A stretch of DNA of 64,000 bases from Undibacterium parvum. Its GTDB lineage: Bacteria; Pseudomonadota; Gammaproteobacteria; Burkholderiales; Burkholderiaceae_D. Made by a program: the position numbers and the translations under genes. Position 1 is the stretch's first letter. Every line of letters begins with the position of its first letter. The stretch is from the NCBI RefSeq assembly GCF_003955735.1, contig NZ_CP034464.1, positions 1,302,001 through 1,366,000 of the forward strand. The letters are read 5' to 3'. The notes below the pieces were generated by a model. It had not been told where the DNA came from, did not search any database, and was given only the letters and a program-made list of their open reading frames with translations. Shown here piece after piece: positions 1 through 64,000 of this stretch.

Positions 1-172
1 GAGTTTTTCCGGTGCCGACTTCACCGGTAATTTTAATAAAGCCCTCGCCATTTCTGGCTGCTACCAAAAGCGTATTGAGCGCCTCTTGATAACTACGAAA
101 AGAAAAAAAATAGCCGGTATCCGGGGTAATGCTAAACGGCAGTTCGCGTATTCGAAAATGTGCCTTGTACAT
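1..172 (-). CDS. mshM: MSHA biogenesis ATPase MshM, N-terminal part (cut by window edge)
   Basis: Partial gene: 57 codons are readable from the ATG at 172-170 down to base 1. The protein opens MYKAHFRIRELPFSI, typical of the ExeA/MshM AAA ATPase family, and carries a Walker A P-loop GEVGTGKT at residues 50-57. In Vibrio-type MSHA systems MshM is a cytoplasmic/inner-membrane ATPase thought to help secretin assembly, as ExeA does. It starts 2 bases after the mshL stop codon, so it is the next gene of the same minus-strand operon. The rest of the protein lies outside the window, so its C-terminal domain cannot be judged. Confidence 0.85.
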   Translation of the reverse strand, partial: MYKAHFRIRELPFSITPDTGYFFSFRSYQEALNTLLVAARNGEGFIKITGEVGTGKT

Positions 173-174
173 CG

Positions 175-1893
175 TCACTGCTTCTCAAATCGACTCCGTG
201 GAGCCATGTTTTGTATCCGGTTTTGGCTCTCCAGCACATCCTGCTCCCAGGCGCCGTCACCTTGCACGATAATCGGTTTAATCAAGATCACCAATTCTCT
301 TTTTTGCGCAATCTGATTGGTATTACGGAACAATCCGCCCACCAAAGGCATTTCTCCCGCGCCCGGAATTTGCGATCTATCGTTGATATTCGATTGCCGC
401 ATCAAGCCACCAATCGCGACAATTTGCCCATCTTTGCCACGCACTACGCTATCGGTTTCAGAGACAGCACTCGATGCCAGTGGCAAGCTGATCACGCCGG
501 CACTGCCCGCGTCTACCGATTTATTGACGGTAGTCACCTTGCTCACCGTGGGATGGACATGCAAAATAATATTACCCGCCTCATCGATTTGCGGCGTGAC
601 GTCTAAGGCTACGCCAGAAAAGAAGGGCTGCACATCGACACTCACCGTCGGTGCGGTATTCCCTGAGCTACTCACAGTACCAGGCGTGGTGGTCAACTTG
701 GTGACAAAAAACTCATCAGTTCCTACCTTTAAAACCGCTTTTTGATTATTTAAAGTGGCAATGCGCGGACTCGACAAGACATGCACATTACCCTGAGACT
801 CTAGGAAAGAAATGAGCGCTGTGAAATTTGCGGTTTGAAAAGCCAGACCAAACAGCGAGCCCCCCGCTTTGGCGACGGCACCCAAAGCCACACCGGGAGT
901 TGCCGTTATTCCGGTATCGCTGGCAGTAATCGAAGTGGTACTCAAATTTGTTCCGGGAGAGACAAATCCGACTGAGCCACGCGCGCTCGAAGAGGAAGTC
1001 ATAGGCGCGAACGAGGCCCAATTAATCCCAGACTGGAATTGATCATTGAGTTCTACTTCGAGTATTTTCGCCTCAAGTATTACCTGACGGTCGACCGACA
1101 ATTGCGTTGCCTTCAAATATGCGATGACATTGCGCATCTCATCCGACATGGCGCGCACCACTACCACGCCAGACTGCGGGCTTATCACGACTTGGTGGCC
1201 TTCTTTACCGGCACCTGCCAGTAATTCCAGTGACATTTTGAGCTCTGACCAAAAATCATTATTGGTCGTCGTGCTGATCTTACTCGAGTTCAAAGATGGC
1301 GAAGTATTCGACGATTGCGAATTACTTTGCCCGGCTTGCCCGGTACTACCGCTAGAGGGCGATACCGAGTCAGACACGGACCCAGAACTGACGCGGATAT
1401 CAGAAGTCCCTTTGCGTATCGACGCCAGATAATTAATCTGAAACACGCGGGTTTGCAAACTCAGAGGCTTGATATAAATCCGGCTCCCCTCAACTTTATA
1501 TTCATAGCCATACAGTTCACGGATAGCATCGAGCGCTTCAAATAAAGTGACGTCTTTTAGGTTGGCAGAAATACTGCCCGTCACATCAGGATGCACCAGC
1601 ATGTTGTAACGCGTACCGGAAACGATGCCCATAAAAAATTGGGCTGCTGGTGCATTACTGAAACTCAGATTAAATCTTTCATCTAAGGGCTTGCGCACCG
1701 GCGGCAGATCCACCGTCAGCGGCGGCAGCAAAGAGGCAGAAACCACATCCGCCTCGGCGGGTTTAACTTTAGCCTGCGCCGCGGCCTTACTCATTTCTAG
1801 CTTGATCTGATCATAGGTTTCCTGGCGTGAAGCAGGCAGCGCACAGCCCAACATTATCGGAAATATAGCCAGTGATAGGAAGGTCTTATTCAT
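175..1893 (-). CDS. mshL: MSHA pilus secretin MshL
   Basis: A 572-residue outer-membrane secretin, the pore through which the MSHA pilus exits. The N-terminus is a lipoprotein signal with lipobox LGC and Cys17. Residues about 80-150 form a short STN/N-domain-like region (ANLKDVTLFEALDAI). A low-complexity Ser/Thr/Asn-rich stretch follows at about 170-215. The C-terminal half is the conserved secretin domain, with VLSSPRIATLNNQKA, an SG(V)ALDVTPQID-type strand and the VPLVGG-like motif read here as EMPLVGGLFRN. Its start overlaps the mshK stop by 8 bases and mshM follows after 2 bases, so translation is tightly coupled. Family and position in the msh order make the call secure. Confidence 0.93.
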   Translation of the reverse strand: MNKTFLSLAIFPIMLGCALPASRQETYDQIKLEMSKAAAQAKVKPAEADVVSASLLPPLTVDLPPVRKPLDERFNLSFSNAPAAQFFMGIVSGTRYNMLVHPDVTGSISANLKDVTLFEALDAIRELYGYEYKVEGSRIYIKPLSLQTRVFQINYLASIRKGTSDIRVSSGSVSDSVSPSSGSTGQAGQSNSQSSNTSPSLNSSKISTTTNNDFWSELKMSLELLAGAGKEGHQVVISPQSGVVVVRAMSDEMRNVIAYLKATQLSVDRQVILEAKILEVELNDQFQSGINWASFAPMTSSSSARGSVGFVSPGTNLSTTSITASDTGITATPGVALGAVAKAGGSLFGLAFQTANFTALISFLESQGNVHVLSSPRIATLNNQKAVLKVGTDEFFVTKLTTTPGTVSSSGNTAPTVSVDVQPFFSGVALDVTPQIDEAGNIILHVHPTVSKVTTVNKSVDAGSAGVISLPLASSAVSETDSVVRGKDGQIVAIGGLMRQSNINDRSQIPGAGEMPLVGGLFRNTNQIAQKRELVILIKPIIVQGDGAWEQDVLESQNRIQNMAPRSRFEKQ

Positions 1894-2302
1894 GCGTTTT
1901 GCCTTTATTGGCGGACGTTATCGTTCTCACGCCGGGAGTAGTCGGGCTCATGCGTTTATCAACACCAGGAAAAAGTTTCAAAGTCTGGGTCTCTTTAGGA
2001 TTTTGAGGATTGCGCAATACTACTTCGGTTTCTGACATGCGTATCAAAGTCAATTCGCCATACTTACCATTTAATTCCACCGCCTGCCCGCTGATGATCG
2101 CCACGCGGCGTTGCGGGGCAATCAAAATTGACTGTAAAACCGGACCAGCAAGCGTTTGCTCAGCGGCACTCTCGGGCATTACTAACTGCGGTGGGCGAGT
2201 TGGATCTGCCAAGCTTTGGGCGATAGCCACATCAGTTAGGATACTCATGGCGAGCGCCATGACAGTGGCGCTAAGCTTGCTGGTATTGTTAAACAAATTC
2301 AT
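1886..2302 (-). CDS. mshK: MSHA biogenesis protein MshK
   Basis: A small 138-residue protein with an N-terminal signal or anchor (MNLFNNTSKLSATVMALAMS) followed by DPTRPP, a motif typical of MshK/PilP-like periplasmic pilus proteins. The middle reads like a small PilP-type beta domain (SILIAPQRRVAIISGQAVEL, EVVLRNP). The start at 2302 is chosen because its ATG overlaps the mshJ stop as ATGA. A start 12 bases upstream (2314, MAQSMNLF) is possible and has an SD-like GGAAAAG in front. The likely role is linking the inner-membrane PilN/PilO-type platform to the MshL secretin. That role is inferred from PilP and from the operon context. Confidence 0.8.
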   Translation of the reverse strand: MNLFNNTSKLSATVMALAMSILTDVAIAQSLADPTRPPQLVMPESAAEQTLAGPVLQSILIAPQRRVAIISGQAVELNGKYGELTLIRMSETEVVLRNPQNPKETQTLKLFPGVDKRMSPTTPGVRTITSANKGKTHE

Positions 2303-3033
2303 AGATTGAGCCATTTCTTTTCCAGACTCAAGGTAAATATTTTCAGTTGCAGACGTGCCTGCGGATACTCTATGACGCTCAACTGCCCCTTGCTCCAATA
2401 AACACTTTCGGGCAAAGCTTCCAGCTCACGTAAATAACTCAAGAGCTCTAGGTAGCCACCTTGTACCACCAACTCCATCTCGTGTTTATACACGATACCG
2501 GTATCATTCAAGTCTTGAACTTGCGCATCCTTAGGCCGCGCAGTCTGGGGCGTCAGGTTGGACTTATCGATCTGAGCTGCTGTTGTAGCCACTTCATCGA
2601 GGGCATCGACCACATTCACCGCAGGCATGCTGTTTAAGGAAAGCAACTGCAAACTGCGATTGCGCTTCAAGAGATTTTCTAGCAGCGCCGCCATTTTTTC
2701 TGGCTGCACCAAATTTTTGTGGAGCTCCAGCAGATTACTGCTCATCTGCGCCAACTGGGTTTGTTTATCCTGCAAAATACGTTTAATTTCCAGATCAGGA
2801 TCTTGGTTTTTCATGACAATTCTTTGCGCAATTTCGGCTTGAATCGCTGCAATTTGCGCGCGCTGCGTTTTCATTTGATCTGCCAGCATTTTTTGCTTAC
2901 GGAACTGAGGATCGATGATGAAAGTGTTCACAATAAAAATAATTGCGACCGCAAGCACCGCCAACATGATGCCGCGCTCACGCAAACTCAGCGCATCAAT
3001 TTTTGCAGCGATCTGCGCCCATTGTTGTTTCAT
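2299..3033 (-). CDS. mshJ: MSHA biogenesis protein MshJ (PilO-like)
   Basis: A 244-residue bitopic inner-membrane protein. A short cytoplasmic tail is followed by one transmembrane helix at about residues 22-40 (IMLAVLAVAIIFIVNTF), a long heptad-like coiled coil at about 45-125 and a C-terminal ferredoxin-like region. This is the layout of PilO/GspM/MshJ alignment-complex proteins. It overlaps its neighbours on both sides by 4 bases (mshK downstream, the PilN-like gene upstream), so it belongs to a translationally coupled assembly-platform block. The gene name rests on architecture and order; sequence in this family is poorly conserved. Confidence 0.82.
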   Translation of the reverse strand: MKQQWAQIAAKIDALSLRERGIMLAVLAVAIIFIVNTFIIDPQFRKQKMLADQMKTQRAQIAAIQAEIAQRIVMKNQDPDLEIKRILQDKQTQLAQMSSNLLELHKNLVQPEKMAALLENLLKRNRSLQLLSLNSMPAVNVVDALDEVATTAAQIDKSNLTPQTARPKDAQVQDLNDTGIVYKHEMELVVQGGYLELLSYLRELEALPESVYWSKGQLSVIEYPQARLQLKIFTLSLEKKWLNL

Positions 3034-3710
3034 TTTAATTTCACTCCTGCCAGATCCGCTTTGTCTTGCGCGAAGGAAGAGCGTAAATCGAATTCCAAAT
3101 AAGCGGGTAGATGTTTGGCCTTACCCGGGTTTAATTGATCCGCAGCGCTTGCCTTGATCTCAATGGGCAATTCCATCTTCAATGCAGAAAAGCCCTTGCC
3201 TTGCATGACGCTCTCACGTTTGAGCTGGCTCACATACAAAGCCACTAGTTCAGGTTTTAAAGTGCGCCCTTGCAAGGCAATTTCACTCCCTCCGCCCAGA
3301 ATAGTGAAACCAGTCAACCATAGTCCACTAGGAATTTGGCGGGCGAAGGCGGTCATATACGAAGAATAGCCTTGCGTATTCCCAAAATCACGGTGCTGTA
3401 AGACATCGGTGATTTGCTGCTTGGCCTTAATCTCAGCCTCGGTCTTAGCCAACGCGGCTTCTAAGGAGGGATTTTTTTCTTGCCCAGAATTTTGAACGCG
3501 CAATACGCTGACCTGTGTTTCGACAGCGCGTAGTTGTGCACTGACCGTATCGGCGCTGCGCTGCAAATCACTCGCTTGCAAAGAAACATACAAGGCCACG
3601 CCCAGGGAGCCCAGCGTAATTAAGCCAAAAGACTGAAGTAAGGCGAGCGCCGATAAGGCTTTCTTGGTTTTTAAAAATATCGGGTTATACAGATTAATTT
3701 GCTGGCTCAT
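3030..3710 (-). CDS. PilN-like (MshI2) pilus assembly protein
   Basis: A 226-residue inner-membrane protein opening MSQQINLYNPIF, the conserved INLYxP start of PilN-family proteins. A transmembrane helix spans about residues 20-42, then a coiled coil and a periplasmic alpha/beta domain (SGLWLTGFTILGGGSEIALQ). PilN uses its cytoplasmic N-terminal motif to bind PilM, and here the upstream gene encodes the PilM-like MshI. In Vibrio msh loci the equivalent is sometimes called MshI2. It overlaps the genes on both sides by 4 bases. The periplasmic domain probably pairs with MshJ. Confidence 0.8.
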   Translation of the reverse strand: MSQQINLYNPIFLKTKKALSALALLQSFGLITLGSLGVALYVSLQASDLQRSADTVSAQLRAVETQVSVLRVQNSGQEKNPSLEAALAKTEAEIKAKQQITDVLQHRDFGNTQGYSSYMTAFARQIPSGLWLTGFTILGGGSEIALQGRTLKPELVALYVSQLKRESVMQGKGFSALKMELPIEIKASAADQLNPGKAKHLPAYLEFDLRSSFAQDKADLAGVKLK

Positions 3711-4657
3711 AATTCGACCTCTTCACGCCTTAATGCTGCGCCCAGTGTCAAAAAATAACTGTGCTGACGCCCGACATCCTCAAGCTCGGTAATTTTCGAA
3801 AAATCAAACACCGTCGCCAAATTAAGCAGCTCTACCGGCATATACATATTCGATGCCAAATAGGTTTGCAAGTCCGCCGCAACCGGCCCCATAGGCGCCA
3901 GCATCAATTTTGCAGTCGTGATGAAGCTATGTTGCCGATCAAAATTATCCAGCGAGCGCTGTAACTCTAGCGTAATGCGCTCAAAAGCCTGCATTTTTTT
4001 GTCTTCACCCTCAGTCTGAATTTGCAGTAATTTAATATCCAGTTTGCGCGAGAGATACAGCTCCGCGCCAAAGGTGAGTGTCAGCAATCCGCCTTGATCA
4101 TCGAAAGAAAGTAAGGCGACCCCACGTCCTTCAGGCTCTAATAAGGCAGAGATATTTCTTTGCGCCATCTCGGGAATATCGATGACGGCCAAGCCTAGCT
4201 TAGCATCCGCAAACCAGGTTTGGCGCTCCGCGATGAGCGTACTCTTGGCAGCCACGGCAAACTGTGAGTGGGTGCGGGCCGCGGCGTTTTTATCGCCAGG
4301 AACATTGAGCACATCGATGGTGGCATCATCGATGTGGTAATCGAGCAAGTCCTTGAGGCGCCAACGCATTGCGCTCTTCAACTCTTCGGCGGGGACATTT
4401 AAAGCCTCAAGCGAAAACAATTGATACTCTTCGCTTGCAAGCAATAAGCTACAGTGAAAATTTTTAGCGGGGGACTCTTTTGCCAAGCGCAGCAGTTTTT
4501 CCGACCAAGACTTATCGGCCTTGGGATAAAAAGAAACGAACTCGACCAGCGGCCGGCCAGTATCTTGGTGCGCCAGAGTCGCGGCATAGATACCCTCGGT
4601 ACTGAGCTTAATCGCCATTAAGCCGGTCAGTTTCTTTTTTTTCGAGAAAAATCTCAT
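3707..4657 (-). CDS. mshI: MSHA biogenesis protein MshI (PilM-like actin-fold protein)
   Basis: A 316-residue soluble protein of the PilM/MshI actin-like family. Visible features are a lysine-rich N-terminus (FFSKKKK), an actin-like first strand MAIKLSTEGIYAATL and a second lobe with RGVALLSFDDQGGLLTLTF. It probably forms the cytoplasmic ring of the pilus machine and binds the INLYNP tail of the next gene product. It is the first gene of the coupled I-N-J-K-L-M block and follows mshQ after 106 bases of A+T-rich DNA, enough for a secondary promoter. Start is the first ATG, with a weak AGG upstream. Confidence 0.83.
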   Translation of the reverse strand: MRFFSKKKKLTGLMAIKLSTEGIYAATLAHQDTGRPLVEFVSFYPKADKSWSEKLLRLAKESPAKNFHCSLLLASEEYQLFSLEALNVPAEELKSAMRWRLKDLLDYHIDDATIDVLNVPGDKNAAARTHSQFAVAAKSTLIAERQTWFADAKLGLAVIDIPEMAQRNISALLEPEGRGVALLSFDDQGGLLTLTFGAELYLSRKLDIKLLQIQTEGEDKKMQAFERITLELQRSLDNFDRQHSFITTAKLMLAPMGPVAADLQTYLASNMYMPVELLNLATVFDFSKITELEDVGRQHSYFLTLGAALRREEVEL

Positions 4658-4763
4658 GCACAGAACCTAATTATATGTCTTGCTTGACGTTAAGTTAATA
4701 TCACGCTGCTGTCAACCAATGATCGCGCGTATGTTGTCTAAAACGGTTATTCCTTAAAAATCT

Positions 4764-7700
4764 TCAATACAACTCACGTAAATAGATAAATTCATTGGCT
4801 TTTTTATAGATACCAAAAGTCGCCCTGGCAGTCGGATTTTGCAAGGCCGTTCCTGCACCTGTCCAGTGATATTGCAGCCATGGCCAAGTTAAGCCAAGCG
4901 CAGCTGAACCGGCTACCCCCAACGAGCTACATTGAGTGCCGCTAGGTGCAGCAAGGTTGAGCGTCACATCCGTCCAACCATTATTCCCGGTTCCCGGGGC
5001 ACTCAAGCTAATGCTCTGACCAGGACTTAGTCCAGTAAGGCTAAGCGCTGTTTCACATGCAGCTAAATTATTCGGCTTAGCGGCCGTCCCATCAGGAAAA
5101 CTCAAGGAAAAATTGCTGGCAGCGACGACACTGCAGGTATCCAAAGTATTGACGGCCCAAGCTGTGCCATTCCAGTATTCTAACTTCATAGGAACAGGCA
5201 ATTTAAGTCGTTCACTGCCATAGGCGCTGGAGAGTTTCAATCGACCGTGACGCATTTTAGTAGTCGCCACAATTTTTGCAGGGCAAGTCCCATTCGATCC
5301 GGAAGTATCCGAAATACAGTTTGTGTTGCTCGCATCCATGTCTCGGCTTTCAAGTACCACTTGCCCAGCTTCACTTAAGGCCACCACGCCTATCGCTAGC
5401 GCGTCATAGGGGCCATCAGTTGGCGTAGCACGGGAAAAATTGTTGACATTAAAAGCATAACTACCACCCAGCCAGACCGGACTGGTAGTTGGCAGACCCA
5501 AGCGACTACTGAGCGCAGTACCACTATTGGCATTCTCTGCCTGGGCAGTCACGCTGCCATTCACATAAACACCCGAGTAATTTTGCGTTCTACTATTGGA
5601 AGCATCGCGCGCTTCTATGCTGGCGTTTAGAGCGAAAGGTTGATCCATATAAATAAAACCTCCGGCAACACAAGTAGCTGGACTTGCGGCCAGACCTGAG
5701 CTTGCAAGTGTGAAGTGATGCGGGATAAAGCGACCAAAGTAAGGTGTCGCTGCCACATTGCCGAATCTGCAGCCGTATCGCCCACCAACCAAAACATTTG
5801 ACGCGTCATTGGTGCAATCACCATTCATCGAATCACCGGATGAAGTGGTAAAACTATCGTCATACACAGCTTGTGCCTGGAAGCGAAAATATCCGACTTC
5901 GTTATAGGTAAAAGCATTGCCGGTCGCACCATTACCGTTGATCGCTGCAGCTGCATTTGAAAAAATCCCTGCGATGGTGCCAGTTCCAGGCGCTGGCCGC
6001 CCATTCGAAGGCGGTCCGCCGACTAAGGGTACGCCTGAAGCAAGCCATTCGATTAGACCTGGATTAATCTTGGGAAGGCCATCATAACCAACAATACTAG
6101 TGTCGGCGACAAGATCAAAAGGCAGCCCGGCTTTTAGTGTGGGCGTAGCGCTGGGATTAATACCGAACCCATCGGCCTTCGCGGTGGTAGAACTTATTGC
6201 AGTAAAAGATTTTGGCCTGACGCTGAAGTCATCGGAAGAGCAGCCCGATACTGCAGGAACGATACTCGTATCGGTCACGCGGCAACGTAATTTTCGATAT
6301 GCCTTGGTTAAATTTATATTCGTAGTCAGGGCCTTGCGGCCCAAATCAGTTCCGGCAAAACTAATCTGTTGGGTCGACACGGGGGACGACAGGGCATTAC
6401 AAGCTAAGGCTGGCGTAGCACTATCATCGAACAACTCTACCGTCACATTCGATCCGGTATAAGTGGTGGCTACTGCGCCTGTCGATTGTAGAGCGAGCAC
6501 ATCAAATTTAAAGTCCGTACCTACTAGTTTTGTGTACAGCGGATTGCGCAAATTCACGGCAGGCGACGGAGATTGGATATTATAAGTAGTCGCAGTCTCC
6601 TGACATTCAAAATTGGCGACGCACGGTGTATTGGTGATCGTCAAGATACAGCTGGTGGCAATATTGCCGTTCGAGCATTTAGTCCCATTGAGCGGCGGGG
6701 TACCACTAATATTCGTGGCACTTAAAGTATACACACCAGCGCCACTACCCTTCAAAACAACATCCGCGCTTGCTCCTGCACTGCCTATCGAAAAACTAGC
6801 CGGTGTCACAGTTACCGCAGGAGCTGCGGGCGTCACAGCCAAGTTGCCGGTTATTGTACCTGTACTGACGATATTGTCAGGCGCACAGGGTACGCCTGCC
6901 GTAGTACAAGCAATTACCTTGACTGTTTCTGGGCATAAACTGGCGCTGCCGTCATGTACGATTTCTATATGATCATAAGCTGGCACCACCGTGGTACCGA
7001 TCACAAAATCATAGCTAAAACTGTAAGTTCCTGGTGCGATAAAATCAAAGGTCGCGCCTATGCCCGTGTCTTTATAAGTGGTTGCCAGGACATTACTAAA
7101 TGGAGCGAATTGGGGCACTGCGCAATTATCTCCACCTGCCACATAAAATGATTGCCAACCCGTCGCACAATAACTGGAAAATGTCATGCCGCTGCGTTCA
7201 CGAAAAGACTCTACCACGGTCACACCAGCAGGCAAGGACGAACTGGATGGACACGAGGCCCCGGTGGGTTTGTAAGTTCCTACCACCAATTTACCATTGG
7301 CATCTACATACTTGATGCCACAGCCATTGTCAGACCCACCCAAAAATGTATCAAATACGTGGAAATAACGTATGGGATTAAATGCACTGACAGGAACACT
7401 GGCTGGGATAGTGAGCGTTACATCTGCAGTCAAAAAATCTAAAGGCCTAGTGTATTTCCATGCTATCGATACTTGTATGCCACCGACCACGCCAAGGCTG
7501 CTGGTCGCTACCTGCTGCACGCCTGAACTCACTGGATTAGCTGGACTAGTGGCGCTGATCGTGTATGAGCTAAACATACCGCCGTTAGGAGTATAACCAC
7601 TGCCCACGTTATGCGATGGCCCATACACCCAGCCATTCGAACGTATAAATACGCCGTTATCCAAACTGGCGCTAGGAGGAATAGTGCCGGAGGGATAGAC

Positions 7701-7898
7701 CTGTCCGGAATTATCTAGACGCCGGACCTGCATATGTGTCGTATCTTCGATATAAAAATGTAGTCCATTCGTTGCGGAGTTACCGCCAGTGCTGTTAAAT
7801 TCGATCACAGCCGCAGATACCTGCAGCGAGAACACTTGCAGCATTAACAGCAGCAAGATCGAAACGCCAAGTTTAAATTTATGCAAAAGAATTTTCAT
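4764..7898 (-). CDS. mshQ: MshQ-like large secreted adhesin-like protein (DUF6701)
   Basis: A 1044-residue protein with a Sec signal peptide (hydrophobic core SILLLLMLQVFSLQV, cleavage near VSA-AV). The C-terminal half, from about residue 430, resembles the DUF6701 region of MshQ: repeated beta-rich stretches, paired cysteines and motifs such as GRFIPHHFTL, ARDASN and LKLSSAYGSERL. The first 330 residues are unlike the LamG-type N-terminus often seen in MshQ and include FDTFLGGSDNGCGIKYVD. In MSHA systems MshQ is thought to sit at the pilus tip or cell surface. It follows mshP by 26 bases. Expect a Thr/Ser/Ala-rich disulfide-bonded extracellular protein; its ligand is unknown. Confidence 0.8.
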   Translation of the reverse strand: MKILLHKFKLGVSILLLLMLQVFSLQVSAAVIEFNSTGGNSATNGLHFYIEDTTHMQVRRLDNSGQVYPSGTIPPSASLDNGVFIRSNGWVYGPSHNVGSGYTPNGGMFSSYTISATSPANPVSSGVQQVATSSLGVVGGIQVSIAWKYTRPLDFLTADVTLTIPASVPVSAFNPIRYFHVFDTFLGGSDNGCGIKYVDANGKLVVGTYKPTGASCPSSSSLPAGVTVVESFRERSGMTFSSYCATGWQSFYVAGGDNCAVPQFAPFSNVLATTYKDTGIGATFDFIAPGTYSFSYDFVIGTTVVPAYDHIEIVHDGSASLCPETVKVIACTTAGVPCAPDNIVSTGTITGNLAVTPAAPAVTVTPASFSIGSAGASADVVLKGSGAGVYTLSATNISGTPPLNGTKCSNGNIATSCILTITNTPCVANFECQETATTYNIQSPSPAVNLRNPLYTKLVGTDFKFDVLALQSTGAVATTYTGSNVTVELFDDSATPALACNALSSPVSTQQISFAGTDLGRKALTTNINLTKAYRKLRCRVTDTSIVPAVSGCSSDDFSVRPKSFTAISSTTAKADGFGINPSATPTLKAGLPFDLVADTSIVGYDGLPKINPGLIEWLASGVPLVGGPPSNGRPAPGTGTIAGIFSNAAAAINGNGATGNAFTYNEVGYFRFQAQAVYDDSFTTSSGDSMNGDCTNDASNVLVGGRYGCRFGNVAATPYFGRFIPHHFTLASSGLAASPATCVAGGFIYMDQPFALNASIEARDASNSRTQNYSGVYVNGSVTAQAENANSGTALSSRLGLPTTSPVWLGGSYAFNVNNFSRATPTDGPYDALAIGVVALSEAGQVVLESRDMDASNTNCISDTSGSNGTCPAKIVATTKMRHGRLKLSSAYGSERLKLPVPMKLEYWNGTAWAVNTLDTCSVVAASNFSLSFPDGTAAKPNNLAACETALSLTGLSPGQSISLSAPGTGNNGWTDVTLNLAAPSGTQCSSLGVAGSAALGLTWPWLQYHWTGAGTALQNPTARATFGIYKKANEFIYLRELY

Positions 7899-7924
7899 TG
7901 TTTAATTTAATAACCCGACATAAT

Positions 7925-8416
7925 TCAACAGGTTCCGCCCAAGGGACTTGGTGCAATACCGATACGACAAACATTAATACTCGCACTCATACTGCGCGAG
8001 ATAAAATTCGGGCTAGGAAAGGTCCCAAAAACTGCAGTTGAAGTGAGTTGGTAGACTCTGACCGTATTTCCCGCCTCTATGAAATCTGAGCTTGAGCAGA
8101 TCACGGTGACTGTAAAGTCCTTCAGCGCTCCGCCCAAGGCGGGCAGCACTTTAGATCCTATACAAGTATATATAGTTGCCGATGTCAGTGTTTGATAAGC
8201 GCCCCACTCTATTCCGGCTTTGGCGGCTTGATAGGCTTTACTGCCCTGTAAATCCTGGGTCGATGTGGTTTGTTGCATGGTAGAGATCGACAACATAAAC
8301 ACGCCTAAGGCGGACATAATTACCAGCAAGAAAATTGCAGCGACCAGAGAAAAGCCACGCGCGCGCTGCTTCAATCTAAATTTGATGATGGATGGTTTAG
8401 GGCACATTATTGACAT
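7925..8416 (-). CDS. mshP: MSHA minor pilin-like protein MshP
   Basis: A 163-residue pilin-like protein. After a basic leader comes the cleavage-type motif RGFSLVAAIFLLV and a hydrophobic helix, then a short cysteine-containing periplasmic domain. Position +5 of the mature protein is alanine instead of the usual glutamate. This is typical of GspK/PilX/MshP minor pilins that cap the pilus tip. The start at 8416 has AGAGG just upstream; an ATG at 8407 is also possible. Either start overlaps the end of mshO. It forms the minor-pilin block C-D-O-P with its neighbours. Confidence 0.8.
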   Translation of the reverse strand: MSIMCPKPSIIKFRLKQRARGFSLVAAIFLLVIMSALGVFMLSISTMQQTTSTQDLQGSKAYQAAKAGIEWGAYQTLTSATIYTCIGSKVLPALGGALKDFTVTVICSSSDFIEAGNTVRVYQLTSTAVFGTFPSPNFISRSMSASINVCRIGIAPSPLGGTC

Positions 8417-9236
8417 GCACCTCTTGATACAAATTGACCGTCTCATTGTTTTTGCTGATTGCCAAGCGTATCGAAATCAAACCACTGCGTTCGGTAACTC
8501 CGCTGCTATAGGCGAACTCACAGGCGCTGATATTTTGCGCCAGTATCGGCGTACCGATTGGTGTTGCCGGGCACAGAATCGGATCCGCACTATTCAGACC
8601 ATAGGCCGAGGCGCGTACTAAGCTACCGGTACCGTTACCAGTCGTCGCATCGATGCCCAAAGTACCAGTGCAAACATACGCCACCGCTTTCTCGGTGCCC
8701 GACACAACATGAAAGCGATTACCTGGCGAAGCAAAAAGAAACTGCTTGCTAGCTATATTAATCAAACTGGCAGTGGCGCTGGTGACTAGAGCCACGTTAT
8801 CCATGTTGTAAGCATCAGCACCTTTTATCCCAAGATTGTAGATAACGATCAAATCTCCGGCTAGTGGTGCGGCGCTCAGGGGCCCCAACACATCAAATTT
8901 ATCCAGCGCCACGGCCGTATCGAACACATTGCCGCCGCCACTAGCATCGACATCGGCACGATAACGCCCGCCATTTTTGGTCGGCAAAAATTCCATGCAT
9001 CGATTAGACGGCAGACGTATGCTATTTGGTAAAGCTAGATGCAGATCACGCGACATCCGTCGCACTGCAGTATCGGCAATATCGCTAAGCTCGGTACGGC
9101 GCGCCAGATCCCTATAGCCGTCGATAGGCTTGCGTAAAAACACCGCGACGCCTGCTGCCAATACCGCGGTGATCGTCATGACCATGATCGCTTCGATCAA
9201 AGTGAAGCCCGCTTGCTTAGGCGTCCAATTATTCAT
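8397..9236 (-). CDS. mshO: MSHA minor pilin MshO
   Basis: A 279-residue type IV pilin-like protein with a class III leader KQAG-FTLIE at about residues 8-14 and a long hydrophobic N-terminal helix (IMVMTITAVLAAGVAVF). The extended periplasmic domain contains the MshO/GspJ-like segments ADTAVRRMSRDLHLALPNS and SNRCMEFLPTKNGGRYR. MshO and MshD are predicted to form the priming minor-pilin complex. It starts 1 base after the mshD stop and overlaps mshP. Length and order agree with Vibrio-type msh operons. Confidence 0.88.
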   Translation of the reverse strand: MNNWTPKQAGFTLIEAIMVMTITAVLAAGVAVFLRKPIDGYRDLARRTELSDIADTAVRRMSRDLHLALPNSIRLPSNRCMEFLPTKNGGRYRADVDASGGGNVFDTAVALDKFDVLGPLSAAPLAGDLIVIYNLGIKGADAYNMDNVALVTSATASLINIASKQFLFASPGNRFHVVSGTEKAVAYVCTGTLGIDATTGNGTGSLVRASAYGLNSADPILCPATPIGTPILAQNISACEFAYSSGVTERSGLISIRLAISKNNETVNLYQEVHVNNVP

Positions 9237-9237
9237 A

Positions 9238-9819
9238 TCAAGGCACCGCTCTGGGGGCGTAACGAAAGCGATACCCAGTCAAGGTATAGGTATTAGCACC
9301 GGGGTCCGTCACCGTCACATCAATTTGCAAGACGTCCGTGTTGGTTATAGTGAGAGTGGTTCCAACCTGAGTGATCAGGACCTTCGCGCTAAAGCCCGTC
9401 ACGCCAACGTCGGTGCCGTTGACATCGTAAATAACCGGCAAATTTAATTTATGGTAGTCCGCCACATTATTCGCAACACGGGCAATGTTGGGCGCATTAC
9501 TGACGCGTGCGCTGCCAGGTAAATTATCTTCAGAATTGGCAGCATTGGCGCAAGCAGCCGCGCTCACGGCAGTGGTGGCATTGGCATCGTCTGGAGAGCA
9601 ATAGGTAAATGCTTGCAATTGAATTTCTTCCAGCAGGGATTCGGCGACGGCTAAGGCTTGCTTGCGAAGCATAGGATCGGCACTAGCCTTGGTCGTGACA
9701 TTCATCACCGACAGTATGCCAACTATGGCGAGGCTGACGATTACGATGAACATGATCAACTCGACCAGAGAGATGCCCTTTTGCTGACGCGGGCGTAGCA
9801 AATGCAACTCAGTGCACAT
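9238..9819 (-). CDS. mshD: MSHA minor pilin MshD
   Basis: A 193-residue pilin-like protein. The leader ends QQKG and the mature protein begins ISLVELIMFIVIVSLAIVG, with isoleucine at +1 and the conserved glutamate at +5. The downstream region ADPMLRKQALAVAESLLEEI is the typical MshD/GspI-like second helix, followed by a cysteine pair in the globular domain. It overlaps the end of mshC by 11 bases. Proposed role: minor pilin of the MSHA tip or priming complex. Confidence 0.87.
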   Translation of the reverse strand: MCTELHLLRPRQQKGISLVELIMFIVIVSLAIVGILSVMNVTTKASADPMLRKQALAVAESLLEEIQLQAFTYCSPDDANATTAVSAAACANAANSEDNLPGSARVSNAPNIARVANNVADYHKLNLPVIYDVNGTDVGVTGFSAKVLITQVGTTLTITNTDVLQIDVTVTDPGANTYTLTGYRFRYAPRAVP

Positions 9820-10282
9820 AGCCGGTTTCGCTCTCTATCGTGATGTCAGTAGAGACACCATCGCCGGTAAAACGAATCACCTTGCTGGACGACGGCTGCC
9901 CCAAGGCATTAAATGAGAATGAGCTAGCTACCGTAAAGATCATTCCTGCAGGCGCTGTCTTTACAAACCAAGCTTGGTCCGCAGGATTAATGACTTGATT
10001 GGCCACCGTAGCACCTCCACATGTGGTCTCGATTGTATAGGTCAGACACATGCTATTGCCGGTAACATTGACGAAGACATCGCGGCGTTGGGCAATAGCG
10101 AGTTTTTGCGCATAACGCACCATGGAAATGCTTTGATCAAAATAGCCGCGGGCATCAAAGGCATTTTTACTTGCAAAGCGAGGAATAATTGCGATCGAAA
10201 GGATGCCGACCAGCACCAGCACCATGACTAGTTCTATCAGGGTAAAACCACGGTAAGCAGAGTAGGCATTCTTATTGACCAT
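9809..10282 (-). CDS. mshC: MSHA minor pilin MshC
   Basis: A 157-residue pilin-like protein with cleavage site YRG-FTLIE, hydrophobic helix LVMVLVLVGILSIAIIPRF and a GspH/MshC-type follow-up DARGYFDQSISMVRYAQKLAIAQRRDVFVNV. The cysteine pair in the CLTYTIETTC segment could form a disulfide loop. It is the first of the overlapping minor-pilin genes C-D-O-P and is separated from the upstream pilin gene by 140 bases, which contain a weak GCGG/CCGC hairpin on the minus strand. Confidence 0.88.
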   Translation of the reverse strand: MVNKNAYSAYRGFTLIELVMVLVLVGILSIAIIPRFASKNAFDARGYFDQSISMVRYAQKLAIAQRRDVFVNVTGNSMCLTYTIETTCGGATVANQVINPADQAWFVKTAPAGMIFTVASSFSFNALGQPSSSKVIRFTGDGVSTDITIESETGYVH

Positions 10283-10422
10283 GTGCCACCCAATGAAAAT
10301 TAACTGAGCACATCAGCGATGATCAGTGAACTACAACAGAAAATCGGTATTGGTAAACGAAAACCAGAAGACTACGGCGGAGTCACTTTCAAACCCACCG
10401 CAGCCTCTTACAATACGCTAAA

Positions 10423-10857
10423 TTAAGTACCAGTTGCAGTGTAAGTAAACGGCACACCACCAACATTGCCGTCACCATAGACCGCTGCGCATTGAGTTGT
10501 CTTGCCAGCCGCTGTCAGTGCGGTATCGGTAACAATATAAAAACTCTTCGCGACCGTAGGACTAGGAAGCGCGCCAACTGCCATAGTAATAACTGGCGAG
10601 ATCAAATCCTTGGCATCCGAACACTTAGCGACCTTGACGCACACATCCGTTGTCACCACAAAATTTTTCGCAGCACAACCAGAATAATTAATCGCACCGG
10701 CAGAACTTAAAGCTCCACCATAGCCCTGTGCCACCGAAGAATTTGCATCACTCCGCAAATCAACAAACTTAGGCAAAGCAGTAGCTGCCAAGATACCCAG
10801 GATCACGATGACCATGACCAATTCAATGAGGGTAAAACCAGATTGTTGCTTGTTCAT
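10423..10857 (-). CDS. MSHA-type major-like pilin (MshA/MshB)
   Basis: A 144-residue prepilin with a short leader MNKQQSG cleaved before FTLIELVMVIVILGILAATALPKF. After the helix comes VDLRSDANSSVAQGYGGALSSA, the segment seen in MshA-type pilins, and two or more cysteines in the C-terminal half for a disulfide loop. The neighbouring prepilin at 10922 is a paralogue, so one is probably the major subunit MshA and the other MshB. Sequence alone does not show which. It follows the neighbour by 64 bases and probably shares its transcript. Confidence 0.85.
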   Translation of the reverse strand: MNKQQSGFTLIELVMVIVILGILAATALPKFVDLRSDANSSVAQGYGGALSSAGAINYSGCAAKNFVVTTDVCVKVAKCSDAKDLISPVITMAVGALPSPTVAKSFYIVTDTALTAAGKTTQCAAVYGDGNVGGVPFTYTATGT

Positions 10858-10921
10858 TTTATTTTCCTTAGTAAGTATTTAAATTGATTTCAAGAATACG
10901 AAATAGTGCGTGAATAAATTC

Positions 10922-11392
10922 TCAGCAGTTCAGTGCCGTGATACCTGCATTACTATAAGTTGGTGCAAAGCCAGCCGCTGTGGGGACTGTATAAGTGACC
11001 GCGCAATTCGGATGGTTGATATCCGGTGTCACGGTAAATACCGTTGCCGTACTGGCCAGCGTGTAATCATTAAAAGCCGCGCCCGAGGTATCGGCAAAAC
11101 CGGCCGCATGTCCTATCGAAGCGTTCGTACTTTGTGGATAGGCATTCGCCATGGTGATATTCGAACCCTCCATAACAACGGTGGTACCGGCCGCCAACTG
11201 CTGGGTCAATTGTATGGAATGCGCCAGCACCGCGGCGGCCTTAATAGAACCGAGCGCCCCATTCATTTTTGCCATACGCGCCTCGGTTTGTAGATTGGCA
11301 AATCGCGGCAAAGCCAGTGCCGACAAAATACCCAAGATTGCAATCACAACGATCAACTCAATTAAAGTAAAGCCAGATAGTTTTTTGTTCAT
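10922..11392 (-). CDS. MSHA-type pilin (MshA/MshB paralogue)
   Basis: A 156-residue prepilin: leader MNKKLSG, then FTLIELIVVIAILGILSALALPRF and the MshB/MshA-like ANLQTEARMAKMNGALGSIKAAAVLAHS. The start at 11392 is chosen because a clear AGGAG lies 7 bases upstream. An earlier ATG in frame would put the SD inside the gene. The cysteine pair lies near the C-terminus (one in the NHPNCAVTYT segment, one as the penultimate residue region ALNC). Upstream lie 186 bases with a terminator-like hairpin for mshG and a 12-bp tandem duplication, so this gene probably has its own promoter. Confidence 0.85.
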   Translation of the reverse strand: MNKKLSGFTLIELIVVIAILGILSALALPRFANLQTEARMAKMNGALGSIKAAAVLAHSIQLTQQLAAGTTVVMEGSNITMANAYPQSTNASIGHAAGFADTSGAAFNDYTLASTATVFTVTPDINHPNCAVTYTVPTAAGFAPTYSNAGITALNC

Positions 11393-11436
11393 GGCACGCT
11401 CCTGCATTTAATGAAATGACTCACGGTAGTAATGCA

Positions 11437-11460
11437 AATTAAGCTGTAAATTAAGCTGTA
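11437..11460. repeat. Perfect 12-bp tandem duplication in the pilin leader
   Basis: The unit AATTAAGCTGTA occurs twice head to tail, 45-68 bases upstream of the pilin start at 11392. It lies between a possible -10 (TATGAT on the minus strand, 11489-11494) and the AGGAG ribosome site, so it would be in the 5' untranslated leader. It may be a binding site or a recent slippage duplication. Confidence 0.6.
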
Positions 11461-11529
11461 AAGAAGACTAGGTATCCGCTGCTCTTTAATCATACTAGCA
11501 AATTACAAAGGGAAATGCACAGAAGTAAC

Positions 11530-11553
11530 AAAAAGCAACAAAATTGGCTTTTT
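11530..11553 (-). terminator. Weak terminator after mshG
   Basis: A 7-bp stem AAAAAGC/GCTTTTT with a 10-base loop lies 26 bases past the mshG stop on the minus strand, ending in a T-rich run. It is weak, but it fits the gap between the machinery genes mshE-mshG and the pilin genes, which usually need higher expression. Confidence 0.4.
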
Positions 11554-11578
11554 ACTTTTTCTATTTTATAAGAGATGC

Positions 11579-12808
11579 CTATTTTTTCAAGGCAACTTTA
11601 CCTAAATCCCAAATCGGCAAGAAGATCCCCAGCGCGAGTATTAAAACCAGAATACCCAAGCCAACAATTAAAATAGGTTCGATATTCGCCGACAGGTTTT
11701 TCAGTTCATACTCGACTTCGTGCTCATACATGCCGGCGATTTCATCCATCAGATCATCAATCGCACCGGTTTCTTCACCGACTGCGATCATCTGCAAGAC
11801 GACCGGAGTAAATACACCGGCCACAGCGGCGGTGCGCAAGATACTCTCGCCCCGCTCTACCCCATCACGCATCTGTTCGATGCGGCTACAAATGTAGGCG
11901 TTGTCCACCGTTTGCGACACCACGGTCAGCGCCTGCACGATAGGCACGCCACTTTTACTGGAGAGCGCAAAGCTGCGGGCAAACCGCGCCAGGGTGCCCT
12001 TGAGAATAATTCGACCCACAATGGGGAAGCGCAATTTGCTGCGATCCCATAGATAACGCCCTTTGGGAGTCGCGATGAAGCTCATAAAGCCGAACACCAG
12101 CGCCATCATCGCTACCGCAATATGCGGCCAGTACTCGACCACGAAATCGGAGGTCGCAATCAATATTCTGGTCATCAAGGGTAACTCGGCATTAAAGCCG
12201 GCGAATACCTTGGCAAACGCAGGGATTACCCAGATATTGATGATGGCCATCGCCACCACCATCGCGATCATGACGAACATAGGATAGCGTAAGGCACTCT
12301 TGACCCGTTCGCGCATGTCGCGTTCAAACTCAAGATGGGCGTACAGGCGTAAGAAAATATCTTCTAACTGCCCGGTCATCTCACCGACCTTCACCATGCT
12401 GATATAAAACGAAGAAAAAGCCTTGGGGTGGCGTCGCAAAGCGGCCGACAACTCACGTCCAGAGTCGAGCGACTCGCGTAAATCCTGTATCAATTTGGCG
12501 AATGCCTTGCTGACCGCTGATTCTTGTAAGCCCGCCAGTCCGCGCATGATAGGCACACCCGATTTCAATAAGGTATACAACTGCCGGCTAAACAATTGAA
12601 CTTCTATCGGTAGCACCTTCTCTTCGGTCCAGCGCTGCCACCAATTGAGCTCTCCCCCCACAACGGGTTTTCGAGTGCTATTGATTTGCACAGGCGTAAT
12701 TCCGGAATTAAACAATTGACTAGCGAGCGCATTTGCATCGGTGCTTTCGAGCACCCCTTCGACCATTTCGCCGCGCGCATTTCTGGCTTTATAGGCAAAA
12801 TAAGGCAT
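11579..12808 (-). CDS. mshG: MSHA inner-membrane platform protein MshG
   Basis: A 409-residue polytopic inner-membrane protein of the GspF/PilC family. The N-terminus MPYFAYKARNARGEMVEG is the family hallmark. Two homologous T2SF domains lie at about residues 70-195 and 270-395, each ending in long hydrophobic helices (MFVMIAMVVAMAIINIWVIP; PILIVGLGILVLILALGIF). It transmits force from the MshE ATPase to the growing pilus. The stop codon of mshE is 1 base upstream of its start, so the two are co-translated. Confidence 0.93.
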   Translation of the reverse strand: MPYFAYKARNARGEMVEGVLESTDANALASQLFNSGITPVQINSTRKPVVGGELNWWQRWTEEKVLPIEVQLFSRQLYTLLKSGVPIMRGLAGLQESAVSKAFAKLIQDLRESLDSGRELSAALRRHPKAFSSFYISMVKVGEMTGQLEDIFLRLYAHLEFERDMRERVKSALRYPMFVMIAMVVAMAIINIWVIPAFAKVFAGFNAELPLMTRILIATSDFVVEYWPHIAVAMMALVFGFMSFIATPKGRYLWDRSKLRFPIVGRIILKGTLARFARSFALSSKSGVPIVQALTVVSQTVDNAYICSRIEQMRDGVERGESILRTAAVAGVFTPVVLQMIAVGEETGAIDDLMDEIAGMYEHEVEYELKNLSANIEPILIVGLGILVLILALGIFLPIWDLGKVALKK

Positions 12809-12809
12809 G

Positions 12810-14513
12810 CTATTCCTCTAGCTGATTGCTGATACGCATCGCTTCGGCCACGGTAGAGACGCCAGACACAACCAGATCGACCGCATATTTTCTGAGCGTG
12901 CGCCCACCCATTTGCTGTTTTGCAACCTTCATAAAATGGGAGGGATCGGCATGATGCGCGGCCTCAACCACGGGCGCGGTCATCTCGAGTAATTCATAGA
13001 CACCGATACGACCGCGGTAACCGGTGCCATTGCAATGACCGCAACCACGACCGGCATGATATTGATGCTGATCCACGCTGTCGCCTAATTCAGCCGTCAG
13101 CCATTCTCTTTCGGTGGCGATCAGTGGTGTGACCTGGCGGCAACTTTCACAAATCACGCGTACCAGCCTTTGTGCCAGCACCGCCTGCAAGGAACTCCCC
13201 ATCATATAGCGCGGCACGCCCATATCGAGCAAGCGTATCGGGGTACTCACTGCATCATTGGTATGCAAGGTAGATAACACCAAATGGCCGGTCATGGCGG
13301 CGCGCATACCGATCTGGGCAGTCTCCTGATCACGCATCTCACCGAGCAGCAAGACGTCAGGATCTTGCCGCAAGGAGGCACGTAGAACTTTGGAAAAACT
13401 TAAGTCTATCTTTTCATTGACCTGCACTTGGTTAATACCGGGCAAGCGATACTCGACCGGATCTTCGACCGTGATGAGTTTTTTCTCCTGGGTATTGAGT
13501 TCAGCCAGAGCGCCATACAGGGTAGTCGTCTTACCGCTACCGGTAGGACCGGTGACCAGCACCAAACCATTTGGGCGTTTGATGATGGCGCGAAATCTTT
13601 CCAGCATCTGCTTAGGCATGCCTATCTTATCCAGATTGAGCGTGCCACCACCTTGATTCAATAAACGCATGACGACTGATTCGCCATATTGAGTCGGCAT
13701 GGTCGAGATACGCACGTCGATATTTTGTTGCCTGACCTTAATCGCAAAACGGCCATCCTGGGGCATGCGTTTTTCTGAGATGTCCATGTCCGACATCAGT
13801 TTTAAACGCAGCGCTAAAGAGCTGGCGATTTTACTATCCGCCTCGGTTTGCAGATGTAAAACGCCATCGATGCGAAAGCGTATCTGCAGGCGTTTTTCTT
13901 GCGGCTCAATATGAATATCTGAAGCCCGCACTTGAGTGGCATCATCAAACACCGACTGCAGTAATTTAACCACAGGTGCGTCTTCCATCCCCGGCGAAAT
14001 CCCGAGCGCACCGAAATCAACATTGGTGTCGCCTAACTCTTGCTCCAGTTCGCGGGCGAAATCGGTAATATCTTCGGTACGGCGATACACGTTGTCGATG
14101 GTGGACAATAATTCAGTCTCGTTCACCACCGCCAGCAATATATCGCTCTTGAGTATGCGGCCGATCTCGTCGTAGGCAAACAGATCAGTAGGGTCGGCCA
14201 TTCCAACCAGGAGCGCCCCTTCTTTTTGCTCGAGTACGATGGCGCGAAAACGCCTAGCCTGCATCTCGGGCAGCAAGCGCACCGCATTCGGATTGATATT
14301 GAGCTGTTTTAAATTCAGGTAAGGGATATTGAGCTGCCTGGCCAGCGCCCCGGAAATTTGATCTTCACTAACAAAACCGTTTTCAACAAACAAGCGACCG
14401 AGTTTGCGCCCAGTACGTTTTTGTTCAGTCAAGGCAAACTGCAACTGCTCTTCCGACATCAGCTTTTGTTGCAATAAGATTTCGCCTAAGCGAATTTTTT
14501 CTGGCCTTGCCAT
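12810..14513 (-). CDS. mshE: MSHA extension ATPase MshE with c-di-GMP-binding N-domain
   Basis: A 567-residue GspE/PilB-type ATPase that powers pilus extension. The start at 14513 (MARPEKIRLGEILL) is preceded by GGGGA. Residues 8-60 carry two tandem MshEN-type motifs (RLGEILLQQKLMSEEQLQ and KLGRLFVENGFVSEDQIS), the module known to bind cyclic di-GMP in Vibrio MshE. Walker A GPTGSGKT lies at about 322-329, the Walker B region DVLLLGEMRD near 385, and a zinc tetracysteine (CESC plus CGHCNGTGY) near 440-480. It heads the msh cluster. A Shine-Dalgarno and about 90 bases of A+T-rich DNA precede it; the promoter is not clear. Confidence 0.95.
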   Translation of the reverse strand: MARPEKIRLGEILLQQKLMSEEQLQFALTEQKRTGRKLGRLFVENGFVSEDQISGALARQLNIPYLNLKQLNINPNAVRLLPEMQARRFRAIVLEQKEGALLVGMADPTDLFAYDEIGRILKSDILLAVVNETELLSTIDNVYRRTEDITDFARELEQELGDTNVDFGALGISPGMEDAPVVKLLQSVFDDATQVRASDIHIEPQEKRLQIRFRIDGVLHLQTEADSKIASSLALRLKLMSDMDISEKRMPQDGRFAIKVRQQNIDVRISTMPTQYGESVVMRLLNQGGGTLNLDKIGMPKQMLERFRAIIKRPNGLVLVTGPTGSGKTTTLYGALAELNTQEKKLITVEDPVEYRLPGINQVQVNEKIDLSFSKVLRASLRQDPDVLLLGEMRDQETAQIGMRAAMTGHLVLSTLHTNDAVSTPIRLLDMGVPRYMMGSSLQAVLAQRLVRVICESCRQVTPLIATEREWLTAELGDSVDQHQYHAGRGCGHCNGTGYRGRIGVYELLEMTAPVVEAAHHADPSHFMKVAKQQMGGRTLRKYAVDLVVSGVSTVAEAMRISNQLEE

Positions 14514-14604
14514 GCACATCCCCTTTTTGCTCAGCGCTAAAAACGCCAACTTGTGTTTCTATTACAGAAAATTATTGTCTCACATCATCAAAAAAAATCT
14601 AAGC

Positions 14605-15567
14605 CTATTCCAGCTCTGCCAGTACTTTAAGATGGGCTACCACACTAAGTCCCAAGGCAGGCAAGTTATAACCGCCCTCCAGGCAGCTGACGATGCGCCC
14701 CTGCGCATAGGTCTTAGCTACTTGCATCATTTCCTGGGTGATCCAGCGGTAGTCCTCCTCGATCAAATCCATCTGGCCCATATCATCGTCCGTATGGGCA
14801 TCGAAACCGGCCGAAATAAAGATCATTTCTGGTTGATGCAGATGCAGTGCCGGCAGCCATTGCTGCGTGACGATCTGGCGCACCAAATCACCCTGAGTAT
14901 GTGCAGGCACCGGCAGGTTTAGCATATTCCCGGCGGGCTGTATTGTGCCCGAGTAGGGATAAAACGGATGCTGAAAAAAACTCACCATTAAGACCCGCGG
15001 GTCGCCCGCGAAAGCCTGTTCCGTACCATTGCCATGATGCACGTCGAAATCGACTATCGCCACTCTTTGCAGGCCATATACCTGCATCGCATATTCGGCT
15101 GCAATCGCGACATTATTGAACATGCAAAATCCCATAGAAGCTGCGGGAGTCGCATGATGGCCCGGTGGTCGTACCGAGCAAAACGCATTCGCCACCTCGC
15201 CCGCCATCACTGCGTCGGTAGCCGCCAGCGCCGCGCCAGCAGCCGCCAGAGCGGCACGCCAACTATGCGCATTGAGCTTGGTATCGGGGTCCAGCATAAA
15301 ATACTCGGACTCGCCTTTGTCGCCCGGTTCAAGGGAGGCGCTTAGTGCCGGGCAATTGTCCCGCACTCTGGCGATCGCGGCGGCGCTATGCACCAGCGCC
15401 AGAGCGCTCTCCGGCGCTGGTGCAGCTTGCCTATGTTGGAGCGCGCTATGAATCTGACTGCGAACGAGCTGATCAGCGATCGCCTGCAGCCGCGATGGTG
15501 CTTCCGGATGCCATGCCCCCATCTCATGGAGTTGGCAGTCTGTATGAGTATAAAAAGCAGTCGTCAT
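14605..15567 (-). CDS. Histone deacetylase family (acetylpolyamine/acetyl-lysine amidohydrolase-like) protein
   Basis: A 320-residue zinc hydrolase of the arginase/deacetylase fold. Motifs visible in order are the leader HPEAPSRL, SVRPPGHHA (two active-site histidines), VDFDVHHGNGTE (metal ligands Asp and His) and SAGFDAHTDDDMGQM (third metal Asp). Bacterial relatives deacetylate small acetylated amines or proteins; the substrate is not predictable here. The start at 15567 (MTTAFYTH) places the conserved N-terminus normally; an upstream ATG would add 10 residues. It lies 91 bases upstream of mshE on the same strand but is not an msh gene. Confidence 0.88.
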   Translation of the reverse strand: MTTAFYTHTDCQLHEMGAWHPEAPSRLQAIADQLVRSQIHSALQHRQAAPAPESALALVHSAAAIARVRDNCPALSASLEPGDKGESEYFMLDPDTKLNAHSWRAALAAAGAALAATDAVMAGEVANAFCSVRPPGHHATPAASMGFCMFNNVAIAAEYAMQVYGLQRVAIVDFDVHHGNGTEQAFAGDPRVLMVSFFQHPFYPYSGTIQPAGNMLNLPVPAHTQGDLVRQIVTQQWLPALHLHQPEMIFISAGFDAHTDDDMGQMDLIEEDYRWITQEMMQVAKTYAQGRIVSCLEGGYNLPALGLSVVAHLKVLAELE

Positions 15568-15831
15568 GGAATCAGTGTGTCGTCTCGAAGCTAGCATTTC
15601 AGAATTAAAATTGAGCAGCCCCTTGCTTTAAGCACAGCCATAGTGGCAGCTGAGGGCTGGCTGCCAGTGTCAACCTATTTTGGCAATTTTGCAAATGCAG
15701 TGCCGATATTTGTAAAACTAAAAACACAGTGACGCATTTCGGTTTACACTTGCCGCAGGAAAATGCATAGACATCACTAGCAATTTTCAAATTGACTGAG
15801 CACAGATTTTCTACACTACCAAGGCAGATCC

Positions 15832-16752
15832 ATGTTTTCTAAAGTTCACGCGGTTGCCAAGCAGGTCGCGCACATCATCATCGGCAAAGATGAGCAAATT
15901 CGCCAGGCCCTGGTTTGCCTGTTGGCCGGCGGTCACTTATTGATAGAAGATGTGCCTGGCGTGGGCAAAACCACGCTGGCGCATGCACTGGCGATCTCTT
16001 TAGGCTTACAGTTTAACCGCCTGCAATTTACCAGTGATTTGCTGCCGGCCGATGTGGTGGGAGTCTCGATTTTTGACCGGGAAAAAAATCAATTTATCTT
16101 TCATCCCGGGCCTATTTTCACTCAGGTTTTGCTAGCTGATGAGATTAATCGCGCCACGCCCAAGACCCAGTCGGCCTTATTGGAAGCGATGGAAGAACAT
16201 CAAGTCACGGCCGAAGGTAAAACCCGTGAATTGCCTGAGCCTTTTTTTGTGATCGCCACGCAAAACCCGGCGCATCAAGTCGGCACCTTTGCCTTGCCCG
16301 AGTCGCAGCTCGATCGCTTTCTGATGTGCCTGTCTTTGGGCTACCCGGACGCCGCCGCCGAGCGCGCTCTGCTGCTCGGTGAGGATCGCCGCAGCCTGCT
16401 CAAGAGCATGCAGCCGGTGATGCAGGCGCATCAACTGCTAGAGGCGCAACAGGCTTTGCGACAAATTCACACTTCGCCGTCCCTGGTCGATTATGTACAG
16501 GCGCTGGCGCATACCACGCGCCAAGCTGAGTTGTTTGCCGAAGGCATGAGTCCACGTGCGGCGATCGCTCTATTGCAGGCGGCGCGCGCCTGGGCAGCAC
16601 TGGAAGGTCGCGACCATGTGATACCGGAAGACGTGCAGGCGGTCTTGATACCGGTGATCGCACATAGACTGCGACCGCTTAAATCACTGAGTGGCAAGAT
16701 CAGCCCAAGCAGCGAGTTATTGCGCCAACTGATGTTAAAAGTGGCAGTTTAA
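15832..16752 (+). CDS. MoxR-family AAA+ ATPase
   Basis: A 306-residue MoxR ATPase. Walker A VPGVGKTT lies at about residues 41-48, the Walker B segment VLLADEINRATPKTQSALLE near 103-122, and sensor region ATQNPAHQVGTFALPESQLD near 140-160, all family signatures. MoxR proteins act as chaperone-like ATPases and are usually encoded beside DUF58 and transglutaminase genes, as here. The three plus-strand genes form a conserved cassette whose target is unknown but may be envelope-related. A REP-like repeat lies between this gene and the next. Confidence 0.92.
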   Translation: MFSKVHAVAKQVAHIIIGKDEQIRQALVCLLAGGHLLIEDVPGVGKTTLAHALAISLGLQFNRLQFTSDLLPADVVGVSIFDREKNQFIFHPGPIFTQVLLADEINRATPKTQSALLEAMEEHQVTAEGKTRELPEPFFVIATQNPAHQVGTFALPESQLDRFLMCLSLGYPDAAAERALLLGEDRRSLLKSMQPVMQAHQLLEAQQALRQIHTSPSLVDYVQALAHTTRQAELFAEGMSPRAAIALLQAARAWAALEGRDHVIPEDVQAVLIPVIAHRLRPLKSLSGKISPSSELLRQLMLKVAV

Positions 16753-16757
16753 ACAGC

Positions 16758-16840
16758 GGCAGGCCGGAGCCGCATATCCTATGCGCCTCGCAGGCCAGGC
16801 AGGCTGGAAACCCGCATGGAATATGCGCCAGCGGCCTGCC
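16758..16840. repeat. REP-like palindromic repeat, copy 1
   Basis: An 83-base imperfect palindrome with outer arms GGCAGGCCG/CGGCCTGCC and inner arms built on CGCATATyCyATGCG. It is the first of six related intergenic copies in the window (also 33375, 39007, 43117, 49774, 54561). It lies between the moxR and DUF58 genes. Confidence 0.8.
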
Positions 16841-16886
16841 TTCAAATAAAAACCCGAATTTACTCAGATAAGATGATACGCCCAGC

Positions 16887-17885
16887 ATGCAAGCATTGAA
16901 GGCAATCAAGGCGAAATTTCGCCAATGGATATTTCTGGAGCGCCAGCCGGAAAGCGGTGAGGTCTTCCTCAAGCAACGCCGGGTGTTCACGCTGCCCAGT
17001 AAGGCCGGCTGGAATTTTTTGCTGCTCTTACTACTGCTGTTTATCACCTCGACTAATTACAATCTCAATCTCGGCTTTGTACTGACCTTCATTCTGGCTG
17101 CCTGTGCCTGGATCAATGCGTTTCTGGCTTTTCGCAATTTAGCTTATCTGCATCTACTTGCAGGGCCGGTGGCACCGGTGTTTGCTGGCGAAGAAGCACA
17201 ATTTAATCTGAATTTAATGAATCGGCGCAACTATCCACGTTACGCCCTGCATCTGGGTTTTGCAGGCAAAGGCCACGCTGAACAAGCCATCGACATCGCG
17301 GCCAACAGTCGTATCACCGTGCAACTAAGCCAGGCCACCAATCAGCGCGGCATTCAGCCTATCGCTAGAATAAAACTGCAAACCTGGTTCCCCTTAGGCC
17401 TGTTGCGCGCCTGGAGCACCTGGCTGCCCGATGTACACGTGCTGGTCTACCCACAACCGGAAGCGAACCCACCGCCACTACCGAGTTCAGGTCTGGCCAA
17501 TAAGGAAGGGCAAGGCCAAAGCGGTGATGAAGATTTTTCCGGGGTGCGCGCCTATCAAAGCGGCGACCCGCTCAAGCATCTGGCCTGGAAGCACATCGCC
17601 AGAGTCGATCTGGATGCCGGTGGCACGCTGATCTCCAAGCAATTTTCAGGCGGATCTGCCAGCGATATTTTTTTCGATTTCTCGCAGTTAGCAACTCATC
17701 TCGATCTGGAATTACGTTTATCACGCATGACCAGTTGGGTGCTGGAAGCCGACAGCAAAGCCCTCAGCTATGGTTTCAAATTAGGCACGCTGAACCTGGC
17801 AGCGGCCAGCGGCGAAGCACACCGACTCGAATGCCTGCAGGCACTGGCACTGTATCAGTTGCCCACGAATCGGGAGCCAGCATGA
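16887..17885 (+). CDS. DUF58 domain membrane protein
   Basis: A 332-residue protein with a two-helix membrane hairpin at about residues 45-95 (WNFLLLLLLLFITS, FVLTFILAACAWINAFLAF). A C-terminal von Willebrand-like DUF58 segment contains SGDEDFSGVRAYQSGDPLKHLAWKHIAR, with the family's GD.P..I.W-type motif. DUF58 proteins pair with MoxR ATPases. The stop overlaps the start of the transglutaminase gene by 4 bases (ATGA). Function is inferred only from the conserved cassette. Confidence 0.88.
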   Translation: MQALKAIKAKFRQWIFLERQPESGEVFLKQRRVFTLPSKAGWNFLLLLLLLFITSTNYNLNLGFVLTFILAACAWINAFLAFRNLAYLHLLAGPVAPVFAGEEAQFNLNLMNRRNYPRYALHLGFAGKGHAEQAIDIAANSRITVQLSQATNQRGIQPIARIKLQTWFPLGLLRAWSTWLPDVHVLVYPQPEANPPPLPSSGLANKEGQGQSGDEDFSGVRAYQSGDPLKHLAWKHIARVDLDAGGTLISKQFSGGSASDIFFDFSQLATHLDLELRLSRMTSWVLEADSKALSYGFKLGTLNLAAASGEAHRLECLQALALYQLPTNREPA

Positions 17886-19978
17886 AGCAGCCTGGCAATT
17901 CCTGGATCAGCGGCTTGCGAGCTCTGAGCAAGCAGCCGAAACTGGCACGCGACAAGGCAAACACTTTGTTACTGCTATTGGCTGGCTTACTGGTATTACT
18001 GCCACATAGTTCAGCCTTACCCTGGTGGAGCACGGCCGCTTGCTTAATCTTGATGGGCTGGCGCGCCATGCTCACCGTGAGTGGCCGCAGACTGCCCTCA
18101 CTGTGGATCTTGACACCGATATGCCTACTCTTGATGACGGCGGTTTATCTCAGCTACCATACCTTATTCGGGCGCGAAGCGGGCGTCTGCATGCTGGCGA
18201 TACTACTGACCTGCAAACTCTTAGAAATGCATGCCAAACGTGATATTTTCATCGTCATTTTTTTAAGTTTTTTTCTGTTACTGACCAGCTTTTTCGACTC
18301 GCAAAGTATCGCCAGTGCGGCCTGGGCGACCCTGGCAACTTTGGCGCTACTGACGGCACTGCTGTCGTTTCAATACACCGGCCTGATGCCCAGCTTATGG
18401 CAACGCATTAAATTGGCCATGCGTATTTTGGGCATGGCGTTACCCCTGACCGTGATTGCCTTCTTTCTATTTCCACGCATACAAGGGCCTTTATGGGGCC
18501 TGCCTGGCGACGCCAATACCGGGCGCAGTGGTTTATCGAATTCTATGACACCGGGAAATATCAGCAAGCTAGTGCAATCAGAAGAGATCGCATTCAGAGT
18601 TAAATTTTCCGGGGCCTTACCGCGTAAATCAGATTTATATTGGCGCGGCATCGTGCTCAACAGCTTTGATGGGCGCAGCTGGACGCATGCAGAGCAGCCT
18701 AGTTCGCATCGTCCAAGTCTAGCCCGGCCTCAACATCAGCTTCAGCCGGAATCGGAGGATGCGCAAGCTAGGCCCCAGCCAGAAGAGGCAAGCTTAGCTG
18801 GCGAGGCAGTAGTCCAGGACATCATCTTGGAAGCCAGTGGCCAGCCCTGGTTATTTGCGCTCGACATCCCGGCCGCGGCACCGCAGATCAGCGAGATGCA
18901 GGTAAGACTGAATCGTCAGCGAGAATTAAATACTGCCAGCGAGATCAACACCCGCCTGCGTTATTCTGTGGTTTCGCATCCCAGTTACCGTTTGCAAGCC
19001 CAGCTCAGTGCAGCCGACTTACAGAGTTCCTTAACACTACCACCTAACTATAATCCCAAGACCCGCAACTACGCCGCCACCCTGAGGCAGAGTGCCAGTA
19101 GTCCGCAACAAGCCGTGGTCACGGTACTCAATTTATTCAGAAATGAGAATTTCAGCTACACCTTAGAGCCGCCCTTGCTGGGCGTGAATAGCGTGGATGA
19201 TTTCTTGTTCGGCTCACGCGCTGGTTTTTGCGAGCATTACTCTAGTGCTTTCGTGGTCTTGATGCGCGCCATGGGAATACCGGCGCGAGTGGTCACTGGC
19301 TATCAGGGCGGTAGCTTAAATCAAGTCGACAGCCAGTTAGAAGTACGGCAGTCAGATGCGCATGCCTGGGCCGAAGTCTGGCTCAGCGGGCGTGGTTGGC
19401 TCAGAGTTGATCCGACTGCTGCGGTGGCGCCGGAACGCATACAAAAAAATCTGGGCGCGACCCAGCCAGCACGCGGTCTAGCGGGTTTCATACAATTAAG
19501 CATGAACCAAAATTCATGGCTGGCCAGCAGTTGGAACGCTGTGCGTATGCGCTGGAATGCCGCGAATAATTCCTGGAATTTATGGGTACTCAATTATGAC
19601 CAGGGCAAGCAATTTAATTTGATACGTGCGCTAGGTCTGGAGGGCTACGATTGGACGCAACTGAGCCTGTTTGCCTTTCTGCTGATAGGGCTGGCGATGG
19701 CGGCGATGGCCCTACCCTTCATGCTGAATCGGCCGCAAGTGAAGCCGCTTGATAGGTTATACTTAAACTTATGTCAAAAAATGGCAAACCAGGGCTACCC
19801 CAAATTGGCACACGAGGCACCGCAAACCTATGCTGATCGGTTGCAAGCACAACGGCCGGACAGCGCTGCAATTGCGGCCTTTATTCTGGCCTATAGCACC
19901 GCCAAATACGCTAAAAATGGTGCCACTGACAGCCTCTTACTAAAACAGCTGAAAGCCCTACTAGCGCAATGCCGCTAA
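17882..19978 (+). CDS. TgpA-like membrane transglutaminase (DUF3488 / transglutaminase-like)
   Basis: A 698-residue membrane enzyme. The N-terminal third has about six transmembrane helices (DUF3488). A periplasmic core carries a transglutaminase-like triad: Cys in SRAGFCEHYSSAFVVLMRA, His in SDAHAWAEVW and Asp in WLRVDPTAA. A further helix near residue 575 (LFAFLLIGLAMAAMALPF) and a cytoplasmic DUF4129-like tail follow. The start is set by ATGA overlap with the DUF58 gene. Pseudomonas TgpA is an essential periplasmic transglutaminase of the same layout. A central Pro/Gln/Glu-rich insert (about 280-315) looks disordered. Confidence 0.9.
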   Translation: MKQPGNSWISGLRALSKQPKLARDKANTLLLLLAGLLVLLPHSSALPWWSTAACLILMGWRAMLTVSGRRLPSLWILTPICLLLMTAVYLSYHTLFGREAGVCMLAILLTCKLLEMHAKRDIFIVIFLSFFLLLTSFFDSQSIASAAWATLATLALLTALLSFQYTGLMPSLWQRIKLAMRILGMALPLTVIAFFLFPRIQGPLWGLPGDANTGRSGLSNSMTPGNISKLVQSEEIAFRVKFSGALPRKSDLYWRGIVLNSFDGRSWTHAEQPSSHRPSLARPQHQLQPESEDAQARPQPEEASLAGEAVVQDIILEASGQPWLFALDIPAAAPQISEMQVRLNRQRELNTASEINTRLRYSVVSHPSYRLQAQLSAADLQSSLTLPPNYNPKTRNYAATLRQSASSPQQAVVTVLNLFRNENFSYTLEPPLLGVNSVDDFLFGSRAGFCEHYSSAFVVLMRAMGIPARVVTGYQGGSLNQVDSQLEVRQSDAHAWAEVWLSGRGWLRVDPTAAVAPERIQKNLGATQPARGLAGFIQLSMNQNSWLASSWNAVRMRWNAANNSWNLWVLNYDQGKQFNLIRALGLEGYDWTQLSLFAFLLIGLAMAAMALPFMLNRPQVKPLDRLYLNLCQKMANQGYPKLAHEAPQTYADRLQAQRPDSAAIAAFILAYSTAKYAKNGATDSLLLKQLKALLAQCR

Positions 19979-20026
19979 GTCTAGCAATCAGCCACCCGAT
20001 TACTCAATTTTAGCCCTTATTTTATC

Positions 20027-21118
20027 TTGAATACCACACTACGCATCGCCCTTAGCACTCTGCTAGCCAGCTTGATCAGCCTCACAGCCAGCGCACTAGC
20101 CACCACCAAAGCAACGAAAAAAACGCCGCCTAAAACGGCAGTCGTGAATAGCGAATTCGCCCAGTTTACGCAATGGAAAGAAGTCGCCGAATTCATCGCT
20201 CAAATGGAGGCCAAACATGGTATGAACAAGGCCGAGTTGGAAGCCAGTTTTAATCAAATTCGCTACGTAGAAAGCGCGATACAACTGATCAAACCTGCGC
20301 CTAGTGGTAAGCCAAAAAACTGGAAAGCCTACCGCGCCCGCTTCGTTGACAATTATCGGATTGAGGCTGGCCTGGCCTTTTGGGATCAGTATGCCGATGC
20401 ACTCGCCCGAGCGGAAAAGCAATATGGCGTCCCTGCAGAAATCATCGTAGGCCTGATCGGGGTAGAGACAGTATTTGGCAAAAATACCGGTAATTTCCGG
20501 GTCATGGATGCCCTCACCACGCTTGCCTTTGCCTATCCGGATACGCCGACGCGCGAGTCCCGCATGAAATTTTTCCGGGGCGAATTAGAGAGCATGCTGT
20601 TGATCGCGCGCGACTCGGTGATCGACCCCTTCAGTTTCAAAGGTTCCTACGCCGGCGCCATCGGTTGGCCGCAGTTTATGCCTAGCAGCATACGCAGTTA
20701 TGCGGTGGATTTTGATGCGGATGGCAGAATCGATTTGATCGGCTCACCGGTAGACGCGATCGGTAGCGTCGCCAACTATCTGGCACAGCACGGCTGGAAA
20801 GCTGGACTGCCTACAGTATTCCCGGCCACGCTGGTCAATAGTGAAAACGATACGGCTAAATTGAGCGAGGCATTGGCGCAAGGTTTGAAGGCTAGTTATC
20901 GCCTGGATGAGTTGAAATCCATCGCCAGCACCGCCAGTCCTGACGCGCCTTTGCAACTTTCTTACGGCTTGGTAGATTTGCAAAATGGCACAGAAGCCAC
21001 GGAATACTGGCTCGCCACTGAGAATTTCTTTGCAATTACTCAGTATAACCGCAGTTATTTTTACGCCATGTCGGTGATAGATCTGGGTAAAGTGATCGCT
21101 TCGGCAAGAGCTAAGTAA
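20027..21118 (+). CDS. mltB: Lytic murein transglycosylase B
   Basis: A 363-residue MltB/SLT_2-family enzyme that cleaves peptidoglycan. The protein begins at a TTG codon. No ATG or GTG exists in frame between the upstream stop at 19982 and this point, and starting here gives a proper signal peptide (LRIALSTLLASLISLTASALA). The catalytic glutamate lies in GLIGVETVFGKNTGNFRV and the EAQAGIGWPQFMPSS-type motif is read as YAGAIGWPQFMPSSIRSY. No lipobox is present, unlike E. coli MltB, so it should be a soluble periplasmic form. It stands 48 bases after the transglutaminase gene. Confidence 0.9.
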   Translation: MNTTLRIALSTLLASLISLTASALATTKATKKTPPKTAVVNSEFAQFTQWKEVAEFIAQMEAKHGMNKAELEASFNQIRYVESAIQLIKPAPSGKPKNWKAYRARFVDNYRIEAGLAFWDQYADALARAEKQYGVPAEIIVGLIGVETVFGKNTGNFRVMDALTTLAFAYPDTPTRESRMKFFRGELESMLLIARDSVIDPFSFKGSYAGAIGWPQFMPSSIRSYAVDFDADGRIDLIGSPVDAIGSVANYLAQHGWKAGLPTVFPATLVNSENDTAKLSEALAQGLKASYRLDELKSIASTASPDAPLQLSYGLVDLQNGTEATEYWLATENFFAITQYNRSYFYAMSVIDLGKVIASARAK

Positions 21119-21420
21119 GAAGGTAATCTGGGTAAAGCTTGACTTAAGCCGATAAAAAAACCACGTATATCAGGCGTTTGCACAGAAAACAAAATTTTCT
21201 ACGATTAATATTGCTATATTGCATACCTTATACTACAGTAATGTTATCGAATGATACATTTACGACCGATTAATGTGATGTGTCAATAGATTTAACAAAT
21301 TTTATCATTCCCAAAAGTAAAAATTAGTCATTTTAAAGATACAATATTACCGGATGATTAATTTTTTATTGAAGCAACATCTTTCCGCATCAATAACCAT
21401 ATATAAACAGCGAGGTAATT
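21119..21420. other. A+T-rich intergenic region before the small HTH gene
   Basis: About 300 bases with markedly higher A+T content than its surroundings and no convincing ORF. It probably carries the promoter of the HTH gene at 21421. Several TATA-like hexamers occur (for example TATACT near 21229), but no single -35/-10 pair stands out. AGCGAGGTAAT near 21409 supplies the ribosome site. Confidence 0.4.
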
Positions 21421-21726
21421 ATGGCAAATCTGACCCAGCTTGAATCTGATGAAATCGACTATGATCCAAATAATTTATTGGATACTTTGATCAAGCAATT
21501 GCATTTAAAAAACGATGCTGCTCTGTCGAGAGCGCTCGAAGTTGCACCACCAGTGATTAGTAAAATCCGTCACCGTCGTTTGCCTGTAGGCGCATCTTTA
21601 CTGATACGCATGCACGAAATCAGCGATGTCAGCATCAAGGATTTACGCGGTTTGATGGGTGACCGTCGCGCGAAATTCCGCATCAGCGACAAGCAATTCA
21701 AACCAAAGGAAGATGGCAGCAATTAA
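21421..21726 (+). CDS. Small helix-turn-helix protein
   Basis: A 101-residue protein. Residues about 20-75 read as a lambda-repressor-like HTH (LIKQLHLKNDAALSRALEVAPPVISKIRHRR), followed by LLIRMHEISDVSIKDLRGLMG. The rest is a basic tail. It resembles small DNA-binding proteins found in Oxalobacteraceae; no characterised homologue is recognised. A strong Rho-independent terminator follows at 21750, and the long A+T-rich upstream region suggests separate regulation, so it is monocistronic. Confidence 0.75.
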   Translation: MANLTQLESDEIDYDPNNLLDTLIKQLHLKNDAALSRALEVAPPVISKIRHRRLPVGASLLIRMHEISDVSIKDLRGLMGDRRAKFRISDKQFKPKEDGSN

Positions 21727-21749
21727 TATTGCTGCTTAACCGGTTAAAG

Positions 21750-21784
21750 CCTGAGCGGTGCTTGCGCCTACTCAGGTTTTTTTT
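21750..21784 (+). terminator. Rho-independent terminator
   Basis: A CCTGAG/CTCAGG stem, extended inside by GG/CC, is followed by eight T residues. It lies 24 bases past the HTH gene stop. Confidence 0.8.
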
Positions 21785-21891
21785 CGTCCAGACTAATGCT
21801 TAGCCAGGCCCTGGGGATACCGACTTAATTAAGATACTCCCACTCAGTATTAAATCAGTGCGCAATAGGCATATGCGCCAATAGGCTATTT

Positions 21892-22320
21892 TTAAGGGAT
21901 ACTCCCCTTATCTGCTATGGCGTGAATAATCGGACAAGCCTTAGTTTGCGCGGTCGCCTCGCATTCATGGATCAGTGAGGTCAACATCTTCTGCATTTTT
22001 TGCAAATCCTCTAGCTTTTGCTCCACCTGTAGTAAGCGGTCGGCCGCCACTTTACGGATGGCTAGCCTATCGTCGCCATCCTCCAACTGCAACAAAGTGG
22101 CAATCTCAGCCAGGCTAAATCCCAACTCTTGAGCGCGCTTGATAAAGCGTATGCGCTGCGCCAACAGCCTGGGATAGGTGCGGTAGCCGCGCGCCACCAC
22201 GGGTACTGGCAACAATGCGAGGCGCTGATAATAGCGTACGGTCTCCACCCCCACTCCGGCAGCGCTTGCCAATTGACCTATCGTCAATTGCTCTGAAGTT
22301 TGATTTTTATCATTTCGCAT
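21892..22320 (-). CDS. MerR-family metal-responsive regulator (probably Cu(I)-type)
   Basis: A 142-residue MerR-family protein with HTH LTIGQLASAAGVGVETVRYYQR, a second wing GYRTYP and a dimerisation helix. The metal loop has two cysteines spaced C-x8-C (HEC ... KAC-PII). The position matching MerR Cys82, in LEDGDDR, is not cysteine. Divalent-metal sensors need that cysteine, while Cu(I)/Ag(I) sensors lack it, so this suggests a monovalent sensor. It diverges from the P-type ATPase at 22388 and probably controls the elongated-spacer promoter between them. Confidence 0.82.
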   Translation of the reverse strand: MRNDKNQTSEQLTIGQLASAAGVGVETVRYYQRLALLPVPVVARGYRTYPRLLAQRIRFIKRAQELGFSLAEIATLLQLEDGDDRLAIRKVAADRLLQVEQKLEDLQKMQKMLTSLIHECEATAQTKACPIIHAIADKGSIP

Positions 22321-22327
22321 TTAATGA

Positions 22328-22359
22328 TTGACTCCGTTCTTGGGTACAGGGTCTATCAT
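22328..22359 (+). promoter_or_regulatory. MerR-type promoter/operator of the copper ATPase gene
   Basis: TTGACT (22328-22333) and TATCAT (22354-22359) are separated by 20 bases, longer than the usual 17 and characteristic of MerR-activated promoters. Within the spacer lies an imperfect dyad, ACTCCGT...ACAGGGT. A ribosome site GGAGA precedes the ATPase ATG at 22388. Confidence 0.7.
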
Positions 22360-22387
22360 AAGATAAAAATCGAATGGAGAATTTGCG

Positions 22388-24994
22388 ATGAGTCAAAATA
22401 TACCTAGCAGCACGGCTGCCGAACAAGCAGAGAAAACAGTTCTGGATCCGGTATGCGGCATGCATGTGAAGAAAAATGCTGAGAAAATGGCATCCTATCA
22501 AGGCAGTATTTACTATTTCTGCAGTACCTCATGCGTGAGTAAATTCAATGCCGAGCCTTTGGCCTACGTGAAGGCCAAAAAACTTTTGATGCCACTGGTG
22601 ACAAAGACTGCGGCATCGTCTGTTGCTACGGTCACGAGTAACGCTGTAAGCACAGGCTGTTGTGGCGGCGCCGACGGCAAGCATGCTCACGCCAACAGCG
22701 ACTCAGGTTTAAAAGACCCTGTGTGTGGTATGAATGTCACAGCAGAGAGCCCGCATCAAACGCAATATCAAGATAAGACGTATTACTTTTGCGCCGCCAG
22801 TTGTCTGGAAAAATTTCGTAAAAATCCGCAAAGCTACTTGGACCCAGCACTACGTCCAGCGCCCAAGGCCGCCGCTAAGGATGCCATCTTCACTTGCCCC
22901 ATGCATCTGGAGATAGAACAAGTCGGCCCAGGCACTTGTCCACTGTGCGGCATGGCGCTAGAGCCAAAAGAAGCCAGCGCCGAAGAAGACACCAGTGAGC
23001 TGGACGATATGCGGCGCCGCTTCAAATACAGCCTCGCACTCAGTTTGCCGCTGCTGATCATGACCATGGCCGATATGCTACCGGGCATCAGCGTGCATGC
23101 TTGGCTAGGGATGAGCCTATTCAGTTGGCTACAATTTGCCTTGGCGACACCGGTTGTGGTGTGGGCTGGCTGGCCATTTTTTGAACGCGCCGTCGCCTCA
23201 TTTAAGACTGGTAATCTGAATATGTTTAGCCTGATTGGGGTCGGTACTGGCGCCGCCTATTTATTTAGTCTGGTGGCGCTGCTGTTTCCTGATCTACTGC
23301 CGCAGGCGTTCAAGATACACGGGATGGCACCCTTATACTTTGAAGCTGCCGCCGTCATCATTACCCTGGTTTTACTCGGGCAAGTGCTGGAACTACGCGC
23401 TCGCTCACAAACCAATCTGGCGATCAAATCGCTGCTAGCCTTGACACCCGCCACCGTGATCCGTGTCACCACTAGCGGTGAAGAGAGCGAAATCGCACTC
23501 GATCAGGTGCAACTGGGCGATTTATTGCGGGTCAAACCGGGCGCACATATCCCTGTCGATGGCGTCTTAGTCGATGGCCGCTCTAACGTCGACGAATCCA
23601 TGATCACGGGCGAGCCCTTGCCCGCCACCAAACAAGCCGGCGACAAACTGAGTGCTGGCACTGTGAATCAGCAGGGCAGTTTTAGCATGCGCGCCGAACG
23701 CATAGGGCATGACACCTTGCTAGCAAAAATCATAGCCATGGTGAACCAGGCTGGGCGCTCACGCGCACCGATACAAAAACTGGCAGACCAGGTATCAGGC
23801 TGGTTTGTACCAGGTGTGATTGCCGTTGCTGTAGCCGCATTCTTAGTCTGGGCCTGGCTAGGCCCTAGCCCCGCTTTAGCGCATGGTCTGATGGCTGCGG
23901 TTTCAGTTTTAATCATCGCCTGCCCTTGTGCACTGGGCTTGGCGACACCGATTTCTGTCACGGTAGGCATAGGACGTGGCGCGACCGAAGGTGTTTTAAT
24001 CAAAGATGCCGAAGCCTTAGAAAGACTGGAAAAAATCGACACTCTGGTAATCGACAAAACCGGCACTTTGACCGAAGGAAAACCGAGTTTGCAAAAAATA
24101 GTCGTCGCGGATGGATATAACGAAGCGCAGGTATTGCCGCTGGCAATGGCAATGGAAAAGCTCAGTGAGCATCCCTTGGCGCAGGCTATAGTCAACTACG
24201 CCAAGGCTCAAAAAATCACTGCGGCTGCGATCACTGACTTTAGCTCTATCACCGGTAAAGGTGTGCGCGCCAACGCTGCGGATAACCGCCTCATACTGAT
24301 AGGTAATGCGGCTTTGATGCAAGAACACGCCATCGACTTCGCTGCACTAGAGCCGCAAGCCACAGAGCTAAGACGCAAAGGACATAGTGTCATGCTGATG
24401 GCAATCGCGGGCCAGGCCGCCGCCCTGTTTAGCGTTGCCGACAGCATCAAGCCTAGCAGTATGCCGGCCATCAAAGACCTACAAGCTACTGGGATACGCA
24501 TCGTCTTACTGACTGGCGACAATCTGATGACGGCACAGGCGGTCGCCAGTCAACTGGGCTTGGATGAGGTACATGCGGATCTACTGCCGGAAGATAAATA
24601 TCGCTTTGTCCAACAACTGCAAAAAGACGGGCGCAAAGTCGCGATGGCTGGCGATGGCATCAACGACGCTCCCGCGCTGGCGCAGGCCGATGTCGGGATT
24701 GCCATGGGCACCGGCACCGATGTCGCCATGCACAGTGCCCATGTGGTCTTGGTCAAAGGCGATTTGCGCGGCATCGTCAAGGCCCGCGCCTTAAGCCAGC
24801 ACGCCATGCGTAACATACGACAAAACCTCTTCTTCGCCTTTGCCTACAATTTTGTCGGCGTACCGATTGCTGCCGGTCTTCTATATCCGTGGTTCGGCAT
24901 CCTGCTCAGCCCTATGCTGGCCAGTGCCGCCATGAGCCTATCCTCAGTCTCGGTGATCAGCAATGCTTTGCGACTGCGGCATAGCAAACTATAG
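22388..24994 (+). CDS. Copper-type P1B ATPase with two YHS domains
   Basis: An 868-residue heavy-metal exporting ATPase. The N-terminus lacks a classical GMxCxxC HMA domain. Instead it has two YHS domains (DPVCGM at 20-25 and 110-115, each with a later cysteine pair such as CSTSC) and a heavy-metal-binding zinc-ribbon-like segment, FTCPMHLEIEQ...CPLCGMAL, at about 168-190. The core carries the Cu/Ag transmembrane CPC (near 511), DKTGTLT (near 556), the SEHPLA nucleotide loop and a GDGINDAP hinge. It exports Cu(I) or Ag(I) from the cytoplasm. The divergent MerR gene and elongated promoter support metal induction. Close to CopA-type, but the domain set is that of YHS-bearing SilP/CopA variants. 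Confidence 0.9.
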   Translation: MSQNIPSSTAAEQAEKTVLDPVCGMHVKKNAEKMASYQGSIYYFCSTSCVSKFNAEPLAYVKAKKLLMPLVTKTAASSVATVTSNAVSTGCCGGADGKHAHANSDSGLKDPVCGMNVTAESPHQTQYQDKTYYFCAASCLEKFRKNPQSYLDPALRPAPKAAAKDAIFTCPMHLEIEQVGPGTCPLCGMALEPKEASAEEDTSELDDMRRRFKYSLALSLPLLIMTMADMLPGISVHAWLGMSLFSWLQFALATPVVVWAGWPFFERAVASFKTGNLNMFSLIGVGTGAAYLFSLVALLFPDLLPQAFKIHGMAPLYFEAAAVIITLVLLGQVLELRARSQTNLAIKSLLALTPATVIRVTTSGEESEIALDQVQLGDLLRVKPGAHIPVDGVLVDGRSNVDESMITGEPLPATKQAGDKLSAGTVNQQGSFSMRAERIGHDTLLAKIIAMVNQAGRSRAPIQKLADQVSGWFVPGVIAVAVAAFLVWAWLGPSPALAHGLMAAVSVLIIACPCALGLATPISVTVGIGRGATEGVLIKDAEALERLEKIDTLVIDKTGTLTEGKPSLQKIVVADGYNEAQVLPLAMAMEKLSEHPLAQAIVNYAKAQKITAAAITDFSSITGKGVRANAADNRLILIGNAALMQEHAIDFAALEPQATELRRKGHSVMLMAIAGQAAALFSVADSIKPSSMPAIKDLQATGIRIVLLTGDNLMTAQAVASQLGLDEVHADLLPEDKYRFVQQLQKDGRKVAMAGDGINDAPALAQADVGIAMGTGTDVAMHSAHVVLVKGDLRGIVKARALSQHAMRNIRQNLFFAFAYNFVGVPIAAGLLYPWFGILLSPMLASAAMSLSSVSVISNALRLRHSKL

Positions 24995-25068
24995 ATCGCT
25001 ACTGCCCCGGTATGGCTAGCAATGCATACAGGGGATTTTTCAGTTGGGCAAGGGACTCGGCTAACTAA

Positions 25069-25098
25069 TTGATTAATTATTAAATTGCTTAGTATAGC
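25069..25098 (+). promoter_or_regulatory. Candidate promoter of the RND efflux operon
   Basis: TTGATT (25069-25074) and TATAGC (25093-25098) have an 18-base spacer. They lie inside an A+T-rich imperfect dyad with outer arms ACTAA/TTAGT, which could bind a repressor. The adaptor gene starts 112 bases downstream. Confidence 0.45.
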
Positions 25099-25209
25099 TA
25101 GCGGGAAATTTCTGCTAACATGCAAAAAAATATCGCTTTCTTGATAAGTATCAAGCTTGCATCAAGAACCAGGATATTCGCCAATTTCATAATTTCTGGA
25201 GTGTCAGCA

Positions 25210-26400
25210 ATGTCCCCTACTTCTTCATTCAATTTCCGTCTCAGCGCCATCAGCCTACTCGTCATCAGCGCGCTAACTGGCTGTAGCAAAGCCCCCGAGG
25301 CGCAGCAACGCCCGCCGGCACCGGTGAGCGTAATCACCCTGGTCGCGGGTGACGCGCCCTTGAGTAAAGAAATGGTGGGCGAGACTGCAGGCTTTCGCGA
25401 TGTGGATGTGCGCTCGCGGGTAAACGGCATTTTCATCAAAAAAACCTATACCGAAGGCCAGATCGTACAGGCCGGGCAAGTTTTATTTGAAATCGATCCG
25501 GAACCGTATAAAGCGGCGCTGGATCAAGCCAAAGGGGTATTCTCGCAAGAGGTCGCCAAATTAGAAAAGGCACGCGCCGACCGCGACCGTATCGCACCGC
25601 TGTATAAAGAGAATGCCGTCAGCCGTAAAGATTTCGATGATGCCAATGCCGCCTACAATACCGCGGTAGCCAGCAATAGCACGGCGCAAGCTAGCCTGAA
25701 ACAGGCCGAACTCAATCTTGGCTATACCAAGGTAATCGCACCGATTTCTGGCACCACCAGCAAACTGGTGCAATCGGAAGGTAGTTTGATCAGCGCCAGC
25801 GGCGACTCAGGCAAACTCACCACCATCTCCCAGCTTGATCCTCTGTATGTAAATTTTTCTTACTCAGAACAAGATAAGCAAGAACTCGATGCCGCAGTGC
25901 GCAGCGATAAAGTCTCGCTCAATGATTTAAAGAATCTGAGTGCAACGCTAAAACTGTCGGATGGCAGTATTTATCAGCACAAGGGCAAGATCAATTTCTC
26001 GGATAATCGGGTGGATCCTAAGACCGGCACGATACGGGCACGTGCCATTTTCAGTAACCCCAAGGGCGAATTGCTGCCTGGCCAATTTGTGCGCGTCACG
26101 CTCGATCTGGGCGTCAGAAAGAATGCGCTGGTGGTGCCCGAGCGCGCTGTCATGCAATCGCAAGCGGATCACATCCTATTCACGGTAGATAAAGAAAATA
26201 AAGTGGTGCCAAAACCGGTCAAACTAGGCAGTATCGTGAACGGTAAGGTCATCATCGAATCAGGTGTACAGGCCGGCGAAACCGTGATTATAGAAGGGCA
26301 AATGAAAGCGCCTCCTGGCTCCACCGTGAAGCCGACTACTGCCTCCAGCGCCCCAACCACCAGCCAAGCGGCGAGCGCAACTGCTGCCAGCACGAAATAA
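25210..26400 (+). CDS. RND efflux periplasmic adaptor (membrane fusion) lipoprotein
   Basis: A 396-residue HlyD/AcrA-type adaptor. The start at 25210 has TGGAG upstream and gives a lipoprotein signal with lipobox LTGC (Cys25). The order is beta-barrel, lipoyl half ([20 protein letters not shown]), helical hairpin (about 100-165, [21 protein letters not shown]), second lipoyl half and C-terminal barrel ([16 protein letters not shown]), ending in an Ala/Thr/Ser tail. It bridges the inner-membrane pump and outer-membrane channel encoded next. The pump gene begins 11 bases downstream. Confidence 0.92.
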
Positions 26401-26411
26401 GCGGAGGCAGC

Positions 26412-29400
26412 ATGTTTTCAAAATTTTTTATAGAACGGCCCATCTTTGCCAGCGTGATCTCCATCATCATCGTGCTGGGCGGTCTGGCCGCGATCAAATC
26501 CCTACCGATAGAACAATACCCTGGCATCACGCCGCCCGTGGTTTCCGTGGTGGCGTTTTTCCCGGGCGCGACACCGGAAGTGATCGCGCAAACCGTCGCG
26601 GCACCGTTAGAGCAACAGATTAATGGTGTGGAAAAAATGATTTATGTGCAGTCTGGCTCCGCCTCCAACGGCCAGATGAATATGAATGTGTATTTCGCCA
26701 TCGGCACCGACCCAGATCAAGCCACGATTAACGTCAACAACCGCGTCTCGGCCGCCATGGCGCAGTTACCCGAAGAAGTGAAGCGCCAGGGCGTTACCGT
26801 CAAAAAGAAATCGACCTCTATCCTCAATCTGGTGGCGATCGATTCACCGAATGGCCGTTACGACACCACTTTCCTGTCTAACTATGCCTTATTGAATATC
26901 GTCGATGAACTCAAACGCATTCCCGGCGTCGGCGATCTGACCATGTTCGGCGGTACCGATTACGCCATGCGTATCTGGCTGCGCCCTGACCGTTTGGCGC
27001 AACTGAGCCTGACCCCATCGGATGTAATCAGCGCCATCCGCGAGCAAAATGCCCAGTTCTCTGCCGGAAAAATAGGCGCCCAACCCACTAGCGCCCCGAT
27101 TGATTTCACTTACACCGTGAATGCCCAAGGCCGCCTGACCAGTGTGGCAGAATTTGAAAATATCATCGTGCGCTCTATGGCCGACGGCGCCAAGACGCGC
27201 CTCAAAGATGTCGCCCGCGTCGAGATGGGCGGCAAAGATTATGACCTGAAAGCCAAGCTCAACGGCAAGCCTGCCGTCGCCATAGGCCTGTACCTGCAGC
27301 CGGGTGCTAATGCGATCGGTGTGGCCAGTGCGATTACCGCAAAAATGGAAGAGTTGAAATCCCGCTTCCCGGACGGCATCGCCTATTCGATTCCTTACGA
27401 CACTACCACTTTCGTCAAAATCTCTATCGAGGAAGTGCTGCATACGCTGCTAGAAGCGATTGTGCTGGTGTTCATCGTGGTGTATTTATTCCTGCAAAAT
27501 TTCCGTGCCACCTTAATACCCTGCATCGCGGTACCGATCTCTTTAATCGGTACCTTTGCCGGAATGCTGGCGTTTGGCTTCTCGATCAACCTGCTGACTT
27601 TGTTCGGCTTGGTATTGGCCATTGGTATCGTGGTCGATGACGCCATCGTGGTTCTGGAGAACGTTGAGCGCATCATGAGCGAAACCAAATGCTCGGCCAA
27701 AGAGGCGTCGATCAAGGCGATGGAAGAAGTATCAGGCCCGGTGGTGGCGATCGTATTGGTATTGTGCGCGGTATTCTTGCCGGTCGCTTTCATGGGCGGG
27801 ATGACCGGTGTGATGTACCAGCAGTTTGCCGTTACCATCGCGGTCTCGGTAATTATTTCCGGCATCGTCGCGTTGACGCTGACGCCTGCCCTGTGTGCGA
27901 TTTTGCTCAAGAACAGCCATCACCAACCTAACCGCTTTTTTGTAGCTTTCAATCGTGCCTTCGACAAACTCACCAATGGCTATGTCGGTGGCGTGGCCTT
28001 CCTGAACCGCCGCGTCGGTATCGCCTTCCTGATTTTTGGCGGTATTTTAGTCGCCATGGTATTTATGATGAAGCATGTACCGAGCACCCTGGTACCGGAT
28101 GAAGATCAAGGCTATTTGCTGAGCGCCGTCATGTTGCCCGATGCCTCTTCACTAAACCGCACCGAGGTCAGCAGTTCGCAATTCGATCAGATGCTGATGG
28201 CCAATAAAAACGTCTCCAACGTAGTGAGCTTCACCGGCTTCGATCTCTTGTCCGGTGCGGTGGTCAGCAATGGCGGCATCTCTTTCGTCACACTGAAAAA
28301 CTGGGATGAGCGTCACGCTAAGACGGACAGCTCATTCGCCCTGGCGAAAACCTTTCAGGGCATGGCGTATATGGGCATGAAAGACGGTTTTGCCGCCACC
28401 TTCAACCCGCCACCGATCTCTGGCATGTCCACCACCGGCGGCATCGAAGCCTACCTGCAAAACCGCGGCACCGGCAATACCGCCAGCTTCGCGGTAGCGT
28501 TGAATAACTTCATCACCGAAGCCAAGAAGCGTCCCGAGTTTGCCAGCGTATCGACTACCTTCCGCGCCAACGTGCCGCAAATTTATGTAGACCTCGACCG
28601 TGAAAAAGCCAAGGCACTGGGTGTCAATATCAATCAGGTATTTGATGCCATGTCAGCCACTTTCGGCCAGGTGTACGTGAATGATTTCAACCAGTTTGGC
28701 CGTACCTACCGAGTCCAATTGCAATCGGAAGCGGACTACCGCGCCCGTCCGGACGACATCCGCAATGTCTATGTGCGCTCGGACAAGGGCAATATGATAC
28801 CGCTGACCAGCCTGGTCAAAGTCAAACCGACATTGGGGCCTGAGCTGGTGGAACGCTTTAACGTGTTCCAGGCGGCCAAGATCATGGCGACACCGGCCGC
28901 TGGCGTCAGCTCCGGCCAGGCCATCGCGGCGCTGGAAGAAGTAGAAAAATCCATGGCAAACAATGACTACAAATTGCAGTGGACAGGTTCGGCGTTTCAG
29001 GAGAAACAATCCGGCAGTGCCGCTGCCATGGCTTTCTTAATGGGTATCGTAATGGTATTTCTGATACTGGCGGCGCAATATGAGCGCTGGAGCCTGCCGT
29101 TTGCAGTGATTACCGCAGTTCCGTTTGCCCTGTTTGGCGCGCTACTGTCGGTGTATTTAACGGGTCTCACGAATAATGTTTACTTCCAGGTTGGTTTAAT
29201 TACTCTGGTTGGATTAGCGGCTAAAAACGCCATCTTGATCGTCGAGTTTGCCATCATGAAATACGAAGAGGGCGACACTTTACTGGAAGCTGCACTCGAT
29301 GCGGCGCGCTTACGCTTCCGCCCTATCGTGATGACTTCGCTGGCCTTTATCCTCGGTTGTGTACCTTTGGTAACCTCTAGCGGCGCGGGCTCTGGCAGCC

Positions 29401-29570
29401 GGATAGCACTCGGTGTGCCTGTCATAGGCGGTATGTTGGCAGCCACCTTCATCGCGATTTTCTTTATCCCCTTGTTCTTCCGACTGATTATGCAAATGAG
29501 TGAAAAGAAAAAAACTGCAGCCACAACGCCCGTTGCTGCAGCTGCCGCACAAGGAGATCATCATGCGTAA
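26412..29570 (+). CDS. RND multidrug efflux pump, HAE1 family (AcrB/MexF-like)
   Basis: A 1052-residue inner-membrane proton antiporter of the AcrB class. The N-terminus [20 protein letters not shown] is typical. Twelve transmembrane helices and two large periplasmic loops are readable. The proton-relay motif in TM4 reads [16 protein letters not shown], with both aspartates present. The C-terminal half begins with the repeat of the transporter unit ([17 protein letters not shown]). Lacks nothing obvious compared with the family's usual 1030-1055 residues. Substrates are probably hydrophobic drugs or solvents; specificity cannot be read. Confidence 0.95.
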
Positions 29571-31002
29571 AACTTCCTATGCGAAACACGGCCAGCAGCT
29601 ACTGGCGCTGTGCGCTGCGCCACTACTGGCAAGCCTGTTAGCTGGCTGCGCGTTTAACCCATCGAGCAGCATGCCGGTACTCGATCTTCCAGTGTCAGTC
29701 GCTGCCACCAAGACAGAATATCAAACCCAACTAACAAGCCGGTGGTGGGAGCAATTTAACGATACGGTGTTAAATCAATTGATCGCCGATGCCGATAAAT
29801 CGAATCAGAATCTGGCGCAAGTAAGCGCCAAGTTGGACGAGGCGCGTGCTGTTTTTGGTATCAACTCTGCCGCACAATTGCCACGCATAGATCTGGCTGC
29901 CGCGGGCAGTACTAACCGTCAGTCTGAAAACCTTGGCCGCCCCGTGAGCAATCCAAATAAAGACTATCAACTAATCGGGCAAGCCAGCTGGGAGCTCGAT
30001 TTGTGGGGGCGGGTACGCAATGCAAGCAATGCAGCCAGACAAGATCTGTTTGCCGCTGAGTACAACCGTGACGCCGCTTTACTCTCTTTACATGCAGAAG
30101 TGGCGCAAAATTACTTTAATTTGCGCGCCCTTGATGAGCAACTCAAGATCGCCGAAGACACGGTTAAATCGCGTCAGGAATCCTATGATTTGCAGAAAAA
30201 ACGCTTCCTCGGCGGTGTCACCTCAGAACTAGACGTGCGCCAGGCCGAAGTCGAGCTAGCCAGCACACTATCGGCCTTGCCGGATCTAAAACAGTCTATC
30301 GCGCAACTGGAAGCTGCTCTCAGCATACTCTCAGGGCAAGCCCCACGGGCCTTGATAGAGCAAGGCATAGCACGCGGCAAAACCATCCCTGATCTCGGCA
30401 TCAGCGATCAGGTGCCAGCCCAATTAAGCTCAGACTTATTATTGCGGCGCGCCGATATTGCGCAAGCCGAAGCAAATCTTTTGGCCGCACGTGCCAGAAT
30501 CGAAGCGGCGCGCGCCGCGTATTTCCCGAAAATTTCTTTGACTGGCTTACTCGGCTTTGAAAGCAATGATCTGGGCAAGTTGTTTAGCACCGGTTCCAAC
30601 ATCTCCTCCTTTGTCGGCAACCTGAGCATGCCGCTGTTTGACAACGGCATGAGCGCCGCCCAAGTCGATCAGGCCAAAGCCAGAGAACGCCAAGCTGCCG
30701 CCGCCTATCAATTGGCAGTGCAAATTGCTTTTGGCGAAACCCGCACTAGCCTGATCAGCAATCAAGTACTGGGCGACAAGGTAGTCAATGAAAAGACCAA
30801 GGTGAATGCGCTGCAAAGACAACTTCGCCTAGCCAATTTACGCTATGAAAACGGTTACTCCAGCTATCTGGAGGCACTCGATGCCCAACGCAGTCTGTTC
30901 AATGCCCAACTCAGCCTGATCAGTGCCCAACGTAATCAAATCAATGCCCGCGTGGAATTATATAAATCATTGGGAGGCGGCTGGCAGCGCGCAGTCAAAT
31001 AA
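29563..31002 (+). CDS. Outer-membrane efflux channel lipoprotein (OprM/NodT family)
   Basis: A 479-residue TolC-like channel. The start at 29563 has AAGGAGAT upstream and overlaps the end of the pump gene by 8 bases. It is a lipoprotein with lipobox LAGC (Cys29). Two repeats of the outer-membrane-factor helical barrel are visible, with [13 protein letters not shown] in the first and the matching [15 protein letters not shown] in the second, as in OprM. It completes the tripartite pump. A strong 11-bp hairpin after the gene probably ends the operon. Confidence 0.93.
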
Positions 31003-31042
31003 TAAACTCAGATACAAAACTCCCGTTTGAGAAAGAGTTGCA

Positions 31043-31070
31043 TCAGGCCAGCCTAGGGCGGCTGGCCTGA
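31043..31070 (+). terminator. Hairpin terminator after the efflux operon
   Basis: A perfect 11-bp stem TCAGGCCAGCC with loop TAGGGC lies 41 bases after the channel gene stop. There is no long T run, so termination may be partial or Rho-assisted. Confidence 0.55.
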
Positions 31071-31147
31071 TTGCCTAACCCTAGTCTGGCGAAACAGGTA
31101 GAATGCTGCTCTTGGCGCCACGCCTAGCCCTTACCTGAATTTTCTCC

Positions 31148-32086
31148 ATGTCTGATTTGTTTGCGCGTTACGCGTCCCTTACTAGCTGCGCGCTACTGTG
31201 TTGCGCCGCCCTCGTCTACCCTGAACTGGCCAGTGCGGCCAAAGCTAAAGCCGTTAAGCCAGCAGCCATCAAAACGCTGACCGTGTATGCAGCAGGCGAC
31301 ATCGCCGACTGCAAAAAATTGCCGCCCGAAGAGAGCATGGCGGCCAAGACCGCAGAGCTGATCAATGCTGGTTTGCTACAAGACAGCAAGGCGCTGGTAT
31401 TGACGCTTGGAGACAATACTTATCCTGTGGGACGTCCTGAAGAATTCAATAATTGCTATGAGCCGACCTGGGGTAAGTTCAAGGAGAGCACCCTGCCCTC
31501 ACCCGGCAATCACGATTACGGCATGCCTTCGGCGCTCGGTTATTACAATTATTTTGAAGAACTGGCGGGCCCGGATAGACGCGGTTATTACAGCAAAGGC
31601 CTGGGCAATTGGCTGATCATCTCACTCAATAGCAATCGTACAGGGCAGCCCATGCAAGAACAATTGCGCTGGCTGAAACAACAGTTAAGCAGCAACAAAC
31701 GTAGCTGTATTCTGGCCTACTGGCATCATCCGGTATTTAGCTCTGGTGGGCACGGCAACAACGACACCATGCAGCCAGCCTGGGAGATGCTAGCCGCGGC
31801 CAAAGCAGATATCGTCCTCAGTTCGCACGACCACGATTATGAGCGCATGAGTCCTATCAACGGCAGCGGTGAACGCGACGATAAAAATGGCATACGCAGC
31901 TTCGTGGTCGGCACTGGCGGTGCCAAACTCACACCCATGTTCTTTGCCAAGCCAACGACAGAGGCGAGAAACAATGCAGTGCATGGCGTTTTGAAGCTCA
32001 GCCTGCACGCCAATAGTTATGATTGGGAATTTGTACCAGTTGCTGGCGAGAGTTTCAACGATACAGGACATGGTGTTTGCCATTGA
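31148..32086 (+). CDS. Secreted metallophosphoesterase (purple acid phosphatase-like)
   Basis: A 312-residue calcineurin-like phosphoesterase with an N-terminal signal peptide (LTSCALLCCAALVYPELASA). Metal-binding motifs are in order: AAGDIADC, TLGDNTYPVG, SPGNHDYG, AYWHHPVFSSGGHG and LSSHDHDYERM. These match the GDxx/GDNxY/GNHD/GHxH series of acid-phosphatase-type enzymes. It should act in the periplasm or outside the cell on phosphate monoesters or related substrates. It stands alone, about 145 bases after the efflux operon and 217 before guaC. Confidence 0.85.
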   Translation: MSDLFARYASLTSCALLCCAALVYPELASAAKAKAVKPAAIKTLTVYAAGDIADCKKLPPEESMAAKTAELINAGLLQDSKALVLTLGDNTYPVGRPEEFNNCYEPTWGKFKESTLPSPGNHDYGMPSALGYYNYFEELAGPDRRGYYSKGLGNWLIISLNSNRTGQPMQEQLRWLKQQLSSNKRSCILAYWHHPVFSSGGHGNNDTMQPAWEMLAAAKADIVLSSHDHDYERMSPINGSGERDDKNGIRSFVVGTGGAKLTPMFFAKPTTEARNNAVHGVLKLSLHANSYDWEFVPVAGESFNDTGHGVCH

Positions 32087-32217
32087 TACGCGGCAATTAT
32101 CGCCCGCTTAATTCTCTGCTTCAGATTCAGATTCTGATTCTGATCCATATTCTGCCTATACCGTAACGGTGATACCGGCTATTGCAAAAGCTGGCGCTAA
32201 TGCGCGCCAAAATTGAC

Positions 32218-32303
32218 TATACTGAATGACGGTTCAGAGGATTCCCCTGTCACACCGATAGCCGGAACTCTGCCGCGTCTTAGCGACGTTTACCGGAGTT
32301 GTC
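32218..32303 (+). promoter_or_regulatory. Promoter -10 and structured 5' leader of guaC
   Basis: A good -10 TATACT at 32218-32223 (weak -35) would start a leader of about 73 nt. The leader can fold into CAGAGG/CCCCTG near its 5' end, an inner CGTC/GACG hairpin, and AACTC (32266-32270) pairing with GAGTT (32296-32300). The last pairing covers the GGAG ribosome site 5 bases before the guaC ATG, so a switch in this fold could control translation. It does not match a riboswitch class I recognise. Confidence 0.35.
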
Positions 32304-33344
32304 ATGCATATAGAAGAGTCACTTAAGCTTGATTTCAAGGACGTGTTGATCCGTCCCAAGCGATCCACCCTCACCTCACGCGCGCAAGTCGAGCTACAAC
32401 GCGAATTTGTCTTCCATCATTCCGGCAAGACTTACCACGGCATCCCCATCATCGCTGCCAATATGGATAGCACCGGCACCATGGAAATGGCCGCTGCGCT
32501 GGGCAAACATCAAATGTCGGTGGCACTACACAAACATTATGATGAAGCCAGCCTGATCGCCTACTTTTCCGGTCTGCAAAAAAAATCGACCTCCTTCTAT
32601 TCCATGGGCATCACCCAGGCCGATTTCGACAAATTTTCAGCCGTCATGAATCATGCGCACAACGCCATCGAATACGTCTGCATCGACGTGGCCAACGGCT
32701 ACACCGAAGGTTTCATCAATTTCGTCAAAAAAGTACGCACTAGCTATCCGCATCTGACCATCATGGCCGGTAACGTGGTCACTGGCGACATCACCGAAGA
32801 ACTGATACTGGCCGGTGCCGACATCGTCAAAGTCGGCATAGGCCCAGGCTCAGTCTGCACCACCCGCAAGATGACAGGGGTTGGCTATCCGCAATTGTCG
32901 GCAGTGATAGAATGCGCCGATGCCGCCCACGGTCTGGGCGGGCAAATTTGCGCCGATGGCGGTTGCGTCGTACCGGGTGATTTGGCCAAGGCCTTTGGTG
33001 CCGGTGCTGATTTCATCATGTTAGGTGGCATGCTAGCCGGCCACGACGAATGTGCTGGCGACCTGGTCGAACGCGACGGTCAGCAATTCAAGAGTTTTTA
33101 CGGCATGAGCAGTCGCGCCGCCATGGATAAATACGCCGGTGGCGTCGCCAAATACCGCGCCTCGGAAGGTAAGGAAGTCTTATTACCTTACCGTGGACCG
33201 GTAGAAGCAAGCCTGCTCGACATCCTCGGCGGGGTGCGTTCGGCCTGCACCTACGTCGGCGCGCACAAGCTCAAGGAACTCACCAAGCGCACCACCTTCA
33301 TCCGCGTCACCCAGCAACTCAATGAAGTGTTTGGTAAATCCTAA
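32304..33344 (+). CDS. guaC: GMP reductase
   Basis: A 346-residue enzyme of the IMPDH/GMPR family that converts GMP to IMP with NADPH and release of ammonia in purine salvage. The catalytic-cysteine loop is [20 protein letters not shown]. It lacks the CBS domains of IMP dehydrogenase, and its length matches bacterial GuaC (about 346 residues). The N-terminus [20 protein letters not shown] is typical. It is monocistronic, with a structured leader upstream and a REP-like repeat 30 bases downstream. Confidence 0.95.
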
Positions 33345-33374
33345 AACCAAACGTATTTGAGTTAATTCAAAGCA

Positions 33375-33500
33375 CCTGGCCCAGCGCGCATATCCCATGC
33401 GCTCTGCAGGTCGGGCAAGCCTATCAGGCATATTCCATGCGGCTTACAGGCTAGGCAGGCTGCAAAGCCGCATGGGATATGCGCAGTGGCGGCATGCTGG
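33375..33500. repeat. REP-like palindromic repeat, copy 2 (extended)
   Basis: A 126-base element with one and a half palindromes. A left half (GCGCATATCCCATGCG...) precedes a full copy with arms GCATATTCCATGCGGCTTAC and GCCGCATGGGATATGCG. It lies in the 360-base gap between guaC and the LysR gene. The rest of that gap (33501-33704) has no ORF or clear signal. Its right flank, GGCGGCATGCTGGTTTTAAA, is shared with copy 3. Confidence 0.8.
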
Positions 33501-33704
33501 TTTTAAATTCTAGATCACCTCCCGTCACGAAGCGATCGCACACAAAAGCAAGTACCGCCAGCCATTCTCGTCAGAGGTCTCGCCATATAATTTGATTAAT
33601 ATGCATGGATCTTGAAATGTTGAAACTAGCCCCAGCTTGCTCTAGCTTGCGGACCCAGTGTTGCTCAGACCCCGTGCTGCTCACACACTATTGTTTTTTG
33701 ATTT

Positions 33705-34628
33705 TTAGTGCTCGTCTTTTGCTAAATCAGCGCTGACACAAAATTTTTTCGCCGCCATGACTGCCCATAGGCAAAAGTCCCTGACCTGCGGCAGATCCGC
33801 CATGTCTTCCCGGCACACCAGCCAGACTGATTTTTCTGACATTTGTTCGGCTTGCACAAGCACGCGCAAGTGACCCGCTTTCACAAAGCGCTGCACCAAA
33901 GATGCTCTCACCCAGGCGATACCACAGCCTTGGCTTGCCGCTTCCACCAGCAGTAAAGCATCATTGAACTCGTGCCCCGACGCCTCTGGAAGTTTGCTGG
34001 CTTTAGCCAAGCCGCTCTTGGGCAGGCGAATCGGCCAGGGTTCGTGCGTATGGCGTAGAAACTGATGTGCCGGCCACTGCTCTGACTGTTCACCGTACTG
34101 CTCTAGCCATGCAGGTGCCGCGACCACCACCATGTGGTCAAACCAGAGTCGATGGCAACGCAAACCTGTCCGTCCAAAGTGACCGTAGCGTATCGCCACT
34201 GCTGGCGACTGGGGCGGCAAACTCACCATCTCATAGCCGGTCTCGAGCGATAGGCTGATCTGCGGACAGGCGGTACTGAACGCATGCAATTGCCCAATGA
34301 ACCAGTTGTGCGCCAGGGAGGATAGCATGTAGACTTTTAGCGGCTGCTGTGCCCCAGACAGTGCATCGAGATTGAGTGCAAGGCGTAATGCTTGCAATGA
34401 TGTGCCTAAACGCTGGCTCAGGATCTGCCCGGCAGGCAATAGGTCGACCTTGGGCCCATTGCGTTGAAACAAGATCTCGCCACACCAATACTCCACCGCC
34501 TGGATATGCCGGCTGACGGCACTGTGGGTGAGATTGCGCTCCAAAGCCGCTTTGCTAAAGCTCCCCAAACGTGCCGCCGCCTCAAAGGATTGCAGTGCGG
34601 ACAAGGAGGGCAAGGTAGATGAGTGCAT
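33705..34628 (-). CDS. LysR-family transcriptional regulator (GcvA-like)
   Basis: A 307-residue LTTR. The N-terminal winged HTH reads SLSALQSFEAAARLGSFSKA and LTHSAVSRHIQAVE, and the effector-binding domain covers about 100-300, resembling the GcvA/AmpR branch. The start at 34628 (MHSSTLPSLSAL) matches the family. An upstream in-frame start would add 30 unlikely residues. It diverges from an EamA-type exporter, so it probably activates or represses that gene through the paired sites at 34707-34739. Confidence 0.88.
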   Translation of the reverse strand: MHSSTLPSLSALQSFEAAARLGSFSKAALERNLTHSAVSRHIQAVEYWCGEILFQRNGPKVDLLPAGQILSQRLGTSLQALRLALNLDALSGAQQPLKVYMLSSLAHNWFIGQLHAFSTACPQISLSLETGYEMVSLPPQSPAVAIRYGHFGRTGLRCHRLWFDHMVVVAAPAWLEQYGEQSEQWPAHQFLRHTHEPWPIRLPKSGLAKASKLPEASGHEFNDALLLVEAASQGCGIAWVRASLVQRFVKAGHLRVLVQAEQMSEKSVWLVCREDMADLPQVRDFCLWAVMAAKKFCVSADLAKDEH

Positions 34629-34706
34629 GGCATAGACAAGTCGAGGACAGGAGCTTCCTATTATGCGATATACGCACAATAAATACATAAAAATAGCACT
34701 TTCCGC

Positions 34707-34739
34707 GCTTATTCGCACACATGATAATGCTTATTCGCA
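34707..34739. promoter_or_regulatory. Candidate operator between the LysR and EamA genes
   Basis: GCTTATTCGCA occurs twice in direct orientation (34707-34717 and 34729-34739), 22 bases centre to centre, which is two helical turns. The sites lie 22-54 bases before the exporter start at 34761. This spacing suits a dimer or tetramer of the divergent LysR regulator. Confidence 0.5.
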
Positions 34740-34760
34740 GACTAACCGAATACACACATC

Positions 34761-35654
34761 ATGAAAACTAAAGACTTTTTGCTGGCCGTTGCTGTTGCGC
34801 TGATCTGGGGGCTCAATTTCTCGTTTATTAAACTAGGCGTTGCCCATATAGACCCGTTTGTGCTGGCAGGATTACGCTTCGCACTGACCGCTTTTCCCTT
34901 AGTACTATTTTTACCTCGTCCAGCAGTTGCGTGGCGCTGGTTGGTGGTTTACGGTTTGAGCTTCGGTGTCGGCACTTGGGGTCTGGTCACCCTGGCCATA
35001 CGAGCAGGACTGGCACCGGGATTGGCTGCCTGGTTACTGCAATCGAGCGCGTTCATTACCCCATTTCTGGGCTTATTGTGGCTCGGTGAGCTGCTATCGA
35101 AAGCGCAAAAACTTGGCAGTGCGATCGCTTTAGTCGGATTTATTCTGGTCGTCATCGCAACTGGCGGCACTACGCCAGCAATCGGCTTGGTGCTGGTGAT
35201 GTCGGCTGCGCTCGCACTGAGCATCGCCAACCTGGTGGTAAAACGCTCGTCCGTCAAAGCAGCGGGAATATTGGGGTTTGTGGCATGGTCGTGCCTGTTT
35301 GCGCCCTTACCTCTGTTTGCATTGGCTGCTGTCAATACAGGAGCCAGCGCATTCACCGAACTCCCCCAACAACTGAACGGCATCGCTTTGAGCTCGCTCC
35401 TGTTTCAGGTGTACCCAACAACTTTGTTCGGTTACTGGGTCTGGAACTCGCTGATGGCGCGTTACAGCTCTGCCGAAGTTGCCCCGATTGCTCTGCTAGT
35501 CCCCATTTTCGCCATGCTTTTTTCCTGGCTAATCTTTGGCGCCATGATGAGCTCCGGTCAAACCGTGGGCATAGTCTTTATTTTTCTTGGACTGCTGACG
35601 TCCACCTTTTATCCGCGACTCAAGCTGCTATGGAGTAAGGTCAGCATTCGCTAA
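34761..35654 (+). CDS. EamA/DMT-family exporter
   Basis: A 297-residue inner-membrane protein with ten predicted helices in two EamA repeats. It opens FLLAVAVALIWGLNFSFIKLGV and contains LAGLRFALTAFPLVLF, very like E. coli EamA, an O-acetylserine/cysteine exporter. The second repeat has SLMARYSSAEVAPIALLVPIF. It probably exports an amino acid or metabolite under control of the divergent LysR protein. The substrate is an inference from similarity remembered by eye. Confidence 0.85.
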   Translation: MKTKDFLLAVAVALIWGLNFSFIKLGVAHIDPFVLAGLRFALTAFPLVLFLPRPAVAWRWLVVYGLSFGVGTWGLVTLAIRAGLAPGLAAWLLQSSAFITPFLGLLWLGELLSKAQKLGSAIALVGFILVVIATGGTTPAIGLVLVMSAALALSIANLVVKRSSVKAAGILGFVAWSCLFAPLPLFALAAVNTGASAFTELPQQLNGIALSSLLFQVYPTTLFGYWVWNSLMARYSSAEVAPIALLVPIFAMLFSWLIFGAMMSSGQTVGIVFIFLGLLTSTFYPRLKLLWSKVSIR

Positions 35655-35762
35655 GCTGAGATTGCCAGCGTCATCCTGATTCAGCTTTTTACGAGACAGT
35701 CCTGCAATTTTACCCAGGTATTATTGACGCATTAATTTAACCCGGGTAAAATTACATTTTCA

Positions 35763-35868
35763 ATAGGAATTACGCAAAATTGTTACAGCTAGGCGTACCG
35801 CCGAAAACAGTACTTTAGTACGGCAAGGCGGATACAAGGACGCTGAGGCGGTTTTGCGTAAGTCCTAT
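35763..35868. repeat. Miniature palindromic element, 106 bp
   Basis: Terminal inverted repeats of 17 bp (ATAGGAATTACGCAAAA and its complement with one mismatch) enclose an internal dyad AGTACTTTAGTACG and GCCG/CGGC blocks. It contains no ORF. It ends 22 bases before the DUF2239 gene, so it forms most of that gene's upstream region. It could be a MITE-like or REP-like element. Confidence 0.7.
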
Positions 35869-35890
35869 CCAATTCAAGACTAAGCTAAAC

Positions 35891-36529
35891 ATGATTGATA
35901 CCGCGTCCCCTACTTACACCAGCTTTAACGGCCACCAGCGCATCGCATCTGGCCGCTTGACGGTCAATGCCTTGGCTGTGAAACACGCTCTGGCGTTGGA
36001 GCCACCTAATCCCGTGCTGACCTTCTGCGACCAGACTGGTCAAGTTGTCGATATCGACACGCGCGGCAGCGATGCTGAGATATGCGCCCGCCTAGCGCCA
36101 GAGCAGACGCCGCTCCAAGAAAACGCATCGACACTAATAGCTACCGCGGAAACTGCTGAACCGCGTGGCCGAGGTCGGCCAAAGCTCGGGGTGGTCTCGC
36201 GCGAAGTCACGCTACTGCCGCGCCACTGGGATTGGTTGGCTGCACAGCCAGGCGGTGCATCGGTGACTTTGCGCAAACTGCTGGATGAGGCGCGCCGGGC
36301 CAACCTGGGCCGCGATCAGCAACGCCAGGCAAGTACATGCGCTTACCACTTCATGTCGGCCATGGCTGGTGATATGGCGGGCTTTGAAGAAGCCTCGCGT
36401 GCACTGTTTGCAAACGACGCGCCAAAGTTACGCCAACTGACCGCTGCTTGGCCGGACGACGTTCGCGATTACCTCAGCTACCTGGCATATCCACAGCCGC
36501 TGACAGTAGCGCCATCGCTGGCACCGTGA
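35891..36529 (+). CDS. DUF2239 family protein with AT-hook
   Basis: A 212-residue protein of the DUF2239 type. The N-terminal part (YTSFNGHQRIASGRL) has two short beta-rich segments. Near residue 91 is a classic AT-hook core, PRGRGRPKLG, next to REVTLLPRHWDWLAAQPGGASVTLRKLLDEAR, which reads like a ribbon-helix-helix or small HTH. The C-terminal half is alpha-helical and acidic. Function is not known. The AT-hook suggests minor-groove binding. It is followed after 22 bases by the GIY-YIG gene and then MarR, which together look like an operon. Confidence 0.8.
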   Translation: MIDTASPTYTSFNGHQRIASGRLTVNALAVKHALALEPPNPVLTFCDQTGQVVDIDTRGSDAEICARLAPEQTPLQENASTLIATAETAEPRGRGRPKLGVVSREVTLLPRHWDWLAAQPGGASVTLRKLLDEARRANLGRDQQRQASTCAYHFMSAMAGDMAGFEEASRALFANDAPKLRQLTAAWPDDVRDYLSYLAYPQPLTVAPSLAP

Positions 36530-36551
36530 ACGATTAAAACAAGAAGGATAG

Positions 36552-36920
36552 ATGATGACAAATAATAAGACGCTGAAACGACAGTATCTGGAGACCACCA
36601 ACCGGGCAGGCGTCTACGCGATCCGTAACCAGATCACGGGCCGGTCCTTGGTTGCGGGAAGCACGAACGTTCAGGGCACCCTCAACCGGCATCGTTTTGA
36701 ACTCAAGCATGGCTTGCATCGCAATCCGAGGCTGGCGCAGGATTGGCTCGAACACGGCGAGAGCAATTTTCTGTTTGACATACTCGACACGCTCAAACCA
36801 AGCGTAGATCCGGCCTTCAATGCCGCACAAGAATTGAAAATGCTGCTTAGCCTGTGGCGCCAGGAAATCCCTAGTGTCGGCGAACTCGACTATGAGCAAG
36901 CTAGGAGCGAAGCTCAATGA
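36552..36920 (+). CDS. GIY-YIG nuclease-like protein, probably degenerate
   Basis: A 122-residue protein. The fold is readable as GVYAIRNQITGRSLVAGSTN, then LNRHRFELKHGLHRNPRLAQDW and LFDILD, as in small GIY-YIG proteins. The first motif is GVY, but the second motif is VAG where YIG/YVG is usual, so its tyrosine is lost. The HRFEL arginine-histidine motif and a glutamate in QELKMLL remain. It may therefore be an inactive DNA-binding form. It sits 22 bases after DUF2239 and overlaps the MarR gene by 4 bases. Confidence 0.75.
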   Translation: MMTNNKTLKRQYLETTNRAGVYAIRNQITGRSLVAGSTNVQGTLNRHRFELKHGLHRNPRLAQDWLEHGESNFLFDILDTLKPSVDPAFNAAQELKMLLSLWRQEIPSVGELDYEQARSEAQ

Positions 36921-37348
36921 GCACCAATCTCGCTTTCTGTTTGGCGCTACACGGCGCCCACGCTAGCCTGCAACTCAAGCTTGACGACGAGTTGGGCTTA
37001 CACCATGGCATCAGTTTCAATGATTTTGCGCTACTCAATTTGCTCGCGCAAGCGGACGCTGGTCGGCTGAGCATTGCGCAACTCGTGCGTCCGCTTGGGC
37101 TATCCCAATCGTCGCTGCTGCGGCAGTTGATCGTGCTCGAAAAGATAGGTCTGGTGCTGCGCGAAGGTGATCAAGGATTGCGTCAGGCCGTGCTTCGCCC
37201 GAGCGGACGTGCGCTGCTGAATGCGGCACGCGAGACTGCCGAAAGCATTTGCAGCGAAGCCGTAGAAACCATCGCCCCGCCAGCGCTAGAGATGGTTTCC
37301 GCGGCAATGGTAAAACTTGCAAGCACGCCCAGCTTAGCACTCGCATGA
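36917..37348 (+). CDS. MarR-family transcriptional regulator
   Basis: A 143-residue winged-helix protein. Recognition region LSIAQLVRPLGLSQSSLLRQLIVLEKIGLVLRE and the wing DQGLRQAVLRPSGRALL are typical of MarR. It overlaps the GIY-YIG gene by 4 bases (ATGA), the last gene of the cassette, so it is probably an autoregulator of the DUF2239-GIY-YIG unit. The ligand is unknown. About 225 bases without features follow before the next gene. Confidence 0.82.
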   Translation: MSTNLAFCLALHGAHASLQLKLDDELGLHHGISFNDFALLNLLAQADAGRLSIAQLVRPLGLSQSSLLRQLIVLEKIGLVLREGDQGLRQAVLRPSGRALLNAARETAESICSEAVETIAPPALEMVSAAMVKLASTPSLALA

Positions 37349-37574
37349 GCAAAGCGATCGAGATGTTTTACTGCAGACTTGGCCACTCGCACAGTCTGGC
37401 AGTGCGTCCGTGCTGCTGTGGTAACGCCAGCTAAACGACCTATCGTAGCGCGCCCAAAAGGCGCACGACACAAGAACATTGAAGAGCCACATGCCATGCC
37501 CAAGGCCAAAGCGAACTGCCACCTGATACGCAGCCCGCTTGGTTTAGCATAATCATATCGTATTGGAAAACACC

Positions 37575-38840
37575 ATGAAATACCGTTTCATCTTGAGCTT
37601 TGCAGCATTACTGGCAGCAGCTTGCGTATCCGCACAAACCCAAGTTCAGCTATCGCCACGCCAGTGGGCGAATAAGGCAGAAGTTGCTGCAGCAAAAAAT
37701 GAGACTGTGACGGCGATCAAGGCTTATAACAAAGCGCTAGCAGGTGGCTATGTCAGCGCCTCGCTGTTTTACAATCAGGCACGCCTGTATGCGCAGCGCG
37801 GTGAGATGGAACTGGCCTTCGGCGCGCTCAAGCAGAGCATCAATACTGGCTGGTACCAGCATGAAGAAATGCGCAACGATGCTGACCTCGTCCCGCTGCA
37901 TGCCGACCCGCGCTGGACCACGCAACTCCAGAAAGCCCAAGACAATGAGCGCGACTACCGCGCTACGCATGCCAGCCCTGAGAGCTTTAAATTCGTCACC
38001 AGCGATCTGTCATTATTCTGGAATACTTACGATAAGCTAAGCAGCAGCGGCGATCCGGCCGCACTTTTCGAGCGCGAATACCTTGATCAAGGCACGCCCG
38101 GCCTGCACGGCTTTGTCATCTCGCGCATCAGCAGTGGCGCCAATCTTGCCAAGACGATTGCACGCTACCCGAAATACTATGCCGCGATACGTCCGGCGAC
38201 GCTGCAAGTGGCAGCGGTCGAATCGACGATAAGAAAATCTGCGCGCAAGTTCAAGTCTATGTATCCCCAAGCACTATTTCCCGACGTGTACTTTGTGATC
38301 GGAGCACTCAGTTCGGGTGGTACCGCCACGAGTGAGGGCTTACTGATAGGCACCGAAATGATCACCCGCACAGACGCCGTGCCTATCGATGAGCTGAGCC
38401 CTTGGCTCAAGGCAGGTACTAAGTCGATAGACTTGCTGCCAAATCTGGTAGTGCATGAATTAATGCACTTCCAGCAGCAATATAATGGCAGCGATCTTTT
38501 ATCGAGTGCTATCAAAGAAGGTGCTGCCGACTTCCTCGCTTCGCTAATTTCGGAAGGTAATTTCAATGCCCACATTTACACCTACGGTTACGCCAATGAA
38601 GCAACTCTGAAGCAAGAATTCTTAAGCGACATGCGTGAAAAAAATAGGGCGCGCTGGCTATACAACGGCAGTAGTTCCGATGGACGACCATCTGATCTTG
38701 GCTATTTTATCGGGTTCCGTATCGTGCAGGCCTACTACCAAAAGGCCAGCGACAAGCAGCAGGCGGTGAGTGACATCCTGAACGTCAAAGACTTCGAACG
38801 TTTCGTCGAACAAAGCGCTTATTTCGTGCCGGGCGATTAA
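37575..38840 (+). CDS. Secreted TPR-containing zinc metalloprotease-like protein (DUF2268-like)
   Basis: A 421-residue protein with a signal peptide (MKYRFILSFAALLAAACVSA, cleaved near AQT). The first 130 residues form tetratricopeptide-like helices (SLFYNQARLYAQRGEMELAFGALKQS). A catalytic-type motif VVHELMHFQQQY (HExxH) lies near residue 295, followed by IKEGAADFLASLI, whose glutamate could be the third zinc ligand. This pattern matches gluzincin-type predicted Zn proteases. The start at 37575 is preferred over an in-frame TTG 12 bases upstream because it gives a standard signal sequence. The substrate is unknown. Confidence 0.75.
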   Translation: MKYRFILSFAALLAAACVSAQTQVQLSPRQWANKAEVAAAKNETVTAIKAYNKALAGGYVSASLFYNQARLYAQRGEMELAFGALKQSINTGWYQHEEMRNDADLVPLHADPRWTTQLQKAQDNERDYRATHASPESFKFVTSDLSLFWNTYDKLSSSGDPAALFEREYLDQGTPGLHGFVISRISSGANLAKTIARYPKYYAAIRPATLQVAAVESTIRKSARKFKSMYPQALFPDVYFVIGALSSGGTATSEGLLIGTEMITRTDAVPIDELSPWLKAGTKSIDLLPNLVVHELMHFQQQYNGSDLLSSAIKEGAADFLASLISEGNFNAHIYTYGYANEATLKQEFLSDMREKNRARWLYNGSSSDGRPSDLGYFIGFRIVQAYYQKASDKQQAVSDILNVKDFERFVEQSAYFVPGD

Positions 38841-39006
38841 GCGAGCTTTATCAGCGGAAAACGGTGTCGAAAACCGGATGAGTTCTAACATCCCAACGAT
38901 TTCAAATTACATTTCCGCAGCACATACTGCGCAGCTTTCCATCATATAAGCCAGCAAGGCGAAATAGCTGGCACATGACTCAAAATGGAAGGCAATCAAG
39001 ACCGCC

Positions 39007-39093
39007 CCCTGGCCCAACACGCATATCCCATGCGGCTTACAGGCCAGGCATGCCGCAAAGCCGCATGGACTATGCGCCGTGGCGGCATGCTGG
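39007..39093. repeat. REP-like palindromic repeat, copy 3
   Basis: An 87-base palindrome with arms CGCATATCCCATGCGGCTTAC and GCCGCATGGACTATGCG, ending GGCGGCATGCTGG as copy 2. It lies 11 bases beyond the tcdA stop in the gap between the metalloprotease and tcdA genes. It is strand-symmetric and could act as a terminator-like hairpin between the two converging genes. Confidence 0.8.
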
Positions 39094-39103
39094 TTTTAAA
39101 AAT

Positions 39104-39937
39104 CTAGATAGCTTCCTGGCTCGCCGCTTTTGCCTTGGCGGCTGCTGCCAGATTGCGTAAGACTTGTGCCGCCGCCGCTAAACCGAAGGAGGCGGTGACC
39201 ACGATGGAGGAGCCAAAACCGGCGCAATTGAGGCCGGTCACGCCTGCGTTGCTGGTGTCATCGACTTCGCAGACTTCGGCCGTCTCGGGCATAGCCAAGG
39301 CCTCCATAGAAAACACGGCATCGATACCGAATTTGCTTTTGCTACCGCGCGGAAAGCCGAAATTTTGGCGCAGGCGTTTGCGTACCAGCGCCAGCAAAGG
39401 CTCTTGCTCGGTGCGCGACAGATCACGTATTTCTATCTTGCAGGGATCAGTCTGGCCACCCGCCGCCCCTATCGTGATCAAGGGGATGCCGCGCTGGCGG
39501 CAATACGCGATCAGCGCGGTCTTGGCTTTGACGCTGTCGATGGCATCGATCACATAATCAAAATTATGCGCGCCTATCATCTGATCGAGATTCTCCGGCG
39601 TCACAAAATCTTCTACCTCAGTGACCTGGCAAAACGGATTGATCTGGTAGATGCGCTCGGCCAGCGCTGTGACCTTGGCCTTGCCTAGCGTCTCGCTGGT
39701 TGCTTGTAGCTGGCGATTGACATTCGATTCAGCCACGTTATCCAGGTCTATCATGGTCAGATGGCCGATCGCACTACGCGCCAGCGCCTCCACCACCCAT
39801 GAACCGACGCCGCCGACGCCGACGATGCAGACATTGGCTTGCTTGAAATGTTCCAGCGCCACCGCGCCGTACAGACGGGCGACGCCGCCAAAACGCCGTT
39901 CAAAATCGATATCGACAGGTTCTTGTTGCTTATACAT
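39104..39937 (-). CDS. tcdA: tRNA threonylcarbamoyladenosine dehydratase TcdA
   Basis: A 277-residue E1-like enzyme that cyclises threonylcarbamoyladenosine at tRNA position 37. It shows the Rossmann ATP site CIVGVGGVGSWVVEALARS, the adenylation motif DLDNVAESNVNRQ, and DAIDSVKAKTALIAYCRQ. It continues with RTEQEPLLALVRKRLRQ and FGIDAVFSME typical of TcdA. The start at 39937 (MYKQQEPVDIDFERRFGG) is the usual N-terminus. It diverges from the hemerythrin gene. Confidence 0.92.
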   Translation of the reverse strand: MYKQQEPVDIDFERRFGGVARLYGAVALEHFKQANVCIVGVGGVGSWVVEALARSAIGHLTMIDLDNVAESNVNRQLQATSETLGKAKVTALAERIYQINPFCQVTEVEDFVTPENLDQMIGAHNFDYVIDAIDSVKAKTALIAYCRQRGIPLITIGAAGGQTDPCKIEIRDLSRTEQEPLLALVRKRLRQNFGFPRGSKSKFGIDAVFSMEALAMPETAEVCEVDDTSNAGVTGLNCAGFGSSIVVTASFGLAAAAQVLRNLAAAAKAKAASQEAI

Positions 39938-40149
39938 GGAATTGGTATTTCTAGTAAAGATGTACACTGAGGCCGCCATTTTACAAGATCAAGCGGCCCA
40001 CATTGCAGCTGCGTTTGACAATCTGAGTGAATCTCGCGCTGGCTTGGCCCCAGCCTTGAGTGGAGATTGATCTTAGACAAGCAGCTTTCATCAGAATCCT
40101 GCATAATTTTCACCTCGACTCCATGAGCTAACCAACATCAAGAGGATCT

Positions 40150-40689
40150 GTGGATAATTTATTTAGCAGCGCGCCCGGCTTTGACCAGCCCCTAGCCGTC
40201 CTCAAACATTGCCATGACCGCATCCGCAAGCAATTGACTACGCTAGACAAATTGCTGGCGCATCTGCCCGAGCAAGGTGCCGACGAGCAAGCCAGACAAG
40301 CCGCCTTTGCGGTGTTGCGCTACTTTACCGATGCGGCACCACTGCATCATGAGGATGAAGAATGCGACCTACTGCCAACACTGGAAGCCACTGCGCAAGG
40401 CGAGGATGCTGCTCTGTTGCAGCAGCTATTACCGCGCATCTTGCAGCAACACGCAGAAATGGCCACTTTGTGGGCAAATCTGGAGCGCCAGCTTAAGGCG
40501 ATTTCTCTCGGTGTTTCGGCCGTATTGGCAGAATCTGATATTGCGCAATTTAAAGAAATTTATTTTGATCACATGCACACCGAAGAAACTCAGATCGCCC
40601 CCATGGCCAAGCGCATATTTAGTGACGCACAAATGGCTACACTAGGCAACGCCATGCAAGAACGGCGCGGCATCCCTACCCAAGTTTAA
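40150..40689 (+). CDS. Hemerythrin-domain protein
   Basis: A 179-residue four-helix-bundle protein of the hemerythrin/HHE family. Iron-ligand motifs are HCHDRIRKQL, the HHEDEE pair, HAEMATLW and HMHTEE, a full diiron set. It starts with GTG, supported by AGAGGAT just upstream. It probably binds oxygen or nitric oxide or helps repair diiron or iron-sulfur proteins. pdxH begins 12 bases after its stop, so the two are likely co-transcribed. Confidence 0.87.
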   Translation: MDNLFSSAPGFDQPLAVLKHCHDRIRKQLTTLDKLLAHLPEQGADEQARQAAFAVLRYFTDAAPLHHEDEECDLLPTLEATAQGEDAALLQQLLPRILQQHAEMATLWANLERQLKAISLGVSAVLAESDIAQFKEIYFDHMHTEETQIAPMAKRIFSDAQMATLGNAMQERRGIPTQV

Positions 40690-40701
40690 CCAGGATTTAT
40701 C

Positions 40702-41337
40702 ATGTCTATTGCCAATCTCCGTAAAGATTACCAACTCGCCAGCCTGTCAGAAACCGACGTCGCTGCCGACCCGATACTACAATTTGCGCACTGGTTTGAG
40801 CAGGCGCTCAAGGCCGATGCCGCTGAAGCCAATGCCATGAGCCTGGCCACCGTGAATGCCGAGGGCCGGCCTTCGTCGCGTATCGTGCTGATTAAAGAGT
40901 TTAACCAAAATGGCTTCTCGTGGTTCACCAACTATGACAGCGCCAAAGGCCATGATCTGGCGACTAACCCACAGGCTGCCTTGCTATTTTTCTGGAGTGC
41001 GCTGGAGCGCCAGGTACGCATAGAAGGCCGCATAGAAAAAGTCTCAGAGCAAGACAACGACAATTATTTTCATAGCCGCCCGCTAGGCAGTCGCCGCAGC
41101 GCCTGCGCCTCGCAGCAAAGCCAGCCTATTGCCAATCGCGATTTATTAGAACAACGTCTGGAACAAGTGACCAGCGAACATGGCGATCATCCGCCGCGCC
41201 CACAACACTGGGGCGGTTACCGTCTGGTGCCAGATCGCATAGAATTTTGGCAGGGCCGCAGCTCGCGTCTGCATGATCGCATCGTCTACACGCGTGGCAG
41301 CGATGGCATCTGGAGCATCAGCCGCTTGCAACCATAG
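40702..41337 (+). CDS. pdxH: Pyridoxamine/pyridoxine 5'-phosphate oxidase
   Basis: A 211-residue FMN enzyme that makes pyridoxal 5'-phosphate. FMN and substrate motifs are readable: [41 protein letters not shown] and [19 protein letters not shown], and the C-terminal [19 protein letters not shown]. Length is as expected. A strong bidirectional terminator follows and separates it from the convergent msrA. Confidence 0.95.
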
Positions 41338-41351
41338 CTGGGTAGCGCCAT

Positions 41352-41381
41352 AAAAAAAGCACGCATCAGCGTGCTTTTTTT
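41352..41381. terminator. Bidirectional terminator between pdxH and msrA
   Basis: A GCACGC/GCGTGC stem with loop ATCA is flanked by seven A and seven T residues. It works for pdxH on the plus strand and msrA on the minus strand; the msrA stop overlaps its edge. Confidence 0.88.
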
Positions 41382-41964
41382 AATTCAGGGTGCGATTCAT
41401 ATGCCCTGAATAATTAAACTTTTTTGTGCGGACTGAGCCCGCTACTCTGTGACTCGCGTACTCTCTGGCGATCTGCACCTTGGGCGCGATCACCATGCAG
41501 CAATAGCTTTGATGCGCATTGAGCTTGTAATAATTCTGATGATATTCTTCGGCCAGATAAAAGCTTGAGACTGGCAATAAGTCAGTCACCAGCGGCGCAT
41601 CCCAAACGCAGGCCAGTTCGTCCATGACCTTCCCCGCCATCTTCTCTTGCTCAGGACTATGCGTAAAGATCACCGAACGATATTGACTGCCGATATCGCT
41701 GCCTTGACGATTTAAGGTAGTCGGGTCATGCACGGCAAAAAATACTTCGAGCAAAGTCCGGTAACTGACCACGGTATTATCAAAACTGACCCTTACCACT
41801 TCGGCGTGACCGGTATTGCCTTCTGCCACTTGCTCAGAATTAGGGTGTGCCACAGTGCCGCCAGCAAAGCCAGAATCGGCACCCTTAACGCCACGCAATT
41901 GCTGAAACACTGCTTCTATACACCAGAAACACCCACCGCCAAACGTTGCCATCTCGATCGCCAT
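41380..41964 (-). CDS. msrA: Peptide-methionine (S)-S-oxide reductase MsrA, copy 1
   Basis: A 194-residue MsrA. The active-site GGGCFWCIEAVF lies at residues 9-20, and EYHQNYY and SYCCMVIAPKV carry later conserved residues and resolving-type cysteines. It repairs oxidised methionine using thioredoxin. A paralogue of 182 residues lies at 43229, beyond an HTH regulator. The C-terminus is extended by a basic tail, KKFNYSGHMNRTLN. The gene diverges from the HTH gene at 42148. Confidence 0.93.
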   Translation of the reverse strand: MAIEMATFGGGCFWCIEAVFQQLRGVKGADSGFAGGTVAHPNSEQVAEGNTGHAEVVRVSFDNTVVSYRTLLEVFFAVHDPTTLNRQGSDIGSQYRSVIFTHSPEQEKMAGKVMDELACVWDAPLVTDLLPVSSFYLAEEYHQNYYKLNAHQSYCCMVIAPKVQIAREYASHRVAGSVRTKKFNYSGHMNRTLN

Positions 41965-42147
41965 GCTTACACTCCCAGATACGGTGATGCCTGAGTAAAA
42001 ACACGCATTTTTACTTGCATCACACCAATTACTTATTAGTTTGAATTATCAAGTAATCATTAAATATGAGCAATCTTTATACAAATAGTGGCAAGACTAG
42101 GCTCTTGGTGTATCATTTTTTAATACTTTTTTACATTTCAAAAAATC

Positions 42148-42924
42148 ATGCCTAAAGCTACCACGCTGGTTGACTCCTTGAAACGCGAACTCAAGGCTAG
42201 AAATATTACTTACGCCGAGCTCGCCACCCGTATCTCTATGTCGGAAGCGAGCGTCAAACGCATGTTTTCGCAAAAGAATTTTACCCTACAAAGACTAGAC
42301 GATATCTTACAAGCCACAGAAATCAGCTTACGTGACTTAGCGCTGAACTCGGGCGAAGAATCGCTGATCTCAGAGCTGACCTTTGAGCAAGAAAAAGAAA
42401 TCATCAACGACCCGAAAGAATTTCTGGTCGCGGTCTCGGCACTCAATTTGCTGACGGTAGAGCAAATGATCAAGATTTACGAGCTGACCGAAGTGGAAGT
42501 CATCAAATACTTGCTACGCCTGGATAAGATCGGCTTTCTGGAACTGCTCCCGAATAACCGCGTCAAGCTGCTGGTCTCGCGTACCTTCCGCTGGATACCG
42601 AACGGCCCTATCCAAAACGATTTCCGCGATCAAGCCTATGCCGAATATCTATCCTGCGACTTCAACGGCGACCACGAGTTAATGCGCCTGATCAACGTGA
42701 TGCTATCGAAACAGTCGGTCAATGCGCTGTTAAATCGCCTCAAGCAAGTGGCCAGAGAGTTTTCCGAACAACATCAGGAAGACGCCAAACTACCGTTCGA
42801 AGAAAAACACCGCATGAGCTTTATGCTGGCAGCTCGGCCATGGCTACCGCAACAATTCAAGGCGCTGGTACGTAAGGAATATATAGAGCAGTACGAGGAA
42901 AAGAAGAATAAGAAGAAGCTGTAG
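42148..42924 (+). CDS. Cro/CI-type HTH regulator with C-terminal helical domain
   Basis: A 258-residue protein. The N-terminal HTH (KRELKARNITYAELATRISM SEASVKRMFS, residues 10-40) is of the XRE type. The rest is helical and may form a second winged helix (LTVEQMIKIYELTEVEVIKYLLRLDKIGFLELLPNNRVKL) and an acidic tail with lysines. Such proteins are seen in betaproteobacteria without known function. It lies between two msrA genes and could regulate them; that is only position-based. Confidence 0.75.
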   Translation: MPKATTLVDSLKRELKARNITYAELATRISMSEASVKRMFSQKNFTLQRLDDILQATEISLRDLALNSGEESLISELTFEQEKEIINDPKEFLVAVSALNLLTVEQMIKIYELTEVEVIKYLLRLDKIGFLELLPNNRVKLLVSRTFRWIPNGPIQNDFRDQAYAEYLSCDFNGDHELMRLINVMLSKQSVNALLNRLKQVAREFSEQHQEDAKLPFEEKHRMSFMLAARPWLPQQFKALVRKEYIEQYEEKKNKKKL

Positions 42925-42969
42925 TCAAGTAAAGTTCAGTCTGTTGCGAAAATCATTAAAAACAAAACG

Positions 42970-43062
42970 AAAACCTCTCAAAGGAGGCACAGAGAAAAAA
43001 CGGAGAACGTTGGTTTTCTCAGTGAGTCTCTGTGTCTCTGTGTCTCTGTGTTGAGGGGTTTT
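42970..43062. repeat. Palindromic CTCTGTG repeat element
   Basis: A 93-base element with near-perfect 12-bp ends (AAAACCTCTCAA / TTGAGGGGTTTT) and a core of three CTCTGTGT tandem units facing CACAGAG. It lies in the 304-base gap between the HTH gene and the second msrA; the rest of the gap holds REP copy 4 and nothing else. Translated in other frames it gives the widespread spurious DTETQR-like peptide, so it is non-coding. Confidence 0.65.
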
Positions 43063-43116
43063 GACTTTCTTCATAGTCGGCGGAATAGTAAGGTAGTCAA
43101 TACAAAATCCGAAACC

Positions 43117-43200
43117 GGCAGGCTCAGCGCGCATATTCCATGCGCTTCTTCAAGCACGTAGGCCTGGAAGCCGCATAGAATATGCGCGCTGGGCCAGGCC
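43117..43200. repeat. REP-like palindromic repeat, copy 4
   Basis: An 84-base palindrome with arms CGCGCATATTCCATGCG and CGCATAGAATATGCGCG, flanked by GGCAGGCTC and GGGCCAGGCC. It lies 28 bases beyond the stop of the second msrA. Confidence 0.8.
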
Positions 43201-43228
43201 ACTTTTAAAACCGCATCAACCTAGCAAA

Positions 43229-43777
43229 TCAGCCTATTAATTTACTGGCAAACAGCTTGCGCGCCTTGGCCACCTTAGGCGCTACCACTACCGAGCAATA
43301 GCCTTGCTGAGGATGCTGGCGGAAATAATTTTGATGGTAGTCTTCGGCGATATAAAACATAGGCGCAGTACTGAGCTCGGTGACGATAGGATCTTCCCAT
43401 ACCGCTGCCATCTTATGTAGCACCTGCTGCGCAATGGCCTGCTGTTCTGCATCATGGAAATAAATAACCGAACGGTATTGGGTGCCGGCGTCATTGCCCT
43501 GACGGTTGAGCGTGGTCGGATCGTGGATGGTAAAAAATATCTCCAGCAGCTCCTGGTAACTGATCACTGCGGGGTCAAAACTCAGACGCACCACCTCAGC
43601 GTGGCCAGTCTTGCCGGTACAAATCTGCTCATAAGTGGGCATATGAACGGCACCGCCGGTATAACCTGACTCCACTTTGAGTACCCCACGGATCTGCTGA
43701 AATACCGCCTCGGTGCACCAGAAGCAACCGCCGCCCAGAGTGGCGACGGCGCTGGATGCTAAATTATTTTGCGTCAT
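43229..43777 (-). CDS. msrA: Peptide-methionine (S)-S-oxide reductase MsrA, copy 2
   Basis: A 182-residue MsrA paralogue. Active site GGGCFWCTEAVF at residues 15-26, then DPTTLNRQGNDAGTQYRSVI and YHQNYF, and a resolving-type cysteine in QGYCSVVVAPKV. It diverges in the N-terminal ten residues and C-terminal tail from copy 1, so it is an old paralogue and not a recent duplication. It probably serves the same repair role under a different promoter. Confidence 0.92.
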   Translation of the reverse strand: MTQNNLASSAVATLGGGCFWCTEAVFQQIRGVLKVESGYTGGAVHMPTYEQICTGKTGHAEVVRLSFDPAVISYQELLEIFFTIHDPTTLNRQGNDAGTQYRSVIYFHDAEQQAIAQQVLHKMAAVWEDPIVTELSTAPMFYIAEDYHQNYFRQHPQQGYCSVVVAPKVAKARKLFASKLIG

Positions 43778-44056
43778 ATTGCGTCCTTGATCTGAATTTT
43801 CTGGATTGTCTCGAGTATTTCGATTTATTAGTGGGAGTACTAAGCCCTGGCCAACTCGCGTGCCGCGCTACTTCAGCTTGGTCTGACGTCAGCGCATTTT
43901 GCTTACACGTATTTTCATCGATCTGTAGCGAAGCTGCTTGCTAGGCCTTAATAGTTACAAAAAACATAAAAGCATGCGCGGCTTTAATCGAAACTCCTAC
44001 GCTTTTATTAAAACCCTGACAATACTCAATCTGCCTGCAAGCGGGTAAAATGCGGC

Positions 44057-45592
44057 ATGCAAAATTTTAGTGATGATACTCCTGTCCAGAGCGACGATGA
44101 GCTGGCTCTGCAGACCTATTTCAAGACTGGCATTTCTCCTGACGACGTCGCTGCGGTTTTTCCGCTCAAGCGCGCTCAGCCTATGCTGCAAGCGTTTACT
44201 GCCTTGTTTCATGGCGGTTTTAACGGTGTCCTGTTGCGCCTACTGGTGTTGCGCGAGCTGACCGCCGATGTCGAGACGCCGGCTTTGTCGCGCGCCGACA
44301 TCAATGCCAAACTCGGCTATTTAGAGGCCGACAGCCTGGAAACCGTGTTGTCGCGGCTGCGCACTACCGGCTTATTGGTGTGGGATGCCAGCCAGGCCGT
44401 GTATAGAGTCAGCCCTACCGCGCGCAATGTACTGGCGGCACTAGAGTCGCTACTGCAAGTGGAACAACAAGGCGAAATCGAATATGTGCTGACCCAAGTG
44501 GCCGGTGCACAGGCGGTCGGTGGTGTCTCGGTCGAGCAATTGCATCATTTGCTGGGCCGCTTAATCGAGTTGACCGAAGAATTCTCCGATGCGATTGCCT
44601 CGGGCTCAGAGTTTCAACTGCGCACTGCCCAAAAAAAATGGCATACCGCTTGCGATTGGGTAGAAAAAGGCTCGCAGATTATTCAGGCGATCACGCACGA
44701 CAGCCGCGCTGATTCAGCCACCCACAGGGCCGCACAGGCAATTGGTCGCGCTCAGAGCGCACTGCTGAATATGCAAGGCATGTTTTCGCGCGCACTGAAC
44801 CAGATCGAGCGGCAACGCGTCCATCTGGGGCAATCTGGTCTTTCGACTACCGATATCAAGACCTGGCTGTTGCAAAGAGACGATCTGGCCTCGCTGGCCG
44901 ACAATGCCTTGGCGCATCCGGTGACGCCGCTCTTCATCACTCCTTCTGAGATGATAGACGTGGCCGAAAGCGAATTGCTCGCCACCCGCGTTTCGGCAGT
45001 GGCGGGGGCTCTGCCGGAAGGCGAAAATGCGCCGGAAATCGCCAAGGATGATAGCGATGCTTTGCTAGAACTCGATCATTGGCTGGCCTTACTCAGCAAC
45101 GCCAATCCCCTAGAAAAAGCAGTGCCGCTGCAGGAAGTTTTATTGCCAGCCAGCTTCGCGATTGCCTCTTACCGCGCCTCACTATTGCCGCTGCTTGGCG
45201 ACATCAATGAATCTGCCTTGCAAGGCGCGACCGCCGCACTGGCCAGACTGCCCTTGGTATTTAATTCCAAAGACAAGATGCAAAAAGTGGTCTCTGAGCA
45301 TGTGGCTGCGATGTCGATCGCCAGTCTGAGCCTGGCGAGCGCTGAACCAGAACATCAGGAAGCGGTAGAGATGCCTGCACTGGCATCAACTACGCCCAAA
45401 AAATCGGGTAAATCCGTCAAACAAAATAAGTCAGAAAAATCAATTCAGGCCAACGCCAGCGCGACCGAAAGCGTCGCCGAAAGCGTCACCGAAAGTGTCA
45501 CCGAACACGCAATGCCAGAAATGGCCGCTAGCACTGACGCTGCAACAGCAGCACAGCCTGACGCAATAGAAATCACCAGAGAAACACCATGA
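44057..45592 (+). CDS. MksF-like kleisin subunit of an SMC condensin
   Basis: A 511-residue protein encoded first in a four-gene operon with an SMC ATPase. The N-terminal region (about 45-135) reads as a winged helix (GVLLRLLVLRELTADV, LSRADINAKLGYLEADSLETVLSRLRTTGLLV). Residues about 150-420 are mainly helical. The last 100 residues are low-complexity: Lys/Ser-rich, then repeated AESVTES units. Length (about 500) and order before a 250-residue protein and a 940-residue SMC match the MksF-MksE-MksB systems of Pseudomonas. The kleisin assignment is inferred; a C-terminal kleisin winged helix is not obvious because of the disordered tail. Stop overlaps the next start as ATGA. Confidence 0.6.
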   Translation: MQNFSDDTPVQSDDELALQTYFKTGISPDDVAAVFPLKRAQPMLQAFTALFHGGFNGVLLRLLVLRELTADVETPALSRADINAKLGYLEADSLETVLSRLRTTGLLVWDASQAVYRVSPTARNVLAALESLLQVEQQGEIEYVLTQVAGAQAVGGVSVEQLHHLLGRLIELTEEFSDAIASGSEFQLRTAQKKWHTACDWVEKGSQIIQAITHDSRADSATHRAAQAIGRAQSALLNMQGMFSRALNQIERQRVHLGQSGLSTTDIKTWLLQRDDLASLADNALAHPVTPLFITPSEMIDVAESELLATRVSAVAGALPEGENAPEIAKDDSDALLELDHWLALLSNANPLEKAVPLQEVLLPASFAIASYRASLLPLLGDINESALQGATAALARLPLVFNSKDKMQKVVSEHVAAMSIASLSLASAEPEHQEAVEMPALASTTPKKSGKSVKQNKSEKSIQANASATESVAESVTESVTEHAMPEMAASTDAATAAQPDAIEITRETP

Positions 45593-46332
45593 CCGAAGAT
45601 GCACAAATACTGATCGCCCGCCTGCTGGCACACCAGACTTTAAGACGTGAAGACAAGCTGGTAAAACGCGCCCTCTCGGATGAAATATTCCGAGCCGATG
45701 TCGATCTGCGTCTAAAAGCTTGCGGCATGAAATTTCTCGACAATGTATATGCCGACTACGTCACGTTGGCACTCACGCGCGACAGCGAATCGAAAGTATT
45801 CGGCACCAAAGAGACCTGGCAGAACAATAATTTTGGCCTGGCGCGCGATGGTGTCGCGCTATTGGTGGTGTTGTGGTCACTGATTATTTTGCCGAAACGC
45901 GAACGCCAGGAAGCGCATCAGCAAGCCGAAGAAGAACAGAACGATATGTTCGGTAAAGAAAAACCTATGCCACGCGCCGAAGAAAGTTCTATCGGTATTT
46001 CTTACCGCGCCTTGTTGGCCGATTTTGGCGAAAAGCTAGGCAAGAAAACCCGTATGGACATGAATCTGGGGCAGCTGGCGCGTCTGGGTTTTATCGAACG
46101 CAAAGGCGACCTGGTGCTGGAAGGTGCCTTACTCGATTTGATGATGGATACCGACACACTGAAAGACCGCATCATCAACGGCGCGCTATCGGATATTTTC
46201 CCGGCGCAGATACAACGCACCCCGGCTGTGATTGCGCCACTGCTTGAAGCCGAGGCAGAGCCAGAGCCACAGCAAGAACACCAAGCGCAAGCCGAGCAGG
46301 CATCCGCCGTCACACCAACAGAAGAAGAATAA
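45589..46332 (+). CDS. MksE-like (KITE) subunit of an SMC condensin
   Basis: A 247-residue protein. Two winged-helix-like regions are suggested by EIFRADVDLRLKACGMKFLDNVYADYV, ALLADFGEKLGKKTRMDMNLGQLARLGFIERKGDLVLEGALLDLMMD. This is the size and style of MukE/MksE, the dimeric KITE subunit that binds the kleisin. The C-terminus is an acidic Glu/Gln/Ala tail. It overlaps the upstream gene by 4 bases and is followed by the SMC gene after 5 bases. The assignment rests on operon architecture, length and these segments. Confidence 0.6.
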   Translation: MTEDAQILIARLLAHQTLRREDKLVKRALSDEIFRADVDLRLKACGMKFLDNVYADYVTLALTRDSESKVFGTKETWQNNNFGLARDGVALLVVLWSLIILPKRERQEAHQQAEEEQNDMFGKEKPMPRAEESSIGISYRALLADFGEKLGKKTRMDMNLGQLARLGFIERKGDLVLEGALLDLMMDTDTLKDRIINGALSDIFPAQIQRTPAVIAPLLEAEAEPEPQQEHQAQAEQASAVTPTEEE

Positions 46333-46337
46333 GCCCT

Positions 46338-49166
46338 ATGTTTCATATTAAATCTTTAGAACTGGTGCACTGGGATTACTGGCAGCGCATCAAGAATATC
46401 CCGCTAGACGCCAAGATCATCACCATTGCTGGCCAAAACGGTTCTGGCAAAACCACCTTGCTCGATGCGTTGCGCACTCTGTTTGGTCTGGAATGCTCGA
46501 TGGGCCGCTCCTACAAACATTATGCGCGTCACTCCGGCCAGCAAACCTCATGGATACGTGCTGTAGTCGACAACAGCGCGGTCGGGCCGCAGATCTCAAA
46601 CCGCCCTTTCCGCCTTTCTGGCTTGTATGAGGACGATGTCACGCTGTTTTGTAAAATCGAAAAAAACGGTGGCGATTGGAAGCGGCTGTATCTGATGCGC
46701 GGCGGCAAAGTCGAGATCGAAGAAGTGCAGGAAGCGAATGACTGGCTGGGTGTAGAGAACTACCGCAAGCGCCTGTCGCATGCAGGCCTGTCCAGCGCGA
46801 TGGGTAAGGTGCTGGCACTGGAGCAAGGCGAGACCGATAAGCTGTGCGAATACGCACCACGCCAGTTGCTCGATCTGGTGTTTCAGGTGTTCGGCGACAA
46901 GGAAGTGTTGGACGCCTACGATGACGCCAAGCGCCATCAACGCGATACCGAAACCGAATTGCAGCATTTCGAAACCGAATTCGACGCGGCCAAAACAAAT
47001 CTGGAAGGTCTGCGCCTGCGCGTGGCCAATTACCACCAGTGGGAAGCGCTGAACAAAGAAAAACGCGATTTACAGGAAGAGGTTTTGCCGACCCTGCAAT
47101 ACCATGAGGCGCTAGAACATGCCGCTGCCACCAGCCAGGCGCTGCGCGGCAGTAAGCGTTTTCTCAAGACCCAGGATGAAGGCCTGTCTGAACGGCGCCA
47201 GCAACTGGCACAACAGGCACAAAAACTCACAGAAGCGCAACAGAGCGAAGCCGGTCTGGAAGCGGAAGAGTCTAGTCTGCGCGAAAAACTGCAACAGATT
47301 AATACCAAACTAAAACCGCAAGAAAGTCTGCTGGAGCAAAAAACCCGTTTGCAAAAACTGGCCGCAGAAGCCGATGCTGACGTCGCCAATGTGGCCGACG
47401 ATCTGGAGAAAAAAGAAGCCGAGCTGTCGCGCAATAAGCAAGAGCGCGACGCCCTCAGCAGCCGCATCAGTGCCGAGATGGAAACCATTAGCGCCCTGCA
47501 AGGCAAGACCGCGCTAGCCGATCCGGAAAACGTGCGCCTGATGCGCCGTGCACTCAACGATGCCGGCATTTCTCATTGCATGTTGCCTGAGATAGTAGAA
47601 GTAACCGACCAAAAATGGCAAGGCGCAGTCGAAGGTGTCTTGCGCGGCTACACCTCGGTCATTTTGCTCGACAAAGCCAGTGACGCCAGCGCCGCTTACC
47701 GTGTCGGCGAAAAGCAACGCTACAGCCACTTCATCGTACCGGACCGTATCAACGCCCCTAGCGTCAAAGACGATAGTCTGCTGTCGGTGGTGAATTTTAC
47801 CGCCAAGGCACCAAGCTGGTTGATCGAGCAATTGCAGCGAATCGAGACCGTTGATTCCATCGACAAGGGCATGAAGAGCGCCAAGTCGCAAGAATGGATC
47901 ACGCCCGATGCTTACCACTTTGAACGCCGTGGCGGCCGCTCGCTATTTGTCGAAGCCTCGCGCTATCGTTTCGGTAGCGCCGGTCGTACCCAACGTCTGG
48001 AAGCTCTGCAAAAATCGCTGCCGCGCCTGCAATCGCAAGAAGATCAGCTCACCATTAAAATCAGCAAACTCGCGGGTGAAATTAGCTCTTACAAAGCCAG
48101 ACTAGCCGGTGTCGATGCGGCCAAAGAACTCAGCGCCCGTCATGCAGAATTTGAAGAAGCCACACGCAACACCCAACCGCTGAAACAGCAACGCATGGAA
48201 GTTGGTGGTCGTCTGGGCGAGCTGGCACCTTTGCTCAAATCCGCCACCGAACAACGCACCGTGGCACATCTAAAATGGGAGCAAGCCAAGGCCAGCATCG
48301 CCGACGCCGAAGCCCAATTACGAGTATCAGAAAAGCGTCACGCGGAAGAACGCAAGACCCAGTTCGAGACGCTCAAGGCGATGCGCGCCAGCTGGCACAA
48401 ACTACCGCATAACTGGAAGCGTAGCTCACACCGCAAAGAGCTGGTGGCCGAACACGAAAACGTCCATCAGATCGACCTCCGTCTACGCAGCCTGGGGAAT
48501 ATTTTAGGACGTGATGACTGGGAAATTGACTCTACCGTGGTCGATCAGTACGTGCGCTTAAACACCTTACTACAAGGCCGCCAGGCAGAAACCGACGAGC
48601 GCCGCTATCAGAATAACCGCGCCATGGAAGCCACCGTCAACGCCCGCAGCGCCTACATGGACAGGCTGCGTTACACGATTAAGGCCTACAGCAAAAACAT
48701 CAAACAACTAGGCGAACTGGCCGGTATTGAAGTGCACACCGATCCGGTTAAGCTGGAAAATGACGATACCCAATTATCGCAAGCCGGCCTGCACGTACGC
48801 TTTAAGTTCGACGGCAAAGGCCCGATAGGCATGAACGACGGCGAAGCCTCCGGCGGCCAACAGGTCATGAAGTCACTGATCTTGTTGATAGGCTTACTCA
48901 AATCGGAAGACGGTTCCGGTGGCTTCGTCTTCATCGATGAACCGTTTGCCCATCTGGATATCCGTAATATTCAGCTGGTCGGTGAATTTTTGAAAAACAC
49001 CGACGCCCAATACCTGATGACCACCCCGCTGACGCACAACACTGACGTCTACGACCCATCAGAATTGACACTGATCACGAGCAAGAAGAAAAAAGACACA
49101 GAATGGGCGCAGCCGATTTTTGTCTTGCAGCGTAAGGTTGAGAAAATCAAGGACGCCAGAGCGTGA
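46338..49166 (+). CDS. MksB-like SMC ATPase
   Basis: A 942-residue SMC-type ATPase. Walker A AGQNGSGKTTLLDALRTLFG at residues 31-50 and C-terminal signature ASGGQQVMKSLILLIGLL (837-854) and Walker B GFVFIDEPFAHLD (862-874) together form a composite head. Long coiled coils (about 200-390 and 560-730) flank a central hinge-like region (about 400-540; RLMRRALNDAGISHCMLPEI, QGAVEGVLRGYTSVILL). This length is close to MksB and Wadjet JetC, much shorter than MukB. The protein would load on DNA and form loops with the two preceding gene products. It ends in an overlap with the DUF1993 gene. Confidence 0.85.
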   Translation: MFHIKSLELVHWDYWQRIKNIPLDAKIITIAGQNGSGKTTLLDALRTLFGLECSMGRSYKHYARHSGQQTSWIRAVVDNSAVGPQISNRPFRLSGLYEDDVTLFCKIEKNGGDWKRLYLMRGGKVEIEEVQEANDWLGVENYRKRLSHAGLSSAMGKVLALEQGETDKLCEYAPRQLLDLVFQVFGDKEVLDAYDDAKRHQRDTETELQHFETEFDAAKTNLEGLRLRVANYHQWEALNKEKRDLQEEVLPTLQYHEALEHAAATSQALRGSKRFLKTQDEGLSERRQQLAQQAQKLTEAQQSEAGLEAEESSLREKLQQINTKLKPQESLLEQKTRLQKLAAEADADVANVADDLEKKEAELSRNKQERDALSSRISAEMETISALQGKTALADPENVRLMRRALNDAGISHCMLPEIVEVTDQKWQGAVEGVLRGYTSVILLDKASDASAAYRVGEKQRYSHFIVPDRINAPSVKDDSLLSVVNFTAKAPSWLIEQLQRIETVDSIDKGMKSAKSQEWITPDAYHFERRGGRSLFVEASRYRFGSAGRTQRLEALQKSLPRLQSQEDQLTIKISKLAGEISSYKARLAGVDAAKELSARHAEFEEATRNTQPLKQQRMEVGGRLGELAPLLKSATEQRTVAHLKWEQAKASIADAEAQLRVSEKRHAEERKTQFETLKAMRASWHKLPHNWKRSSHRKELVAEHENVHQIDLRLRSLGNILGRDDWEIDSTVVDQYVRLNTLLQGRQAETDERRYQNNRAMEATVNARSAYMDRLRYTIKAYSKNIKQLGELAGIEVHTDPVKLENDDTQLSQAGLHVRFKFDGKGPIGMNDGEASGGQQVMKSLILLIGLLKSEDGSGGFVFIDEPFAHLDIRNIQLVGEFLKNTDAQYLMTTPLTHNTDVYDPSELTLITSKKKKDTEWAQPIFVLQRKVEKIKDARA

Positions 49167-49711
49167 TGGACATTGAAACACTCAACAGCAGCGACTTCAT
49201 GTACCAAAGTTCGGTGCCGGTATTTGGTCGCTATCTAAGTCAAATGAATATCGTGTTAGACAGACTGGAGCTGGATGCGGCGCGTCTGAATCTGAGCCCT
49301 GACGAACTACTCCAGGCCAGGCTCGCGCCCGACATGTTCGCGTGTGCAGATCAACTGGCGATCGCCTGTAATTTCGTATTTCGCTGCTGCGCGCCATTGG
49401 CGCAAATGGAGATTCCCGCCTACGGAAACTTCGATAGCACTCTAGCAGGCTTGCGCCAGCGTATCGCCAGCAGGCTAAGCTTTATACAAACGCTGACACC
49501 GGTGCACATGCAGGGCAGCGAGGCTCGTCTGATACACGCCGATGCAGGTCAGGCACAACTGCATTTGCCTGGCATGGTCTTCCTACATCAGTACATGCTG
49601 CCGAATTTCATCTTCCATCTGAGCAGCGCGTATGCCATTTTGCGCCAGCAAGGCCTAGCATTGGGCAAGGCGGACTTTGATGGTTTTCATGTTTATCCCC
49701 GTGCATCCTAA
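49166..49711 (+). CDS. DUF1993 (DinB-clan) protein coupled to the SMC operon
   Basis: A 181-residue protein with the DUF1993 pattern: SVPVFGRYLSQMNIVLDRLE, LLQARLAPDMFACADQLAIACNF, YGNFDSTLAGLRQRIASRLSFIQ and LPNFIFHLSSAYAILR. It is a predicted four-helix bundle in the DinB/YfiT superfamily; several members bind metals, but function is unknown. The ATG at 49166 overlaps the SMC stop as TGATG; a GTG at 49163 is possible. Such genes are usually found alone, so translational coupling to a condensin is unusual. A nuclease of the MksG/JetD kind is not present nearby. Confidence 0.8.
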   Translation: MDIETLNSSDFMYQSSVPVFGRYLSQMNIVLDRLELDAARLNLSPDELLQARLAPDMFACADQLAIACNFVFRCCAPLAQMEIPAYGNFDSTLAGLRQRIASRLSFIQTLTPVHMQGSEARLIHADAGQAQLHLPGMVFLHQYMLPNFIFHLSSAYAILRQQGLALGKADFDGFHVYPRAS

Positions 49712-49773
49712 AATGCACAAACACCGGAAAACCTAGCTGCCAGCGACTCGAAATCGATTATTCAAAACGAAAC

Positions 49774-49833
49774 ACGCATATTCCATGCGCCTTAGCGAGC
49801 AAAAACAGGCTGTAAGGCGCATGGAATATGCGT
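49774..49833. repeat. REP-like palindromic repeat, copy 5
   Basis: A 60-base hairpin with a perfect 21-bp stem (arm begins ACGCATATTCCATGCG) and an 18-base loop. It lies 63 bases past the DUF1993 gene and directly beside the 120-bp element at 49845. It could terminate the condensin operon. Confidence 0.85.
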
Positions 49834-49844
49834 GATCGTTTTTT

Positions 49845-49964
49845 GGAACTTCTAAAAACCCCATAATCGTACGCATCGCGGCGTTACAAATCCTCGCAAT
49901 ACCGACGTATTGCTCCGGTTTGCGCCTTGCGCTGCATCCCGATTAAAGGGTTTTTAGAAGTTCC
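49845..49964. repeat. 120-bp palindromic element, copy A
   Basis: Ends are perfect 16-bp terminal inverted repeats (GGAACTTCTAAAAACC...). The interior is another imperfect dyad. It contains no ORF. A near-identical copy lies at 54436-54555 in opposite orientation. It occupies most of the 314-base gap between the DUF1993 and aminotransferase genes together with REP copy 5. Confidence 0.85.
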
Positions 49965-50025
49965 TGTTTAAAATTATTGAGACCTCAAGGCCTTGATGCT
50001 AGCAACAAGGCGTTTTCTAGTCGTT

Positions 50026-51159
50026 TTATGCGGCCGCTATCTTCTGCAATGCCTGCGCCAAAGTATCCACGGTGCGGTCTATATTTTGCAGTTTCTCTAA
50101 GCCGAACAGGCCGATGCGGAAGGTTTGGAAATCAGCAGGTTCATCGCATTGCAGTGGCACTCCGGCAGCAATTTGCAAACCTTGGGCGGCGAACTTTTTG
50201 CCGTTCTTAAAATCGGCATCCTCGGTATAACAAACCACCACGCCCGGTGCCTCAAAGCCGCTTGCCGCGACACTTTTATAGCCCTGGTCGCTCAGCAGCG
50301 TGCGTACGCGCTGACCTAATTCTAATTGCTGAGCGCGAATTTTATCGAAACCATACACCGCCGTTTCTTGCATCACATCGCGAAAGCGCGCCAATGCATC
50401 GCAAGGCATGGTGGCATGATAGGCGTGGCCGCCTTGTTCGTAGGCTTGCATGATCTGCAGCCATTTTTTCAGATCGCAGGCAAAACTACTGCTTTGGGTG
50501 GCATTCACCCGTTCAAGCGCGCGCTCGCTAAGCATCACCAAGGCACAGCATGGCGAGGCACTCCAGCCTTTTTGCGGGGCACTGATCAAGACGTCGATGC
50601 CGCAAGCTTGCATGTCCACCCACAAGGCACCGGAGGCGATGCAATCGAGCACAAACAAGCCACCGACCGCATGCACGGCATCGGCCACGGCGCGCAGATA
50701 ATCATCGGGTAACAACATGCCGGAGGCGGTCTCTACATGCGGCGCAAACACCACTTGTGGTTTTTCCGCTGCGATGGTGGCGACTACTTCGTCTATCGGT
50801 GCCGGTGCCAAAGCCGCTTGCGAACCAGCGGTTTGCGGGCGCGCTTTTAACACTTGCACTGAAGCGGGAATATCGCCCATCTCGAGTATCTGTGTCCAGC
50901 GATAGCTGAACCAGCCATTGCGTATCACCAGGCACTTTTGTTGAGTGGCCAATTGGCGTGCTACCGCCTCCATACCAAAGGTGCCGCTACCAGGCACGAT
51001 CGCCACCGCATGCGCCTTATAGACTTGCTTGAGGGTGCTGGAAATATCCTTCATCACACCTTGAAATTCTAGCGACATATGATTGAGCGAGCGGTCGGTA
51101 TACACCACCGAGTATTCGATCAAGCCATCGGGATCGATGCTGGGAAAGAGTTTGGACAT
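50026..51159 (-). CDS. Class V PLP aminotransferase (alanine-glyoxylate/serine-pyruvate type)
   Basis: A 377-residue PLP enzyme of the AGXT/serine-glyoxylate aminotransferase class. The Schiff-base lysine lies in LISAPQKGWSASPCCALVML. Also seen are VPGSGTFGMEAVARQL and HVETASGMLLPDDYLRAVADAVHAVGGLFVLDCIASGAL. It may link to glyoxylate produced by the nearby glcDEF enzyme, since such aminotransferases convert glyoxylate to glycine; that link is inferred from neighbourhood. Start has AAGGAG upstream. A 12-bp tandem repeat lies 22 bases upstream of the start codon. Confidence 0.87.
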   Translation of the reverse strand: MSKLFPSIDPDGLIEYSVVYTDRSLNHMSLEFQGVMKDISSTLKQVYKAHAVAIVPGSGTFGMEAVARQLATQQKCLVIRNGWFSYRWTQILEMGDIPASVQVLKARPQTAGSQAALAPAPIDEVVATIAAEKPQVVFAPHVETASGMLLPDDYLRAVADAVHAVGGLFVLDCIASGALWVDMQACGIDVLISAPQKGWSASPCCALVMLSERALERVNATQSSSFACDLKKWLQIMQAYEQGGHAYHATMPCDALARFRDVMQETAVYGFDKIRAQQLELGQRVRTLLSDQGYKSVAASGFEAPGVVVCYTEDADFKNGKKFAAQGLQIAAGVPLQCDEPADFQTFRIGLFGLEKLQNIDRTVDTLAQALQKIAAA

Positions 51160-51180
51160 GGGGGACTCCTTGAAATGAGT

Positions 51181-51228
51181 GAGAAACTAAGTGAGTAACT
51201 AAGTGAGTAACTAAGTGAGTAACTAAGT
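51181..51228. repeat. 12-bp tandem repeat, four units, in the aminotransferase leader
   Basis: Four head-to-tail copies of GAG(T/A)AACTAAGT. On the gene's strand they lie 22-69 bases upstream of the start, just before AAGGAG. Units two to four are identical and the first differs by one base. Copy number could change by slippage and alter expression. Confidence 0.8.
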
Positions 51229-51291
51229 GAGAAAATATTTGTACTAATTTACACTAATTAGTGCGTGATCGTGGCAAGCTAAATCGCCCAT

Positions 51292-51329
51292 AAAAAAAGC
51301 ACCAGATGCATGGATCTGATGCTTTTTTT
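51292..51329. terminator. Bidirectional terminator
   Basis: A stem GCA(C)CAGAT/ATCTG(A)TGC with flanking A7 and T7 runs lies between the aminotransferase promoter region and the pilin gene. It would end transcription of the pilin gene on the minus strand. Confidence 0.8.
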
Positions 51330-51350
51330 CGCAGGCATCCTGCTATCAAA

Positions 51351-51797
51351 TTAAGAGCAACTAGTGCTGGTAGTGACCACCGTTGGTACGTTGCCAGGAG
51401 CCGCAGCCTGGGTGTAGACCACCTGGCAATTTGCCGGTGTGGTGACACCAGTAGGACTAACCGTCAGAGTCGCCCCTGCTACGGTGAGAGTGTAATCCGC
51501 CGCGCCTAAACCGGCCGCGGCCGCGATAGTCGCTGCATTCGCGTAGCCATTCAGAACATCCACTGTCACCCCTTCTACCGCCACTTGAGCGGGAACCGGT
51601 GTTGTGACGAGAACCTTGCCATGTATCATGGATGAGGTAGAGACTAAGGACCCCGTTGCCGCATTCAATTTAGCCTTACGCGCATCGGCACCGAAATCGG
51701 CAAATTTTGGCAGGGCAGTGGCCGCCAATACCCCTAAAATAACGATCACAACGATCAGTTCTATCAGGGTAAAGCCTGAGGATTGCTTGGTTTTCAT
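51351..51797 (-). CDS. Orphan MSHA-like type IV pilin
   Basis: A 148-residue prepilin: leader MKTKQSSG then FTLIELIVVIVILGVLAATALPKF and the MshA-like ADFGADARKAKLNAATGSLVSTSSMIHGKV. The C-terminal half is Ala/Thr/Val-rich with a likely disulfide between NCQVVY and the final TSCS. It lies 37 kb from the msh cluster beside no pilus genes. It shares the ADAxxAKLNAATGS design with MshA, so it may be an alternative major pilin using the same machinery. The start at 51797 was chosen over an ATG 12 bases upstream because the leader length is then typical. Confidence 0.85.
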   Translation of the reverse strand: MKTKQSSGFTLIELIVVIVILGVLAATALPKFADFGADARKAKLNAATGSLVSTSSMIHGKVLVTTPVPAQVAVEGVTVDVLNGYANAATIAAAAGLGAADYTLTVAGATLTVSPTGVTTPANCQVVYTQAAAPGNVPTVVTTSTSCS

Positions 51798-52053
51798 AGT
51801 CACACCCATCTGAGGTTAATTATCTTACGTGATACTTATTCTGCATAACTGCGGTGCAGTTTAGGAACTTATTTCATGCTCGCACTAAAACCCTAGGAAT
51901 TCAAGCAGAACAGCTAAAGTTTCCTTGGTTTAAGCCTGCTTAGCTACATTTCCGCCTGACAGCGCTCAGACTAAGACCACAGCAAGCCGCTTTAGCTCAG
52001 ACGCAAGCTGGCCGTTTCCCTCATGCAGACATTGCCCACCGCAATCCATCACC

Positions 52054-53313
52054 TCAATCTAGATACCCCGCAGGCACCGCGTCTTTCGCTTGCAGCAAGG
52101 CCTGATCCAGTACCTCTACCCAATGCTTTACCGGTGTCGTGGTGCCCGATTGCAGATGCGTCAGGCACCCGATATTCGCCGACAAAATCACTTCAGGTTT
52201 GCTGGCCTCCAGATTGCGCAATTTATTGTCGCGTAGCTGATAAGACAATTCTGGCTGCAACACTGAATAAGTACCGGCCGAACCACAGCACAGATGGCTG
52301 TCAGCGCAGAGTTTAACGTCTACGCCTACGCTGCGTAACAGGCCCTCAACCTTGCCGCGGATTTGCTGGCCATGTTGCAGGGTGCAAGGTGGATGCCAGA
52401 CCACGCGCTGGCCTAGTTGCTGACCGATTTTTTGCACAAGTTCGGCTTCAAATTCGGGCAAAATTTCGCTCAGATCACGCGTCAATTCCGAGATACGCCT
52501 TGCCTTGTCAGCGTAAGCAGCATCGTGCGCCAGTAAATGGCCGTACTCCTTGACGGTGGAGCCGCAACCGGAGGCGGTCATGACGATCGCTTCCGCACCA
52601 GCCTCTACATACGGCCACCAGGCATCGATGTTATTGCGCATATCGTTTAGCCCGCCGTCCTGGTCATTCAGGTGATAGCGGATCGCGCCGCAGCAACCCG
52701 CCTTAGGCGCGATCACTAATTGCACCGCTAAAGCATCGAGTACACGCGCCGTCGCGAAATTAATATTTGGCGACATGCTCGGTTGTACGCAACCATCGAG
52801 CAATAACATCTTGCGTGGGTGTTGCGTCTGCGGCCAGACCCCACACTGCTGCGCCACCGGTATCTTATTTTGTAAAGCCTTGGGCAGCACCGGTCGCAAA
52901 GCCTGCCCCAGCTTCATGGCGGGATTAAACAGGGCTTTACGCGGCAAGAGATTTTTTAGGGTGCCGCGCAACACCTGCTGCGCCAGCGGCCGTGGCACCT
53001 GCTCATCGACGATCTTACGACCGATATCAAGCAAGCGCCCGTATTGGACGCCAGAAGGGCAAGTCGTTTCGCAATTGCGGCAGGTCAGGCAACGGTCCAG
53101 ATGCTGTTGGGTTTTTACTGTAGCTGGCTTACCTTCCAGCACTTGCTTGATCAGATAGATGCGTCCGCGCGGGCCATCTAATTCATCGCCCAGCAATTGA
53201 TAGGTGGGGCAAGTGGCGGTGCAAAAACCGCAGTGCACGCACTTGCGCAAAATCTCTTCAGCCTGCTGGCCTTCGCGCGTGTCTTTAATAAAATCGGCAA
53301 GATTGGTTTGCAT
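52054..53313 (-). CDS. glcF: Glycolate oxidase iron-sulfur subunit GlcF
   Basis: A 419-residue protein with two 4Fe-4S motifs near the N-terminus (CVHCGFCTATCPTY and CLTCRNCETTCPSG) and two CCG domains (KAGCCGAIRYH and HLCCGSAGTYS). GlcF is the electron-transfer subunit of membrane-associated glycolate oxidase, which turns glycolate into glyoxylate. It follows glcE after 9 bases; glcD lies further upstream beyond the repeat elements. Confidence 0.94.
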   Translation of the reverse strand: MQTNLADFIKDTREGQQAEEILRKCVHCGFCTATCPTYQLLGDELDGPRGRIYLIKQVLEGKPATVKTQQHLDRCLTCRNCETTCPSGVQYGRLLDIGRKIVDEQVPRPLAQQVLRGTLKNLLPRKALFNPAMKLGQALRPVLPKALQNKIPVAQQCGVWPQTQHPRKMLLLDGCVQPSMSPNINFATARVLDALAVQLVIAPKAGCCGAIRYHLNDQDGGLNDMRNNIDAWWPYVEAGAEAIVMTASGCGSTVKEYGHLLAHDAAYADKARRISELTRDLSEILPEFEAELVQKIGQQLGQRVVWHPPCTLQHGQQIRGKVEGLLRSVGVDVKLCADSHLCCGSAGTYSVLQPELSYQLRDNKLRNLEASKPEVILSANIGCLTHLQSGTTTPVKHWVEVLDQALLQAKDAVPAGYLD

Positions 53314-53322
53314 GAGGGCTCT

Positions 53323-54399
53323 CTATAAATCGGGATACATGCGACCGGGATTGAAGATGCCGGCCGGATCGAAACTAGTTTTCAGATTGCGATGTACCTG
53401 CGCTAGCGGCTTTGATAAAGGCGTGAACACGCCAGCGCTTTTATCGCCACCACGAAACAGCGTGACATGGCCACCGGCTGCTCTGGCCAGCTCGCGTATC
53501 CGTTGCGGTGCCTCATCGCTGAACAACCAGCGTTGCGCCCCGCCCCACTCGATCAGGGATTTACCGCTCAGTGCCAGTGCCGGAGTAGTAGCAGGCAGCG
53601 ATAAACGCCACAAGCCGTGCTCGGCATCTTGCGAGAAAAAATCATGTTCTTGCTCACGCAGCGACGCCCAATACGCGCTAGCATCGGCGATTTCCTCACC
53701 ACCTAAGCTCAGTTTGGCGGCACGCACAGCGGCCTCGGCCCCCGACAAGCGCAACATCAGGCGCCCTACTTGCCAGGCGCTGCCAGAAATTGGCAAAGCC
53801 TGCCCGCCCCATTGATTCAGACGCGTGATCGCATCGGCTTCCGACAAGGCAAATGCCAGTGTGGTTTCGGCAAAGGGCTTGGGCAAAACCTTCAAAGAAA
53901 TATCCAATACCAAGCCAAGACAGCCCATAGAGCCAGCCAGCAGGCGCGAGACATCATAGCCGGCGACATTCTTCATCACTTGCCCACCAAAGCGCAGCAG
54001 CTCGCCGCGGCCATCCATCAGCGTCGCCCCCAGTGCAAAATCGCGTACCGCTCCGGCAGTGGCGCGCCGTGGCCCCGCCAAACCAGCAGCAAACACCCCG
54101 CCTAAGGTCGCGCCAGGGCCGAACTGCGGCGGCTCGAAAGCCAGCATCTGATTTTCTTGATCCAACGCTGCCGTAATCTCGCTCAGCGGAGTACCGCAGC
54201 GCGCCGTCATCACCAATTCAGTCGGTTCATAGGCGACGATGCCATGATACACACGGGTATCGAGTAGCTCGCCCTGTGGCTCTTGGCCGTACCATTGTTT
54301 GCTGCCGCTGCCTTGCAAGCACAAGGCAGTGCGATTAGCGCTGGCACGCAAAATTTGTTCGCGATACGCGTGCAGTATGTGGTCCATGTCTGTGTTCAT
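53323..54399 (-). CDS. glcE: Glycolate oxidase FAD-binding subunit GlcE
   Basis: A 358-residue FAD-binding protein. The PCMH-type region includes GTPLSEITAALDQ, FGPGATLGGVFAAGLAGPRR and RFGGQVMKNVAGYDVSRLLAGSMG. The reading frame opens earlier at a TTG, but the ATG at 54399 (MNTDMDHIL) is preferred; another ATG at 54390 is possible. The gene is separated from glcD by 256 bases containing two repeats, breaking an otherwise close operon. Confidence 0.9.
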   Translation of the reverse strand: MNTDMDHILHAYREQILRASANRTALCLQGSGSKQWYGQEPQGELLDTRVYHGIVAYEPTELVMTARCGTPLSEITAALDQENQMLAFEPPQFGPGATLGGVFAAGLAGPRRATAGAVRDFALGATLMDGRGELLRFGGQVMKNVAGYDVSRLLAGSMGCLGLVLDISLKVLPKPFAETTLAFALSEADAITRLNQWGGQALPISGSAWQVGRLMLRLSGAEAAVRAAKLSLGGEEIADASAYWASLREQEHDFFSQDAEHGLWRLSLPATTPALALSGKSLIEWGGAQRWLFSDEAPQRIRELARAAGGHVTLFRGGDKSAGVFTPLSKPLAQVHRNLKTSFDPAGIFNPGRMYPDL

Positions 54400-54435
54400 A
54401 ATGCTTATCAATATTCAAAGTGAACTTCTAAAAAG

Positions 54436-54555
54436 GGAACTTCTAAAAACCCTTTAATCGGGATGCAGCGCAAGGCGCAAACCGGAGCAATACGTCGGTA
54501 TTGCGAGGATTTGCGCCGCCGCGATGCGCCCGATTATGGGGTTTTTAGAATTTCC
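54436..54555. repeat. 120-bp palindromic element, copy B (inverted relative to copy A)
   Basis: Reads as the reverse complement of copy A (49845-49964) with only a handful of base changes. Its left end is preceded by an extra copy of the terminal motif, GAACTTCTAAAAAGG, at 54422-54435, as if an end had been duplicated. It lies between glcE and glcD. Confidence 0.85.
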
Positions 54556-54560
54556 CAAAA

Positions 54561-54630
54561 GCGTATGCGCAGTATCCATGGGGCTTACAGGCCATTTTCG
54601 TGCCAGAAGGCGCATGGATATTGCGCGCAG
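54561..54630. repeat. REP-like palindromic repeat, copy 6
   Basis: A degenerate copy with arms GCGCAGTATCCATGGGG and GCGCATGGATATTGCGC and the GCTTACAGGCC middle shared by copies 2 and 3. It abuts the 120-bp element copy B on the glcD side, mirroring the arrangement of REP copy 5 and copy A. Confidence 0.72.
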
Positions 54631-54655
54631 TCTTAGCAACTTGATGTTTACTGGA

Positions 54656-56140
54656 TTAAAAGCGCGGCAAATCAGGGAATTTCACCGCCCCTTTTTTCAC
54701 ATGCATACGGCCATATTCGGCGCAACGATGCAGGCTAGGAATCGCCTTATCCGGATTGAGCAAGAGCAGTGGATCGAAGCCGCGCTTAACCGCCCAAAAA
54801 GCCGCTAACTCTTCCGGCGAAAACTGCACGCACATAGAGCCGATTTTTTCTATGCCTACCCCATGTTCACCGGTAATGGTGCCGCCCACCGCCACGCACA
54901 ATTCCAGGATCTCGGCACCGAAGGCTTCGGCTTGATGAAACTCGCCAGGCTGATTGGCATCAAACAAAATCAGCGGATGGAGATTACCGTCGCCAGCATG
55001 GAACACATTGGCACAGCGCAGGCCATATTTAATCTCCATGGCAGCGATACCGAGTAGGACTTGCGCCAGATTCTTGCGCGGAATGGTGCCATCCATGCAG
55101 TAGTAATCGGGCGAGATACGGCCCGCCGCCGGAAATGCGTTTTTACGACCAGACCAAAATTTCAAACGCTCCGCTTCGCTTTGCGAAACCGCGATCGCAG
55201 TAGCACCGGCCTGTTGCAAGACCGCGCTCATGCGCCCAATTTCTTCTTCGACTTCTTCCTGCGTGCCATCCGATTCGCATAATAAAATCGCCTCGGCATC
55301 GATGTCGTAACCAGCTTTAACATAGGGCTCGACCATGCGCGACGAGGTCTTATCCATCATCTCTAAGCCGGCCGGAATAATACCGGCCGCGATCACATTC
55401 GCCACTGCATTACCAGCCTTAATCACGTCATCGAAAGAGGCCATGATGACTCTGGCGGTCTGCGGCTTAGGGATGAGTCTCACCGTCACTTCGGTGACGA
55501 TGCCGAGCATGCCTTCCGAGCCAATGAAGACTGCCAGCAAATCCAGACCGGGCGCATCCAGACCAGCACCACCAAGCTCTATGATCTCGCCCTCCATGCT
55601 CACCGCGCGCACCGCCATGACATTGTGCACGGTCAGACCATATTTCAGGCAATGCACACCGCCCGAATTTTCTGCCACATTGCCACCTATGCTGCAGGCG
55701 ATTTGCGAAGAAGGGTCTGGTGCGTAATACAAATCATGCACCCCGACCGCATCCGAGATTGCAAGATTGCGCACGCCCGGTTGCACTCTGGCGGTTCTGG
55801 CATACGCATCAACGTTCAGAATTTTATTCAATCTGGCCGTGGATAGGACCAGACCATCGGCAATCGGCATGGCACCGCCAGACAAGCCCGTGCCAGCGCC
55901 ACGTGGCACGATAGCCACTTGCATTTCGCGGCAGACTTGAACAATCGCGATCACCTGCGCCTCGCTCTCAGGCAGCGTCACCACCATCGGCAATTGCCGG
56001 TAAGCGGTCAGGCCATCGCATTCATAGGGGCGGGTATCTTCTTCGTGGTATAGCACCGATTGCGCCGGCAAAACACGGCGTAAAGCGGCCACCACGAGGC
56101 GCTGTCTTTGCTGATGCTGCTCTGACTTGTTTGGCTCCAT
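54656..56140 (-). CDS. glcD: Glycolate oxidase FAD subunit GlcD
   Basis: A 494-residue FAD-linked oxidase. FAD-binding motifs PRGAGTGLSGGAMP and GVHDLYYAPDPSSQIACSIGGNVAENSGG are readable, and the C-terminal catalytic part includes NVFHAGDGNLHPLILFD and GGTITGEHGVG. It oxidises glycolate with GlcE and GlcF. The ATG at 56140 has AAGGAG 5 bases upstream and is preferred to the GTG immediately before it. The repeats downstream lie between it and glcE, so GlcEF may depend on readthrough or another promoter. Confidence 0.94.
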   Translation of the reverse strand: MEPNKSEQHQQRQRLVVAALRRVLPAQSVLYHEEDTRPYECDGLTAYRQLPMVVTLPESEAQVIAIVQVCREMQVAIVPRGAGTGLSGGAMPIADGLVLSTARLNKILNVDAYARTARVQPGVRNLAISDAVGVHDLYYAPDPSSQIACSIGGNVAENSGGVHCLKYGLTVHNVMAVRAVSMEGEIIELGGAGLDAPGLDLLAVFIGSEGMLGIVTEVTVRLIPKPQTARVIMASFDDVIKAGNAVANVIAAGIIPAGLEMMDKTSSRMVEPYVKAGYDIDAEAILLCESDGTQEEVEEEIGRMSAVLQQAGATAIAVSQSEAERLKFWSGRKNAFPAAGRISPDYYCMDGTIPRKNLAQVLLGIAAMEIKYGLRCANVFHAGDGNLHPLILFDANQPGEFHQAEAFGAEILELCVAVGGTITGEHGVGIEKIGSMCVQFSPEELAAFWAVKRGFDPLLLLNPDKAIPSLHRCAEYGRMHVKKGAVKFPDLPRF

Positions 56141-56233
56141 CACTTCTCCTTCTTATTTTTATCCAGTGTAATGAGCTTTTCACTACTTGTGATGAATTGT
56201 TATGGGCTACAACATTGAATTTATTTCAGGCAC

Positions 56234-56262
56234 AAAAAAAGGACGCCTCAGCGTCCTTTTTT
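56234..56262. terminator. Bidirectional terminator between erpA and glcD
   Basis: Stem GGACGC/GCGTCC with loop CTCA, flanked by A7 and T6. It ends erpA transcription on the minus strand. Confidence 0.88.
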
Positions 56263-56275
56263 AATCAGGGCCAGA

Positions 56276-56626
56276 TTAGGCCGAGAAGGAAGATCCACAA
56301 CCGCAGGTTGATTCTGCATTCGGATTCTTGATCACGAATTGCGCGCCTTCCAAATCATCTTTGTAATCAATCTCTGCACCAACCAGATATTGGAAGCTCA
56401 TCGCGTCTATCAGTAACTGCACACCGTTTTTATCCATCACGGTATCGTCTTCATTGGTAATTTCATCGAAAGTGAAACCATACTGAAAACCTGAACATCC
56501 GCCACCTTGCACAAATACACGCAGTTTCAGATCAGGATTACCTTCTTCGGCAATCAGGTCTGCCACTTTTGCGGCGGCGCTATCGGTAAATACTATCGGA
56601 CTTGGCATTTCGGCTACGGCATTCAT
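56276..56626 (-). CDS. erpA: Iron-sulfur cluster insertion protein ErpA
   Basis: A 116-residue A-type carrier that transfers Fe-S clusters to apoproteins. The three ligand cysteines are in [13 protein letters not shown] and [13 protein letters not shown]-terminus and length match ErpA. It lies 51 bases downstream of the bactofilin gene; this order with argC is usual in Burkholderiales. Confidence 0.94.
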
Positions 56627-56677
56627 ATCGGCTCCTACAATTCAATCAGATCTTCATTATAGACCACAATTTACATC

Positions 56678-57064
56678 CTAGTTGGACGCGGCTAACTTCA
56701 AGACGGGTTCGACCAACTGATCATGCGCCAGCTTACCTGTGACCAGAGCACCGCTCATCATTTCCAAGGCTTTATAGTGCACGTCACCAGAAATTTTTGA
56801 TTTAGCCTGTAACTCGATCAGCTCAGTGGAAAACACCGGGCCGTTAATCTCGCCGTTGACCACGATATGCGCTGCACGCACTTCGCCGTCGATTCTGGCC
56901 TGCTCAGAAATTACCAGCATGCTGGAAACTCCCGGCTCAGCGATCACATTGCCTTTGACGTGGCCATCTATCCGCAAGCCGCCCTTAAAGTGCAGATTGC
57001 CTTCTATACTGGTGGATACGCCGATCAAACTATCGATGGTATTTTTATTTTTGCGACTAAACAT
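56678..57064 (-). CDS. Bactofilin
   Basis: A 128-residue bactofilin-domain protein. The right-handed beta-helix repeat is readable from TSIEGNLHFKGGLRIDGHVKGNVI to EINGPVFSTELIELQAKSKISGD. It polymerises into nucleotide-independent filaments at the membrane. The start at 57064 has GAGGA 8 bases upstream; the ATG two codons earlier has the SD too close. Confidence 0.9.
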   Translation of the reverse strand: MFSRKNKNTIDSLIGVSTSIEGNLHFKGGLRIDGHVKGNVIAEPGVSSMLVISEQARIDGEVRAAHIVVNGEINGPVFSTELIELQAKSKISGDVHYKALEMMSGALVTGKLAHDQLVEPVLKLAASN

Positions 57065-57129
57065 GAGCATTTCCTCAGAGTCTGTTGAAAAACGTTACTG
57101 CTTATTATGATGTTGTTGCATCAAAAAAC

Positions 57130-57855
57130 TTACAAATTGATGCTTTGCTGCGCGCGCTGCACGCCCTTATCCATGATTTTGACCTGTATGCTTTTGACGA
57201 CCGCATTATCCGGTAAAGTGATCAAGCCCTCTTGCCTTTGATAGTGCCGAAATGTCAATTTAAGCTTACCAGCCTCACCTGCTTTGGCGTCAGGGAATTG
57301 CATGATAGCAGGTTTACCCGCTACGACCAGATTTAGACTGAACTGCATCTCACCAACAAAATCCCGACCGCCCTTGCCACCCTGCATCACCAAGACCCGG
57401 TAGCGCAACTGATTTGGCGCAGCCATTTCGGCTTTAATCCTTTGCACCGTGATGCCCTCGGGCCCAGTCGCTGCTGGCATCAGGCTTTCAAAAAATGCCA
57501 GATCATCTTTCAGCTTCAGGTTTTCTGAGGTCAAGGTCTTGACCTGGTCGCCCAATTGTTTTTGCGTCGATTTTTCTATATTTTGCTGGCTCTCTATGGT
57601 GCTGGCGGTGGCTGCTAACTTATCCCGCTCGGCGGCCAACGTCTCGACTTGCCGCTGCAGCAAGTCGAGACGTTCAACGCTAAACTGAGGGCCAAATGCA
57701 AAACTGCGACCGAGATCGTAAGTCCACATCGCGATCGCGCCGCCCAAGCCTATCACCAGAGCTACCAAGGCCAGCTTAATCGGCCAGGGTTGCTGGTGGC
57801 TAATCGTCATTTTTGACGCCGCAATGCGGCGTTGCAAGAAGCGCGGTTTTGCCAT
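57130..57855 (-). CDS. Membrane-anchored coiled-coil protein (DUF6776-like)
   Basis: A 241-residue protein with one N-terminal transmembrane helix (about 26-46, IKLALVALVIGLGGAIAMWTY), a coiled coil (about 60-115) and a C-terminal beta-rich periplasmic region (LRYRVLVMQGGKGGRDFVGEMQF). Homologues lie next to argC and bactofilin in Burkholderiales. Function is unknown; the layout suggests an envelope scaffold that could partner the bactofilin. argC ends 6 bases upstream. Confidence 0.78.
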   Translation of the reverse strand: MAKPRFLQRRIAASKMTISHQQPWPIKLALVALVIGLGGAIAMWTYDLGRSFAFGPQFSVERLDLLQRQVETLAAERDKLAATASTIESQQNIEKSTQKQLGDQVKTLTSENLKLKDDLAFFESLMPAATGPEGITVQRIKAEMAAPNQLRYRVLVMQGGKGGRDFVGEMQFSLNLVVAGKPAIMQFPDAKAGEAGKLKLTFRHYQRQEGLITLPDNAVVKSIQVKIMDKGVQRAQQSINL

Positions 57856-57861
57856 GTTCGC

Positions 57862-58899
57862 TTAAGGCATTACTGGAACATGCATCAAGCCGGTGCTTTC
57901 ATCCAGCCCGAACATTAGGTTCATACATTGCACTGCCTGGCCGGACGAACCTTTTACCAGATTATCCTGCACCACCAGCACTACCAGCATATTGCAGTCA
58001 GCCGGCCGGTGCAAAGCGATGCGCAACATATTCGAGCCGCGTGTGGATCTGGTCTCCGGATGTGCTCCGAATGGCATGACATCGACAAAAGGTTCATCTT
58101 TGTAGGCATCTTCAAACAGGGCCTGCAAGTCTGCATTACTGATTTCTTTGGTCAACCTGGCATACAAGGTGGAATGCATGCCGCGTATCATAGGCACTAG
58201 ATGCGGCGTAAAAATCAGGCCGACCTTGTCCTTAGTCAGGTGCTGCAACTGCTCTACAGTTTCTGGCAGATGCCGGTGACCCGAAACGCCGTAGGCCTTA
58301 AAACTATCGCTGGCTTCTGCAAACAGGTAGCCAACATCAAGTTTGCGACCAGCACCCGATACGCCCGATTTGCAATCGGCAATCAGATTAGCTGCGTCGA
58401 CGATACCCGCTTTCAACAAGGGGGCAAAACCGAGTTGCATGGTGGTCGGGTAACAACCTGGATTGCCAATTACACGTGCCGTTTTAATCGCCTCACGATT
58501 CAACTCTGGCAAACCGTAGACGGCTTCTTTTAAGAGATCGGTGCAGGTATGCGGCATGCCATACCATTTTTCAAATTGCGCCACATCTTGCAAACGAAAA
58601 TCCGGCGCCAGATCGATCACCTTGACACCTGCGGCCACCAGCTCAGGCGCTTGTGACATCGCCACGCCATGCGGAGTAGCGAAGAACACCACATCGCACT
58701 CATGCAATTTTGCTTTTTCAGGCGAGCTAAACGCCACATCGACACGACCACGCAATGAGGGATACATATCGGCGACTGGCAAGCCATCTTCTTTACGTGA
58801 AGTGATAGCCGTCAATTGGGCTTGTGGATGCGTCGCTAAGATTCTGAGCAATTCCACGCCTGTGTAACCAGTACCGCCCACTATGCCAATTTTGATCAT
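57862..58899 (-). CDS. argC: N-acetyl-gamma-glutamyl-phosphate reductase
   Basis: A 345-residue NADPH enzyme of arginine biosynthesis, reducing N-acetylglutamyl phosphate to the semialdehyde. It opens with the nucleotide-binding [21 protein letters not shown] and contains the catalytic cysteine in [15 protein letters not shown], followed by GHRHLPE. Length is typical. A terminator at 59008 separates it from rpsI. Confidence 0.95.
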
Positions 58900-59007
58900 G
58901 CCTGATATCCTTAGAAAATATTGACGGGTATTTTAACAGTAGTTTGCATTTCTTCGATAAATCTCAGTAGCCATGAAAACATTCCTTTGAGCTACAAATA
59001 TCGACAT

Positions 59008-59038
59008 AAAAAAAGCCGCCAAATATGGCGGCTTTTTT
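59008..59038. terminator. Terminator after rpsI
   Basis: Stem GCCGCC/GGCGGC with loop AAATAT, flanked by A7 and T6, lies 20 bases past the rpsI stop on the minus strand. Confidence 0.9.
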
Positions 59039-59057
59039 GATCCAGCGAAAAAACGAA

Positions 59058-59450
59058 TTAACGCTTGGAGAATTGCTTTGCGCGACGAGCTTTGCGCAGA
59101 CCGACTTTTTTACGTTCAACTTCACGAGCATCGCGAGTAACGAAACCAGCTTTTGACAGCTCAGGCTTCAATGCTGCATCATAGTCGATCAGTGCACGAG
59201 TGATACCGTGACGAACTGCACCGGATTGACCGGATTCGCCGCCGCCGTGTACGTTGACCATAATGTCGAAAGTTTCGAGATTATTTGTCAATTCCAAAGG
59301 CTGGCTGATCACCATCAAACCCGTTTTACGGGAAAAATATTGGTCCGCTGGCTTACCGTTGACAACGATCTTGCCGCTGCCTGTCTTGATGAAAACACGA
59401 GCAACTGCGCTCTTGCGACGGCCAGTTCCGTAGTTGTAATTACCGATCAT
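59058..59450 (-). CDS. rpsI: 30S ribosomal protein S9
   Basis: A 130-residue S9 protein. The N-terminus [22 protein letters not shown] and the basic C-terminus [15 protein letters not shown] are diagnostic; the tail reaches the P-site of the small subunit. It follows rplM by 9 bases, the conserved L13-S9 operon. Confidence 0.97.
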
Positions 59451-59459
59451 GGCTATTCC

Positions 59460-59888
59460 TTAGATGTCGAGAACTTGTGGTTGCTGCGCAGCATGCGGAT
59501 GAGTTGCCTCTGCATACACTTTGAGCTTTTTGATCATCGCATAACCGAGTGGGCCTTTAGGCAACATGCCCTTAACAGCTTTCTCTAATGCACGACCTGG
59601 GAAACGCGCTTGCATTTTCTGGAAGTTTGTTTCGTAGATACCGCCTGGATAACCAGTATGACGGTAGTAAATCTTGTTCAGTGCTTTAGTTCCAGTCACA
59701 CGCAGTTTACCTGCATTGATAACGACGATGAAATCGCCTGTATCAACGTGTGGTGTAAATTCTGGTTTGTGCTTGCCGCGTAAACGGAGTGCCACTTCGC
59801 TGGCAACACGTCCGAGAATTTTATCTGTCGCGTCAACCACGAACCAGTCGCGCTGAACCTCATGGCCCTTAGCGGAAAAGGTTTTCAT
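59460..59888 (-). CDS. rplM: 50S ribosomal protein L13
   Basis: A 142-residue L13 protein. Signature segments [20 protein letters not shown] and [39 protein letters not shown] are present. It heads the L13-S9 operon. A -10/-35 promoter lies about 108 bases upstream and a small hairpin lies in the leader; both are listed separately. Confidence 0.97.
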
Positions 59889-59930
59889 GTTGAATCCTAG
59901 TAAAAGTTAAAAACGCCCTGTTTGGTGGTT

Positions 59931-59951
59931 CTGTCAGCACTTTCCTGACAG
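59931..59951 (-). promoter_or_regulatory. Leader hairpin upstream of rplM
   Basis: Perfect 7-bp stem CTGTCAG/CTGACAG with loop of 7, 43 bases before the rplM ATG. Leaders of L13 operons are autoregulated in some bacteria; no match to a known L13 leader was recognised. Confidence 0.4.
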
Positions 59952-59995
59952 ACGCATCCTTTTAAAATATCCCCTGGGCGAACAGAGAGTCGGCA

Positions 59996-60024
59996 ATTAT
60001 AGTGTTTTCAAGGAAGCAGCGCAA
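59996..60024 (-). promoter_or_regulatory. rplM-rpsI promoter
   Basis: On the minus strand TTGCGC (60019-60024) and a perfect TATAAT (59996-60001) are separated by exactly 17 bases. Transcription would begin near 59989. Confidence 0.75.
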
Positions 60025-60075
60025 GAACTGTTTAAAATTTAGGCAAATTCTGCAGGTGATCTCCACGATTTTGGC

Positions 60076-60132
60076 AAAAAAAACCCGAAGACTTGCTTCG
60101 GGTCTAAGCCACCTCGAAGGTGGCGGAGGAGT
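60076..60132 (-). ncRNA. Small RNA candidate with anti-Shine-Dalgarno 5' end
   Basis: On the minus strand a promoter-like TTGTTA-16-TGCTAT (60163-60136) is followed by ACTCCTCCGCC near position 1 of the transcript. Next come hairpin GCCACC-TTCGA-GGTGGC, a short linker and a perfect 8-bp terminator hairpin ACCCGAAG/CTTCGGGT with eight Ts. The RNA would be about 57 nt. Its unpaired CUCCUCC could pair with ribosome binding sites. It sits upstream of, and in the same direction as, rplM, which has its own promoter after the terminator. It lies in the 460-base gap between rplM and the OsmC gene. Confidence 0.55.
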
Positions 60133-60351
60133 CAAATAGCATAATTGCTTTAATATTTAACAATAAATTATTTATCAAATAATAGAACAGCCCTAGAGGT
60201 GGCACAAGGTAAACATTGCTTATTTCACAAATTACCCATCAGCTATTTCGAAGTAGCCTAATCCGATCCCACAAGTAGTGACAAAGTGGACTTAATATCT
60301 ATGCGCTACAATAGAACAAATAGACAAAACGATTCACTCATAAAGGTAAAC

Positions 60352-60810
60352 ATGGAAGCAACAGTACGTTGGACCGGCTTGTCCGGCATGACTTTTCTGG
60401 CAGAAACAGGTTCTGGCCATGCAGTGTTAATGGATGGCGCCCCAGATGGCGGCGGTCGCAACCTCGCTCCGCGCCCTATGGAAATGGTATTACTGGGAAC
60501 GGGCGGCTGCTCGGCCTATGACGTAGTCTTGATTTTACGTAAAAGCAAACAAGACATACGCGCTTGCGAAGTTAAGTTGAGCGCCGAGCGCGCCGAAGTC
60601 GAGCCTAAAGTGTTTACCAAAATTAATTTTCACTTTATCGTGCGCGGTCGCGATCTCAAGCCAAACCTGGTGGAGCGTGCCATCAAGCTATCACATGAAA
60701 AATATTGCTCTGCATCCATCATGCTAGAGAAAACCGCTGAAATGACCCACACTTTTGAGATCATAGAAGATCTTGATATGCCAAGTGAGCACGCCCTGAC
60801 TAAAGATTAA
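60352..60810 (+). CDS. OsmC family protein
   Basis: A 152-residue OsmC/YhfA-type protein. Features include LAPRPMEMVLLGTGGCSAYDVVLILRKSKQDI with the first redox cysteine, and HEKYCSASIMLEKTAEM with the second. Such proteins reduce organic hydroperoxides or related thiol substrates; the YhfA subgroup is less characterised. The start at 60352 has AAAGGT upstream; a longer frame upstream lacks a ribosome site. It converges with the BPSS1780-like gene, overlapping by 4 bases at the 3' ends. Confidence 0.87.
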   Translation: MEATVRWTGLSGMTFLAETGSGHAVLMDGAPDGGGRNLAPRPMEMVLLGTGGCSAYDVVLILRKSKQDIRACEVKLSAERAEVEPKVFTKINFHFIVRGRDLKPNLVERAIKLSHEKYCSASIMLEKTAEMTHTFEIIEDLDMPSEHALTKD

Positions 60811-61598
60811 GTGGCGCTTTGCGCTTGTTCTGCTTGTTCTGTATCCGGCTTACCAAAAATATCGGTGTAAGTCGGATAAAAAGAACAATACATTACTACC
60901 GTCAGCACTACCGACAGCGGCATTAAGACCAGCATCACGGTGGTCGCATTGCCAACAATGACTGCAATGATCAAGCTCACGATCAAAGGCAGCAGCACAC
61001 CGATAGCGGTCCACGCCAAGCCATAAATACTAAAGGCGCGTCCAGCGCGCTGCACGGCAAAAAAGCTATAAAAAACCGCCTTACGCACTCCCATTTTTTG
61101 CCATGCGATTAACGGTGCAGCATACCAAAATGCCATCATTGCAGGCAAATACACTAAGGCGGCAAACAGCATGCTCCAAAACATGCCAGTCTCAGGCAGA
61201 GTCTTAGGATCGATCGGCTTTTGGCTCGTGACAAAATCCAAAAATACCCCGTCATCGATCAGACTAGAAGCCGCGATAGCGCAGCTTGCCGCCAGTACAT
61301 ACAGCACACCTAGTTTTAATAGATTAGCCAACTCTGGAGAGCGAAAGCCCGCCAACAGTAAATTGGGGTAGACACGCTGACCAGCTTCGCATTGTCGGCA
61401 AGCATTCATGAAGCTCATGGCAAATACCGGCACCAGCAACAAAGGCAAGACTTGCCCCGCAACGGGTATCAGCCCCATTCCCATATTTAAAAACATGTAC
61501 GCAAAAAACAGCGTTAACATCTCAGCAGGTTGCTTTCTAAATATAGCAAAACCTTGTTTGACCCACAACCAGCCGGTCATTGCATTCGGAGTATTCAT
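60807..61598 (-). CDS. BPSS1780-family membrane protein
   Basis: A 263-residue protein with about six transmembrane helices, opening NAMTGWLWVKQGFAIFRKQPAEMLTLFFAYM, and FMNACRQCEAGQRVYPNLL before the second helix pair. This pattern is that of the BPSS1780 family found in Burkholderia and relatives, of unknown function. The start at 61598 fits the family; the frame extends another 16 codons upstream without support. thrB ends 22 bases upstream, so the two may be co-transcribed. Confidence 0.82.
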   Translation of the reverse strand: MNTPNAMTGWLWVKQGFAIFRKQPAEMLTLFFAYMFLNMGMGLIPVAGQVLPLLLVPVFAMSFMNACRQCEAGQRVYPNLLLAGFRSPELANLLKLGVLYVLAASCAIAASSLIDDGVFLDFVTSQKPIDPKTLPETGMFWSMLFAALVYLPAMMAFWYAAPLIAWQKMGVRKAVFYSFFAVQRAGRAFSIYGLAWTAIGVLLPLIVSLIIAVIVGNATTVMLVLMPLSVVLTVVMYCSFYPTYTDIFGKPDTEQAEQAQSAT

Positions 61599-61620
61599 TG
61601 ATTGTACAAATTCATTCTGA

Positions 61621-62583
61621 CTAATTTTGTGGCAAAGCTGGCGCACTCGCCGCTTCTCTTAAGCGCAAGATGCGCTCGAAGTGTTCAGGATCATGTGGGG
61701 TCAATATTTCTGCATCACGTGGCAAATAATAATCATACAGACGAGATAACCAAAAACGGAATGCCGCGGCTCTCAGCATAGTACGCCAGGCAATCGCTTC
61801 TTCAGCCGTAAATGGACGCACTGCATGATACGCAGCCAGCATAGCCTCAACTCTGGCAAGATCCAAGACCCCGGTCTCGGGAGCGATGCACCAGTCATTG
61901 ACAGTAACGGCGACATCAAAAATCCAGGTATCGCAACCGGCAAAGTAAAAATCAAAAAACCCGGTCAAGCGCTCACCGTCGAACATCACATTATTACGGA
62001 ATAGATCGGCATGAATAGGCCCGCTAGGCAAAGCCTGATAGCTGGCCGTGCTGGCAAAGGCATCTTGATGATGTATCTCAGCACGCAACAAAGCTTGCTT
62101 ATCCTCGTTCAAAAATGGCAGAACCAGTGGCACGGTCGCATGCCACCAGGCCAGACCACGGAGATTCGGTTGAACTATCTCAAAACCCTGCCCAGCCAAA
62201 TGCATCTGCGCCAGCATCTTACCGACCTCGGCACAATGTATCGGCAGCGGGCTCATCTGTGACTCGCCCTCTAACTTACTCACGATAGCGGCAGGCTTAC
62301 CATGCAAAGCCACCACCAAGTTGCCATTCGCATTGGCGATAGGCGCAGGTACCAAGACCCCATGATCGGCCAGCCGGCGCATCAACTTCAGATAAAACGG
62401 AAGTTGCTCAAAGCTCAGGTTTTCAAAAATTGTTAAGACAAACTCGCCCGCTTCGGTGCGAATGAAAAAATTACTATTTTCTATTCCAGAAGCGATACCT
62501 TTAATTGCCAGCGCCTTTCCCAAAGGGAATTGCGTCATCCACGGAGTCAAATCATCCAGTGTTACCGGTGTAAATACAGCCAT
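61621..62583 (-). CDS. thrB: Homoserine kinase
   Basis: A 320-residue kinase of the aminoglycoside-phosphotransferase fold, the ThrB form common in betaproteobacteria. The catalytic loop is [39 protein letters not shown], and the N-terminal lobe reads [25 protein letters not shown]. It phosphorylates homoserine on the path to threonine. DUF2782 follows upstream by 17 bases, a conserved pairing. Confidence 0.93.
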
Positions 62584-62600
62584 ATTATGCAGAGCTTCGT

Positions 62601-63053
62601 TTATTTTTTTGTTGGCGTGCTAGCAGCGGAGGATGCGGCAGCGGCGGGTTTCAGCGGCTCTGGTGCCGGAGCCAAGGTATCAGCGTGTTCGACTGCCTTG
62701 CCTTCTTTCGGGCCGCCAAACTCAAAAATTTTCCATTGCGCGGCGCGATTCGCATCGCCTTGCACCGTACCTCTAGGGGCATTGCCGACTTCCTGATCCG
62801 GCTTGACCACGTATTTGCTCTTGCCTGACTGCACCTGGATCTCGGTGACCTTACCGTTGACACGCGTTTCGGTCGTCTTATTTTTACTGCCCTCAGGCTT
62901 AGCGATAGTAATGCCGGTATCAGGCACATCTTCTATCACTTCCAGATTTGGCGGCATAGGTGCAGACTTGCTCTGCGCAGTGACAGATGCAGGCAAGACT
63001 GCAGCAAACAGGCATAGCATTAGTGCCGACGAGGTTTTTGCGATTATTTTCAT
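62601..63053 (-). CDS. DUF2782 secreted protein
   Basis: A 150-residue protein with a signal peptide ([20 protein letters not shown]) and a core [13 protein letters not shown]...[17 protein letters not shown] typical of DUF2782. The C-terminal part, [14 protein letters not shown] plus an Ala/Pro-rich tail, is probably partly disordered. Found beside thrB and polA in Burkholderiales. Function unknown. It ends 17 bases before thrB. Confidence 0.82.
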
Positions 63054-63196
63054 GATATTTGACTAGAAGACAGATGAGAAAGCAAATAGAGCGAATTTAG
63101 GCTACATTGTAACAAAGCTACCTAGGCTATCACAGCGATATCCGCCGCAAACACCGAGCTTTGCCTATAAACCCACACTCGCGACCGCATATTCAA

Positions 63197-63934
63197 TTAC
63201 AAGTACAGCATACGCTGCCGCTCTTCATCAGAAGGCTCGATATCATGTGCCTCGTAGAATGCAAAAATAGCTTCGACGATATTGGCTGGTTCGTCGATTA
63301 ACTGCACCAGATTGAGATCCCCTGGCGCTATCATGCCGTTGCCGACCATCTGCACCTGTATCCAGTCTAACAAACCGCGCCAGAAGCTACTACCGACCAG
63401 TATCACCGGAATATGGCGCGACTTGCCGGTTTGTATCAGAGTCAGCACTTCACTCAATTCATCCATAGTGCCAAAGCCACCTGGAAAGATCACATAAGCA
63501 TCGGCATATTTAACAAACGCCACCTTACGCGCAAAAAAATGCCTGAAGGTCAGGGAAATATTTTGCCATGGGTTGGTCTTTTGCTCATGTGGCAACTCGA
63601 TATTCAAGCCCACTGAGGCCGATGTCCCTTCAAACGCGCCGCGGTTGGCGGCTTCCATAATGCCTGGGCCGCCGCCCGAAATCACGGCAAAACCAGCATC
63701 CGACAAGCGCCGCGAAACATCCACGCATTGCTGATAATACGGATGTTCCGGCGCGATACGCGCCGAGCCAAAAATCGTTACCGCCGGATGAACCCCCGAC
63801 AGCCTCTCGGTAGACTCGATAAACTCTGCCATAATTGTGAACATATGCCATGATTCGCGAGCCTTGAGTGCGGTAGCGCGCTCACCGTCAGCAATCTGAC
63901 GCAATTTCAATATTCTTTTTCGGTTCTCTTCCAT
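63197..63934 (-). CDS. LOG family (lysine decarboxylase-like) protein
   Basis: A 245-residue Rossmann-type protein. Features include AVTIFGSARIAPEHPYY, ISGGGPGIMEAANRGAFEG and the family motif VIFPGGFGTMDELSE. LOG proteins are phosphoribohydrolases acting on nucleotide monophosphates (cytokinin-activating type) or of unknown substrate. The start at 63934 is an ATG that abuts the polA start on the other strand. An in-frame TTG lies two codons earlier. The N-terminal 35 residues look coding, as RESWHMFTIMAEFIEST is family-like. Confidence 0.87.
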   Translation of the reverse strand: MEENRKRILKLRQIADGERATALKARESWHMFTIMAEFIESTERLSGVHPAVTIFGSARIAPEHPYYQQCVDVSRRLSDAGFAVISGGGPGIMEAANRGAFEGTSASVGLNIELPHEQKTNPWQNISLTFRHFFARKVAFVKYADAYVIFPGGFGTMDELSEVLTLIQTGKSRHIPVILVGSSFWRGLLDWIQVQMVGNGMIAPGDLNLVQLIDEPANIVEAIFAFYEAHDIEPSDEERQRMLYL

Positions 63935-64000
63935 ATGCAAAAAACCCTGTTATTAGTTGATGGTTCAAGTTATTTGTACCGCGCATTTCATGCTATGCCC
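63935..64000 (+). CDS. polA: DNA polymerase I, N-terminal fragment (cut by window edge)
   Basis: Only 22 codons are visible, reading MQKTLLLVDGSSYLYRAFHA and two more. The LLVDGSSYLYRAFHA segment is the start of the 5'-nuclease domain of DNA polymerase I, which fills gaps and removes primers. Its ATG is directly adjacent to the LOG gene ATG on the minus strand, with no intervening base. No Shine-Dalgarno is visible in front of it. Confidence 0.88.
   Translation, partial: MQKTLLLVDGSSYLYRAFHAMP

Follow-up and report, generated by a model that had tools for sequence, protein, structure and literature searches.

The operon at 44057–49711 of the window, by which we mean the whole 64-kb stretch of DNA analysed here, is real and resembles an SMC complex: its first three genes, called F, E and B below, encode a probable kleisin, a predicted KITE subunit and an SMC ATPase, and its last, D, encodes a DUF1993 protein. 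Judged by sequence, F-E-B belongs to a lineage, mainly from Burkholderiales, that is separate from the Smc, MukB, MksB and type I JetC proteins with which it was compared. Our best explanation overall, to which we assign a probability of roughly 0.57 and in support of which we cite PMC10586767, is that this is a KITE-type SMC lineage whose JetD-bearing form would be Wadjet-like, that the window's clade would serve as an accessory chromosomal condensin and that DUF1993 is a passenger.

A conserved F-E-B operon

Calling open reading frames across the window yielded four plus-strand genes (Table 1) and reproduced the coordinates and junctions of the original prediction: F and E overlap by 4 nt, a gap of 5 nt separates E from B, and the TGA stop of B (49164–49166) shares one base with an ATG at 49166–49168 in a TGATG junction. 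The prediction had also noted that no nuclease partner was visible, and a scan of the ORFs neighbouring the operon likewise found no match to a nuclease family. Each of the 38 loci fetched from other family genomes again has F, E and B together, and comparison with three congeners gave dN/dS of 0.05–0.06 for B, 0.07–0.10 for F and 0.11–0.19 for E, at dS values of 0.8–1.9 that are near saturation; co-recurrence and the 0.05–0.19 range thus argue that the operon is more than a chance arrangement.

Table 1. Positions of the operon genes, of motifs within B and of related features. Coordinates are those of the window unless a contig is given.
Feature	Coordinates	Strand	Basis or remark
F, probable MukF/MksF-like kleisin, 511 aa	44057..45592	+	predicted fold, weaker evidence
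E, JetB/MksE-like KITE (tandem winged helix) subunit, 247 aa	45589..46332	+	predicted fold
B, SMC ATPase, 942 aa	46338..49166	+	SMC_N, JetC models, conserved ABC motifs
Walker A of B, GQNGSGKT, residues 32–39	46431..46454	+	motif alignment
Hinge-like centre of B, residues ~416–545	47583..47972	+	PF06470 and profile alignment to JetC
ABC signature SGGQQ and Walker B FVFIDE of B, residues 838–868	48849..48941	+	motif alignment
D, DUF1993 protein, probably a lineage-specific passenger	49166..49711	+	PF09351; neighbour of B in the Undibacterium parvum genome only
Long imperfect inverted repeat with terminator-like hairpins	49764..49842	.	between D and a convergent aminotransferase gene
Type I Wadjet JetABCD, own genome	G000:C1:348087-355117 (L224 4088-11118)		

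The surroundings of the operon have features of their own. Shorter relatives of the inverted repeat lie elsewhere in the window (33423–33483 and 43130–43186); across the whole region, terminator-like sites are fewer than in shuffled versions of it. A ~120-bp element with inverted-repeat ends, MITE-like in appearance, occurs twice (49845–49964 and 54436–54555; 95% alike, in opposite orientation) and has a relative in locus L033. At 41380–43777 a helix-turn-helix gene stands between two msrA paralogues that are 56% identical, and in L033 a similar trio precedes F.

The search of the family with E covered 97 genomes and matched 40 of them; loci were fetched from 38 of the 39 other genomes, a short contig fragment (G044) being left out. 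All 38 keep the order F-E-B, and most loci with cleanly called ORFs show short gaps or overlaps between the genes. Searching with the L057 B protein as seed gave a further 80 named loci, the best 80 of 105 relatives, and 78 of these contain F, E and B, the other two being cut by a contig end that lies within B or shortly before it. The window, the family loci and the named loci make up the 119 loci referred to below. At wider range, E was matched in 39 of 250 genomes of the order and F in two of 274 of the class, one being the window's own. Within Undibacterium, E is present in 40 of 43 genomes and in 34 of the 35 of high quality (one broken copy counted), and in three of the 40 it is partial or in pieces at contig ends. 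F-E-B is near-core in the genus, and its genes evolve under purifying selection. The broken copy, in a single-contig genome of the genus, consists of two fragments of E only (G382:C1:2074223-2074724). A literature search, covering mostly journals outside subscription, showed no title describing the lineage.

Predicted subunits of the complex

The third gene bears out the split SMC ATPase head that had been predicted from its motifs, and supplies the SMC ATPase expected of a KITE-based complex. B matches Pfam SMC_N at 49.2 bits (cut-off 40) and JetC models at E 2.7e-20, the latter mostly over the coiled coil. Its signature occupies residues 838–842 and its Walker B residues 863–868, all motif residues except Q33 are invariant in 19 aligned family members, and Walker A reads G[QP]NGSGKT in 12 family B proteins. 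The centre of B scores E 0.031 against PF06470 (SMC_hinge), below the cut-off of that model, and in profile alignment pairs with residues 403–638 of the JetC encoded in the same genome (E 7.1e-6). B is not of the MukB family (PF04310, 14.5 bits, cut-off 23; NF003422, 15.7 bits, cut-off 699) and falls short of the Smc equivalog TIGR02168 (78.7 bits, cut-off 567). Mean head identity of the 12 family B proteins is ~23% to JetC, 20% to Smc, 18% to MukB and 17% to MksB, and in a tree of SMC heads, the deep order of which is uncertain, they form a branch of their own (support 100) apart from five MksB proteins.

Two observations concern individual B genes. The copy in L062, on a draft contig, has one internal stop at codon 321 of the translated stretch, which may reflect an error or a broken gene. 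A plasmid search with B matched only two records, the large Variovorax plasmids NZ_LR594690.1 and NZ_LR594663.1, over half the length of the protein at 42% identity; this megaplasmid relative is annotated only as 'ATP-binding protein'.

The first two genes had been called MksF- and MksE-like, which their predicted folds bear out in part and no sequence model supports. Judged from the matches listed, the predicted fold of E is clearly that of a JetB-like KITE protein, so that E would provide the tandem-winged-helix KITE subunit of the complex. F is predicted to comprise an N-terminal winged helix (residues ~41–135), long helices (~140–252), a C-terminal winged-helix-like part (~358–426) and a low-confidence tail from ~430. 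Among the matches listed, both programs place MukF first for F, with a large rmsd and with other winged-helix proteins within 1 Z. On this moderate fold evidence, with which the gene order fits, F is probably a MukF-like kleisin.

Neither F nor E matches any family in Pfam (including its ScpA and ScpB models), NCBIfam or PADLOC, and the Pfam MksE model PF21980 matches none of 35 E relatives. In HMM searches against Mks and Jet models, as the original prediction had proposed, B was thus recognized by JetC models and F and E by none. Comparing the profiles of F and E with those of MksF/MksE, JetA/JetB and MukF/MukE also gave nothing; among the controls MksE found MukE (probability 89.8), and MksF found neither MukF nor JetA, which makes the test powerless for F. 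PDB sequence searches with F, E and a profile of the JetD-like protein described below returned nothing useful. In fold alignment, residue 1 of E pairs with JetB residue 44–48. The missing N-terminal tail was considered as a sign of nuclease loss and dropped, because aligned E proteins from JetD-bearing loci also lack it.

The DUF1993 gene

D is a genuine DUF1993 protein (PF09351, 139.3 bits, cut-off 23.4), a family that we take to belong to the DinB clan. Read from a GTG at 49163 it has 182 residues, and ATG codons at 49166 and 49199 are other possible starts; as most relatives align only from residue 9–13 of D on, and a few from 5–8, its first residues and start codon are uncertain.

The original prediction gave this protein the place of a fourth subunit, regulator or effector, an idea that fails once other genomes are considered. 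DUF1993 stands beside B at none of the 38 family loci and none of the 80 named loci (5 of these 118 have fewer than 1300 nt after B), and of 59 DUF1993 loci taken with their flanks, the window's own genome contributing two, only that of the window contains B. The gene itself is common: with the own genome counted, 77 of 97 genomes in the family and 35 of 43 in the genus have it. Of the 34 genus genomes with both DUF1993 and F-E-B, only that of the window has them together; five other pairs share a contig at distances of 445 kb to 2.6 Mb, and in the other 28 genomes, all draft or multi-contig assemblies, the two genes are on different contigs. The proposed count of DUF1993–SMC neighbourhoods therefore finds the adjacency in this genome only, the outcome that the prediction itself had named as a refutation, DUF1993 as a conserved fourth subunit is rejected, and D is probably a passenger in an empty fourth place. 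The same genome has a second, stronger member of the family (G000:C1:839831-840316; L225 3820-4329; 198 bits), in whose flanks F, E and B have no match.

A JetD-like gene in related loci

Neighbour clustering found a plus-strand gene of ~400 aa directly after B at 15 of the 119 loci, and a profile made from those 15 raised the number of loci with long JetD-like copies to 25, of which 23 are distinct (two duplicate pairs). PADLOC JetD models match all six tested copies, mostly over the C-terminal part (best E 3.5e-12 to 4.2e-6); among Pfam models, a single copy of the six hits DUF2399, at an E of 2.9e-4 that narrowly misses the cut-off, and the rest have no firm match. A Toprim glutamate (WLIE) and a DxD motif are kept in 21 of 21 aligned copies, and may be equivalent to E236 and D279 of Corynebacterium glutamicum MksG, which PMC10123090 describes as required for cleavage. 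A database search returned 138 relatives, several of the 120 listed being called 'DUF2399 domain-containing protein'; where the JetD-like gene has a name, it is mostly this or 'hypothetical protein'. Distances between JetD-like proteins correlate with those between B proteins (r = 0.897; 0 of 2000 permutations as high, relatedness being ignored), so that the nuclease was most likely inherited along with the complex rather than acquired by it repeatedly.

At the window locus JetD was not found with PADLOC models, type I probes or the JetD-like profile, and a search for the JetD-like family in the 43 genus genomes, run without a positive control, also found nothing. Type I JetA, JetB and four JetD probes matched none of the 119 loci, and in two control loci they picked up the genes they were meant to find. 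In the Herbaspirillum-like locus L057, a jetD-like stub lies downstream of B (12622–12843), in which 45 residues match the N-terminal portion of the JetD-like profile before a stop; no further jetD pieces were found in that locus.

A quick tree of 111 B proteins, from which six loci (short B or <1300 nt downstream, two of them jetD-bearing) and two duplicates were dropped, separates clade I, with the window, where jetD is present in 0 of 35 rows, from clade II, where it is present in 21 of 76; these proportions are not population frequencies, because the loci of the two clades were gathered differently. The presence of jetD requires at least 10 changes on the tree, 8 of them forced by the starred branches, and sister Herbaspirillum loci differ in it. 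As the tree is rooted at its midpoint only, we infer rather than observe whether jetD was lost from clade I or was never there; loss is favoured by the gene order shared with JetABCD, and the direction of change was presumably loss rather than gain. The best reading is therefore that these loci form a divergent, Wadjet-like lineage of SMC complexes, found chiefly in Burkholderiales, from which the nuclease has been lost repeatedly. The stronger version, that the lineage made several independent switches from plasmid-cutting immunity, as F-E-B-JetD, to a chromosomal condensin free of the nuclease, F-E-B, with losses recent enough for sister Herbaspirillum loci to differ and for one to retain a jetD stub, we hold tentatively, at slightly under even odds.

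Proposed mechanism and alternative readings

In the KITE/kleisin framework, as set out in PMC10512200, B would most likely dimerize at its hinge, F would bridge the two heads and E would sit on F. By homology, ATP cycles should let the assembly entrap DNA and reel in loops. The four-gene form with the JetD-like protein would probably be a Wadjet-like anti-plasmid system acting on small circles. The window's clade, which lacks the nuclease gene, would most likely act as an accessory condensin on the chromosome, like Pseudomonas aeruginosa MksBEF, which according to PMC7485682 helps to organize and segregate the chromosome. Such a chromosomal role for the F-E-B of the window is one that we infer by analogy.

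The same data could be read in the opposite direction, with a plain F-E-B condensin coming first, clade II gaining a JetD-like nuclease once and the window's clade never having had one. The absence of jetD from 35 of 35 clade I rows and the midpoint-rooted split between clades I and II would fit this history. We nevertheless consider it unlikely: the fourth place, right after the SMC gene, is the same in the JetABCD of this genome, which points to inheritance of the four-gene order, JetD models recognize the JetD-like proteins, and repeated changes within clade II are needed under either reading.

Alternatively, F-E-B could still serve defence, capturing small circular DNA and either sequestering it or passing it in trans to a nuclease, be it the type I JetD of this genome or a different one. 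A complete JetABCD with its JetD is indeed present in the same genome, C. glutamicum MksG binds the kleisin MksF (PMC10123090) and F-E-B is patchy in some genera. This we regard as improbable, because its near-core presence in the genus would be unusual for a defence gene, the JetA and JetB of this genome have no sequence link to F and E (that between JetC and B being partial only) and type I JetA, JetB and JetD occur at none of the 119 loci. Far less credible still is DUF1993 as a true fourth subunit, regulator or effector of the condensin, for although D overlaps B on the same strand at the TGATG junction and its frame extends a few residues upstream of where most relatives align, this adjacency is seen in one genome and none of the 38 and 80 other loci, and the widespread gene lies away from F-E-B in every other genome in which both could be placed.

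More broadly, the F-E-B group may represent defence machinery from which the nuclease is lost again and again, leaving a chromosome organizer, a reading that arises because some relatives carry the same complex with an apparent plasmid-cutting nuclease. If so, it would form a natural series bearing on the proposal that bacterial condensins arose from defence systems and would offer possible intermediate states; with the JetD-like gene present in some members and absent from close sisters, that proposal becomes testable strain against strain. The lineage is easily overlooked, as F and E match no family and the JetD-like gene matches PADLOC weakly and has uninformative names.

Comparison with known SMC systems

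Because Smc, ScpA and a complete type I Wadjet JetABCD are encoded separately in the same genome, F-E-B is a further SMC complex. It shares with Smc-ScpAB an SMC_N match and an SMC-like ABC signature in B, but F and E match no ScpA or ScpB Pfam model, and Smc and ScpA are present as separate genes. Its resemblance to MukBEF lies in the predicted fold of F, most like that of MukF among the matches listed; in contrast, the MukB-type protein of L246 has 1508 aa and head identity is 18%.

The type I Wadjet JetABCD/MksBEFG shares the KITE fold, a partial profile match at the SMC centre and, at 25 of 119 F-E-B-related loci, a JetD-like Toprim gene after the SMC gene. However, the JetABCD of this genome is recognized strongly by its models (JetA, DUF3375, 494 bits; JetB, DUF4194, 143 bits; JetC, PADLOC, 1566.6 bits; JetD, JetD_C, 186 bits), whereas DUF3375, DUF4194 and JetD_C do not recognize the F and E of the window and only B matches a Jet model, that of JetC, mostly over the coiled coil. 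The SMC protein has 942 aa in the window against 1178 aa for JetC, with 23% head identity, and the operon of the window, like its clade, has no JetD-like Toprim nuclease gene.

We take P. aeruginosa to represent the MksBEF condensin type, and found comparison loci for it with PF21980. F-E-B does not belong with MksE and MksB in sequence: PF21980 matches 0 of 35 E relatives, SMC head identity is ~17% and Walker A is G[QP]NGSGKT in the F-E-B lineage against NN-x-GK[ST] in MksB. In architecture, by contrast, the window locus has the layout of a nuclease-free MksF-MksE-MksB-type operon, by gene order and with JetD not found. Five MksBEF loci (L247–L251) are without a JetD match, which the positive control L252 has; MksB-type SMC proteins in five loci have 917–943 aa, the kleisin ORFs of the two clearest PF21980 loci have 452 and 413 aa, and the gene order is that of F-E-B.
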